Below are positions 1-50,369 of a DNA stretch of 50,369 nucleotides, in pieces. A program made the position numbers and the translations under genes. How positions within the stretch are numbered: position 1 is the first letter of the stretch; each line of letters opens with the position of its first letter. Source of the DNA: Thermoplasmata archaeon (GTDB taxonomy: Archaea > Thermoplasmatota > Thermoplasmata > Thermoplasmatales > Thermoplasmataceae); NCBI GenBank assembly GCA_021820565.1, contig JAKADL010000002.1, positions 1 to 50,369 on the forward strand. Reading direction: 5' to 3'. The notes beneath the pieces were generated by a model. The model worked only from the letters and a program-made list of their open reading frames with translations. It was not told the origin of the DNA and did no database searches.

Positions 1-154
1 GGGATGGCACAGTGAAATATCTCGATGGCATGGATCCTTTAACCCTTATCATCTCATAATAGGTAAGATCCTCACCGGTGCTTTTAGCCCATTTATAGTC
101 TTCCGTTCTGTCTATCTTATACTTTCCAAGATTGCTTAATCTAAATTCACTCAT
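1..154 (-). CDS. Partial CDS (N-terminus MSEFRLSNLGKYKIDRTEDYKWAKSTGEDLTYYEMIRVKGSMPSRYFTVPS...), hypothetical, runs off left edge
   Basis: Open frame from the reverse-strand ATG at 152-154 to the window edge; tightly packed behind the 156-527 gene in the same orientation. Confidence 0.5.
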   Translation of the reverse strand, partial: MSEFRLSNLGKYKIDRTEDYKWAKSTGEDLTYYEMIRVKGSMPSRYFTVPS

Positions 155-155
155 T

Positions 156-527
156 TTATAACACCTCTACTTTGGCTATTGCCTGTTTCATCAGGATAAC
201 CTTCTTTCCATCAAATTCTATTAAAATCTCATACTGTGCATAGCCGGTCATTTTGCCTTTTATGGATTCACCGGAATTAAGGGAAAAAATAAGGTCTCTG
301 TTAAGAAGATCTTTCCCGAATATGTCCACATGTTCAGGATGAATAGGATTGTAGTATCTGGGATCCTGGACTTTTTTCTGTTTGGCATGCTTTTCCTGGT
401 CCTTGGTTTCCTTAGGTTCCTGCTTTGCAGCTACCACGGGCCCTGATTGCTGTTCCTTTGATTTCTCCCTGAATATGATTTTAAAGGAACCATCCGGTTG
501 CTGGACTCTTATTGCTTCACGATCCAT
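156..527 (-). CDS. Hfq/Sm-like RNA-binding domain protein with charged N-terminal extension
   Basis: C-terminal LLNRDLIFSLNSGESIKGKMTGYAQYEILIEFDGKKVILMKQAIAKVEV matches the Hfq Sm1/Sm2 pattern (VFLLNG..L.GQV.GFD.F.VLLE..GK...YKHAIS); K-Q-A-I sits at the K-H-A-I position. Confidence 0.6.
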   Translation of the reverse strand: MDREAIRVQQPDGSFKIIFREKSKEQQSGPVVAAKQEPKETKDQEKHAKQKKVQDPRYYNPIHPEHVDIFGKDLLNRDLIFSLNSGESIKGKMTGYAQYEILIEFDGKKVILMKQAIAKVEVL

Positions 528-812
528 TTAATCCACCTTCCTGATCCTGGATCCGCAATTTATGCAGAATATAGCATCCTGTAAATTGTAATACTTGCAT
601 TCAGGACATATTCTATCTATGGCATTGAGATAATTGATCTCCATGTCCGGAAGCGACATCAAATACCTTACATGGGTGCAGTCATAGGATTTGCACACTA
701 CATCGTAAGGCTTATATGTCTCCCTGGAGACTATTATAAGGTGCGGTTTTTCTTCCTTGGTACGATCCCATGCAGATCCCAGCACTATCGGGTTCGGTTT
801 TACGGACTGCAT
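528..812 (-). CDS. Zinc-ribbon protein
   Basis: C-terminal CPECKYYNLQDAIFCINCGSRI (two CxxC knuckles); directly abuts the Hfq-like gene. Confidence 0.6.
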   Translation of the reverse strand: MQSVKPNPIVLGSAWDRTKEEKPHLIIVSRETYKPYDVVCKSYDCTHVRYLMSLPDMEINYLNAIDRICPECKYYNLQDAIFCINCGSRIRKVD

Positions 813-1060
813 TTCAGTTCACCTCTTTCCTGAATACTTTCTTTATGGCCGGCACTAACTTTCCTACTCTGTTTTTTATTTCTTCTCTCATAGCTTTCAA
901 CTCCTTTTGCCGGTTTTAAGGCTAAGCCGTAACCGCGGATTATCAAAATATCTGCCATCCAGGATTCTACTGTTACCTTTCCCGGACTAAGTTTGTAGTT
1001 TCCTTGGTAACCTGCCACTATGTGCTCCGGCCCCGTGTAAAAAATATCGGTAAAATTCAT
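800..1060 (-). CDS. Hypothetical protein (86 aa)
   Basis: ORF overlapping its upstream and downstream neighbours by a few nt in the same operon. Confidence 0.5.
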   Translation of the reverse strand: MNFTDIFYTGPEHIVAGYQGNYKLSPGKVTVESWMADILIIRGYGLALKPAKGVESYERRNKKQSRKVSAGHKESIQERGELKCSP

Positions 1061-4008
1061 TGCTGATCACCTTTTGAAAGAACATTGTATGCCTTCTCAT
1101 CCAGTGGTTCTGCGCTTGTTGTGAACCTTAACCATCCCTTTGGATAATCGCTATCCTTGGCATGCTTCGGTATTCTGAGCTTATACAGGGCATAGGCTAC
1201 ATCAGAAGTTCCGGGGACCATTATTTTTCTTACTGAATCAACGATAATATGGCCGCTGTAGAAAAACGCACCATCGAATTGGTTAAAATCTTTGTTTAAG
1301 CGATAATACAGGGGTTCTGTTTCCCTGTCCCTATACCGATAATCCATAATCATTGGGGCGTGTTCTGATTCATTAACAGGCTTTCTTGTTGCCTTATTTT
1401 TCTGATCTTCCCTTTCCTCTATGAGTGATTGCTTTACTGGTCCATCTGGAAGGCTGTCAATATCTGAATTGCCTGGATTCTGGGTTCCTGTGTTGTCAAT
1501 GGTGCTATTTCCGGTATTGCCAGGTTGTGTAGCCTTGTATTCTTTGATCTTCCTGTCGATGTCTGTTGTAGGTATATTTAGATCTTCAAGGGTTTTCTTT
1601 ACACTCAATAGTTTCTGAAGTTCTGGATCCACTGACTCTTTCAGGGGTTTATGATTTGTTAATTTGAACCCGATATAAACCGGCGAATTGTTATGACCCT
1701 TTGCATCTCTGTGGAAGTTCAGGTCTTCACGTAATTTCAGAATATCAGTAAACTTCAGCTGAAATGACCTGAGGTTTTTGACATTCATAGACGGGTCGAT
1801 AGAATTCATCTGACAAAAATCCAGAAACTTCTTGTAAAGGTCAGCGGGGGTATATTCATCCTCTCCTGGTTCTATATTTTCATCTACCCATGCCTTAATC
1901 GGGTCAGATTCAAGGGTGTACAGGCGCTGCTTGTCTTCTAGATTTTGCGTACTTGAGAATTTAAAGCCGTTAGATTTCAGTCTTTTCAAACCTTCCATAG
2001 CCCAGTTAAAGATCCCTGGAAGTTCTTCTATGAGTTCATTTGCAAGATTGGGGTTTTGATCTGTGATATGGGACTCTTTGTAGTTTATAATTAGGATCCT
2101 TGAAAAGAAACTATCGGTTTCACTATCGTTTAATGCAATTTTAGGCAGAGAATTCAGGGCGAATAAGAGTTTACCAGTATAAATAAAGGCATGTGGGACC
2201 CTATATTTTTCATTGGCCCATATTAAATCCATTCCACTGAACTTTTTTAAGTTTGATATGTGCCTAAGCTCATTTGGTGGGGTTTCCCCATCTATGTTAA
2301 CTAGTTTCCCTTCCAGACTTGCCAGGTTATGCCCAAGATCATCCTTTGAAAATAGTGCCGCCGCTGGAACCGCAGAGATATTATTTTGCCCTAGTAAGTG
2401 TGTTATCACTGTTAAAGTAGTGCCCTTACCAGATCTTGTCGGGCCTTTCAAAATCCCAAAATTCTGCGCGGGAAGCCCGTTGTAAAAAATGTATCCTATA
2501 TATTCTTGAAGCACTGGTATGTCTGTATTTTGAACAGAGGAATTAAGGAATTTGAGCCATTTTGAACATGTTGCTGCTGGATCATAATCAAAATCAAATT
2601 TTCTAATTATGAACATATCCTCTGCATATTTCATTATCTCATGGGCTCTGAAATTGTAAATGTAATCGTTGTTGAATTTGATATATTGTGTAGCTTCATC
2701 AAATGAAATAACTTCCGCAAGATCAGAGATCTGGTGTATAATCTCCTCTTTGGCTTTCGTTGATATGGTGTTGCTGTAAATATAATTTAAAATCGACCTT
2801 ATTTTTTGATTGTTAGAGTTGCTGAAAAATAACGGGTTTTCTTGTGTCTTGATGTAAATTTCAGGTTCTATGATTTCTGAGGAGTTGCTGCTGCTTTGCT
2901 TTATCAGCGTGCATTTTAATAGTTTCGCCAAGGAAGTATATACGATTTTATGCAATTTCTTGACTATTGCTGTTTTTTCATCCTCTTTTAAATTTGCAGT
3001 AGATATTTGAATATGGAGTTCGTGAAGTTTTTCAATTCCATAGGTTGTGCCGTTATTGTATGCATCCTCAATGAATGTTACAAAATCGGTATTTTGCGGG
3101 AAAAAATCCATTACCTTCTGGATTTCCATTTCTGTGGCACCGGACTCTTTGATTTCCTTTATTAGTGTTGGAAAACCGAAGATATGGGTACCTAAATTTA
3201 TTCTTTTGAATGAATCTTTTATAATACCAAAATGAGGCTTCCATCCCTTTTCTTTTGCAAAAATTCCTAGCATTTTGAGTAAGTTCTGCTCCGAATATCC
3301 TTTATAAATAAGGCTTCCGAAGGCACTCTCCTCGAGTTTATTTCCAGATATATTGTATTTTTTCCTAATTTCCTCTATCAAATTAAAAAAATCGATAATA
3401 TTTCGATTACCGGCATCTGATTCTGTGATCTGGATTTCGTTGCGTTTTTCTATTTCTTCCTGGTGAGTTGCAAAATACCAGAAACGATATAGTTCCATAG
3501 GCATTTCCGGAATTTTATCTAATGAACCATGGATAATTTTATATTCGTTTCCATTGGGATGAATGGATCCAGGAGCAACCACATAACCACCATTCCCACG
3601 AACGTCAAGGCCTTTAATCCCGCCGATATCTGTTGAATTCCGCAGGTCAGCGGGCATGCCTTTGGGAATACCCCAATATATGTGCAATCCCCCGGAACCA
3701 GTCCGGATAATCACGGCACCAGGGTATGTTTTTATAAATGCTTGAAGATCTGGCAAATTTAGAATTTTGAGAAATTTGGAAAGGGCGTCTGTGCCGGGCT
3801 TTTTATCGATATCGTATGGATATAGTTTGGATTTTTCACCGGTAGCTATTCCGATATTTTGCGTCTGCCATGATCTTATAATATTGACATCTGTCGTAGC
3901 ATCGTTTACTCCTCTTGAACCTGGAAACGGTACTTTGGATTTCTCGGGCAGTAGGAACACAGCAAAATTGTTCTTTATGAACTCTTCGGTATGCTCGTTT
4001 TTTACCAT
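1057..4008 (-). CDS. Bifunctional primase-polymerase (PrimPol) / D5-like superfamily 3 helicase, replication protein of a mobile element
   Basis: N-term PrimPol motifs (IGIATGEKSKLYPYDID, VIIRTGSGGLHIYWG, GLDVRGNGGYVVAPGSIHPNGNEYK); C-term SF3/D5 Walker A GPTRSGKGTTL, LVNIDGE, LLFALNSLP. Confidence 0.9.
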   Translation of the reverse strand: MVKNEHTEEFIKNNFAVFLLPEKSKVPFPGSRGVNDATTDVNIIRSWQTQNIGIATGEKSKLYPYDIDKKPGTDALSKFLKILNLPDLQAFIKTYPGAVIIRTGSGGLHIYWGIPKGMPADLRNSTDIGGIKGLDVRGNGGYVVAPGSIHPNGNEYKIIHGSLDKIPEMPMELYRFWYFATHQEEIEKRNEIQITESDAGNRNIIDFFNLIEEIRKKYNISGNKLEESAFGSLIYKGYSEQNLLKMLGIFAKEKGWKPHFGIIKDSFKRINLGTHIFGFPTLIKEIKESGATEMEIQKVMDFFPQNTDFVTFIEDAYNNGTTYGIEKLHELHIQISTANLKEDEKTAIVKKLHKIVYTSLAKLLKCTLIKQSSSNSSEIIEPEIYIKTQENPLFFSNSNNQKIRSILNYIYSNTISTKAKEEIIHQISDLAEVISFDEATQYIKFNNDYIYNFRAHEIMKYAEDMFIIRKFDFDYDPAATCSKWLKFLNSSVQNTDIPVLQEYIGYIFYNGLPAQNFGILKGPTRSGKGTTLTVITHLLGQNNISAVPAAALFSKDDLGHNLASLEGKLVNIDGETPPNELRHISNLKKFSGMDLIWANEKYRVPHAFIYTGKLLFALNSLPKIALNDSETDSFFSRILIINYKESHITDQNPNLANELIEELPGIFNWAMEGLKRLKSNGFKFSSTQNLEDKQRLYTLESDPIKAWVDENIEPGEDEYTPADLYKKFLDFCQMNSIDPSMNVKNLRSFQLKFTDILKLREDLNFHRDAKGHNNSPVYIGFKLTNHKPLKESVDPELQKLLSVKKTLEDLNIPTTDIDRKIKEYKATQPGNTGNSTIDNTGTQNPGNSDIDSLPDGPVKQSLIEEREDQKNKATRKPVNESEHAPMIMDYRYRDRETEPLYYRLNKDFNQFDGAFFYSGHIIVDSVRKIMVPGTSDVAYALYKLRIPKHAKDSDYPKGWLRFTTSAEPLDEKAYNVLSKGDQQ

Positions 4009-4128
4009 ATTTCCACCTCTTTAAGAAAGTTATAAAATTTGAAAGGAAAACCATTAAATACATCGAACCCAATATGTAAATTATAAACATACTGGGAAGT
4101 TGTTATTGATAGGGGGGTTGAACCCTCC

Positions 4129-4260
4129 TTATTCTTTTTTGTTTCTATTAGGCACACCCCCGTTGTGGCTGTCTGGGCCCTCATCATCCCATAGCTTTTC
4201 ACCGGTTATTTGATACCACAACTCGAAAATTCGTGGTATTCCAGATTTCTCTGACTTCAT
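4129..4260 (-). CDS. Small hypothetical protein (43 aa, MKSEKSGIPRIFELWYQITGEKLWDDEGPDSHNGGVPNRNKKE)
   Basis: My own translation; start codon overlaps the RHH stop as ATGA (4257-4260), suggesting coupling; below the ORF-track length cutoff. Confidence 0.4.
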   Translation of the reverse strand: MKSEKSGIPRIFELWYQITGEKLWDDEGPDSHNGGVPNRNKKE

Positions 4261-4391
4261 TTTTTATCACCTTCAAAATTCAAAGCACTGGAAACGAGAA
4301 GTTCAGAAACCGACACTCCAAGCTTTTTGGCTTTGCGTTTGATTTTTCTCCTTTTCTCGGGGGTCACATAAATATTCACTCGATTCTGCAT
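4257..4391 (-). CDS. Ribbon-helix-helix (CopG-like) regulator, 44 aa
   Basis: My own translation MQNRVNIYVTPEKRRKIKRKAKKLGVSVSELLVSSALNFEGDKK: beta strand (RVNIYVTPE) followed by two helices, the second with SVSELLVSSAL; absent from the ORF track because it is short. Confidence 0.75.
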   Translation of the reverse strand: MQNRVNIYVTPEKRRKIKRKAKKLGVSVSELLVSSALNFEGDKK

Positions 4392-4516
4392 TTTTGTTCA
4401 CCTTATACATTCGTGTGTACATACACTTATCTAGAATAAGTATTTATATTTTTAGGTTCACATGTGAAAAGATACATAGCATAATATTTTTATATATACA
4501 ATGAATGTGTATACAT

Positions 4517-5680
4517 ATGGTAAATCAACGAATTCCAGTATCCCTCTCTAAAAACGACTATGCATATCTGAATTATATCCGACAGAGTTATCTATATGGG
4601 GGTAAATCAGTTTCAGATTTACCGGAAATCGGAAACATCTTAAAAGCAAGCGTTCTTTACGGTGTTTACTTTATCATCGCAGAGTGGGAAAACCATGGCC
4701 AATACATACTACAATCTTTCTTTTCAGAAATCAACGATGAAAAGGCATTAAAAAACCTACCAAAAACACAGGATGAATTCTTAAATCTCCTTGAAAAGAA
4801 TAATCTTAAAAAAACACTGAAACAGACTTTAGAAAGTCTGGAAAGTTTTCAAGGCAACGAAAAACCACAACCCGATAATTCCAATGATAGGATGTATAAA
4901 GATGTTAGATATAACAAAAATACAGTAACAGAACATGGGCTTAGCAATTATATTCTCACTTTGAAAAGCGATGAGATATCTTTAATTTACATGCTAAAAG
5001 AATTAATAGGAACTTTTAGTGATAATTCATTTTCTTATTCTGAACTTATAAGATTTCTATTCAGGTACTTTTTTGTTTTCCCTGGGACAAAAAACGTAAT
5101 CCAAAAAGGCGAGCAGAACGATCTTTTATCTACGTTTTTTATTTACGGACTTTACGGGTTCACACCACCTGAGGCTTTTTTATTGAGGATGGAATCCGCT
5201 AATTTATTAGGGATCAGCATACCTCGGGAAAAAATAGACATGCTTAAAAAAATATACGCTGATCAAACACTATTCGACATATACATAGATAATGCAAAGA
5301 AAATTATTGCAGAAAAGAACGGCAAGAAAGATAAGGGAGTCTTGAGCAAACTTAAAGCTCCAGAGCTTGTGATCGAACCGTTATTCGATGATCTTAATCA
5401 AAACAGAGAGCTTAATGAAAAATATAAAAGCATAGTTTCTGGTTTTTCTTTTCATTCGACCTTCATTGGGTACTCTTTATTGGAAATAGAATGGAGATGG
5501 TGTGTCCATAATATACCAATTCTATCTACATATTTATATTCTAAGATTAATAATAAGTCGCTCGGTAATTTAGACATGCAACAAGCACTACATTCTTACC
5601 AGTACTACTTTGGACTTATTTTTAAATTATCGAAAAAGGCCAATCAAAACGATGATTTCCTTTTCAAGGATGAAGAATAA
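4517..5680 (+). CDS. Unknown 387-391 aa protein of the element; N-terminus RHH-like
   Basis: Long ORF (track start 4505; ATG at 4517 likely) beginning MVNQRIPVSLSKNDYAYLNYIRQ...; divergent from the RHH gene. Confidence 0.65.
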   Translation: MVNQRIPVSLSKNDYAYLNYIRQSYLYGGKSVSDLPEIGNILKASVLYGVYFIIAEWENHGQYILQSFFSEINDEKALKNLPKTQDEFLNLLEKNNLKKTLKQTLESLESFQGNEKPQPDNSNDRMYKDVRYNKNTVTEHGLSNYILTLKSDEISLIYMLKELIGTFSDNSFSYSELIRFLFRYFFVFPGTKNVIQKGEQNDLLSTFFIYGLYGFTPPEAFLLRMESANLLGISIPREKIDMLKKIYADQTLFDIYIDNAKKIIAEKNGKKDKGVLSKLKAPELVIEPLFDDLNQNRELNEKYKSIVSGFSFHSTFIGYSLLEIEWRWCVHNIPILSTYLYSKINNKSLGNLDMQQALHSYQYYFGLIFKLSKKANQNDDFLFKDEE

Positions 5681-5971
5681 TATTGTATTTATATTTTCAT
5701 TGAAAATACAAAAACCATTACCAGGGGCATATTATGGTTTAAAGCCGTGTTTTGAACGATTGCGGATAGATCAGGGAGGTAATAAAAAAGGAACTATACG
5801 CGTATTTTATAATATAAAAATAATCTTATAATATTCGCAACTATAAAGAATAATTTATTAGGTTTTCAAGCAATTTAAGATTTTGATTTTTATAATATAA
5901 AAATAGATAAATATTTATTTTTATTGAAAATACAGAGTTCTCAGATGAAAACAAAATTCTTTATCATGATT

Positions 5972-6261
5972 TGCGAACATCTGCGAAAATCTAAAAAATT
6001 AGGTTTTTCGCACTTCTAAACATAGACATTTCAAGGGAAAAATGCATATTTGCGAAAATCTATTTCCCTCTATTGTTTTATTAAAATAATTTTTCAGCAT
6101 ATACGCTATTTCACGATTAAAGATTCAATTTCCAAAAATAAACTAAACAATAAAGAGAAAAGGTTTTTCGCATTTCTTATCTAGACCCTTTATTTTCAAG
6201 ACTCTACAAGTGCGAAAATCTAAAAAATTAGGTTTTTCGCAAATGGCTTTAGATTTTCGCA
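5972..6261. repeat. Iteron-like palindrome array; candidate replication origin or regulator binding region
   Basis: Identical 31-bp imperfect palindrome TGCGAAAATCTAAAAAATTAGGTTTTTCGCA at 5982-6012 and 6211-6241, plus half-sites TGCGAACATC (5972), TGCGAAAATCTA (6051), AGGTTTTTCGCA (6161), AGATTTTCGCA (6251). Confidence 0.75.
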
Positions 6262-6918
6262 AATTTCATTTTATTTTTAGGAAATATAATAAAATTAACG
6301 CTTTTTAATACATTCGTTAAATGCCGTGTATTTTCTTTATTTTCTTATTCCTGGTTATTCAAAAATAAAAATTCCCTGGTCCATGATTATCATATATCCA
6401 AGATCCATGCTTCCACTCTTGCAGCCCCACAATCCCCTTAAATTCTTTTCCGCCTTTCCTGGCAATAAGGCCACAATAATAACCTATCCTTTCATTGTCA
6501 TTTTCATTGAACATTGAAGCCTTTTCTCTATGATTTTAGAGCATAAACTGCCTTTAAGGTATAATTCTACCTCCATCCCCTTTCATATCTCCAGAACCAT
6601 TATAAAACCCTCGATTCAACCTTGAAATCCCTTATGAAACCTTAAAAAAATATTTCCGGTTATGATGGGATTTTATCTTTATTTCATTCTGGTAGATAGA
6701 TTTGTAAATCAACATCGCTGCAGATCTATTATTTGAAAGATAAGGCCACAATCATGGACCATGTTTTAATCATAGTTATATAATAACAGGAAACAGCAGC
6801 CGCCATATCAGATTTTCACGATATTATCCTTGATTTCAGTGCGTTACCATATATCTGATACTCTTCTGATATCAGATCTGAATCTCCTGGCAATCTTATT
6901 GCATGGTCCATGACTGGC

Positions 6919-6948
6919 CATTGATATATTCTAATTGATATATTCTAT
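6919..6948. repeat. Short tandem repeat (ATTGATATATTCTA x2)
   Basis: Read directly: cattgatatattctaattgatatattctatgg. Confidence 0.7.
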
Positions 6949-7160
6949 GGATCCCATCTAAATTCTAAAATCGAAAAAGTATGCCTTAAATATTCCCGGA
7001 AAATTTTCAAAAAAACCTGATCCCCTAATACCTCTCTCTCTTGTGCCATATACATTTTAAAATTTTACAAATAGGCATGTTTTTAGATATACATTTATCC
7101 TGTTATTTTGCCGGTAATCCTTTATTTCACTGGATTATACATTTTACCCATGAATTTTAA

Positions 7161-7247
7161 AATTTTTAAGATGCATAATCCTTGATTTTACAAGCTCTTA
7201 TAACGCTCATTTCAATTTTATAAATGTAGTATGTCATCGTTATAAGG
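7161..7247. repeat. Repeat family unit 1 with interrupted inverted repeat TTATAACG...CGTTATAA
   Basis: aatttttaagatgcataatccttgattttacaagctcttataacg ... cgttataagg; resembles units at 7422 and 7650. Confidence 0.6.
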
Positions 7248-7421
7248 ACCCGTGTATTCCGTTGTCTGTGAATGATTATGGCAATATGCAGCTATCTGTA
7301 AACTCTTATTTTTAAAACAAATGTCATAAAAATGTCAATCACTATTTTCATTAACATTCATACCATCATAACTGTGTTTTCCCGTGTTTTACTGCTTTTC
7401 TGTTCAATTCCATATATTTTG

Positions 7422-7520
7422 ACATTTTTGAAATGCCTAATCCTTGAAAACACGAGCTCTCATAACGATTATCCAAATTCTATAAAAATCTAATGCATAT
7501 TATTACAATTGTTATAAGAG
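7422..7520. repeat. Repeat family unit 2
   Basis: catttttgaaatgcctaatccttgaaaacacgagctctcataacgatt ... aattgttataagag. Confidence 0.6.
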
Positions 7521-7649
7521 GCTGTTATATACTGGTTTTGCAATGAATAGACTTTACACTGTGTTATAGATTTCATTACTCCCTGGCTTTCATTACAATA
7601 AAAAACAGGCCTAAAATCCGGCTATAATTGCCATGTTTTTCTGCTAAAA

Positions 7650-7730
7650 TAGTTATAAACCCTTTATTTTTCATACTCCTATAACGATATTACCAATTTC
7701 AATGAATTTGAAGCAATCGTTATAAAACCT
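7650..7730. repeat. Repeat family unit 3
   Basis: agttataaaccctttatttttcatactcctataacgat ... atcgttataaaacc; arms TATAACGAT (7680-7688) / ATCGTTATA (7716-7724) are perfect inverted repeats. Confidence 0.6.
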
Positions 7731-7758
7731 TTTATACATCGATGTTTATAACACATTC

Positions 7759-8256
7759 ATGACTTTCAATGCACCAAGGAGATATTCGGCTTATGAAGTG
7801 GCAATATTAAGGCATCCTTACATTGCAGCTATCCCTTTTATTGCCATATCCTTATTCATATTCTATTTCATGCCCAAGTACGATATTCTTGGATATGCAT
7901 CCATTGCGGCAGCCGTTGCAGCCCCGCTCTATTATTATTCAGAGTACAGGGAAGCTGTAGCCCTGGAAGAAAGGCAGACAATGCATAACCGTAAGCCAGT
8001 GCAGCAGGCCAGCAACCCTGAACCTTTAAGCATTCCACCAATGCAGGAACACCAGGAAGCAGGAATTATCCAGGAGACCAAGCCGGAACCTGTAATAAAT
8101 GCCAGGAAACCAGGAATACCGCCCGATCTTGACCTATCAGACAAGACTAAAACATCCATTGCTGTAACCTATGGCATAAAGAAGTACCTGGATAACAATA
8201 AGCTTGAAGGTGAGACATTCAGCGATGAGCTGGTAAGGCTGCTTTTCAATAAATGA
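7759..8256 (+). CDS. Membrane protein with two predicted N-terminal TM helices and soluble tail (antitoxin-like C-terminus)
   Basis: Hydrophobic IAAIPFIAISLFIFYFMP and ILGYASIAAAVAAPLYYY; Pro/Gln-rich linker; C-term YGIKKYLDNNKLEGETFSDELVRLLFNK. Confidence 0.6.
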   Translation: MTFNAPRRYSAYEVAILRHPYIAAIPFIAISLFIFYFMPKYDILGYASIAAAVAAPLYYYSEYREAVALEERQTMHNRKPVQQASNPEPLSIPPMQEHQEAGIIQETKPEPVINARKPGIPPDLDLSDKTKTSIAVTYGIKKYLDNNKLEGETFSDELVRLLFNK

Positions 8257-8320
8257 AATAAGCATAGGAATCCAGAACATAATCAGCGAATATTTATATA
8301 CAAATTATGGATGCATTTTT

Positions 8321-8485
8321 ATGAACTCATTAAAATTCAAGGAAATGTTTTACATTGATTACAGCTTGGCATATACAATCATTAAACAGTACGGCCTCAC
8401 AAGCAAGGATAAAGAAAAAATAGAAGGCATGAAGATGGACCCGGGCGTCAGATATGCGATATACAAAATCTTGAATATAGAATGA
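8321..8485 (+). CDS. Small hypothetical protein (54 aa)
   Basis: My own translation MNSLKFKEMFYIDYSLAYTIIKQYGLTSKDKEKIEGMKMDPGVRYAIYKILNIE; ATGA overlap with the next gene. Confidence 0.5.
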   Translation: MNSLKFKEMFYIDYSLAYTIIKQYGLTSKDKEKIEGMKMDPGVRYAIYKILNIE

Positions 8486-8757
8486 TTTACTATTCCGCCC
8501 TTGCCGAATCAGCTGCCTTAATATTAACAATATATTTCATAACCTCTGGCATATTTTTGAGTGATGACAAGCGGAAAACAAGGCTAACAGCATATCATAA
8601 CTATTTTATCCTTAATTTTGTTCTTTTCATATTATCCATTATAACTGCTGTTGCAGGTCTCTGGTATTCTATTTTCATTTTTATAATATCTGTCGCCTTC
8701 CTGGGTTTTTCAATTGATAAGCTATTCAAAATGCTAATGAAGGAAATACCAGATTAG
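8482..8757 (+). CDS. Small membrane protein (91 aa)
   Basis: Strongly hydrophobic with three probable TM segments; start overlaps the stop of the 54-aa ORF. Confidence 0.55.
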   Translation: MIYYSALAESAALILTIYFITSGIFLSDDKRKTRLTAYHNYFILNFVLFILSIITAVAGLWYSIFIFIISVAFLGFSIDKLFKMLMKEIPD

Positions 8758-10019
8758 CTTTTATTCATCTCATCCCTGAACTTCTTCAACATCTCAGGAT
8801 CCTTCAAGATCTCTTCCAGGACATTTTCAATAAGCTTGGACTTGAAAGATGCCGGTGCATCCTCTATCATCTTCCTTGCCATTCCAGGCAGTGCCCCTGA
8901 TTTCTCGATTTTTCCCTCTATTGCCCTTTCCTTGTTCTCGAATTCCAGTGCTAGGGCCTCATCGAATGGAAGCCAGCAGTTATGGCAGTATTTAGCATCT
9001 TCAGGGTTCAGTGAATTGCATCGGGGGCATTTCTTGGGAGTTGCCTCTATTATCCTGCTTTCATCCACTTTAATGCCATAGGCCTTGAGTATGGCATTGT
9101 CCTGATCCCTCATGGATAGATGTATATAGGTTCCAGTCTGCCTGGATCCATGAACCCAGCCCATCTGTGATTCCAACGGGGCCTCTGTAACCTTGGATGC
9201 CAGTATTGTGGCCCTGGTATGCCTGAACAGGTGCGGATATATTCTCCTGGTAATCCCGCACCTTTTCTTTGCCTTGGTGATCATGGACCTTACTTAATCG
9301 TAGCCCATCCTCTCATTTCCCTTCATTATGAAAAGCCAGGAATCAAGATCCTTAATCGGATGGTCATTAAGGTACTCTTTAAGGTAATAGATTGAATTGC
9401 CCACAATTCTAACATCCCTGTATCCTGTCTTCCCGGTAACTGAAATAATGCAGCCGTAGTCATCGAATCTTAAATCCTTTATTTTCATTGTCAATAGCTC
9501 GGATATCCTGCATCCTGAATCATAAAGTAGTGCAATCAGGGCCCGATCCCTGGAATTCCTGCACGCATTGATCAGCTTTATTTCTTCTTCCCTGGTTATC
9601 AGTGATTCCGGCTTTACCTGGTGCGATGGGTGCGGGTTGAATCTTATCCATTCTACGCATTCCGGGTAAGTCTTCCCATTGCCCAGAAGCCATTTATAGA
9701 ACTTCTTCAGTGTAACATAATATGATTCTATTGCGTTGTCAGATGGCTTATGTTCACCTGTGCCGCCCCATTTTACCTTGGTGTTCATAATCGTGGTTAT
9801 AACCATCTTTATGTCCTTCTTATCAGGATCCAGGAACTTATCCTGGAGCATAACGGATATTCTCCTTAGCCTTATGACATAAGCATACTTTCTCCCATCT
9901 GAAATTCCCTCAAAGGTCAGGTCATTGATAAAATCTTTAATTGCATTTTTAGCATCGTTACTTACTTCTATGGTATCCAGTTTATTCATTTCCCTGCTTA
10001 GATAAAATGCATAGTCCAT
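8754..10019 (-). pseudogene. Site-specific tyrosine recombinase/integrase interrupted by in-frame TAA (N part 9294-10019, C part 8754-9284)
   Basis: N part has catalytic DSGCRISELL (Arg) and GKTGYRDVRI (Lys); C part has HLFRHTRAT (HxxR) and TYIHLS (Tyr); both parts are in one frame: GYD-TAA-VRS-MITKAKKR; C-terminal zinc ribbon CPRCNSLNPEDAKYCHNC. Confidence 0.85.
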
Positions 10020-10031
10020 GTAATATAATAT

Positions 10032-10090
10032 GTGCCGGATCTATATAACAATTCGTGTGTGCATTGAGTATTTTACGGGATGCACGGCAC
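10032..10090. repeat. Nested inverted repeats upstream of the integrase
   Basis: GTGCCG (10032-10037)...CGGCAC (10085-10090), with inner GTGCAT...ATGCAC. Confidence 0.4.
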
Positions 10091-10196
10091 CTGCATAGAT
10101 ATAAAACTTCAGTATTTTATATGTTCCTTTTCCACTTTAAAGGCTCTATAAGTATCTTATTTTTATTCTGAGATAAAAAAAATATTGTTATATAAA

Positions 10197-10532
10197 TCAG
10201 AGTTGCAGATAATAATAACCTTCTGCCTGTTTTTTAACAATTTCCTCAACTGCTGCATTCACCATGCCTATTCCGGCATTTTTCTCAATATCATCTTCGG
10301 TGAGCTTCATTTCCTTGAGAGTATTTCTACATGCATTGATTTTGACGCCAGAATCTATAAGTTCCTTTACATTTGAAATGTATTCACTTCCTTTTAGCAA
10401 TGTTTTTACTGCAGATCTATTAAGTACAACCTCTATATTTGCATCCGGCATAGAATTTTTTAAATTTTGTATCTGTTTGAATACTGTTTTTGCCATTGAA
10501 TAGTCATTCCCACAAACGATTACATTATACAT
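10197..10532 (-). CDS. DsrE/DsrF-like family protein
   Basis: GVKINACRNTLKEMKLTEDDIEKNAGIGMVNAAVEEIVKKQAEGYYYLQL, typical of the DsrE-like sulfur-relay fold family. Confidence 0.75.
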   Translation of the reverse strand: MYNVIVCGNDYSMAKTVFKQIQNLKNSMPDANIEVVLNRSAVKTLLKGSEYISNVKELIDSGVKINACRNTLKEMKLTEDDIEKNAGIGMVNAAVEEIVKKQAEGYYYLQL

Positions 10533-10646
10533 AATTGAATATTGCTCGAAATTATAAATATATTAGGTATTTGATGGATGATAAACAAATCAGACCCTAC
10601 CATATCAGTCAAAATAAATTAATATACCTTAGAAATATTGGTTATA

Positions 10647-12653
10647 ATGAATTCAAATCAACTTTTTAAAATCAGGAAAGGAGAGCCATTTCAGGATGCT
10701 GTTCCGGCAAACCTGAAGAATAACATTATTGCTGCCAGGTTAAATGGAAAATTATACGATCTGCTGGACACATCTCCTGAAGATGGAAACGTGGAGTTCA
10801 TAAAAATTAGCTCACCGGAAGGTGAGAAAATACTCTTACACAGTGCAGCACATCTCCTGGCAAATGCTATAGTAGAATTGTATCCGGATGCCCTTCCCAA
10901 CACGAGCAACGAGGGGGAGGATACATTTTATTATGACTTTAATATGCAGCCCATATCAATAGAAGACTTCCCTGCAATAGAACAGAAAATGCAAGACCTC
11001 GTACATAAGAATATAAAAATAGAGAAAAAAATTCTACCGAAACTGAATCTGCTGGAAGAATTTTCCGGGAATAAATATAAACAGGACAAGATCAATGAAA
11101 ATGTAGAGGATGGCAGTGAATCCAGTATGTACATTCAGGGCAGCTACAAAGAGTTCTGCAGAGGCCCCCATGTACCATCCACCGGATTCGTGAAGGCATT
11201 CAAACTTCTTTCAATATCAAGTACCAATTATGAGGGGGATGTTAACAAGGAGAGAATGATCAGGATTTATGGCACTGCATTCCCTGACGGAAAACAGCTA
11301 AGGGAGTTCCTGCAGAGAAGGGAAGAGGCCATTAAGAGGGACCACAGAAAGATCGGCCAGGAAATGGATCTGTTTACATTTGATAATGAGCGGGCCCCGG
11401 GTATGCCATTCTATGCTCCGAACGGCGCAATAATCAGGAATGAGCTCATAAATTATATGAAGGAAATAAACACAAAAAGTGGATGGGAGGAGGTATGGAC
11501 AGCCCATGCATTCAAGGATATTATATGGAAGCAGTCGGGTCATTATTATAAGTACAAGGATGACATGTTCCTGTTTACACTTCCTAACGGAGATAGTTAC
11601 GGACTGAAACCCATGAACTGTCCCGGGCATATAGCAATTTTCCAGAGAAATATTTACAGCTACCGTGATATGCCAATAAAATACTCTGAAGCAGGCACCG
11701 TTTACCGGTACGAAAAATCCGGGGAGATGGGAGGATTAACCAGGCCGAGGGGATTTACCATCGATGATGGGCATGGATTTGTAAGGGAAGACCAGATTTA
11801 TGATGAAACTGTATCCCTTCTTAAAATAATTCCATCAATTTTCAAAACAATAATGGGCATAGATGAAATTACCTATGATCTAAGTGTTATGGACAAAGAG
11901 CATTCTGAAAATTATCTAATGTCATATAAGTGTTCATCCTGTGGTGAGAAATTCATGCTAAGGGCAGCATCACAGGAATACAAATGCCCGAATTGCGGAT
12001 CAGCCGATCTAGCGGCAGATTTCACCATGTGGGATGATGCAACGGAAAATCTGAGAAAAGCCCTGGACGGCCTTAATCTTAAATATACCGAGTATCCAGG
12101 TGAGGCGGCATTCTACGGGCCAAAGATTGATGTGCACATAAAGGATGCACTGGGCAGGCAGTGGCAGCTATCAACGATACAGATTGATTTCTTCATGCCC
12201 GGCAACTTCGATCTTTACTATATAGACAGCAGTGACAAAAAGGTCAGGCCTGTAATTATCCATCGTGCAATATATGGGAGTTATGAACGTTTTATAGCTA
12301 TTCTCCTTGAGCATTTCAATGGAAAACTTCCACTGTGGCTGACGCCAATACAGGCATATGTCATTCCAGTATCTGAAAACTACATTGAATATGCAAAAAA
12401 TATCCATCAGAAATTAATAGAAAATGGGATAAGATCAAAAATTGATATTTCAGATGGCACCATCTCCAAAAAGATCAAATTAATAAGGTCAATGAGGCCC
12501 GCCTACATTATTGTTGCCGGGGAGAAGGAGTATAACAATAAAAGTGTCTCGGTAAGGAATCGCAGCGACAAGACCAGGGAATATGGCATGGAAGACTTCA
12601 TATCCACGGTATTGAAGGAAATAAAGGATAAGGATATAGACCAGGCATTTTAA
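10647..12653 (+). CDS. thrS: Threonyl-tRNA synthetase (with inserted zinc ribbon)
   Basis: HSAAHLLANAIVELYP, MNCPGHIAIFQ, RPRGFTIDDGHGF, GEAAFYGPKIDVHIKDALGRQWQLSTIQIDF, RPVIIHRAIYGSYERFIAILLEH; likely start is the ATG at 10647 (track start 10638). Confidence 0.95.
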   Translation: MNSNQLFKIRKGEPFQDAVPANLKNNIIAARLNGKLYDLLDTSPEDGNVEFIKISSPEGEKILLHSAAHLLANAIVELYPDALPNTSNEGEDTFYYDFNMQPISIEDFPAIEQKMQDLVHKNIKIEKKILPKLNLLEEFSGNKYKQDKINENVEDGSESSMYIQGSYKEFCRGPHVPSTGFVKAFKLLSISSTNYEGDVNKERMIRIYGTAFPDGKQLREFLQRREEAIKRDHRKIGQEMDLFTFDNERAPGMPFYAPNGAIIRNELINYMKEINTKSGWEEVWTAHAFKDIIWKQSGHYYKYKDDMFLFTLPNGDSYGLKPMNCPGHIAIFQRNIYSYRDMPIKYSEAGTVYRYEKSGEMGGLTRPRGFTIDDGHGFVREDQIYDETVSLLKIIPSIFKTIMGIDEITYDLSVMDKEHSENYLMSYKCSSCGEKFMLRAASQEYKCPNCGSADLAADFTMWDDATENLRKALDGLNLKYTEYPGEAAFYGPKIDVHIKDALGRQWQLSTIQIDFFMPGNFDLYYIDSSDKKVRPVIIHRAIYGSYERFIAILLEHFNGKLPLWLTPIQAYVIPVSENYIEYAKNIHQKLIENGIRSKIDISDGTISKKIKLIRSMRPAYIIVAGEKEYNNKSVSVRNRSDKTREYGMEDFISTVLKEIKDKDIDQAF

Positions 12654-12704
12654 GATAATATTATCATGCCTATGTATTTTTATATGTAATATTTATACAG
12701 TATT

Positions 12705-13079
12705 ATGTCCATAATACCTGCGGATTTGAAATATACGAAGTCACATGAGTGGTTTAAAGTAGAGAACGGCATAGCTACAGTCGGTATAACCGATTTTGCA
12801 CAGCATCAGCTCACAGATATTGTTTATATTGATATGCCTGAAAAGGGAACATCCAAAAAGGCAGGTGAAACCCTCCTTACAATAGAATCCGTCAAATCGG
12901 CAGAAGATGTATATTTTCCAGTAAACGGTGAGATAGTAGATATAAATCCTGAGTTAAATGATAAGCCTGAGCTTGTTAATGCTGACTGCTATAAATACTG
13001 GCTAGTCAAAATCAAAATTTCTGATGAAAAATATGAAGCTATGACCCCGGAAGAATATAAAAAATACATAGGGGAATAA
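12705..13079 (+). CDS. gcvH: Glycine cleavage system H protein
   Basis: YTKSHEWFKVENGIATVGITDFAQHQLTDIVYIDMPEKG...LLTIESVKSAEDVYFPVNGEI (lipoyl-lysine motif). Confidence 0.95.
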   Translation: MSIIPADLKYTKSHEWFKVENGIATVGITDFAQHQLTDIVYIDMPEKGTSKKAGETLLTIESVKSAEDVYFPVNGEIVDINPELNDKPELVNADCYKYWLVKIKISDEKYEAMTPEEYKKYIGE

Positions 13080-13087
13080 AAATATTT

Positions 13088-13672
13088 ATGGATAGAAAAG
13101 ATAAATACTATACAAAGGCAAAAAAGGATAATTACAGGAGCAGGGCATCCTATAAACTCCTTGAAATTCAGCGCAAATTCAATATCATATATCCGGACGA
13201 TTCTGTACTGGAATTCGGATCGTCTCCAGGCGGGTGGACACAGGTTGTCCAGCAATTTACAGATAAACCAGTAATTTCTGTGGATATAAGCAGGATGGAT
13301 CCCATAGAAAATGTTTTATTTATACAGGGCGATATCAATGATCCTGAGCTAACTTCAAAAATCAGGGATGCAATGGTCTCAGCCGGTATAAATTATATCA
13401 ATACTGTAATATCTGATGCTATGGTGAAAACAAGCGGCAATTACGATCGGGATCATTATGGTTCGTACCTGCTCTGTGAAAATGTCATGAAACGTTCCAT
13501 CTCCCTGCTTTCCACAGGTGGTAATGCTGTACTCAAACAGTTTCAGGGGGATTCCACAAATCAATTTGTGAATTTTTGGAAGCAGTACTTCAATTTTTAT
13601 AAAGTAACCAAACCTAATGCATCAAGGCAGCATAGTAGAGAAGTATATATTGTATTCAAAGGCAAAATTTAG
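13088..13672 (+). CDS. rlmE: FtsJ/RrmJ-type rRNA 2'-O-methyltransferase
   Basis: DKYYTKAKKDNYRSRASYKLLEIQRKF, VLEFGSSPGGWTQVV, DHYGSYLLCENVM, LKQFQGD. Confidence 0.9.
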   Translation: MDRKDKYYTKAKKDNYRSRASYKLLEIQRKFNIIYPDDSVLEFGSSPGGWTQVVQQFTDKPVISVDISRMDPIENVLFIQGDINDPELTSKIRDAMVSAGINYINTVISDAMVKTSGNYDRDHYGSYLLCENVMKRSISLLSTGGNAVLKQFQGDSTNQFVNFWKQYFNFYKVTKPNASRQHSREVYIVFKGKI

Positions 13673-14292
13673 TGATCTTCATCCAGGTGATTTAAAATAC
13701 TGTTATAATAGTCATAATCAACTACACACATGACTGTTTTATTGCCGTATTCCGGAAGTAGGCTGTCAATCCTGTTTATCATATATTTCTCTCTTTCCGC
13801 ATTAACCTTCTTGAATGATTTCAGATCGACGGCACTGTTCCAAGCTTCCACAAATTCTTCCGGTGTTTCCTGGTTGAATTTAAAACGGCTTATTTTCTTT
13901 TTTCTCAATGAGTGCCTGAGCAGATCTGTGGTTTTAACATACTTGCTGTAAGTATTCTGATAGTCCCCCTCCTCCATATCGATCCCGATCATTTCTGCGT
14001 TATTTTCCATGCAGTACCTGGTTACCTCTATATAGACGGGGGAAGGAGTCATTACCTCGCCATAATTTGCAAGATTTATGCCGTATAATATTTCGTAATC
14101 TGACATATCCACTTCAAAGGGGTCTTCGATAAAATTCTTCATTCCATCTACCTGTTCAGGAGAAATAGTTATTAAAACTACTTGTGGCCTTTTATCCAGA
14201 AGTTCTTTTTTTAATTCATCTCCATCCCGGACAAGGCCCTTTATTCCCCCAAATAAATATAAATTGTCATTAATCCGGTGCATCATATTCAT
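13669..14292 (-). CDS. Hypothetical protein, possibly TraB/PrgY-like fold
   Basis: RPQVVLITISPEQ... and EREKYMINRIDSLLPEYGNKTVMCVVDYDY weakly resemble TraB-family motifs; ATGA overlap with the upstream HTH gene. Confidence 0.4.
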   Translation of the reverse strand: MNMMHRINDNLYLFGGIKGLVRDGDELKKELLDKRPQVVLITISPEQVDGMKNFIEDPFEVDMSDYEILYGINLANYGEVMTPSPVYIEVTRYCMENNAEMIGIDMEEGDYQNTYSKYVKTTDLLRHSLRKKKISRFKFNQETPEEFVEAWNSAVDLKSFKKVNAEREKYMINRIDSLLPEYGNKTVMCVVDYDYYNSILNHLDEDH

Positions 14293-15209
14293 TTTTCTAA
14301 CAGTTCATAAAAGCGGTCAATATCATAAACCTTTCTCAAATCGCTAAAACTAATTATCCTGCATCCGTAAACATCTTTTCCACTAATGCCTTCCCTGTTG
14401 ACTATAATAGGTATTTCTTCAAGTACATCACTTATCTTTTTGATTGCTTTTATCCTGTTCAGATTTTCATTGGCATCGCTGAATGTTCCAACCATCAATC
14501 TGGATTCCGCGCTAAAGGAAAGACCGTCAAATGGATTCCTGCTAATATATTCTGAAGTATAGCCGATACTGGTCATTATTCCGAGAACTTCATTGACAAA
14601 ATCACTTGCAGGACTCACCGGCATATCAGGTTCAGCACTTATGGATATATCAATTTCCCTGCTGATATCGCCCTTGAGTATTGACTCCAGTTTCAAATAT
14701 ATGTCAATAGTTGCGGAGCTACCCGATTCATAGAGGGACACAGACCTTCTTGAAACACCCAGTTTCTGTGCTATATAACCTATTGAGTAATCATTTTTTT
14801 CCCTTAAATTTCTCATTTTCTGGCCATTTATACCAACATAAAACCCGCCAGGGGCAGAGTATACAAATGGTGCATTTCCCTCTATATAATCTTCGAAGCT
14901 TTCCAGTGAAAGTATAGGTACGCCGTGCCTGAAATATAAAACTCCAGTCTCCAGTTTGCCGTTTCCTGCTTTTTCACCTATAATCAATGCAACGGAATCT
15001 GTCATGGCGCTCATCTTGATGAGGGGAACCACACCTATTTTGCTGAATGTGTTGACGTTGTAAAGTATTTTAAGTATATATTTCTCTTTACCCCTCCTGC
15101 ATATAAGATCAAATGTAACCAATCCGTAAAGCCCTGGCTCTGAAACTGTAAAATCATTTTTCCTAAGAAAGTCGTATATATTTTTTATAAGTTCCTGCCT
15201 TGGATCCAC
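14289..15209 (-). CDS. Archaeal XRE-family HTH transcriptional regulator
   Basis: MRNLREKNDYSIGYIAQKLGVSRRSVSLYESGSSATIDIYLKLESIL helix-turn-helix. Confidence 0.8.
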   Translation of the reverse strand: MDPRQELIKNIYDFLRKNDFTVSEPGLYGLVTFDLICRRGKEKYILKILYNVNTFSKIGVVPLIKMSAMTDSVALIIGEKAGNGKLETGVLYFRHGVPILSLESFEDYIEGNAPFVYSAPGGFYVGINGQKMRNLREKNDYSIGYIAQKLGVSRRSVSLYESGSSATIDIYLKLESILKGDISREIDISISAEPDMPVSPASDFVNEVLGIMTSIGYTSEYISRNPFDGLSFSAESRLMVGTFSDANENLNRIKAIKKISDVLEEIPIIVNREGISGKDVYGCRIISFSDLRKVYDIDRFYELLEK

Positions 15210-15272
15210 GATATACTAAAAATATGGTTACATATATATTTTTCTATTATAAATGGTGTTTTATAGTCCAAT

Positions 15273-15860
15273 CTAAATATTATGCTCTCTCAGACTGGAT
15301 GATATTTTATGCGGGCATATTTTTATCTCGCATTTATCACAAATAACATCTATATTCGCCGGAGAATTTATAATTATTCTATTCACTCCCTGGATCGCGT
15401 CCAGCAACCTGAATACCGGGCTGTCCACTTCATTATAAAAAATAATTCTTATAAAATTTGAATCGTAATCTGAATTTTGTGAATATATCTCTTTTATATT
15501 TGAAATATGGTTTTTCAAAATGCCCATAATTTCAGTTATAACCCTTGAATACATACCTTTATCTATATATACGGTAACAACTTCATTTTTCATGAGCAAT
15601 GAAACCTTTTTTATATCCGGTATCACTGAAATATTCTCCATTATCTGTTTTACTGCAGGGTTCTCATTTACGAATTTAATTGTATCATAGAGGGTTCTCC
15701 TGTTGACTTTTATTGCGTTTGCTATACTGCTCAGTGACACTTCTATATTATTTACAAAAAACTTGTCATTGACTATGGATATCCCGTTTGTATACAGCTT
15801 TTCAATTATCCTCTTTTTCACCGGATAAGATTTAAAGTATTCACTAAAGACCAGCTGCAT
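15273..15860 (-). CDS. HTH plus ACT-domain regulator, predicted amino acid metabolism regulator
   Basis: VSLSSIANAIKVNRRTLYDTIKFV (HTH), VVTVYIDKGMYSRVITEIMGILKNHISNIKEI (ACT-like); divergent from serA. Confidence 0.7.
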   Translation of the reverse strand: MQLVFSEYFKSYPVKKRIIEKLYTNGISIVNDKFFVNNIEVSLSSIANAIKVNRRTLYDTIKFVNENPAVKQIMENISVIPDIKKVSLLMKNEVVTVYIDKGMYSRVITEIMGILKNHISNIKEIYSQNSDYDSNFIRIIFYNEVDSPVFRLLDAIQGVNRIIINSPANIDVICDKCEIKICPHKISSSLREHNI

Positions 15861-16069
15861 AAATCTTAAATCCAGTATACTATAAATACTTTATATGAAA
15901 TTTGAATCATAATTACAAATACATGTGTATAATCCAGGGCTGTAAATTGATAGCTTTTAATCTATTTTTAAAAATAAATCTCGAAAATCATGAAATGATT
16001 ACTGTTTTTCACTTATTGAATAACGTTATGCTTGATTTTCATTGCGGGAAGAAATTATTATAAGTAATA

Positions 16070-16987
16070 ATGCCATCACAGTATATGTACGGAAAGGTAC
16101 TAATATGTGACCCCGTTGACAGTGTGTTAAGGGAGAAATTGAATGCAAAATTCGAGGTAGACTACAGTCCTGAAATATCTGCGCAGGAACTGCTTAACGT
16201 TATAGAAAATTATGATGTTGTCGTGGTAAGAAGCAGGACAAAGATTACCAGGGACGTCATATCAAAAGCCAAAAAATTAAAAATTATCGCCAGGGCCGGC
16301 ATAGGAGTGGATAATATAGATACAGATTACGCTGAAGAAAAGCACATAAAGGTTGTTTACGCCCCCGGGTCTTCCACAGAAAGTGTTGTTGAAATTACAC
16401 TTGCAATGATGGTTATCGGTGCCCGGTCATTATCCAAGGGCATAGAAAACACGAGAAAGAATAACTTCACAAAATTAAAAGGTATTGAACTTGAAGGGAA
16501 AACACTCGGCATACTGGGATTCGGAAGAATCGGCAAGGCAATAGTAGATGCAGCCAGAGTTTTTAAAATGGACTTCATTGCTTACGACCCCATGCCAGTT
16601 GAATATCCTGACTATGTAAAAAAGGTTTCTCTTGAAGAGCTCCTTCAGCAATCAGACGTTATCTCTATCAATGTGACAATGAGAAAGGATTCACCATACA
16701 TACTGAACGATCCAGACCTCGCAAAATTGAAGGAGGGTGTAATAATAGTGAACACCTCCAGGGCAAGGGCAATAAACGGCAAGGACATGCTCAAATATCT
16801 GAAGAATGGCAGAATATATGCCTTTGTGAGTGATGTTTTCTGGGATGAGCCAGCGAAGGAGGATTACGAAAAGGAGATGCTCAGCCTGGATAATGTTATG
16901 ATCACGCCCCACCTTGGCGCTCAGACAAAGGAAGCCCAGAAAAGAATAGCCATTATGACTGCTGATAACATAATCAACGAGTGGTAA
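16070..16987 (+). CDS. serA: D-3-phosphoglycerate dehydrogenase (short form, no C-terminal ACT domain)
   Basis: VVRSRTKITRDVI, IARAGIGVDNID, GKTLGILGFGRIGKAIVDAARVF, VIIVNTSRARAINGKDML, VMITPHLGAQTKEAQ. Confidence 0.9.
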   Translation: MPSQYMYGKVLICDPVDSVLREKLNAKFEVDYSPEISAQELLNVIENYDVVVVRSRTKITRDVISKAKKLKIIARAGIGVDNIDTDYAEEKHIKVVYAPGSSTESVVEITLAMMVIGARSLSKGIENTRKNNFTKLKGIELEGKTLGILGFGRIGKAIVDAARVFKMDFIAYDPMPVEYPDYVKKVSLEELLQQSDVISINVTMRKDSPYILNDPDLAKLKEGVIIVNTSRARAINGKDMLKYLKNGRIYAFVSDVFWDEPAKEDYEKEMLSLDNVMITPHLGAQTKEAQKRIAIMTADNIINEW

Positions 16988-16989
16988 TA

Positions 16990-18105
16990 ATGCTTTTGAT
17001 ACCGGGCCCTGTAGAGGTCCCATTCTCTGTGGCTAATGCAGGGTCATATGTAGTAAACCACCGTTCTCCAGAATTCAAGGTAATTGTGGGTGAAAATCAG
17101 GACCTTTTGAATAAATTTTCTGGGGCATACAGAACTGTAATGGTTACAGGTTCAGGGACACTTGCCGTAGAAACAATGGTGTTCTCACTGATAAATGAAA
17201 ATGACCGTGTTCTTTCCATAAGCTACGGTAATTTCGGAGAAAGGCTGATAGATTCTATCTCCAGAAAAACAAGAAATCTACAGTCTGTAAAATATGATAA
17301 ACTGGATATGCAGGCCCTGTTAACTGAGGTAAGAGATCGTGACTATGATAAATTATTTCTTGTGCATAATGAAACATCAAATGGTACTGCGATCAGGGAT
17401 ATGTCAGAAATAATAAAGATAGTAAAGAGCAAGGGAGCCAAACTCCTGATTGACGACGTTTCTGGTTTCGGCGGTTATTCAATGGATATGAACGGAATCT
17501 ATGCAATGGTAACCGGCAGCCAGAAAAATATTGCTGCAATTCCTGGAATCGGAATAATATTCCTTTCCAGGGAAGCAACAGACGATCTGGAAAGGATTCC
17601 CTCTGTATCTGCTCCATTTTATCTTGATCTGAAAACATCATTGAAGTTCCTGGAGAAAAATGAAACAGCATACACACCATCAACCGGCGCATTCAAATCC
17701 CTGAATCTGGCACTGAAGATTCTCGATCGTGAAGGATTCTCAAATCGTGTGAAAAGAATACAATCATCATCAGAATTCATAAGAAAGAACCTTACTGACA
17801 ATGGGATAGAGATATTCGGAAACAAAAACACATATTCAAACACAGTGGTATGCTTTTATCACAATGATGCCACAATAATAAAAAAATTACTGGATTCAGG
17901 CATTGCAGTATCCAAGGGAATGGGGGCTATATCCGCCAGTACACTGAGAATAGGTACCATGGGCGTTATAAACAATTTTTATATAGCAAAGTTCCTGAAC
18001 AAATATTTTGAAGCGGCCGGAATGGCCAAGACAGTAGATATCAGTGAACTGCCCGCATCCACAATACTTCCGGATTTTATCCTGGAAGATATTAATCTAG
18101 CCTGA
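16990..18105 (+). CDS. Class V aminotransferase (serine-pyruvate/phosphoserine aminotransferase-like)
   Basis: LLIPGPVEVPFSVANAGSYVVNHRSPEF, MVTGSGTLAVETMV, VTGSQKNIAAIPGIGIIFLS; directly behind serA (track start 16981). Confidence 0.85.
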   Translation: MLLIPGPVEVPFSVANAGSYVVNHRSPEFKVIVGENQDLLNKFSGAYRTVMVTGSGTLAVETMVFSLINENDRVLSISYGNFGERLIDSISRKTRNLQSVKYDKLDMQALLTEVRDRDYDKLFLVHNETSNGTAIRDMSEIIKIVKSKGAKLLIDDVSGFGGYSMDMNGIYAMVTGSQKNIAAIPGIGIIFLSREATDDLERIPSVSAPFYLDLKTSLKFLEKNETAYTPSTGAFKSLNLALKILDREGFSNRVKRIQSSSEFIRKNLTDNGIEIFGNKNTYSNTVVCFYHNDATIIKKLLDSGIAVSKGMGAISASTLRIGTMGVINNFYIAKFLNKYFEAAGMAKTVDISELPASTILPDFILEDINLA

Positions 18106-18808
18106 AACTCAGCCTCTTATGGCCCTTTCCCTTATTTTCTATTTTCAGCATTTCTATATGCCCCACTTCTTTTGTGTTAGCAACATGGGTGCCACCATCG
18201 GCCTGAAAATCAAAGTTTTCTATTTCTATGATACGAACCACAGGCAGCTTTTCTATGAGCTGACGTCCCGGTTCAGTTCTGGAAAGTCCTGGTATTTTTA
18301 AAGCCTCGGACCTGCTTATTTCCCGCTGAAATACTTTCAAACCTGAATCCACAACTTTCTGGGATTTTGAAATTATCTCGGCAATCAGATCTTTATCTAT
18401 TATATCGAAACTGAAATCTACTCTGGCGTGGTCATCGTATATCTGCCCGCCGGTAAGCATACCATTACTGTAATCATTGTTTACCACACCATCAATAATA
18501 TGTACGGCAGTGTGATATCGCATGTGTATGTACCTGTTTTCCCAGTCTATTATCCCGTGAACCTTTTCCCCCTTTTTTAAAACTACAGGGCCATCTGCTA
18601 TGTGTATAATTTCGCCATTTTCCTGCTTTACATCCACTATCCTTACCTGGCCAGTTTCTGTTTTCAGAATTCCCGTATCATTGGGCTGTCCTCCACTGGT
18701 CGGGTAAAATAATGTTTTATCCAGTACTATATTTCTATCTTCAGAAAAAACCACTGAAGCATCAAATTCACGGCCATACATATCTGTATAATAGAGTTTT
18801 TCAGTCAT
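18092..18808 (-). CDS. alaX: Alanyl-tRNA editing protein (AlaX family)
   Basis: LDKTLFYPTSGGQPNDTGIL, MRYHTAVHIIDGVV (HxxxH), FDFQADGGTHVANTKEVGHIEMLKIENKGKGHKRLSF. Confidence 0.9.
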   Translation of the reverse strand: MTEKLYYTDMYGREFDASVVFSEDRNIVLDKTLFYPTSGGQPNDTGILKTETGQVRIVDVKQENGEIIHIADGPVVLKKGEKVHGIIDWENRYIHMRYHTAVHIIDGVVNNDYSNGMLTGGQIYDDHARVDFSFDIIDKDLIAEIISKSQKVVDSGLKVFQREISRSEALKIPGLSRTEPGRQLIEKLPVVRIIEIENFDFQADGGTHVANTKEVGHIEMLKIENKGKGHKRLSFRLD

Positions 18809-18915
18809 TAAGTTAGTAATATACTATGTTATATTAATTTAATTTGCGATTAAATAAGTATACATATATGTGCAGTAATATTTATATATTGAATTAAAAT
18901 ATCAATTTGATAATT

Positions 18916-19578
18916 ATGAGTTTGATAAGAGAAGAAGATGCAAAATTCCTCAGAGAAGATTTTGAGAAAAAATTAACAAATGTTGTAGATCTTGTTGTAT
19001 TTACATCCGACGACAGCAATTGCAAATATTGCAAGGATACAGTTAACCTGCTTGATGAGGTAGGATCATTATCTGATAAAATAAACGTAATAAAATATGT
19101 GTATGAAAAGGATAAGGAAATGGTGGAAAAATATCAGGTAGAAAAATATCCTGCCACAATCGTTGCTAAACATGGGGACGAGGATGGAAGAATTATTTAT
19201 TATGGTATACCATCAGGCTATGAATTCGGATCACTTATTGAGGACCTGGAAAACGTATCAAGCGGTGAAGCTGATGTATCAAAGAAAGCGGTTGAATTAA
19301 TATCAAAAATTGATAAACCCATAACCATAAAGGTTTATGTTACACCAACATGCCAGTACTGCCCGAAGGCTGTAATCACAGCGCACAAATTCGCATTGAT
19401 GAACAAAAATATAAAGAGCGAAATGATAGAATCATTAGAGTTTGATAAGGAAGCATCAGATGCAGGAGTATCTGCAGTGCCACACATAGTAATAAATGAT
19501 GATGTCACTTTCCCCGGAGCATATCCAGATGATGAATTTGCTGGCTATGTAATGGAAGCTTATAACCACGAGGAATAA
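18916..19578 (+). CDS. Glutaredoxin-like protein disulfide oxidoreductase
   Basis: Two CxxC motifs in tandem thioredoxin folds: SNCKYCKDTV and PTCQYCPKAV; VSAVPHIVIND. Confidence 0.9.
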   Translation: MSLIREEDAKFLREDFEKKLTNVVDLVVFTSDDSNCKYCKDTVNLLDEVGSLSDKINVIKYVYEKDKEMVEKYQVEKYPATIVAKHGDEDGRIIYYGIPSGYEFGSLIEDLENVSSGEADVSKKAVELISKIDKPITIKVYVTPTCQYCPKAVITAHKFALMNKNIKSEMIESLEFDKEASDAGVSAVPHIVINDDVTFPGAYPDDEFAGYVMEAYNHEE

Positions 19579-19641
19579 TTTTTTATTTTTTATTTACAAT
19601 AAATATAAATTTTAAATAACAATTTTATATACACTATATGC

Positions 19642-19715
19642 GCCATCGTAGCTCAGCATGGTAGAGCGGCTGATTTGTAATCAGCAGGTCGGGGGATCGA
19701 ATCCCTCCGATGGCT
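19642..19715 (+). tRNA. tRNA-Thr (anticodon TGT)
   Basis: Acceptor GCCATCG/CGATGGC, D arm TAGCTCAGCATGGTAGAGC, anticodon stem GCTGA/TCAGC with loop TTTGTAA, T arm GGGGGATCGAATCCCTC. Confidence 0.95.
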
Positions 19716-19730
19716 TAGATTGAAAAATTT

Positions 19731-20942
19731 TTAATATATTGTGCCTATTCCGGAATACATAGATTTTATAGAATCGCCCTTGCTAAAACGGTTTATGGAA
19801 AATTTTGACCAGTCAAATAATGAATCGCCAGGTTCCTTCCCTGTTACCATATCAGCAACCATCATTCCGTAAGCCGGTGATAGTTTAAACCCATGCCCAC
19901 TCAAACCGGCACAAACATATACATTTTCCATGCCTGCACCTTCCATTGAATCTATGATTGCCTGTCCATCAGGGGACATGTCATATATGCCTGATATAGT
20001 TGAAACAACGGAAGCATCACCTGCACAGGGGAGCCTTTCAGTGATATTATTCAGGTACTTCTCTATATAGCTCTCTGTTACATGGTTTTCAATGCTCTGG
20101 CCGATATCAAACGGCTCACGGTCTATTTCCGGATCCAGGCTTCCGATAGCTGTAAGAGTTTCTCCCTCCATCTTATAGTATGCTGATTGCTGTGGGTCCC
20201 ACAATGTAGGTTTCAACCCGCGGCAATTATCCGGCCTTCTTATATAGATAATGTCATGCACAGATGCATGCAGGGGGAGCATCATGCTATTTTCAACCCC
20301 TGATGATTGCAGTATACCGTTGGTCCATATATTGGATGCCAGAATCACTTTATCCGCCGTGTATTTTTTTCCATTTTCCAGATAAACAGACGCAGTATGG
20401 TGGTCACTCTCGACTTTAACTACAGTTTTGCCTGTAATTACTTCTGCACCGAGCAATTTTGCAGCATTGGCATAGGAGGAAGCAGTTGCTACGGGATCAG
20501 CATATCCACTGTTTGGCTCATACAGAATATAATCAAAGCCCTCCGAATTGAGGTCCGGGAAAAATTCCTTTACCTTTGACACCGGGATCTCTTCCTCAGC
20601 TACCCCGATGCTCCTCAGCATATCACAGTTTGCCCTGGCAGTTTCTGCATTATCCCCGGTAAATGGAAATACCATACCTGTTCTGGTAAATCCAGAATAT
20701 CCTATGCTGTCAAAATTAATAAACTGGTTTATTGAATAAAGGGCCATGGAAGCTATCAATTTATTACTGTAATGTGTCCTGACAAGTGCGCTTGACTTAC
20801 CTGTATTTCCAGATGCTATATTCCCACGTTCTATTAACAGTACCTTAAGCCCTCTTTGAACTAGATGATATGCTATGCTGCATCCTGTACTGCCACCACC
20901 TATTATAATAGCCGACTCAACAGATTTTTTATAAACCATCAT
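19731..20942 (-). CDS. FAD-dependent oxidoreductase (DAO/sarcosine oxidase-like)
   Basis: SAIIIGGGSTGCSIAYHLVQRGLKVLLIERGNIASGNTGKSSALVRTHYSN; C-term VCAGLSGHGFKLSPAYGMMVADMVTG. Confidence 0.85.
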   Translation of the reverse strand: MMVYKKSVESAIIIGGGSTGCSIAYHLVQRGLKVLLIERGNIASGNTGKSSALVRTHYSNKLIASMALYSINQFINFDSIGYSGFTRTGMVFPFTGDNAETARANCDMLRSIGVAEEEIPVSKVKEFFPDLNSEGFDYILYEPNSGYADPVATASSYANAAKLLGAEVITGKTVVKVESDHHTASVYLENGKKYTADKVILASNIWTNGILQSSGVENSMMLPLHASVHDIIYIRRPDNCRGLKPTLWDPQQSAYYKMEGETLTAIGSLDPEIDREPFDIGQSIENHVTESYIEKYLNNITERLPCAGDASVVSTISGIYDMSPDGQAIIDSMEGAGMENVYVCAGLSGHGFKLSPAYGMMVADMVTGKEPGDSLFDWSKFSINRFSKGDSIKSMYSGIGTIY

Positions 20943-21009
20943 ATTTTATATTTAATTAATATAAAAATATTAGTTTCGAAACATTTGGAAAAATGACCTG
21001 ATTTTAAAA

Positions 21010-21276
21010 TTAATTGAAATATGTGGTTTTTCCTCTATCCTCTTCCTTATTTTTGGAAACAACATTTTCTTCATCGAATTCAATATACGACACAGATGCT
21101 ACAGGGATAAGCCTCAATTTCGACTTCCCCTCTGACGTGACCCTGAATACCAGCGATCCTTCCTCTCCAAGAATTGCATATCCAAAGTATTCTCCCTCTG
21201 TTATCAGTGGTTTGTCATCCCCGCTTGATGAAACAACTGTATACTTTCCCCCTTTCTTAATCTCTATCATATCCAT
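21010..21276 (-). CDS. Hypothetical protein (88 aa)
   Basis: ORF MDMIEIKKGGKYTVVSSSGDDKPLITEGEYFGYAILGEEGSLVFRVTSEGKSKLRLIPVASVSYIEFDEE, well-formed beta-rich protein. Confidence 0.55.
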   Translation of the reverse strand: MDMIEIKKGGKYTVVSSSGDDKPLITEGEYFGYAILGEEGSLVFRVTSEGKSKLRLIPVASVSYIEFDEENVVSKNKEEDRGKTTYFN

Positions 21277-21359
21277 GCGGGGATATAATATTATATGTAA
21301 AAAGGTTTATTATATCATGTTCAATAGATAATTTTTATACTATACTGAAATACTTTACT

Positions 21360-22025
21360 ATGCCCGGGAATTCATGTAAAGTATATACATCAGTTTTTTT
21401 TGATGATTTCGCCCATCTAAGAACGGAATTCGAAAAAGGATTGGCAGATTATTCGGAGCATTATGAAATCAGGTACGATCTGTTTAAATATAAAAGCATT
21501 GAAAATCTGAGGCTAATACTCACATACCTTAACTCAAATAATATTGATTATATATTTACTTACAGATCCGCAAACACAGAAGAACTGATAAAAATTTACA
21601 GTACTGCAATAAATTTCTCCCCGCCCATTGTTGATGTGGATATCAACTCATTCAAATTCAAAAGGGATTTTTTTAGAGATACAATGTTGATGGTTTCATT
21701 TCACGGTTCTAATGATGATAAAATAAGGATAAAGATGGCGGGAATGTCACCACTTGAGCCCGATATATATAAAATTGCATTGCTTTATACCGACAACGGA
21801 AAATTCCTCGATGATCTTGATTATTTATATCATTACAGGCTTGAGAATTCTATAAAACTTGCATTCATTCCCATGGGAGAAAATAATAGTTTTTTGCGTG
21901 TAATTTCAGCCCGCATGGTTTCAGATTATGCGTATGGGACCTATAGAGATTCAACTGCCCCGGGGCAGATTGAAACAGTAGAATTCAATAAACTATTATC
22001 CCGTTTCAAAGGAAAATATGAATAA
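21360..22025 (+). CDS. aroD: Type I 3-dehydroquinate dehydratase
   Basis: YIFTYRSANTEE, LMVSFHGS (catalytic His region), DIYKIALLY (Schiff-base Lys region), DSTAPGQIETVEF (APGQ motif). Confidence 0.75.
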   Translation: MPGNSCKVYTSVFFDDFAHLRTEFEKGLADYSEHYEIRYDLFKYKSIENLRLILTYLNSNNIDYIFTYRSANTEELIKIYSTAINFSPPIVDVDINSFKFKRDFFRDTMLMVSFHGSNDDKIRIKMAGMSPLEPDIYKIALLYTDNGKFLDDLDYLYHYRLENSIKLAFIPMGENNSFLRVISARMVSDYAYGTYRDSTAPGQIETVEFNKLLSRFKGKYE

Positions 22026-22632
22026 TTCCGGTGGAAATCAAATCAACAGCAATAGCAGTTAAGAGAAGACCCATGATCCTGGAAATTACAATTGAACCTG
22101 TTTTTCCTATTTTCTGGAATATTGGCAGGGAATACTTCAGTATTATGAATGCCAGGATAAGCACAAGAATTACTGCAGCAATTACGACCATTCTGGATGA
22201 TAGGGCAATTCCGGTGCCGTTAAAATAAATTATGGCAGTTGTTATGGAACCTGGGCCAGCAAGTAATGGTGTTCCTATGGGTGCGATTGCTATCGCTTCC
22301 CGGTCAGCGGAATCCTGCTGTTCTGCATTTGTAATTTTTGTCTGCGATGTTTTGCCCTGGAGCATATCAAAACCGACCTTGAAAAGCAGAATTCCTCCGG
22401 CTATTTCAAAATCATATATACTTATTCCAAGTATATCAAATATATACACTCCCAGAAACATAAAACCAAAAAGCATTCCCGATGCCATGTACACACTACG
22501 CCGTATTACTTCCTTCCTTTCCTTGAGGCTATAACCATCAGTAAGGGTGATAAGTATGGGCACTGCTCCTATGGGATTTATAATAGCAAACAATGCCACG
22601 AATACAGTTAAGAAGAGAAGTAAAATTGCCAT
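22006..22632 (-). CDS. MarC family integral membrane protein
   Basis: FVALFAIINPIGAVPILITLTDGYSLKERKEVIRRSV, IAPIGTPLLAGPGSITTAIIYF. Confidence 0.9.
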   Translation of the reverse strand: MAILLLFLTVFVALFAIINPIGAVPILITLTDGYSLKERKEVIRRSVYMASGMLFGFMFLGVYIFDILGISIYDFEIAGGILLFKVGFDMLQGKTSQTKITNAEQQDSADREAIAIAPIGTPLLAGPGSITTAIIYFNGTGIALSSRMVVIAAVILVLILAFIILKYSLPIFQKIGKTGSIVISRIMGLLLTAIAVDLISTGIIHIFL

Positions 22633-22737
22633 TTAACCTCTATATTTAAAACGTATTAATCTTTTTGCTCATTAGAACTATAAATTTTGATTAGATAAAA
22701 TAATATTTATAAACATAATGGGAATTCGAAATTTCAC

Positions 22738-24219
22738 TCACTGATAAGACCTGTCTTCACTATAATTATAATAATTATAATATTCACCTTTCTGTGAGCC
22801 TGTAGCTTCTTCCCCAATAGCGTTGGTCATGCTGCCATAGTATTTTTTGATCTTTTCCTCAACAGGGACATAAAGTACCAGTGCCTCTTTTACATCTGAT
22901 TTCTCTATTAATTTATGCCTGTTCTCAATTGCCATGTCCCCTGAAGCTCTGACAAGGCCACCCAGTTCCCTGAGTTTCAGTGTAAGTGCATTGCTCTTAT
23001 GATCTTCAAGTGCCCTTCTTCTTCCCTCGTTGATAATAATGTCAGTTGCTTCTATAGCCATATTGGGTATTTTTCCGTCCATGTTGATTTCCTGGGCTAT
23101 GAACTGCAGATATCTCATTCTGTTCTCCTTTGTATCTGGCATGGAATTTTCCATTAAAATCTCATATCCGTTTCCAACGATCCTCGAGCGCAGTGGGCTC
23201 AGTATATACTGTAAATCCTGTATATTGCATGCTGCAACAAGGATAAAATCGGTAGGCACATCATCAACCTTAACACTCGCACCGGCACTCTGCGGGTTTC
23301 TTCCAACAATTGGGAATTTCCTTTCCTGCATTGCAGTGAGTATGAACCTCTGGAGTTTTCCCAGATGTGTAATCTCGTCTATAAAAAGAACACCTTCATG
23401 TGCCATATGCACAGAACCTGCTACTACACGTTCATATGGCATTGTTCCCAGCTGTGGGTGCCCACCATAGGGATCATGTCTTACATCCCCGAGAAGTTCA
23501 GTCTCGCTTGCCCCGGTTGCCAGTACAAATGGGTTTCTATCTATAGGGACAATCACCTTGCTGGGGCTTTTCTTTTCCAGTTTACGGCGGCGTTCCAGAG
23601 TCTTTTCATCAAGTACCCTTATCTTATCACCATACTTTTCGTAGACTACTATCTCCTCCTTCTCTCCAACCTTTCTGGTCTGGGTTACCCTGTCATTGTT
23701 GTTATTTACACCGAAGGCAACACCTATTACATTGAAAACATCATTGAATGGACCCTGTGTATTGTTTGTTGTTTTGCTGTTATTGCAATTAGGGCAGACG
23801 CTTTCTGTGGGTGGGGAATAGAATCCACAGTGAGGGCATTTATATCCCAGTCTCTGGGCAACATTGTCAGGTGCATTTTTCGGGTCAATGATTTCTCCCT
23901 CAATAGAGTTCATTTCATGCTTCTCTTTTTCAATCTCACCTATAGTTCTTACCTCTACAAACGGCCTTTCAGGATAAGAAGGATTATGTACAACCCGGAT
24001 TTCCTCTTCCGGCCTGCTGATATAAAATGACATTGCCTGGGCTATCATGGATTTGCCCACTCCCGGTGGTCCAACGAGAAGAAGATTCCTCCTCTGTTTT
24101 GCTGCTATAAGTGCAAGACGGACGGCTTCTCCCTGTCCTATGACTCTTTCCAGCGGGCTTGTCGGAATTTTAATATACGACGTGTCCGGGTATTCACTGT
24201 AATTTACATATGATCCCAT
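22738..24219 (-). CDS. Lon-like AAA+ ATPase with zinc-ribbon insert and no peptidase S16 domain
   Basis: IPTSPLERVIGQGEAVRLALIAAKQRRNLLLVGPPGVGKSMIAQAM (LonB-like N region), CPHCGFYSPPTESVCPNC insert, HEGVLFIDEI Walker B; ORF ends after the AAA lid. Confidence 0.8.
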   Translation of the reverse strand: MGSYVNYSEYPDTSYIKIPTSPLERVIGQGEAVRLALIAAKQRRNLLLVGPPGVGKSMIAQAMSFYISRPEEEIRVVHNPSYPERPFVEVRTIGEIEKEKHEMNSIEGEIIDPKNAPDNVAQRLGYKCPHCGFYSPPTESVCPNCNNSKTTNNTQGPFNDVFNVIGVAFGVNNNNDRVTQTRKVGEKEEIVVYEKYGDKIRVLDEKTLERRRKLEKKSPSKVIVPIDRNPFVLATGASETELLGDVRHDPYGGHPQLGTMPYERVVAGSVHMAHEGVLFIDEITHLGKLQRFILTAMQERKFPIVGRNPQSAGASVKVDDVPTDFILVAACNIQDLQYILSPLRSRIVGNGYEILMENSMPDTKENRMRYLQFIAQEINMDGKIPNMAIEATDIIINEGRRRALEDHKSNALTLKLRELGGLVRASGDMAIENRHKLIEKSDVKEALVLYVPVEEKIKKYYGSMTNAIGEEATGSQKGEYYNYYNYSEDRSYQ

Positions 24220-25496
24220 GTAACCACCCTGATTCCATCTGGCTTTTTTGTTACATGCCCCATTTTCATTCCATAAATAGAGCTGACGCCCATGTTGAAA
24301 GCTATATCAACAAATCTCTGGGATATAACACCCCCACTTATTACTATGCTGGCATTTTTAACGCCCTGCATCTGTTCGACAGCGTCTGAAATGGGGTATC
24401 TAGCCACAGGATTGGAGGATCCATCATATATTTCAACTGCTTTGCTTTCAAATAGTTCATTCAGCTTGTTTCTTATAAATCTAGGATCATTTACATCCTT
24501 AACTTCCTCCTCGACTACCGCAGCCACTGGCTCAGTCTGCTCCACATGCTTCGGCTCTTTTTCCTTCTGTGGCTCAACTTTTGGCTCCTGTTTCTCTTCC
24601 ACATTCACGTTCATATCGGCTATAGCTTTATTGTTCTTTTCCGTGAATTCCTTGAGCTCTTCAATCATTCCATGTGATTCTAAATACTGATTTACCGGCG
24701 CTTTGTATTTTAGAGCCTTTACTATCTGCTTATATGTCAGTTCCTCAACTTCGGTTCCAGGTGGTGCCCTGGCAATGAAATCCACATCTGCAACCTGGAG
24801 CATCTCCTTTATTATCAGCTCTCCTCCGTGGTCACCATCAACAAATAAAGTTACTGTTCTTGCCTTAGAAAGCTCCTTCACGGTTTTAGGAACACTGGTT
24901 CCCTGTACAGCGATGGTATTTTTTATGCCATATCTGAGAAGATTAAGCACATCGTTCCTGCCCTCTACCACTATAATTGAATCAGAAGTGCCCACTGCCG
25001 GACCGGCTGGTAGATGCTCCTCACCGTATGATAAAATTTCTTTCTTTTCAACCTCTTCACGGACAGACTGAATTATACTCTCGCTGAGGCTCTTTCCGTT
25101 TGTGCCCATTTTTTTATAAAGCTCTTCCGCTCTCTGGATAACCTTGTCCCTTTTATTGATTCTGACATCTTCAACATCTTCTATGTCTACCTTTGCCTTG
25201 CATGGGCCAATTCTATCTATTGTCTCGAGTGCAGCAGCGAGAATTGAGCTCTCTACCTGATCAAGTCCGGACGGTATCAATACAAAACCCTCCGTTCTCC
25301 CCTTTTTGGTGTCTATTTCAACCTCAATTCTGCCTATTTTGCCGCTTTTCTGTAAATCCCTTAAATCTAATTCCTCACCTAATAATCCTTCAGTCTGCCC
25401 AAATATTGCACCAACAACATCGGGCTTTTCAACAACACCATCAGTTACTATCTTTGCTTTGATAACATATTTTGTTATGTTTGGATCGACATTCAT
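24204..25496 (-). CDS. dnaG: Archaeal DnaG-like primase (TOPRIM)
   Basis: NITKYVIKAKIVTDGVVEKPDVVGAIFGQTEGLLGEELDLRDLQKSGKIGRIEV, SIIVVEGRNDVLNLLRYGIKNTIAVQGT, TVTLFVDGDHGGELI, ISGGVISQRFVDIA; track start 25505. Confidence 0.95.
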   Translation of the reverse strand: MNVDPNITKYVIKAKIVTDGVVEKPDVVGAIFGQTEGLLGEELDLRDLQKSGKIGRIEVEIDTKKGRTEGFVLIPSGLDQVESSILAAALETIDRIGPCKAKVDIEDVEDVRINKRDKVIQRAEELYKKMGTNGKSLSESIIQSVREEVEKKEILSYGEEHLPAGPAVGTSDSIIVVEGRNDVLNLLRYGIKNTIAVQGTSVPKTVKELSKARTVTLFVDGDHGGELIIKEMLQVADVDFIARAPPGTEVEELTYKQIVKALKYKAPVNQYLESHGMIEELKEFTEKNNKAIADMNVNVEEKQEPKVEPQKEKEPKHVEQTEPVAAVVEEEVKDVNDPRFIRNKLNELFESKAVEIYDGSSNPVARYPISDAVEQMQGVKNASIVISGGVISQRFVDIAFNMGVSSIYGMKMGHVTKKPDGIRVVTWDHM

Positions 25497-25791
25497 TACT
25501 ATCACCGTTATTCATGTTAATTAAGTTATTATGATAATTTTTAGTTACCATTAAATTGTTATGTTTAAAATGTATATAATCTATTCGTTGCCAGTTATGT
25601 TATTGTTACATGATTTTAGTGCCGAAAATAACACATAGTTATAAATCTGGGCATTTTAGACACCAATTAATATAGATATTTTTATAGATTTTCCAGAACC
25701 AGTGCCCGGATTTTTAAGCCAATAATTAGTGTATCATGGCAATGTTGTAATTTGCAAAAGGTTAAAATAAGCTAGATATATTAATCATAGA

Positions 25792-26805
25792 ATGATTAAG
25801 TTTGGTGTTGCTGGAATACCACTTACCAGTAAGGGGAGAACATATATAGATTCTATAGAAGATATAGGAAATCTAGGATTGAACTCTCTTGAGGTTCAAC
25901 TATTGCGCGTCAATGTAAGTGAGGACCCTGCAATAGAGTACGTGGGTATGTATCCAAAAGATGTTGATGATTCCATTATAGTTGATGTTCTCAGACCTGA
26001 TGAAAATGGAAATTATAAAAGTATAGGCACTGAAAACGAGATTGAAGAAGATGATATAATACAGGAAATATTCTGGAACATGGCCCGGAATTACGAAGAC
26101 CTGAAAACAGGAAGTGAAATCGCAAAAGAGCTTGATGTTGATATTTCTATGCATGCACCCTATTACATGGATATGTTAAACGGAGGCGAGATGGCTGAGA
26201 AATCCATCAACCATCTGAGGTGGTCTCTTCTCATCGGCCGTGCAATGGGGGCAAAGAGGATAATCACACACACCGGATTCTATACAAAGAAAAAATCTGA
26301 AAGCCAGAAAATAGCGCTTGATGTATATTCATCAATCTCCCGGGAATTTTCACATGAAAAGGGCTATCCGTATATAGGCATAGAGGCGTCAGGGAAAAAA
26401 GATCTATTCGGGACCCAGAAAGAGTTATTCTATCTTGCTGAACGAATTCCAGACGTAGAGCCGATTTTGAATTTCCCGCACATACATTCCATAAATAATG
26501 GGTCACTGATAGATGCGAAAAACTTTGAGGATGTTATGAACTCATTTTCAAAATATGCCAAATACGATCTATATACGGAATTCGGTGGAGTAGAATATGA
26601 CAATGGGAATGAGTTGAAGATAACCGCAATCAAACATGGCGACCTGAAATTTGAGACACTTGCAGAGGTAATATCCTCCAGCGATAGAGATATGAATATA
26701 ATTTCTATGTCACCACTTCTGGAGCATGATGCCCAGTATATGGAGCTTATGTACTGGAGAGCTCTTTCAAAAAAATACCAGAAAAAACTTACAAAGAAAA
26801 TATAG
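25792..26805 (+). CDS. Endonuclease IV-like / AP-endonuclease TIM-barrel protein
   Basis: IEDIGNLGLNSLEVQLLRVNV, DVDISMHAPYYMDML, AKRIITHTGFY, YIGIEASGK, EPILNFPHIHSINNG. Confidence 0.8.
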   Translation: MIKFGVAGIPLTSKGRTYIDSIEDIGNLGLNSLEVQLLRVNVSEDPAIEYVGMYPKDVDDSIIVDVLRPDENGNYKSIGTENEIEEDDIIQEIFWNMARNYEDLKTGSEIAKELDVDISMHAPYYMDMLNGGEMAEKSINHLRWSLLIGRAMGAKRIITHTGFYTKKKSESQKIALDVYSSISREFSHEKGYPYIGIEASGKKDLFGTQKELFYLAERIPDVEPILNFPHIHSINNGSLIDAKNFEDVMNSFSKYAKYDLYTEFGGVEYDNGNELKITAIKHGDLKFETLAEVISSSDRDMNIISMSPLLEHDAQYMELMYWRALSKKYQKKLTKKI

Positions 26806-26813
26806 GTGAAAAA

Positions 26814-27101
26814 ATGAGAACATATCCAGTTAAAAAAACTATTAAGATTAGCAATTCCACAATAATTGATGTTTTAAAATCATACAATATGGACTTTAAA
26901 GAAGAGGATAGTCATATCGTGTCATCCTACCCCGGAATCACAAAAGTAGAACTCTGGACTGATGGCAAGAAATTATATGTGGATACTGAGACAGATATGC
27001 AGTATAAAAATCCCGGCGAAACCATTAAATTCTTCAATGATTTTATTGAGAAACTGACTGGCTACACATCAAAGGAAAGAAAGAAGCTAATGTCTAAATA
27101 G
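26814..27101 (+). CDS. Small conserved archaeal protein (DUF5611-like)
   Basis: RTYPVKKTIKISNSTIIDVLKSYNMDFKEEDSHIVSSYPGITKVELWTDGKKLYVDTETD; family name from memory. Confidence 0.5.
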   Translation: MRTYPVKKTIKISNSTIIDVLKSYNMDFKEEDSHIVSSYPGITKVELWTDGKKLYVDTETDMQYKNPGETIKFFNDFIEKLTGYTSKERKKLMSK

Positions 27102-27123
27102 TGTACTTGTTTATGAGATGTAA

Positions 27124-27489
27124 ATGTATAAGGATAAAATTTATTTATTTACTTTAGCAATAAGCTTTATTTCAATTTTTTTCTTTATCATATCTTTAAA
27201 TGATCTGTTATTCCGTAATGCATCCCTGATCAGGATATTTTCATTGCAATCTATCGGTGCATGGCAGTACTGGGTTTTAATTGTTTCTATTATTGTATTT
27301 TCATATTTTGCTTATATGTCATATTCCCTGATCAATGACATGTCAAAGTTCAAAAATCTTTTACAGAGTTCAAGCAAAAAGACATTTATTTCCAATCTGC
27401 CTGATCTCGAGAGAATATCAAAAAGATTCGGTTCCCGCTATCACGACCTTCTTATAGAAGCGAAGCGAAAATGGGGAATTAAAAAATAA
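27124..27489 (+). CDS. Membrane protein (121 aa)
   Basis: Two strongly hydrophobic segments (LFTLAISFISIFFFIISL, YWVLIVSIIVFSYFAYM). Confidence 0.6.
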   Translation: MYKDKIYLFTLAISFISIFFFIISLNDLLFRNASLIRIFSLQSIGAWQYWVLIVSIIVFSYFAYMSYSLINDMSKFKNLLQSSSKKTFISNLPDLERISKRFGSRYHDLLIEAKRKWGIKK

Positions 27490-28311
27490 TTATTTTATTA
27501 AATTCTTGACAAACTCAGGGAGGTAAAAAGACCCCTCGAGGATATCTTTATTGAAATATTTGCCGGTTACAGTGGGCTCATCCCTCTTTTTAAATTCTTC
27601 ACTGGATGCCATTGTAAATGACCACAGCCCGCTGGGATAAGTTGGTATAAATGCGCAGTAAGTTTTGACATATTTAAAAATCCTTGCCATACCATTATGG
27701 GCCATTGAAAGCGCTGTTGGCTGATAATAGGGAGAACCTGATTGCGTTACAACTATTCCATTTGGTGTCAGATGTGACTGGATATCCTTATAGAACTCTT
27801 CTGAGAATAAACCTTCAGCAGGGCCCACGGGATCGGTAGAGTCAATTATTATCCTGTCAAATTTATCTTTGCTTTCTTTTATGTATTTTATTCCATCCCC
27901 GATGATCAAATTGACCTTCTTTTCCTTGAAAGATGATGATATTGCAGGAAAATATTTTTTTGCTACTTCTACAACATTGCCATCTATTTCTACGTTTACA
28001 ATATTTTCAATGCCGAGATCAACCAGGCGCCTTGCAGCTCCCCCATCACCACCGCCTATAATTAAAACCCTGGAAGGTTTTGAATTAAAGTAATAGGGTA
28101 TCATTGTTATCATTTCATGATAAATGTACTCATCTTTTTCTGTAAGCTGTACAGTGCCATCTATAGATAATAATTTTCCAAAATCATATGTATCAAACAA
28201 ATCTATTCTCTGATAGTCAGTTTTTATGGAAAGCAGTTGGTCCTTTATTCTGAACGAAAGTTGCAAATTGTCCGAGTACCTTTCTGAAAACCAGTTTTCT
28301 ATTAATCTCAT
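27490..28311 (-). CDS. speE: Spermidine synthase
   Basis: [68 protein letters not shown]. Confidence 0.95.
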
Positions 28312-28542
28312 GTGAGTTTATATTTATGCCGTATATAATTTTTAGGGAGCTGAATAATACCAGTTAAAATCATTATTATGCATTAAATTCTAAAACTTTT
28401 TTCTGGTATATAAATTATAAGATAGGTTAAAAAACCTCATATTATTCCAAAAATTTACTCTTATCCTGTAAATACAGGATTCTGAATTGTTTTTCATAGA
28501 AAAGTTTTTATATAACAAAATGCATTAACTATTGGTGAAACA

Positions 28543-28815
28543 ATGGTAGGTATAAGTGAATTGTCCAAGAAAGTTGCCAGCAATACTAACACAACCCAGA
28601 AGAAAACAGCTGAGATAATAACAGCATTTCTGAAGGAGACTGTTGACTCCGTTAACGAAGGAAAGAAGGTTAACCTGGCTGATTTCGGTATTTTTGAGAG
28701 AAAAGAACAGAAAGAGAGAGTTGCAAGGAATCCAAAAACCAGAGAAGAAATAAAAGTTCCTGCCAAGGATAAATTTGTGTTCAGAGCATCATCCGCAATC
28801 AAATACAAGGATTAA
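28543..28815 (+). CDS. HU-family histone-like DNA-binding protein (HTa type)
   Basis: MVGISELSKKVASNTNTTQKKTAEIITAFLKETVDSVNEGKKVNLADFGIFERKEQKERVARNPKTREEIKVPAKDKFVFRASSAIK, bacterial-type HU signature. Confidence 0.95.
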   Translation: MVGISELSKKVASNTNTTQKKTAEIITAFLKETVDSVNEGKKVNLADFGIFERKEQKERVARNPKTREEIKVPAKDKFVFRASSAIKYKD

Positions 28816-28901
28816 AATCAAAATATCCTTTAAAATATAAAATATTATACAATTATCATTTTTGATATTAAATATAAAATAATATACTGTAATATGGTAA
28901 C

Positions 28902-30500
28902 ATGAAAGTTCTGGGACTGGAAGGAACAGCCCATACCGTAAGTGCAGGAATCGTTGATGAAACCTCTATATTATCAAATTATTCTTCTACTTACATTCCG
29001 GATAAAGGCGGTATACATCCCAGGGAAGCCGCAATACACCATGCCGATAATATTGTACCTGTAATGAAGCAGGCATTTGACCAGTGCCATGCAAAACCGG
29101 AAGATATTGACCTGGTGGCATTTTCAATGGGTCCGGGTCTGGGCCCATGCCTCAGGGTAGTTGCTACTGCCGCACGTGCGTTCTCTATAAAATACAATAT
29201 TCCTGTAATTGGTGTTAATCATCCACTGGGGCATGTGGAAATCGGAAGAAAGCTTTCAGGGGCAAAAGACCCTGTCATGCTATATATTTCAGGGGGGAAT
29301 ACACAGATTATAGCCCATGAAAACAACTCATATAAAGTTCTGGGCGAAACCATGGATATTGGACTGGGCAACATGCTCGACAAGTTTGCCCGGGATCTGA
29401 ATATACCCTTCCCAGGTGGTCCTGTAATAGAAAAAATGGCATTAAGGGGAAATAAACTCCTGAACCTGCCCTATTCGGTAAAGGGCATGGATACATCGTT
29501 TTCCGGGATATACACTGCAGCAAGAAACCTTATTGGAACAGAAAAATCTGAGGATATCTGTTACAGTGTTCAGGAAACAACATTTGCAATGCTCGTGGAA
29601 GTTCTGGAAAGGGCACTTTACTATACAGATAAGGAAGAAATACTGCTGGCAGGCGGTGTGGCAAGGAATGACAGATTGAGGAATATGGTGGAGCAGATGG
29701 CCATATCATCCGGTTACAGGGCATATCTTACCGATAAAAAATACTGTATGGATAATGGTGCCATGATTGCCCAGGCAGGCATGCTGATGTATCTTTCCGG
29801 TCAGAGGCAGAGCATAATGGATACAAAGGTGAACCAGAAATTCAGAATAGATGAGGTTGAAGTTCCCTGGATTGACTCAAATGAAACAAAAGTGAACAGC
29901 AACAGGGGAGCAGAGGCGTCCATAGATGACACTGAATTTTACGGAAGGAAAACCATTAAAAAAACCCGCATGGAAAAAAATTACAGAAATAAAGATCTGG
30001 ACAGGAGGATCAGAAATGAACGCATCAGAAATGAATTCAATATACTCTATAAATTGAAGGAAAAGGGAATAGACGTACCTTTGATTTATGACTTTGATCG
30101 TTATGATTTTTCAATAACAATGGAGAAAATTGAAGGTATAACACTAAATAAATTCATAAGAGAAAACAAATTTTACGAGGATAAAATCAAGGATCTGGGT
30201 AGAATAATAGCCAGGATGCATAATTTATTTCTTTCCCACGGGGATCTGAACCCGAATAATATAATGATATCAGGGAATAGAATATATTTACTTGACCCCA
30301 GCATGGGGAATATAAACTGTACAGTTGAAGATATGGCTGATGATATATTTCTCCTCACTGAATCCTTTAAAAGCCTGTTTTCAGGATACAGCCGGTTACT
30401 GGAAGAAATATTCCTGAAATCATATATGGCCGTATCGGATAATTCAGAGTTGGTAATGGGCACACTGAATGAAATTATTCAGAGGCGGAGATACGTATAG
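28902..30500 (+). CDS. Kae1-Bud32 fusion (tRNA t6A biosynthesis, KEOPS)
   Basis: Kae1: [57 protein letters not shown]; Bud32: [39 protein letters not shown]. Confidence 0.95.
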
Positions 30501-30534
30501 ATAATATAAATCAATTTTAATCATGAAATAATAT

Positions 30535-31089
30535 ATGTGCATGTTAAAATTCATAACAAGCAATGAACATAAATATCTGGAAGTTTCCGTTGCCTTTGAG
30601 AAGGTGGGATTGCCACTATCCTGGTACAGAAAAAAATATGAGGAAATACAGGCAGATGACAACGCTGTTATCTGCCGGGATAGCTGTATTAAACTGGGCA
30701 AGGATATAGAGCAGCCATTTTTCATAGATGATACCGGGCTTTACATAGAACAGTTGAATGGATTTCCAGGTCCATATGCATCATATGTGCAGGATACAAT
30801 CGGAAACACCGGCATAATTAAACTGGCTTCGGGGTCAAATGCATACTTTAAGACGGTTATTTCCCTAATGCAGGATAATAAAGTGCAGCAATTTACAGGA
30901 ATCTTAAAAGGGACAATTGCAGATAAAGAAAACAACGGAAATAAGTTTGGTTATGATCCAATATTCATCCCGGACGGATACGATCTGGCCCTTTCCCAGT
31001 TATCACCTGCAGAGAAAAATTTAATATCCCACAGAGGCAAGGCAATCAACAATTTGATAAATTTTCTTATTTTAAATAATATAAGATAA
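30535..31089 (+). CDS. rdgB: XTP/dITP diphosphatase (RdgB/HAM1)
   Basis: KFITSNEHKYLEV, IQADDNAVICRDS, FFIDDTGLYIEQLNGFPGPYASYV, GYDPIFIPDGYDLALSQLSPAEKNLISHRGKA. Confidence 0.95.
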   Translation: MCMLKFITSNEHKYLEVSVAFEKVGLPLSWYRKKYEEIQADDNAVICRDSCIKLGKDIEQPFFIDDTGLYIEQLNGFPGPYASYVQDTIGNTGIIKLASGSNAYFKTVISLMQDNKVQQFTGILKGTIADKENNGNKFGYDPIFIPDGYDLALSQLSPAEKNLISHRGKAINNLINFLILNNIR

Positions 31090-31204
31090 ACTACCGTGGT
31101 CTCCACTGAATATCCTGTCTTAAAATCAAAAGAGAATATATATTCCATATTCATTGGAAAATTGCCATTGCAAATGCCCCGGTAACTTTTCTTAATAAAA
31201 ATAA

Positions 31205-31220
31205 ACTTATATATTAATAT
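31205..31220 (+). promoter_or_regulatory. Putative archaeal TATA box upstream of structured RNA / S6e operon
   Basis: aacttatatattaatat about 25-30 nt upstream of the start of the structured, GC-richer stretch. Confidence 0.5.
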
Positions 31221-31231
31221 ATAATCCAGTA

Positions 31232-31430
31232 TCGCCCACACCTGAAATGGTAAGGCGCTCTCTTGTAGAGTAATATAAGAAAGCTGTGGAGTGATTCCCG
31301 GAAGGGATAATGAATAGCCTCCCACCCTGACCTAGAGGCGTCAACCAGCTATAAGCTTGCCTGTATGATAGGTAAATGCAGTTGAACGACGGAAACATGA
31401 TCAGGAATAAATAAAACTCAAGGTGTAAAT
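31232..31430 (+). ncRNA. Candidate structured RNA: leader of the S6e/aIF2-gamma operon or an independent ncRNA
   Basis: GC-enriched in an AT-rich intergenic; helices CTCT/AGAG (31258-31270), TCCC-GGAA-GGGA (31296-31307), GCCTC/GAGGC (31317-31339), TCAAC/GTTGA (31341-31345/31381-31385) enclosing AGCT-ATA-AGCT and CCT/AGG; 5' ACACCT can pair with AGGTGT just before the S6e ATG. Confidence 0.5.
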
Positions 31431-31431
31431 T

Positions 31432-31821
31432 ATGGTTGTAGCAGTAGTTGCGGACAGGAAAACTGGAAAAACGTATAAAAAGGAAATTTCAGAGGATGTT
31501 CTGGGTTCCCTTGCTGGAAGAAAAATAGGAGAAGAAATAGATGGTATATTTTTTGAAATGCCCGGATATAAATTGAAGGTTACAGGTGGAAGCGCAAATG
31601 ATGGCTTCCCAATGAAAAAGGATTTATCCATCGCCGGGAAGAAAAGAATACTTGTATCTTACAATTCAGGCAGGAAGGGTAAAAACGGCATTAGAAAAAG
31701 GGTTACATTCAGAGGAAACATAATAGGTTCCGACATTTCACAGCTGAATCTTGTGGTGACACAGTATGGAACAAAACCTCTTGATGCCGCTGAAGAAGAG
31801 GAACAGAAAGGAGAACAGTAA
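31432..31821 (+). CDS. rps6e: Ribosomal protein S6e
   Basis: VVADRKTGKTYKKEISEDVLGSLAGRKIGEEIDG...MPGYKLKVTGGSANDGFPMKKDL...RKRVTFRGN. Confidence 0.95.
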   Translation: MVVAVVADRKTGKTYKKEISEDVLGSLAGRKIGEEIDGIFFEMPGYKLKVTGGSANDGFPMKKDLSIAGKKRILVSYNSGRKGKNGIRKRVTFRGNIIGSDISQLNLVVTQYGTKPLDAAEEEEQKGEQ

Positions 31822-33038
31822 TGGAACAGCCTTCCGTTAATATTGGCATGGTCGGGCATGTGGACCATGGAAAGAGTACTTTAACTTTTGCACTCACAGG
31901 TAAAAAAACCGATGTTCATTCAGAGGAAGTTAAGAGAGGCATTTCCATAAAGCTTGGTTATGCCGATACACCCATATACCGCTGTAAGGACGAAAACGGC
32001 AAGGAAACTTATTCAAATAAAAAATTATCTGATAATTGCCAGCTTTCCAGGGTAATTTCGATTGTTGACGCACCGGGCCATGAAACTCTAATGGCGACAA
32101 TGCTCGCAGGATCGGCAATCATGAATGGGGCTATCCTGGTTATTGCAGCCAATGAATCCTGTCCGCAACCGCAGACCAGGGAACATCTAACTGCTCTGGA
32201 AATCATGGGTATTAAGGAAATAATTGTAGTACAGAACAAAATAGATCTTGTTACCCGTGAAAGGGCTCTTGAAAGTTACAATGAAATTAAAAGCTTTTTG
32301 AAAGGCAGCATTGCTGAAAATGCTCCGGTAATTCCAGTCAGTGCCTATCATAATACCAATATAGACATAGTTCTGGAAGCCATAGAAAAAATTATCAAAA
32401 CACCTGCATTCAGGGAAGACGATACGCCTATGATGTATATCGCCCGATCTTTTGATATCAACAAACCAGGAACATCTCCCTCTGATCTGAAAGGCGGGGT
32501 ACTTGGTGGTGCACTTATAAGAGGAAAATTAACCGTGGGTGATGAAATAGAAATTTCACCGGGAGTCCAGGAAACAAGGGGTAATAAAACTGTGTGGGAA
32601 AATGTCACCACAAAGATAACATCATTGATGGCCGGATCATCCTCCTACAAATCAATAGTACCCGGTGGACTGGCTGCCGTGGGAACTGAACTGGATCCAT
32701 TTTTAACCAAAGGTGACTCATTTACAGGTCGTATAGTTGGATTAAAAGGTCATGTGCCGAAAACAGTATTTAACCTTGAAATGGATATACACTTGCTGAA
32801 CCGGGTTGTAGGATTTGATGAAGAGGTCATAGTGGAGCCCCTGAAACCAAACGAAATAATCATGCTGACAGTGGGCACTGCCAATACTATAGGTTCAGTA
32901 ATATCTATAAAGGATAACAAAGTAAGTGTATCTTTAAAATACCCGGTTGCCGCAAATATAAACGACCGTATGGCAATAGGCAGGCGTATATCCAACAGAT
33001 GGCGCCTTATAGGTTATGGTTCTATCCTGAATATCTAA
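31821..33038 (+). CDS. eif2g: Translation initiation factor aIF2 subunit gamma
   Basis: NIGMVGHVDHGKSTLTFALTG, SIVDAPGHETLMATMLAGSAIMNGAILVIAANE, VVQNKIDLV, RSFDINKPGT, KGGVLGGALIRG. Confidence 0.97.
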   Translation: MEQPSVNIGMVGHVDHGKSTLTFALTGKKTDVHSEEVKRGISIKLGYADTPIYRCKDENGKETYSNKKLSDNCQLSRVISIVDAPGHETLMATMLAGSAIMNGAILVIAANESCPQPQTREHLTALEIMGIKEIIVVQNKIDLVTRERALESYNEIKSFLKGSIAENAPVIPVSAYHNTNIDIVLEAIEKIIKTPAFREDDTPMMYIARSFDINKPGTSPSDLKGGVLGGALIRGKLTVGDEIEISPGVQETRGNKTVWENVTTKITSLMAGSSSYKSIVPGGLAAVGTELDPFLTKGDSFTGRIVGLKGHVPKTVFNLEMDIHLLNRVVGFDEEVIVEPLKPNEIIMLTVGTANTIGSVISIKDNKVSVSLKYPVAANINDRMAIGRRISNRWRLIGYGSILNI

Positions 33039-33119
33039 GCAGAAATAGTATGGATATCAATTATTTTTAGAAAATCTGAAAATTTTATTATTTCAATCCT
33101 TATTAATATATATACAGAA

Positions 33120-33419
33120 ATGATATGGAAGTCAATGGAACTAAAGGCAAAGGTGGAAAGGTATTTTGAAATAGAAAAATCTGCTCTTGAGAAGATTCAT
33201 ATCAGCGTACCTGTTGATTCTTACCTCTACGGGATAGCAAAAGACCACATGGATATGATCATGAATTATTATAACGATGCAAAGTATTTCTATAATAAAA
33301 ACGATCTCATAAATGCATTTGCCTCATTGAACTATTCATATGGCTGGATAGATTCCGCTATACGCATTGGACTGTTTGATGGTGAATCCGATCACCGGCT
33401 CTTTACTCACTTCAGATGA
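33120..33419 (+). CDS. DUF357-like archaeal protein
   Basis: YFEIEKSALEKIH...DMIMNYYNDAKYFYNKNDLINAFASLNYSYGWIDSAIRIGLF. Confidence 0.65.
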   Translation: MIWKSMELKAKVERYFEIEKSALEKIHISVPVDSYLYGIAKDHMDMIMNYYNDAKYFYNKNDLINAFASLNYSYGWIDSAIRIGLFDGESDHRLFTHFR

Positions 33420-34558
33420 TTATTGATTTCCCCGGGATTCCGATCCACCTCTCTCAGATTAACTGGATTCTTATTTGTGACCATATCAGTTTTTATCAGA
33501 TCCTCCATAATAGGTTCCAGTTTTTTCTCTATATCCCCTGTCATCCTGTTAAAAGAGTCAATTGTTCTTGAAAAATTTTTCGATGTTTCATTGAAATCAC
33601 TGGCAAAAATTTCGATGCTGTTGTAAAAATCTTTTATTTTCATTGTAAGTTCATTGAAATTTTCTACTGTATTGATATCCTTCCATCCCATATGAACGGT
33701 TAATAATAATGATATAAGCGTTACCGGAGTTGCCACTATTATTCTTTTTGATATTGCATCCTCTATTAATTCCGGCTTACTGGACATGACGGTGCTCAAT
33801 AGGGATTCTATAGGCAGGAACATTACCACAAAATCCACGGAACCATCGAATTTTTCCCAGTACTTCTTTGAGGCAAGTTCCCTTATATGGCTGTTGAAAG
33901 CTGATAGATAACGTTCAATCTGGCCGGAGTTATTATCATCATCCTGGCTTTCAAAGAATCCGCTCAGTGGAACCTTCGAATCCACCACTATATTTCTTTT
34001 GTTAGGCAATCTTATAATCATATCAGGTTTGGATTTGTCCTCTGAAACCGCCTGTTCTATAAAATCACAGTATGGTGTCATGCCGGCTATTTCCACTGTC
34101 CTCCTGAGCGTTATCTCACCCCATTTGCCCCTTATAGACGGATTTTTTAGTGCCCCGGAAAGTTTTATTGTGTCATGTTCCAGGTCAGTAATTTTTTTTG
34201 ATAAGGTATCAAGGTTATCCTTCAATGCCCCTGTTTCCATCTTCCTTTCATTTTCAACATTTTCTATATAGCTCTGGTATTTTCGGAGTGAATCCCTGAG
34301 CGGGTCTATGAGTCCATTCAATCTGAGTCCGGTGTTTTCTCTCTCCGACTTCTCCGTTTCCAGGGCATTCTTGAATGCAACAGTGCTTGTATTAAGAAGA
34401 TTTTTATTTTCAGTCTCTAAAAAATCATGCAGGGAGGATTTAAACCTATTCTCCATATTGCCATAAAACTTCCGGGAAATCAGATGATATAAAATTAAAC
34501 CAGTTATAAGTCCTGCAGCAAATCCTACCAGCGCATATATGCTACCTGCAAAATACAT
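33407..34558 (-). CDS. rmuC: RmuC family protein (predicted nuclease domain, N-terminal TM and coiled coil)
   Basis: SIRGKWGEITLRRTVEIAGMTPYCDFIEQ, PDMIIRLPNKRNIVVDSKVPLSGF, VDFVVMFLPIESLLS, RIIVATPVTLISLL. Confidence 0.9.
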   Translation of the reverse strand: MYFAGSIYALVGFAAGLITGLILYHLISRKFYGNMENRFKSSLHDFLETENKNLLNTSTVAFKNALETEKSERENTGLRLNGLIDPLRDSLRKYQSYIENVENERKMETGALKDNLDTLSKKITDLEHDTIKLSGALKNPSIRGKWGEITLRRTVEIAGMTPYCDFIEQAVSEDKSKPDMIIRLPNKRNIVVDSKVPLSGFFESQDDDNNSGQIERYLSAFNSHIRELASKKYWEKFDGSVDFVVMFLPIESLLSTVMSSKPELIEDAISKRIIVATPVTLISLLLTVHMGWKDINTVENFNELTMKIKDFYNSIEIFASDFNETSKNFSRTIDSFNRMTGDIEKKLEPIMEDLIKTDMVTNKNPVNLREVDRNPGEINNHLK

Positions 34559-34607
34559 ATATAGTGAATATTAAACATGTAAAATAAATTTGTCATACAA
34601 ATTAATC

Positions 34608-35003
34608 TTATTGTATGCCAAGATTAATTTGATTTTCTATATATTTCCAGAATTTATCCTCTATTTCAAAACTCCAGAGTGACTCAGGTACCTCAAAAAA
34701 TGCGAGCTCAGGTGTAAGAAGAAAACTTTCTATAGCTGCCACACCCAGATCCTGAAGCCACTTTCCCATTCCAATGCTGATTTTAGCATCATCAGGGGTT
34801 CCGGAAACGGTAATAGAATATGCCCTGTCCATGCCCGCAATGCTTCTCAGCAAACCTTCCTTTGTTGCCTGTATTAATGTTCCATTCGGGTGTTTTCCGA
34901 GCTGTGTTTTGAATTTTTCATTTGCAAAATACTGCTCAACAACACTGGATAGTTTGTCCAGGTCTATGTTTTTTCCGTTGAATTCCTTTGTTCTTGTCTT
35001 CAT
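34608..35003 (-). CDS. Hypothetical protein (131 aa)
   Basis: ORF with normal composition and its own intergenic flanks. Confidence 0.6.
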   Translation of the reverse strand: MKTRTKEFNGKNIDLDKLSSVVEQYFANEKFKTQLGKHPNGTLIQATKEGLLRSIAGMDRAYSITVSGTPDDAKISIGMGKWLQDLGVAAIESFLLTPELAFFEVPESLWSFEIEDKFWKYIENQINLGIQ

Positions 35004-35205
35004 ACTTCCTGATTGAAATAAGCATATATAATCTTTTGTTTAAAAAGATATTCTGGATAAATAATTGTCACTTTATTCATAATTTAACAGTTCTTTCAAG
35101 ATATTTATAAATTCACTGCCCAGATAACTTATTTGCGGAATATCCCATGTGTGTAACTTTATCCGTGAAACAAATTCTTATATACTCCTGAATTTATAAG
35201 TTCTA

Positions 35206-36594
35206 ATGGACAGTCTTGATATTGATAAAGTCATGGAAGAACTGCAAAAAAGTCTAAAGCCATACAAAAATACTTCAAGGGAATTCCAGAGAATACCGGA
35301 TTCGGGCATGGATAGCAATGGCATTCTTGACACACTCAAAAAATATTCAACAGAAGAAAACAGGCAGTGGAAGGCGGGAAGAGTCTCCGGTGCAGTATAC
35401 CATGGCGGGGATGATCTTCTCAATTTTCTTGACATGGTATATCATGTATATTCCCAATCAAATCCTCTGCATCCGGATGTGTGGCCCAGCCTTACAAAAT
35501 TTGAAACTGAAATAGTTTCCATGTGTGCAAAAATAATGAATGGAAACGAATCAGTCCGTGGTGTGGTATCATCAGGTGGCACAGAAAGCATTCTTCTTGC
35601 AATGAAGGCATATCGTGATTATTACAGGAAGAAAGGAATAACAGAACCGGAGGTAATACTACCATTATCTGCCCATGCTGCATTCCTGAAGGCATGCGAT
35701 TATTTCTGCATGAAACCTGTATTCGTGGACCTCGATGAAAACTACGCAGCGGATATCGAAAAGGTGAAATCTGCCATAACAAAAAATACCGTTGCAATAG
35801 TTGGTTCTATGCCAAATTTTCCATATGGCACATTTGATCCGGTAAAAGAGATGTCTGAAATTGCACGTGACCACGGTATAGGAATGCACGTGGATGCCTG
35901 TCTGGGGGGTTTCATAATTCCATGGGCAGAAAAGGCAGGGTATCCTCTGCCGCCATTTGATTTCAGGCTTGAAGGGGTAACATCCATCTCCATGGATACC
36001 CATAAATATGGTTTTGCTCCCAAGGGCACGTCCGTGGTGCTCTACAGAAACAGTGAGCTTTTCCAGAATCAACTTTATGCAACAGGAACCTGGAAGGGAG
36101 GAATATATTTTACACCGACCATGGCAGGGAGCAGGCCCGGTTATCCTATTGTTGCTGCATGGGCAGTAATGCTGCTCATGGGATCATCAGGATACCTGAA
36201 GAGCAGCAAGTCTATTCTGGATACGGGAAAATATATAATTGAAAGGGTGAAAAAAATTCCGGAATTAAGACTTATGGGGAAACCGCTGTGGGTAGTTGCT
36301 CTCACATCAGATACAATTAATCCATACTCATTGATGGCTGAAATGGGCAAAAAGGGCTGGATGCTCAGCGGTCTTGCCAGTCCTCCCGCATTCCACATGG
36401 CACTGACCATGAGGCAGACCGAACCGGGAGTAAAGGAAGCATATGTCCGTGACCTTGAGGAGTCGGTAAAGCTGATGAAAACCGGGGAGAGCAATGCATC
36501 TGGGCTTGCACCGGTGTACGGTATGGCATCCGCAATGCCGAAGGAAGCTGTGGATCTGTTTCTAACGAATATTGTTGAATGGCTTTACAGTTGA
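35206..36594 (+). CDS. Group II PLP-dependent decarboxylase / sphingosine-1-phosphate lyase-like protein
   Basis: RVSGAVYHGGDDLLNFLDMVYHVYSQSNPLHPDVWPSLTKFETEIVSM, GVVSSGGTESILLAMKAYRDYYR, SISMDTHKYGFAPKGTSVVLYR (PLP Lys). Confidence 0.85.
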   Translation: MDSLDIDKVMEELQKSLKPYKNTSREFQRIPDSGMDSNGILDTLKKYSTEENRQWKAGRVSGAVYHGGDDLLNFLDMVYHVYSQSNPLHPDVWPSLTKFETEIVSMCAKIMNGNESVRGVVSSGGTESILLAMKAYRDYYRKKGITEPEVILPLSAHAAFLKACDYFCMKPVFVDLDENYAADIEKVKSAITKNTVAIVGSMPNFPYGTFDPVKEMSEIARDHGIGMHVDACLGGFIIPWAEKAGYPLPPFDFRLEGVTSISMDTHKYGFAPKGTSVVLYRNSELFQNQLYATGTWKGGIYFTPTMAGSRPGYPIVAAWAVMLLMGSSGYLKSSKSILDTGKYIIERVKKIPELRLMGKPLWVVALTSDTINPYSLMAEMGKKGWMLSGLASPPAFHMALTMRQTEPGVKEAYVRDLEESVKLMKTGESNASGLAPVYGMASAMPKEAVDLFLTNIVEWLYS

Positions 36595-36599
36595 TCATT

Positions 36600-38153
36600 A
36601 TGGAAAAAATAAAGGCAATGCTGGGGCTGGATATGGGTACGTCCTCCTGTAAGGCAATACTTATTGACAGCCAGATGAAAACGATAGCAACATCATTCTG
36701 CAGTTACAGTTTGAATATTGACGATCACGGCGGTGCAGAACAGAATCCGGATGAGTGGTGGAATGCTATAAAAACATGCGTTATGGATATAAAAAGCAGG
36801 TCAGAAGACTACCGGATAGTTTCAATAGGCGTTACCGGGCAGTGGTCGGGCACAGTTCCAGTTGACCGTGCAGGGCATCCACTTCACAATGCCATAATAT
36901 GGATGGATACCAGGGGCAGCAGGCAGATAGAAGAACTCACCGGAGGTTTTCCATCGGTCTCCGGATACAGGGCCGATAAGCTATATAAATGGCTTCACTT
37001 TACCGGCGGCGCCCCTGCCCATTCAGGAAAGGACGCTATTGCACATGTATTATTCATCAAGGAAAACATGCAGGAAATATATAAGAATACATATAAATTC
37101 ATGGAACCAAAAGATTATATAAACATGCGCCTCACGGGGAACTTCAAAACCACGTGGGATACTGCAACACTCATGTGGTCAAGTGATAACAGGAATCCGG
37201 ATAAAATTGAATACAGCAATTCACTTATACGAATGAATCAGCTGGATCCGGACAAGCTCCCTGAAATGATAAAGTCCGTTGATATCGTGGGCAAGTTGAC
37301 ACCTGATGTAGCATCAGAACTGGGTTTGCCTGAGGACGTTGATGTAATAGGGGGATGTGGTGATACACAGTGCTCGCTCCTGGGTGGCGGATGCATTGAT
37401 CATTTCTCCACACTTCTCTATGTGGGAACCTCATCATGGATCACTGCACATGTGGCACATAAAAAAACAGATATAATGCACAATATAGCATCTCTCCCAT
37501 CGGCGCTGGAAGGAAAATACTTCGTAGCTGCTGAGCAGGAAAATGCATCCGGATGCATGGAGCACATATCGGGACTACTGGGCATAACAGGCAGTGGAAA
37601 ATATGAAACCATTGATAAACTGGCATCTTCATCTCCTCCGGGTTCCAATGGATTGATTTACCTGCCATGGATCTACGGCGAAAGGGCACCTGTTGAAGAT
37701 TCCCTTCTGAGAGGTGGATTTTTTAACCTATCACTGGGGCATGGCAGAGAAGACATCATAAGGTCAGTTATGGAAGGGGTAGCTTTCAATTCAAAATGGT
37801 TGCTCGGCATAGTGGATAAATTCCTGGGGGAGGGCAATGCACCCAAGAGAATCATCATGTCCGGCGGGGGTGCACTATCCAGTGTCTGGGCCCAGATATT
37901 CTCTGACATACTGGAAAGGGAAATACACGTGATTCCAGATCCAAGGTATTCAACTGTACGTGGCGTAGCCCTGCTTGCCGGAGTGGGTTCAGGGATACTT
38001 ACCATCAACGATCTTAAAACGGTGGCGGGTGATGCTGAGATTTATAAACCCTCCGTGGATAATTTTGCAGCTTACAGGAAAAATTTCGAAGAATTCATGG
38101 ATTATTACCGTAACAACAGAAAATCAATGCATAAAATAAACATAGAAAGATGA
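36600..38153 (+). CDS. FGGY-family carbohydrate kinase (xylulokinase-like)
   Basis: AMLGLDMGTSSCKAILID, EQNPDEWWNAI, SIGVTGQWSGTVPVD, DVIGGCGDTQCSLLGGG, IIMSGGGALSSVWAQIFSDIL; track start 36579. Confidence 0.88.
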   Translation: MEKIKAMLGLDMGTSSCKAILIDSQMKTIATSFCSYSLNIDDHGGAEQNPDEWWNAIKTCVMDIKSRSEDYRIVSIGVTGQWSGTVPVDRAGHPLHNAIIWMDTRGSRQIEELTGGFPSVSGYRADKLYKWLHFTGGAPAHSGKDAIAHVLFIKENMQEIYKNTYKFMEPKDYINMRLTGNFKTTWDTATLMWSSDNRNPDKIEYSNSLIRMNQLDPDKLPEMIKSVDIVGKLTPDVASELGLPEDVDVIGGCGDTQCSLLGGGCIDHFSTLLYVGTSSWITAHVAHKKTDIMHNIASLPSALEGKYFVAAEQENASGCMEHISGLLGITGSGKYETIDKLASSSPPGSNGLIYLPWIYGERAPVEDSLLRGGFFNLSLGHGREDIIRSVMEGVAFNSKWLLGIVDKFLGEGNAPKRIIMSGGGALSSVWAQIFSDILEREIHVIPDPRYSTVRGVALLAGVGSGILTINDLKTVAGDAEIYKPSVDNFAAYRKNFEEFMDYYRNNRKSMHKINIER

Positions 38154-38209
38154 AAGTTTGAATTAAATCAAAATAATGAAAGACTTAATAATATAAATTT
38201 AAAAGTTTA

Positions 38210-39460
38210 TTATTTGGTATCTATAACGGTCTTTCCTCTAGGTTCCCTTGTACTCTTTATAAAGAAACTCAGCCCGAATGCCACGAAGGTAAGAACAGCT
38301 ACAACCAGCATGGTAAGGAACCATTGCGGGAAGAAAACTCCTGAAACTGTAAAGGTGACCGGCCCGAGGTCTCCCATGATGAGTATGAGGAACAGTGCAC
38401 CAACCTGGGATGCGAGCCATATAAGGCTTGCAGATGTCCCTGACCTTTTTTCACCTGCCGTTTCAAGCGACAGTTGCAGGCCTATTGGTGCCAGTGAAAG
38501 AAGGAAGAACCCTATAACAATTGCAATAACAAAATATATTGCAATATTTGCCGTGAATGCAAATAGCAGAAGGAATATGGCAGCTATGATGCTGTTGATC
38601 TGAACAAACTGTTTCAGCATGGATTTTTTATCTGCAAAATACGGTATTATTATCATTCCGGCAATTCCACTGATGAGCATGGACGCCGCTATAATTCCCC
38701 CCGTGAGTGATGAAACTCCACGTGATGCCAGCATGCTTTCTATCCATTGTGCCAGTCCACTGAATATACCTACGCCGATGAAGAATAACGCCATCAGAAT
38801 GATAATATTCCTTATGTTCAGAAGCCCTCTGATTTCGTTTACAAGGTTTTTGTCACTGGATGGAACAAAAGAGTTATTCTCCTTCGCTATTGTAAAAAAT
38901 AACACAAAGGCAACTGTGGCAATCAGTGAAAACACAATCATATTTTCACGGAGTTCGGAGAATGATGAAAGTGGAACCATGAGTGGCGCAACTATAAGTG
39001 CAACTATCATCCCCAGTATCTGCCCCAGTGTTCCCACTCCTGTTGCAACTGCCTGTTCTCCGGCAGGAAACCATGTGCCAGCTATTTTTGATATCCCATT
39101 GAACACAAATGGCTGCCCTATTCCCGCCAGGCTCTGAAAAACTACCAGCATGAGGAAATCCCTGCCCGCGAAGAGCCTCATCCAGGAAAAGAAAGCTATA
39201 ATCAGAGCTCCTATTGAAACCACCTTCTTGAAGCCTATCCTGTCAACTAGTATTCCTGTGGGTATGGACAGCGGTATGAAAATAAGCGGCCAGAATGCGG
39301 CCAGATAACCAATCTCGGATACATTAACCCTGTATATGGTTTCAACCTGCGGAACGGCTATTCCAGAAAAATTCAACCATATGGCCTGCGATGATAATGC
39401 AACCAGTGTATACGCCCCCAGTATAATCCATCTACGGGAAGAATTATTTGATTCGTGCAT
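38210..39460 (-). CDS. Major facilitator superfamily transporter
   Basis: 12-TM-like hydrophobic pattern; GILVDRIGFKKVVSIGALIIAFFSWMRL. Confidence 0.85.
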   Translation of the reverse strand: MHESNNSSRRWIILGAYTLVALSSQAIWLNFSGIAVPQVETIYRVNVSEIGYLAAFWPLIFIPLSIPTGILVDRIGFKKVVSIGALIIAFFSWMRLFAGRDFLMLVVFQSLAGIGQPFVFNGISKIAGTWFPAGEQAVATGVGTLGQILGMIVALIVAPLMVPLSSFSELRENMIVFSLIATVAFVLFFTIAKENNSFVPSSDKNLVNEIRGLLNIRNIIILMALFFIGVGIFSGLAQWIESMLASRGVSSLTGGIIAASMLISGIAGMIIIPYFADKKSMLKQFVQINSIIAAIFLLLFAFTANIAIYFVIAIVIGFFLLSLAPIGLQLSLETAGEKRSGTSASLIWLASQVGALFLILIMGDLGPVTFTVSGVFFPQWFLTMLVVAVLTFVAFGLSFFIKSTREPRGKTVIDTK

Positions 39461-39609
39461 TAAAAATTAACTGGAACAACTACTTAAAAGTTCTTAAGGG
39501 AAAAAAATGGTGAACTTTTGCTGTATGGCGATAACCTGTTGCCTGTAAACCGGTTCTTTATAGTAAGATCAAAGAGAGTTAACATTAATATCAGAGAAAA
39601 AAATAAAAA

Positions 39610-40224
39610 TCAATTCTGTATCCTGCCTGTTCCTGAACTTTTCCTGGATATAAGTACAAAAAGCATCAATATCAGTGCTACCAGGGTCACGGAATTCATC
39701 AAAGTAACAATTTGTGCCAGGTTTGACTGTCCGCTATCCTCGTAAAGTATTGCGAGTTCTGCTATAACGATTATTGAAATAACAGATATACCGGCTGGAA
39801 CAGCAAGACCACGGAGGAATCTACCATGATAAATTACCGTTGCAAGCTGTGATACCGGAAGAAATGCCCCGGTTATGATAAACGAACATACTGTAAGAAG
39901 CCCGTTGGGGACAACGTAATCAACACTGTGTATTATGTAGTATACAGTGAAGAACATTGCAACCCCGAAAGCCAGCCCGGCAAAGAGCCTGTATGTTTTT
40001 CCCGAACCGATGATATAGCCCGCAAAGGAAAATACCAGTGTACCTGCTATAATCCCCTCGAATAGTGACATGAGCTGATAAGGCGCACCTATTATATAAA
40101 TAAGCCCGGATGAATATCCCATGGTAAAAATCAGGGATACCCCCAGAATTGCGGGCACTATGATTGATGTTGCAGTTGATAGAACAGCTATGCCCTTTTC
40201 CTTTTTTTCACTGACGTATGCCAT
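39610..40224 (-). CDS. Multi-pass membrane protein, function unknown
   Basis: Hydrophobic ORF; 3 nt from the upstream phosphoesterase gene in the same orientation. Confidence 0.6.
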   Translation of the reverse strand: MAYVSEKKEKGIAVLSTATSIIVPAILGVSLIFTMGYSSGLIYIIGAPYQLMSLFEGIIAGTLVFSFAGYIIGSGKTYRLFAGLAFGVAMFFTVYYIIHSVDYVVPNGLLTVCSFIITGAFLPVSQLATVIYHGRFLRGLAVPAGISVISIIVIAELAILYEDSGQSNLAQIVTLMNSVTLVALILMLFVLISRKSSGTGRIQN

Positions 40225-40227
40225 TTT

Positions 40228-41709
40228 TCACTTCCTCCTGTATCTTGTTATTATGGCGGCTGCAATAGCTATTTCCAGAACAACAAGCATAGAATAAAAG
40301 CCTACGCTTTCAAAGAACGGGGTGTATCCATGCTCGTCTTTGTTCAGTATGCCCACGCCCATGGATGATAGATTTACAGAGGATGAACCTGTTCTGTTAT
40401 ATCCCAATTTATCCAGAGGTATCTGGGGCTCCATGGGGAATAAGCTGGAATAATTATCCGCGGATGTGTTTGTCACGAGACTGAAATGTATATTTGAGGG
40501 CACTGGAAAACCTGCTGATGGAGAAAATTCTATAGGCGTCCGGCAGTCCGAAAAATTGAAGAAATCCAGGGGCAGGTACGAATCGTCGACCATCTTATTC
40601 AGTGCCGGCATTTCCCAGTTATAATCAATAAATCCAAGTATTGATGTAACAAGCATCTGGGTATTCGAAATGTAATCCTCCTTTGCATACGGGGATATGA
40701 CCATTAGCGGTATCCTTAAACCCAGCTGTACCCCATCCATTACAGGTGGAACAACCTGATCATAGTATCCTCCGAAACCATCAAATGTAATAAATATGGC
40801 AGTGGAGTTCCATATGGGACTCTTTTCTATAGCATCTATTACGTAAAGCAGCAGCATCTCGCCATTCAGTATGATATTTGGCGGCCCCATGCTTTTACCT
40901 GTCCCCTGTGAAAAGAAGTAACTGACAGAGGGAAGAGTTCCATCCGAAGTTTCATTCAAAAAACTGTTCCAGCTCTGAAGATGTGAAGAATAATCAGTGT
41001 GCCCGTACAGGAAATCCCAGGATGCACACCTGTATGCTGTGTTATTCAGGTAAACTCCATAGGATATGTTATATTTTGAAAGCTCACCGAATATTGACTG
41101 GGAATATGGAATATAGGGGGGTGGCCCATAATCGTTAATTATAGGGGAGTAACCTGCAACATAGTAAAGGTGGTGTGGCGCACTTTCAGAAAGGCATGGG
41201 GCATAAAAATTATCTGCAAGCCCGTACTGCTCTGCAATGTCCCACTGTGGGGCCTCCTGTGCAGCAGAATAATAAGTCAATCCCTGCGGGCCGCTGCCAT
41301 TCAGGAAACCATTGAGTTTTCCATGATTGAAATCCAGGTGATATGAAACATAGCCCTCATTCGGGTCCTTTGTGCTGAATGTCCCGGAAGGTATCTCTGT
41401 AAGCATGTCTCTTGCTGTTCTGTTCGAGAGCAGGTTCAATGGCACTGACAGGTTTGCAGAAAGACTAGCATTAGATGTGTAACTATCAAATGGATATATT
41501 CCAAAGAGATTGTCGAAACTGTGGTTTTCCAGGTATATATTGATAACGTGTTTTATCGGCGTTCGAGTTCCTGAATCAGATTCCAGTTCGACTGTCTGCA
41601 CTCCCTGTGTTTTCACACCGGATGTGGATGCTACAGGGATAAAAGCTATGATTATAAACATTAATACAACAATAATTACAGAAATTTTGAGAAGAGACCC
41701 TGATCCCAT
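40228..41709 (-). CDS. Secreted phosphoesterase (acid phosphatase / phospholipase C family) with C-terminal TM anchor
   Basis: Signal peptide; HVINIYLENHSFDNLFGIYP, DNFYAPCLSESAPHHLYYVAGYSP, IFITFDGFGGYYDQVVPP; C-terminal MLVVLEIAIAAAIITRYRRK. Confidence 0.88.
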   Translation of the reverse strand: MGSGSLLKISVIIVVLMFIIIAFIPVASTSGVKTQGVQTVELESDSGTRTPIKHVINIYLENHSFDNLFGIYPFDSYTSNASLSANLSVPLNLLSNRTARDMLTEIPSGTFSTKDPNEGYVSYHLDFNHGKLNGFLNGSGPQGLTYYSAAQEAPQWDIAEQYGLADNFYAPCLSESAPHHLYYVAGYSPIINDYGPPPYIPYSQSIFGELSKYNISYGVYLNNTAYRCASWDFLYGHTDYSSHLQSWNSFLNETSDGTLPSVSYFFSQGTGKSMGPPNIILNGEMLLLYVIDAIEKSPIWNSTAIFITFDGFGGYYDQVVPPVMDGVQLGLRIPLMVISPYAKEDYISNTQMLVTSILGFIDYNWEMPALNKMVDDSYLPLDFFNFSDCRTPIEFSPSAGFPVPSNIHFSLVTNTSADNYSSLFPMEPQIPLDKLGYNRTGSSSVNLSSMGVGILNKDEHGYTPFFESVGFYSMLVVLEIAIAAAIITRYRRK

Positions 41710-42031
41710 AAAAATTAAACAGAGAGATATATATAATTATTTTGAAGCTAACATATTGTAAATTAAAGTCACAATTACAGAAATGAGTCCTGTATTAGCC
41801 TTGTAGTCATCTCAATGCTTCCCGTAGAAGTAAATGTATTTCCATGGCTTAATAAATCCTAGATTATATACCATAAAGAAGATGTCAACATATCAATTGT
41901 AGTTGTTGTTACTTAATGGCAGTTGAATACACAGCAGTGTATAGAACTCAATTCAATTATGTAGCACGTTATTGAAGAGATTACGCTTATTTTAAGTTCA
42001 TGACGTGTTAAATTAAAATTTCAGTTCGCAA

Positions 42032-43591
42032 GTGTTAAAAAGCTGTTATGAATTTGCAAGGGTGAATGATGACGTTAAGAATATAAGAAGTACAGAAATT
42101 CGCTATTTATTCAAATTGCTCCCGGTTTTTCTTAAATTCAGCTCAGATAGGAAAAAATCAAGGCGGCAGGAAGAATATGATTACAGGATTGAGAAGCATG
42201 GCAGGCTGGCAGTAAACACATTCATTCAACTGGGCCCTACATTTATCAAACTTGGCCAGGTCCTATCCGCGCGACCTGACCTGCTCCCAAAAGAATATTT
42301 AAAAGCATTCTCTGATCTCCAGGATAGAGTACCTGCGGACAATTTTGCATATGCCCGCAGAATAATAGAAGAAAATGTTGGCGATCCTGACAAGGTTTTT
42401 GATGAGTTCAACGAGGATGCCATATCCGGGGCGTCTCTGGGCCAGGTTTACAGGGCAAAATACAGGGGAATAGATGCCGCTGTAAAGGTAAACCGGCATG
42501 ATATAGACAGAGTACTGAAAAGAGACCTGATTATCATAAAGAAACTTCTCGATGTATTCAAGAGATTCATAGATAATTTTCTATATATTAGCATATCCAA
42601 TGTAATTTCTGATTTTTCAGCCAGAATATATGATGAAACAAATTATCTCATAGAGGCAGATAATATCAGGAGGATAAGGGCCAATATAAAAAAATACAAT
42701 ATAATCATACCGGATGTTTTATTTGCATCAAAACAGGTTTTAATACTGACATATATAGAAGGAATAAAGGTTACCGATGTTAAAAAACTCGCTGCAAATG
42801 GGATTGACCTTCCCAGACTGGCGCATGACCTGGACATAACATTTATACGTATGCTTTTAAGAAATGATATATTCCACGCCGATCCACACCCGGGCAATAT
42901 ATCAATTGCAGCAGACGGCCGGATCATTCTCTATGATTTCGGAATGGTTGGCAAACTTGATGACGATACAAGGTTTAAACTTTTGAAGCTTTATGATGGA
43001 TTGATCAACAAGGACCCGGATACAATAATGGATTCCCTGATTCAGCTGAACGCACTGTCACCTGCTGCAAATAGAGGAATTGTAAGAAAAGGGATAGAGC
43101 TTTCCATAGCCAATCTCTCCGGTACCAATGTGGATGAAATGGATATAAGGGAGTTGCTGGCAATAGCAAATAATGTAATATTCGAGTTTCCATTCCATCT
43201 TCCCAGGGAACTGGTACTTTATATGAGGATGTCATCGCTTCTTGAGGGCATCTGCAAAACCCTTGATCCCAATTTCAAATTCGTCATCGTGCTAAGGGAT
43301 ATTCTTTATAATGAAGGCATGTTGCAGGAGCTTTACATGAAAGAATTGAATGAATTTGCACAGAAATCCATAATCTCTCTGGAAAAGGGCCTTGATGTGC
43401 TCCCTCTTCTCAAAAGGCGGCTGGAAGAACAGGAAATGCCGGCTCAGGAAAACAGAAAGCTTCCTGCTACGGTATTTCTATCAGCGATATTCATCGCCAT
43501 GGTTCTGTTTTCAAGAGCTCATCCATTGATTTCCTATATCATCATGGCAGCTGATATAGTATCTTTTATATTAATATTGAAAAATAAATAA
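42032..43591 (+). CDS. ABC1/AarF/UbiB-family atypical kinase
   Basis: LGPTFIKLGQVLSARPDLLPKEY, LQDRVP, GASLGQVYRAKY, AVKV, FHADPHPGNI, LYDFGMVGKL; GTG start; C-terminal TM. Confidence 0.95.
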   Translation: MLKSCYEFARVNDDVKNIRSTEIRYLFKLLPVFLKFSSDRKKSRRQEEYDYRIEKHGRLAVNTFIQLGPTFIKLGQVLSARPDLLPKEYLKAFSDLQDRVPADNFAYARRIIEENVGDPDKVFDEFNEDAISGASLGQVYRAKYRGIDAAVKVNRHDIDRVLKRDLIIIKKLLDVFKRFIDNFLYISISNVISDFSARIYDETNYLIEADNIRRIRANIKKYNIIIPDVLFASKQVLILTYIEGIKVTDVKKLAANGIDLPRLAHDLDITFIRMLLRNDIFHADPHPGNISIAADGRIILYDFGMVGKLDDDTRFKLLKLYDGLINKDPDTIMDSLIQLNALSPAANRGIVRKGIELSIANLSGTNVDEMDIRELLAIANNVIFEFPFHLPRELVLYMRMSSLLEGICKTLDPNFKFVIVLRDILYNEGMLQELYMKELNEFAQKSIISLEKGLDVLPLLKRRLEEQEMPAQENRKLPATVFLSAIFIAMVLFSRAHPLISYIIMAADIVSFILILKNK

Positions 43592-43629
43592 TTTTCTCTG
43601 GAAATATTTTCATTCGGTTTTAAAAATAA

Positions 43630-44010
43630 TTATTCAATTTTAACTGTTTTTACATTCTTGACAGGTATTTTCAATGAAAGCACGCCATCAACATATTTTG
43701 CCGTGAAATCCTGTTCTGTGTCAACTTCAAGTGGCAATGACATTCTCTTGAAAACCTTATCTGGCCTCTGATTTTCGAATACAGTTCCATCGGGTTTTAT
43801 TTCTCTGTCTGCCCTGATGACTATTGCATTCTTTTCAAGTGTAACCTTTATATCATTTCTGTCAAATCCCGGAAGATCTGCATCAATTCCAATGTAACCA
43901 TTGTCTTCATACATTGTTACCGGCGGATACATGTAACTCATTATCTCCCTGGCCCTGTTGTTGATATTCTTCATAAACTCATCAGAGTAATATTTTAACG
44001 GTCTGTACAT
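43630..44010 (-). CDS. Hsp20/alpha-crystallin small heat shock protein
   Basis: DNGYIGIDADLPGFDRNDIKVTLEKNAIVIRADRE...RMSLPLEVDTEQDFTAKYVDGVLSLKIPV. Confidence 0.95.
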   Translation of the reverse strand: MYRPLKYYSDEFMKNINNRAREIMSYMYPPVTMYEDNGYIGIDADLPGFDRNDIKVTLEKNAIVIRADREIKPDGTVFENQRPDKVFKRMSLPLEVDTEQDFTAKYVDGVLSLKIPVKNVKTVKIE

Positions 44011-44122
44011 ATTTCAAATATAAATTATGAGTACTAAAAGTTTACGTTAACGCCTGGCATACAGTTTTTTTTAGTTCATGGGAAAAGGAAAACTGTAATA
44101 ATTGCCATTTTTACTCATTATT

Positions 44123-45049
44123 CTAGTACTCCTGTTGCCGGCTTTTTATCTTACGTAAATTATTACTATTCTTTCCCAGTATCTCTTCCGCCAGGGTATA
44201 GGGGTCTTCATCCAGAGAATTATCTCCATATTCTATGCCATCCACATAGTCCGAATATTCATCATAAATAGCTTCCATGACGACCATTTTAAGTTTTCTG
44301 TAATATTTCTCACGTGGATTCTTATTCTTAATTTCCAGTATATTTTTTACCAGCTCATCATAGTTTTCCCCTGTAAGTGAGTTAACTCCTATGACCGGAG
44401 TTTCAAGTTTATTGCTCATGTTGAGAGATTCCCTTATATCCTTTATCGCCAGATATGACCCTTCACGATCGATTTTGTTAATTACAAAGATATCTCCTAT
44501 TTCCATTATACCGGATTTTATTGCCTGTATTTCATCCCCGAGGCCGGGTGCAAGAAATACACATGTCACATCTGCAATATTCATGATGTCAATATCTGCC
44601 TGGCCGGATCCAACGGTCTCCAGTATTATGTAATCATTGCCTGCGGCTTCCAGCACCTTTATAATATCCCAGGTGTATTCTGACAGGCCACCGTTGTAAA
44701 GCCTGTTGGATGTGCTCCTCATATATATCCCCTTGCTGCTCAGGGCTGCCTGCATTCTTATCCTGTTTCCCAGTATAGCACCACCAGAAAACGGGCTTGC
44801 CGGGTCTATTGCAAGGACTGCAACCTTTCCATGGACAGCGAGCGATGGAGCAAGGTTTGCTATTGCAGTACTTTTGCCAACACCCGGTGGTCCGGTAATC
44901 CCTATAATCTTTGCACTGCCGTATCTGTATATCCTGCTGATTATATCCTTTCTGACTTTATAGCCAGAATTTTCTATCAGGGATATGGATCTGGCTATTG
45001 CCCTGTAATCCCCTCTCAATATGCCCTGTACCAGGATTTCAGTATTCAT
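44123..45049 (-). CDS. meaB: Methylmalonyl-CoA mutase-associated GTPase MeaB/ArgK
   Basis: IIGITGPPGVGKSTAIANLAPSLA, VLAIDPASPFSGGAILGNRIRM, ETVGSGQADIDI, FVINKIDREG. Confidence 0.95.
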   Translation of the reverse strand: MNTEILVQGILRGDYRAIARSISLIENSGYKVRKDIISRIYRYGSAKIIGITGPPGVGKSTAIANLAPSLAVHGKVAVLAIDPASPFSGGAILGNRIRMQAALSSKGIYMRSTSNRLYNGGLSEYTWDIIKVLEAAGNDYIILETVGSGQADIDIMNIADVTCVFLAPGLGDEIQAIKSGIMEIGDIFVINKIDREGSYLAIKDIRESLNMSNKLETPVIGVNSLTGENYDELVKNILEIKNKNPREKYYRKLKMVVMEAIYDEYSDYVDGIEYGDNSLDEDPYTLAEEILGKNSNNLRKIKSRQQEY

Positions 45050-45485
45050 TCGCTCTCAATTTCCTTATTTCCCCGGCTCTTGCCCTTACATGATCTATTA
45101 TAACGTTGAGGGGAGTTCCCGGACCAAAGTTTCCAGTTATTCCCATTTTCTCAAGTGCGGGTTTATCCTCATCAGGTATAATTCCACCCCCGACCACTGC
45201 GATATCATTAACTCCCTTTTTCCTGAGTATTTCCATAACATTTCTGAATGCTGTCATATGTGCTCCATTCAAAAGGCTAAGGGCTATCACATCCACATCC
45301 TCGTTTATGGCTGTATCGACTACTTCCTCCGGAGTTGGCAAAAGGCCAGCATAGATGACATCCATTCCTGCATCCCTGAACGCCTTTGCCAGGACAAATA
45401 TGCCACGATCGTGCCCATCTATTGCAGGTTTTGCCAGCAGAACCTTTACAGGCGCTTCAGTATATTTTTGGTTCTTTCCATTCAC
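45039..45485 (-). CDS. Methylmalonyl-CoA mutase, B12-binding C-terminal subunit
   Basis: KVLLAKPAIDGHDRGIFVLAKAFRDAGMDVIYAGLLPTPEEVVDTAINEDVDVIALSLLNGAH (DxHxxG). Confidence 0.95.
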   Translation of the reverse strand: MNGKNQKYTEAPVKVLLAKPAIDGHDRGIFVLAKAFRDAGMDVIYAGLLPTPEEVVDTAINEDVDVIALSLLNGAHMTAFRNVMEILRKKGVNDIAVVGGGIIPDEDKPALEKMGITGNFGPGTPLNVIIDHVRARAGEIRKLRANEY

Positions 45486-47160
45486 CGAATATCTCCCTCC
45501 CTACATTTGATATTTCTTCCAGTGTGCAGTAATTTCTTACGCATTCCATTATATATGGCATGAGGTTTATGCTATCATCCTCCATTGCCTTATGCAGATT
45601 CTCGAGGGATCTGGAAACCTTCGATTCATCCCTCTTCTTCTTGATACCCTCCAGGCTCCTGATCTGTCCATTCTCGGCCACATCAGTAATTTTCAAAGTG
45701 TTTATGGGTTTTTCATCTTTGTCAACATATTTGTTCACTCCGACAATTATGTCATCCTCTCTTTCTATTCTGAGCTGTTTTTTATAGGAGGTGTCGGCTA
45801 TTTCCTTCTGTAGATACCCTGCCTTTACTGCGTTGAGTATTCCCCCCATCTTCTCAATTTCTGAGAAATATTTGTATGCCTCAATTTCCATTTCGCATGT
45901 TAGCCTTTCAAGGTAATAGGATCCGCCGAGGGGATCTATAACATCTGTTATCCCCGTTTCCTCTGCTATTATCTGCTGCGTCCTCAGCGCAACTTTAACG
46001 GCATCATCAGTGGGAAGTGCCCATGCTTCATCATAAGAATTGGTATGCAGGCTCTGGGTGCCTCCCAGTACAGCTGCCATGGCCTCTATTGTTGTTCTGA
46101 CTATGTTGTTCAGTGGCTGCTGCCATGTAAGTGTGTAACCGGATGTCTGTGTGTGGAATTTTAATGCCATGCTTTTCGGATTCTTTGCATGGTATTTTTC
46201 CTTAAGCACCGTTGCCCATATGCGTCTTGCTGCCCTGAATTTGGCAATTTCCTCGAAGAAGTTAATGGAGGAATTGAAGAAAAATGATGTTCTCGGTGCA
46301 AAATCATCCACATTGAGTCCTGCATTTATGCCCATCTCAATATAGTAAAACCCATCAGCAAGTGTGAAAGCAAGCTCCTGGACTGCGCTGGATCCTGCTT
46401 CTCTTATATGATATCCGGAGACACTTATATAATTCCATTTGGGAACATGTTCGGTTGAATAGGTCAGCATATCCCTGATCAGCCTCAGATGCGCTTCCGG
46501 CGGGTACATCCATTCTTTCTGTGCTATGTATTCTTTGAGTATATCAGCCTGTACTGTTCCTGAAATTTTATCCAGTGGTGTGCCATTCTTTTCTGCGAGT
46601 ACGAAGTACATTGCAGTAAGTATTGCTGCAGGGGCATTTATCGTCATGGATGTGCTTACCTTTGCGAGGTCTATGCCATCGAATATTCTTTCCATGTCAT
46701 GTAGCGATGAAACATTAACACCGCATTTCCCTACTTCGCCCTCAGCTCTTTTGCTATCGCAGTCATACCCATAAAGCGTGGGCATATCAAAGGCAATGCT
46801 CAGACCGGTTTCGCCATTTTCAATTAAATATTTTAGTCTTTTATTGGTATCGTCAGGTGTACCAAAGCCAGAGAACATACGCATGGTCCAGTTCCTTCCC
46901 CTGTACATGTTTGGATATATTCCACGTGTGAACGGGTATTCACCGGGATTGCCGATACGGCTCTCAGCATCGACAGGCAAATCACCGGCCATGTAGAGAT
47001 CCTTAATCAGCATTGATGATGAATTTTCCCTGGGTTTGTCGGTATAACCGGTCTTTTTATTCCAGGGATCCAAAACATCTTTTTTCCACTTTTCATAATT
47101 TTTATCTTCACTGAATGATTGCATTATTTCCTTTGCCTTCATATCCCAGAAGTTATCCAT
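45457..47160 (-). CDS. Methylmalonyl-CoA mutase, large (catalytic) subunit
   Basis: PFTRGIYPNMYRGRNWTMRMFSGFGTPDDTNKRLKYLIENGETGLSIAFDMPTLYGYD, SGTVQADILKEYIAQKEW, GGTQSLHTNSYDEA. Confidence 0.97.
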   Translation of the reverse strand: MDNFWDMKAKEIMQSFSEDKNYEKWKKDVLDPWNKKTGYTDKPRENSSSMLIKDLYMAGDLPVDAESRIGNPGEYPFTRGIYPNMYRGRNWTMRMFSGFGTPDDTNKRLKYLIENGETGLSIAFDMPTLYGYDCDSKRAEGEVGKCGVNVSSLHDMERIFDGIDLAKVSTSMTINAPAAILTAMYFVLAEKNGTPLDKISGTVQADILKEYIAQKEWMYPPEAHLRLIRDMLTYSTEHVPKWNYISVSGYHIREAGSSAVQELAFTLADGFYYIEMGINAGLNVDDFAPRTSFFFNSSINFFEEIAKFRAARRIWATVLKEKYHAKNPKSMALKFHTQTSGYTLTWQQPLNNIVRTTIEAMAAVLGGTQSLHTNSYDEAWALPTDDAVKVALRTQQIIAEETGITDVIDPLGGSYYLERLTCEMEIEAYKYFSEIEKMGGILNAVKAGYLQKEIADTSYKKQLRIEREDDIIVGVNKYVDKDEKPINTLKITDVAENGQIRSLEGIKKKRDESKVSRSLENLHKAMEDDSINLMPYIMECVRNYCTLEEISNVGREIFGEWKEPKIY

Positions 47161-47220
47161 AAGAACTTAATAGCTAAAAGCATTAATATTTTTCTTATGG
47201 GGATATAGTGGGCTTTCCAG

Positions 47221-47961
47221 TCAATGGACATTGGTAGATAAAGAATCCACCCTATTGGTAATAAATCCGTTTAATCCAGCCTGCCTTATTTTTTCTGCAT
47301 TTTGAACACTATCTACCGTCCATGGCAATACGCAGAAGCCCTTATTGTGTATTTTTATAAATTTATCAATATATTCCTGTTTGAATTCAGGGAGGTACAA
47401 TGTAACATCCATAGATCTTAAATCATCGCAATCTATTTTACCCATATACTTTTCCGAATGATTGTCATAATCAAGGCCGAGCATAATAGTTTCATTAAAT
47501 TCCCTTGCCTTTCGTATAGCAAAGGGGTCAAATGATATAATGCATACATGATTTTCCATCCCTGCTTCCTTAACAGTATCAAGAGTATACCTTGGGAGGT
47601 CATTCTTAATAATATAGCCATCGTCATGTACAGTTTTTAACTCAACAAGAAAATACTTTTCCCTGAAAGCTTCCAGCAAATCCTTTAATTTGGGAATTTT
47701 CTGGTCCCCAATCCGTACCCCTTCAATTTCACTGGATGTCATGCTCTCTATTTCTCTATTGATCGAAGCAAGTCTTTCCAGATTAAAATCATGTATGACG
47801 AATACTTCATTATCTCTGCTTAAATGTACATCGAGTTCGACCACATCCGTAAATCTGAATGCGTTTTGAAACGATTCCATAGTATTTTCAGGATATTTTG
47901 AAGGAAGTCCCCTGTGGCCCACCGCAGTGAAGTTTGATTTTATGTACTCATATATATTCAT
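47221..47961 (-). CDS. Glycerophosphodiester phosphodiesterase
   Basis: VGHRGLPSKYPENTMESFQNAF, VVELDVHLSRDNEVFVIHDFNLERL, VLPWTVDSVQNAEKI. Confidence 0.92.
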   Translation of the reverse strand: MNIYEYIKSNFTAVGHRGLPSKYPENTMESFQNAFRFTDVVELDVHLSRDNEVFVIHDFNLERLASINREIESMTSSEIEGVRIGDQKIPKLKDLLEAFREKYFLVELKTVHDDGYIIKNDLPRYTLDTVKEAGMENHVCIISFDPFAIRKAREFNETIMLGLDYDNHSEKYMGKIDCDDLRSMDVTLYLPEFKQEYIDKFIKIHNKGFCVLPWTVDSVQNAEKIRQAGLNGFITNRVDSLSTNVH

Positions 47962-48162
47962 TGCCAGTAATTTATCACAATATTATAAAAATATTGTTTT
48001 CCATATTATGTAGGATATTCAAAAACGTGCTGCAAAAAATTTATTTTCTTCAGAATAAAAATCACATTTCTTGCAAATCTACATAAAATATTATCTATGA
48101 AAAAAGGAGCAATGCAATTTAGCCATTTAACGTTATTAATACCTTTCAGTTAAAAATATAAT

Positions 48163-48552
48163 TTAAAAATCGAACTTCTTAATAATTTTTTCATCATAAT
48201 AACTGGCATATGTATATTTTCTGAGCAGTGGATAATAATTTAAATTAAATTTCCTCAATATTTCTCTTACTTCCTTAGAAGAATATGTCACATCAAATTC
48301 CTCTTCTATATATTTCTGGATTTCCCGCACGGTACAAACTTTTTTCTCCTCTATGCAGTTTTTCAATGTGCACATCTGATTTTCATGCAATTTGCTGGGT
48401 CTACCCATGTATGTTCTCACTATTACATTCTTATTCTCCTCATCCTCAACTGAATTTACAGCCTGTAATTTACTTTGTACCATACTTTCACCCTGTAATT
48501 CGTATATACATTTAACGTATAAATACGTTATTATTATTGTATAAAAAATCAA
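48163..48552 (-). CDS. Winged-HTH protein resembling the N-terminal domain of IS630-type transposases (orphan)
   Basis: RPSKLHENQMCTLKNCIEEKKVCTVREIQKYIEEEFDVTYSSKEVREILRKFNLNYYPLLRK; no DDE domain downstream; likely start is the internal Met (MVQSKL). Confidence 0.6.
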   Translation of the reverse strand: MIFYTIIITYLYVKCIYELQGESMVQSKLQAVNSVEDEENKNVIVRTYMGRPSKLHENQMCTLKNCIEEKKVCTVREIQKYIEEEFDVTYSSKEVREILRKFNLNYYPLLRKYTYASYYDEKIIKKFDF

Positions 48553-48765
48553 AAAAAAACGAAAAATACTATATTTTGTTAGATTTCATAATATAACCAC
48601 AAGATTTCAAAATTTCACCAGAAATTTACCACCTACTGAACATTGAGGTCGAATACAGTCAAATTTACTACAGAATACGAATTTATAATTGCAATTTCGC
48701 ATTTATGATATAATTTGGAATTTATTATATTCTAAATCAGTGATTAATAAATTATAATGATAGCA

Positions 48766-49754
48766 TGTCCAAACATACGTCAACTCACGATATGCATTAT
48801 CTTCCTCCCAGGCATTCCTGCAATTTTATCAGACATTACAATGCAGTTGTATGCTACTATAATTTCACCTATTGCAGTATCATAATTCCTGTGTTTAACA
48901 TACCATATATGTTCCATTCCCAGTATTTCTTTAAGAATGGAAAATGTCCTCTCTATCTCCCATCTTAATTTATACCCGGAAGATTCTCTTTTTCTTAATT
49001 CTATTCCTATTTTCCTGTTAACTGCTAATCTTTCCTCAACTATCCCCCTTCTCCTGTTGGTATCTATTACAGGAACAGAATGTGAATTCTCGAATATGTA
49101 ATCATAAATATCAGATGAATCATACGCCGCATCCATTAAGATATAATTATAATCCCTTACTGAATCAATCATCTCAAATGCCATGTTCTTGTCATATACT
49201 GATGCAGTAGTTATCTTCCATTCCTGTATAGACAGTGAATCTATATCAATAGAAGCATGCATTTTCCTTCCATACTCATAGCCCATTGTGCTGTAACCCC
49301 ATGAACTTTCAGGGTCTTTGTATTTCTTAGATTTTCTTCTCCTCTGTGCTGTGGCATCTTTGCATGTCTTCACAATGGAAGAATCTATAGCTGCATTATC
49401 ATTCTCTGGATTTATTATATCTACTATTGCTGAATTTATATAGTGCCAGTCTATTCTTAGAGACCTGTAAGATAAAGTCCTGAAATCAGGTATACCAGTA
49501 ATATCCAATAGTTCCATGAATTCTCTATGGTTATTGAAGAAGTATTTCGATGACCTGTATGATATTCCATATATTCTCAGAATTACAATGATCTTAACAA
49601 TCAGGGAAGTTGGATACTTCCTTGCCCTATCTTCCGTAACTATTTTATCCAACCTTTCCATAATTAATGGGATTTGGTTCGCTGCCATATCCCAATAATG
49701 TTTTTCAAATTAATAAATATGACAATTGTCGAACAATTTAGGAAAGTTTGGACA
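48766..49754. mobile_element. IS5/IS4-like insertion sequence (about 0.99 kb)
   Basis: Terminal TGTCCAAAC (48766-48774) / GTTTGGACA (49746-49754) inverted repeats flank the transposase ORF; exact ends and TSD not resolved. Confidence 0.75.
48780..49688 (-). CDS. DDE transposase, IS5/IS4-like
   Basis: NAAIDSSIVK, YILMDAAYDSSDIYDYI, RWEIERTFSILKEILGMEHIWYVKHRNYDT. Confidence 0.85.
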   Translation of the reverse strand: MAANQIPLIMERLDKIVTEDRARKYPTSLIVKIIVILRIYGISYRSSKYFFNNHREFMELLDITGIPDFRTLSYRSLRIDWHYINSAIVDIINPENDNAAIDSSIVKTCKDATAQRRRKSKKYKDPESSWGYSTMGYEYGRKMHASIDIDSLSIQEWKITTASVYDKNMAFEMIDSVRDYNYILMDAAYDSSDIYDYIFENSHSVPVIDTNRRRGIVEERLAVNRKIGIELRKRESSGYKLRWEIERTFSILKEILGMEHIWYVKHRNYDTAIGEIIVAYNCIVMSDKIAGMPGRKIMHIVS

Positions 49755-50369
49755 CTCTATAGTATATTTATGCATAGATGCTGCTTACTTCAAGATAAGG
49801 GAGAATGGCAAATACAAATCAATGGCACTCTATATATCAATAGGTGTAAACAGCAGGGGTATAAGGCAGATCATATCCATGGACATATACAATTCAAAGG
49901 ATGAAATGGACTGGAGCAACTTCTTCTATAAGTTACAGGAAAGGGGACTGTCTGGAGTTGAATTGGTAATATCAGATGGCCATAAGGGAATAATGAAGGC
50001 AGTGGAAGAATCATTCCCCGGTTCACTGTGGCAGTACTGCCATTTCCATTTCTTAAAGAATCTAAGGAAAACTATGAATAAGGACCAGTGGAAGAGCATT
50101 TCAAGAATAGTATCAGAATCATTGATGGATGAATCACTGTTCACTGTTGCTGTTAAGAGAATGGAGGAAATGAAACTGGATAGAGCAATAGATATGTTCT
50201 ATAAATGGTATGATTCCTTGTATTCATACACATCATTCCCTGAACAGCATTACAGGAAAATACATACAAACAATGTAACAGAGAGATTCAACAAGGAGTT
50301 GAAGAGAAGGACAAGGAAGATAGGTGCATTTCCAAACAATGAATCATTATTGAGGCTGGTTGTTTCAAT
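49755..50369 (+). pseudogene. IS256/Mutator-like transposase, 5'-truncated and running off the right edge
   Basis: My own translation SIVYLCIDAAYFKIRENGKYKSMALYISIGVNSRGIRQIISMDIYNSKDEMDWSNFFYKLQERGLSGVELVISDGHKGIMKAVEESFPGSLWQYCHFHFLKNLRK...NNVTERFNKELKRRTRKIGAFPN; coding starts at the IS5-like end with no N-terminus. Confidence 0.85.

Follow-up and report, generated by a model that had tools for sequence, protein, structure and literature searches.

A probable decayed ORF-less IS200/IS605-superfamily element with a conserved structured RNA upstream of the S6e and aIF2-gamma genes of a Thermoplasmata archaeon

The genes encoding ribosomal protein S6e and aIF2-gamma in a Thermoplasmata archaeon are preceded by a stretch of about 190 nt with several local helices, for which an earlier note, made from the DNA letters, proposed either a cis-acting leader or riboswitch-like element controlling the two genes or an independent non-coding RNA of no familiar family. 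The question raised by this locus is what the stretch is, and whether it belongs by origin to the genes that it precedes. The window analysed here is the whole stretch of 50,369 nt from a contig (labelled C81) of a 1.59-Mb archaeal draft genome (G000) that is 91% complete; the genes it carries and their arrangement are consistent with Thermoplasmata. The features of the locus are as follows.

30535–31089, plus strand: Ham1/RdgB-type pyrophosphatase gene (PF01725), upstream of S6e
31192–31256, plus strand: kept block of 65 bp, with the promoter region and the first ~22 transcribed nt (64/65 positions identical to G005 and G006)
31206–31213, plus strand: TATA-like box CTTATATA, 30 nt before position 31236 (8/8 match to YTTAWAWA)
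31234–31275, plus strand: box A, 5' domain of the element RNA, with hairpin CTCT/AGAG (nhmmer E 3.7e-8; start of the R1 match)
31283–31322, plus strand: box B, stem (G)GCTG/(T)AGCC enclosing TCCC-GGAA-GGGA (93% identity to the box B consensus)
31340–31386, plus strand: shortened remnant of a right-end/omega-RNA scaffold, GTCAACCAGC...AGTTGAA (an nhmmer match at 31283–31351 runs into it)
31387–31415, plus strand: native sequence to the right of the insertion, 29 nt, equal in length to the stretch after TTTAT in the empty site (L030–L032)
31421–31426, plus strand: native Shine-Dalgarno (SD)-like AGGTGT of S6e, also present in empty-site genomes
31432–31821, plus strand: ribosomal protein S6e gene (PF01092, E 3.9e-33)
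31821–33038, plus strand: aIF2-gamma gene (PF00009 and PF09173)

Further upstream, a single ORF (28902–30500) joins a TsaD/Kae1 domain and a kinase-like domain of the RIO/Bud32 type, a fusion that is known from other archaea.

The S6e locus and its empty site

The pairing pieces described previously are all present in the sequence, namely ACACCT (31238–31243), AGGTGT (31421–31426), CCTGA (31241–31245), TCAGG (31401–31405), CCACA (31236–31240) and TGTGG (31285–31289), as are TCCC-GGAA-GGGA, GCCTC/GAGGC, TCAAC/GTTGA and the TATA-like box. The transcript probably starts near 31235, in agreement with the start near 31232 that had been expected. A covariance model (R1) that does not include the window copy matches positions 31234–31339 (77.1 bits, E 4.7e-26), its sole strong match within the window genome. 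This match, together with covariation in full-length relatives, argues for the structured RNA that had been proposed, whereas the folding energy is only weakly above chance (z = -1.95 for 31230–31431 and -1.05 for 31235–31450). The alternative long-range pairings put forward for the same stretch fall outside the conserved structure. The TCAAC/GTTGA stem, previously read as a three-way junction, is part of the remnant at 31340–31386, and the same closing stem is found in full-length copies (helix 7).

Neither a strict nor a permissive Rfam scan yielded a credible match at the locus, as had been anticipated, and no described Rfam leader family matches it. This absence of a match is compatible with an undescribed class of host housekeeping non-coding RNA or riboswitch at a fixed position, but such an identity is very improbable, as the RNA is missing from most same-genus genomes and multicopy elsewhere, and as a general leader it is refuted by the empty S6e sites. 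SRP RNA was excluded as a candidate because it is found on another contig; RNase P RNA was also considered, but in one locus (L007) the element lies apart from RNase P. In the window genome, which is 91% complete, a scan for archaeal RNase P RNA (RF00373) gave no match at E ≤ 0.001, reflecting either a missing contig or a divergent RNA.

The S6e site is empty in six genomes of the same genus (G001, G003, G009, G004, G002 and G007), in which only some 100 bp, with a conserved TATAATTTTATTAAT promoter region, separate S6e from the Ham1 gene; the corresponding distance in the window is 342 bp. In most same-genus genomes the S6e promoter is uninterrupted and contains a TTTAT target site, and the insertion is present only in the window genome and three sisters (G005, G006 and G008). 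The segment from the end of the remnant to ...AATAAATAAA (31387–31415) is 29 nt long, as is the one after TTTAT in the empty site, which places the insertion directly after TTTAT. For another insertion, a joined-flank search found no empty site in relatives. The orthologous leaders that have no such stretch, and its dispersal at other loci in other genomes, argue against a leader or riboswitch of S6e and aIF2-gamma by origin. What holds of the original interpretation is a structured RNA with no Rfam match; the independent non-coding RNA came nearest among the options considered, and the actual identity appears to be that of a mobile element.

A conserved structured RNA on the plus strand

Two boxes of the stretch, 31236–31273 (within box A) and 31283–31322 (box B), are found again at unrelated loci of other genera, with a spacing of about 100 nt. 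An alignment of 25 copies yielded 56 consensus pairs, which are 93.7% paired across the copies, as opposed to 35–51% when the partners are slid, and 25 of the 56 pairs display changes on both sides. Double-change cells numbered 90, versus 27.6 ± 4.6 in shuffled alignments, and none of 500 shuffles reached a value as high. The 5' domain has an additional closing helix (GTCCA/TGGAC). For pairs found from both strands, G-U on the plus strand was counted 71 times and A-C (equivalent to G-U on the minus strand) 27 times, and an RNA encoded on the minus strand was rejected on the basis of these counts. Covariation of this kind establishes, at the level of sequence comparison, a conserved structured RNA of ~290 nt, with the strand read here as its coding strand.

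The same strand bias bears on HEARO (RF02033; IsrB/IscB omega RNA), which resembles the element in being a mobile structured RNA. HEARO RNA can occur without its ORF. Two weak minus-strand Rfam matches to HEARO lie in the same relative place in two copies (L090:201–323, minus, and L098:2925–3049, plus), but they score 22–23.6, far below the gathering score of 83, and are antisense to the RNA, and the right ends of the element are of the TnpB type. An omega RNA of the HEARO/IscB type on the opposite strand is thus scarcely credible, and the antisense matches probably reflect a resemblance between palindromes.

The RNA is widespread, and its copies are mostly located away from S6e. A consensus DNA query detected the family in 31 of 117 genomes of the order, with up to seven matches per genome, and, at the level of the class, a second covariance model (R2) gave matches in 44 of 399 genomes, corresponding to 24 of 104 genera and including other families of the class; partial R1 matches in two loci (L181 and L186) sit in apparent open reading frames and were left out of the count. 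Distant copies in seven genomes (G353, G339, G511, G529, G656, G495 and G385) still have the middle arm, together with a right end resembling GTAGTTGAC, and no tnpB reading frame is evident between their ends, not every listed ORF having been identified. A pattern scan of viral contigs gave no match. A short-form copy, which lacks the middle arm and has only a few nt between boxes A and B, is found on the minus strand of L103 (G001:C88:44479–48271, raw ~2942–3134), in a same-genus genome without the S6e insertion. In another genome (G014), a TPP riboswitch (RF00059, 73 bits; L008:1870–1975) lies within a few hundred bp of an element copy.

Intact elements and their tnpB-bearing relatives

Intact copies in related genomes are ~350–400 bp long and have no ORF. 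Each consists of a left-end palindrome, a TATA-like box, the RNA of ~290 nt and a right end (AAGCCC-hairpin-GGGTAGTTGAC) that terminates in GTAGTTGAC. TTTAT directly precedes the left end in 14 of 20 copies, where about 0.5 would be expected from the flanking sequence, and a TATA-like A+T-rich stretch is located ~33–22 nt before the 5' end of the RNA (p 0.0045 versus shuffles). Stop codons interrupt two or more frames of the 5' domain in each copy, and nearly all copies have them in all three frames. Two types of left-end palindrome (GTGAGCGGGAA... in L087, L089 and L092; GTTAGGAGTTTGAGGG... in L064, L066, L069 and L100) occur with the same RNA and right end, suggesting that left ends have been exchanged between elements.

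The 3' ~95 nt of the RNA of these ORF-less elements correspond to the right end, or omega-RNA region, of tnpB-bearing elements in four of the same genomes. The right-end identity to tnpB elements is 100% over 95 nt for L113, 96% for L110, and 95% for L108 and L130; the last two also have the left end in common with the ORF-less elements. The 5' ~195 nt, comprising box A, the intervening arm and box B, had no match in the compared tnpB loci. In ISDra2, the reRNA consists of the 3' end of tnpB and the right end, with ~16 nt of flanking sequence as the guide, and the motif to the left of the element serves as the TAM (PMC8612924). The ORF-less elements resemble this TnpB omega-RNA/reRNA system in their 3' ~95 nt, right-end hairpin, terminal GTTGAC and 5' TTTAT, all of which match tnpB elements of the same genomes, but differ from the ISDra2 reRNA in that tnpB is absent and replaced by a structured domain of ~195 nt (PMC8612924). 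Judged from the common right end and TTTAT, the ORF-less elements would provide a guide RNA from their own promoter and depend on TnpB and TnpA in trans, the putative use of TnpB being read from the right-end identity.

The nearest described category, as far as the partly covered literature extends, is that of the palindrome-associated transposable elements (PATEs) of Haloquadratum walsbyi, described as transposase-free repeats, some of which are core-deleted transposons (PMC3119063). The elements described here resemble PATEs in being ORF-less and multicopy, with near-terminal palindromes and IS605-related ends, and they have several properties of PATEs and non-autonomous IS200/IS605 elements: no ORF, left-end and right-end hairpins common to tnpB elements, multiple copies and a TTTAT target. 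They differ from PATEs in that their core is a covarying ~290-nt RNA with its own promoter-like box, distributed class-wide, and the available parts of the PATE account mention no conserved RNA (PMC3119063). A literature search, itself of incomplete coverage, found neither a conserved RNA in elements of this category nor a published description of this element RNA.

Transposition of IS605 elements proceeds through single-stranded DNA that bears terminal hairpins. This and the known existence of PATEs (PMC3119063) lend some credit to a reading of the dispersed copies as ORF-less IS605 debris, the folding of which would be relevant only as single-stranded DNA for TnpA. This appears improbable, because the covarying helices are far from the element ends, the G-U changes favour one strand and the promoter-like box is at a fixed distance from the RNA start.

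Fate of the copy at S6e

The window copy is incomplete. About 94 model positions of the middle arm are absent between boxes A and B, no left-end palindrome is recognizable, and none of the inspected tnpB loci of the window genome (L116, L126 and L136) encodes a TnpB with the right end of the element; the mobility of the element in this genome would thus be a thing of the past. A tnpB-domain match at 11907–12005 in the window is below the cut-off. Internal deletions of the shared insertion differ between the window genome and G005, G006 and G008.

The block at 31192–31256 followed a different course. Its borders were set after the alignment had been viewed, and within them 64 of 65 positions are identical between the window genome and G005 or G006, whereas the flanks have diverged and, in the same comparison, 4-fold degenerate sites differ by 44–48% in S6e and by ~61% in aIF2-gamma. 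Identity of this order, set against the divergence of the S6e 4-fold sites, indicates selection on the promoter together with the ~22 nt that are transcribed first, and the block is likely to be a co-opted promoter/leader; a less probable source of the identity is recent exchange between the window genome and the sister species. Since the native promoter of S6e is no longer uninterrupted, the most economical reading is that the element promoter would now serve the operon.

A stronger role for the host, in which box A would now act as a regulatory 5' UTR of S6e–aIF2-gamma, for example by sequestering the SD sequence through ACACCT:AGGTGT as the earlier note proposed, is unlikely. The constraint on the first ~22 transcribed nt equals that on the promoter, the pairing is present in the minimum-energy fold of the window, and both hexamers are kept in the sister genomes, but the predicted leader folds of G005 and G006 do not pair them with each other and the remainder of the leader has been deleted differently in each lineage. 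Furthermore, AGGTGT is native and older than the insertion, and ACACCT is a motif of the element, occurring in most copies elsewhere.

The region 31234–31386 is, with good probability, a decayed ORF-less element of the IS200/IS605 superfamily, the promoter of which now likely drives S6e–aIF2-gamma; judged from sequence, the locus is apparently a fossil element with a co-opted promoter. An intact element would have landed at TTTAT in the S6e promoter in the lineage ancestral to the window genome and the three sister genomes, and the inserted copy would then have lost its left end and internal arms, such that it is probably no longer a working guide RNA. Strong constraint would have preserved the element promoter and transcript start, which most likely drive the S6e–aIF2-gamma transcript today. 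In intact elements, the RNA would be transcribed through the right end into the flanking DNA and may act in trans as a TnpB-type omega/reRNA, with the flank as the guide, and the ORF-less element would rely for its movement and maintenance on TnpB (and TnpA) produced elsewhere. RNA stabilization and protein recruitment are guesses at the role of the extra 5' domain.

More tentatively, Thermoplasmata may harbour long-lived, protein-less RNA transposons that are stand-alone TnpB-type guide RNAs with a ~195-nt domain of separate function, such as recruiting TnpB/TnpA in trans or stabilizing the RNA, one of which would have been domesticated at S6e–aIF2-gamma as a promoter and leader. In most descriptions, the guide RNAs of TnpB derive from the tnpB locus itself. 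If this possibility is correct, class-wide guide RNA-like elements without a nuclease would be natural trans-acting RNA parasites of RNA-guided nucleases. At the S6e locus, the promoter and transcript start of a mobile element have apparently been taken over by the genes of a ribosomal protein and an initiation factor.
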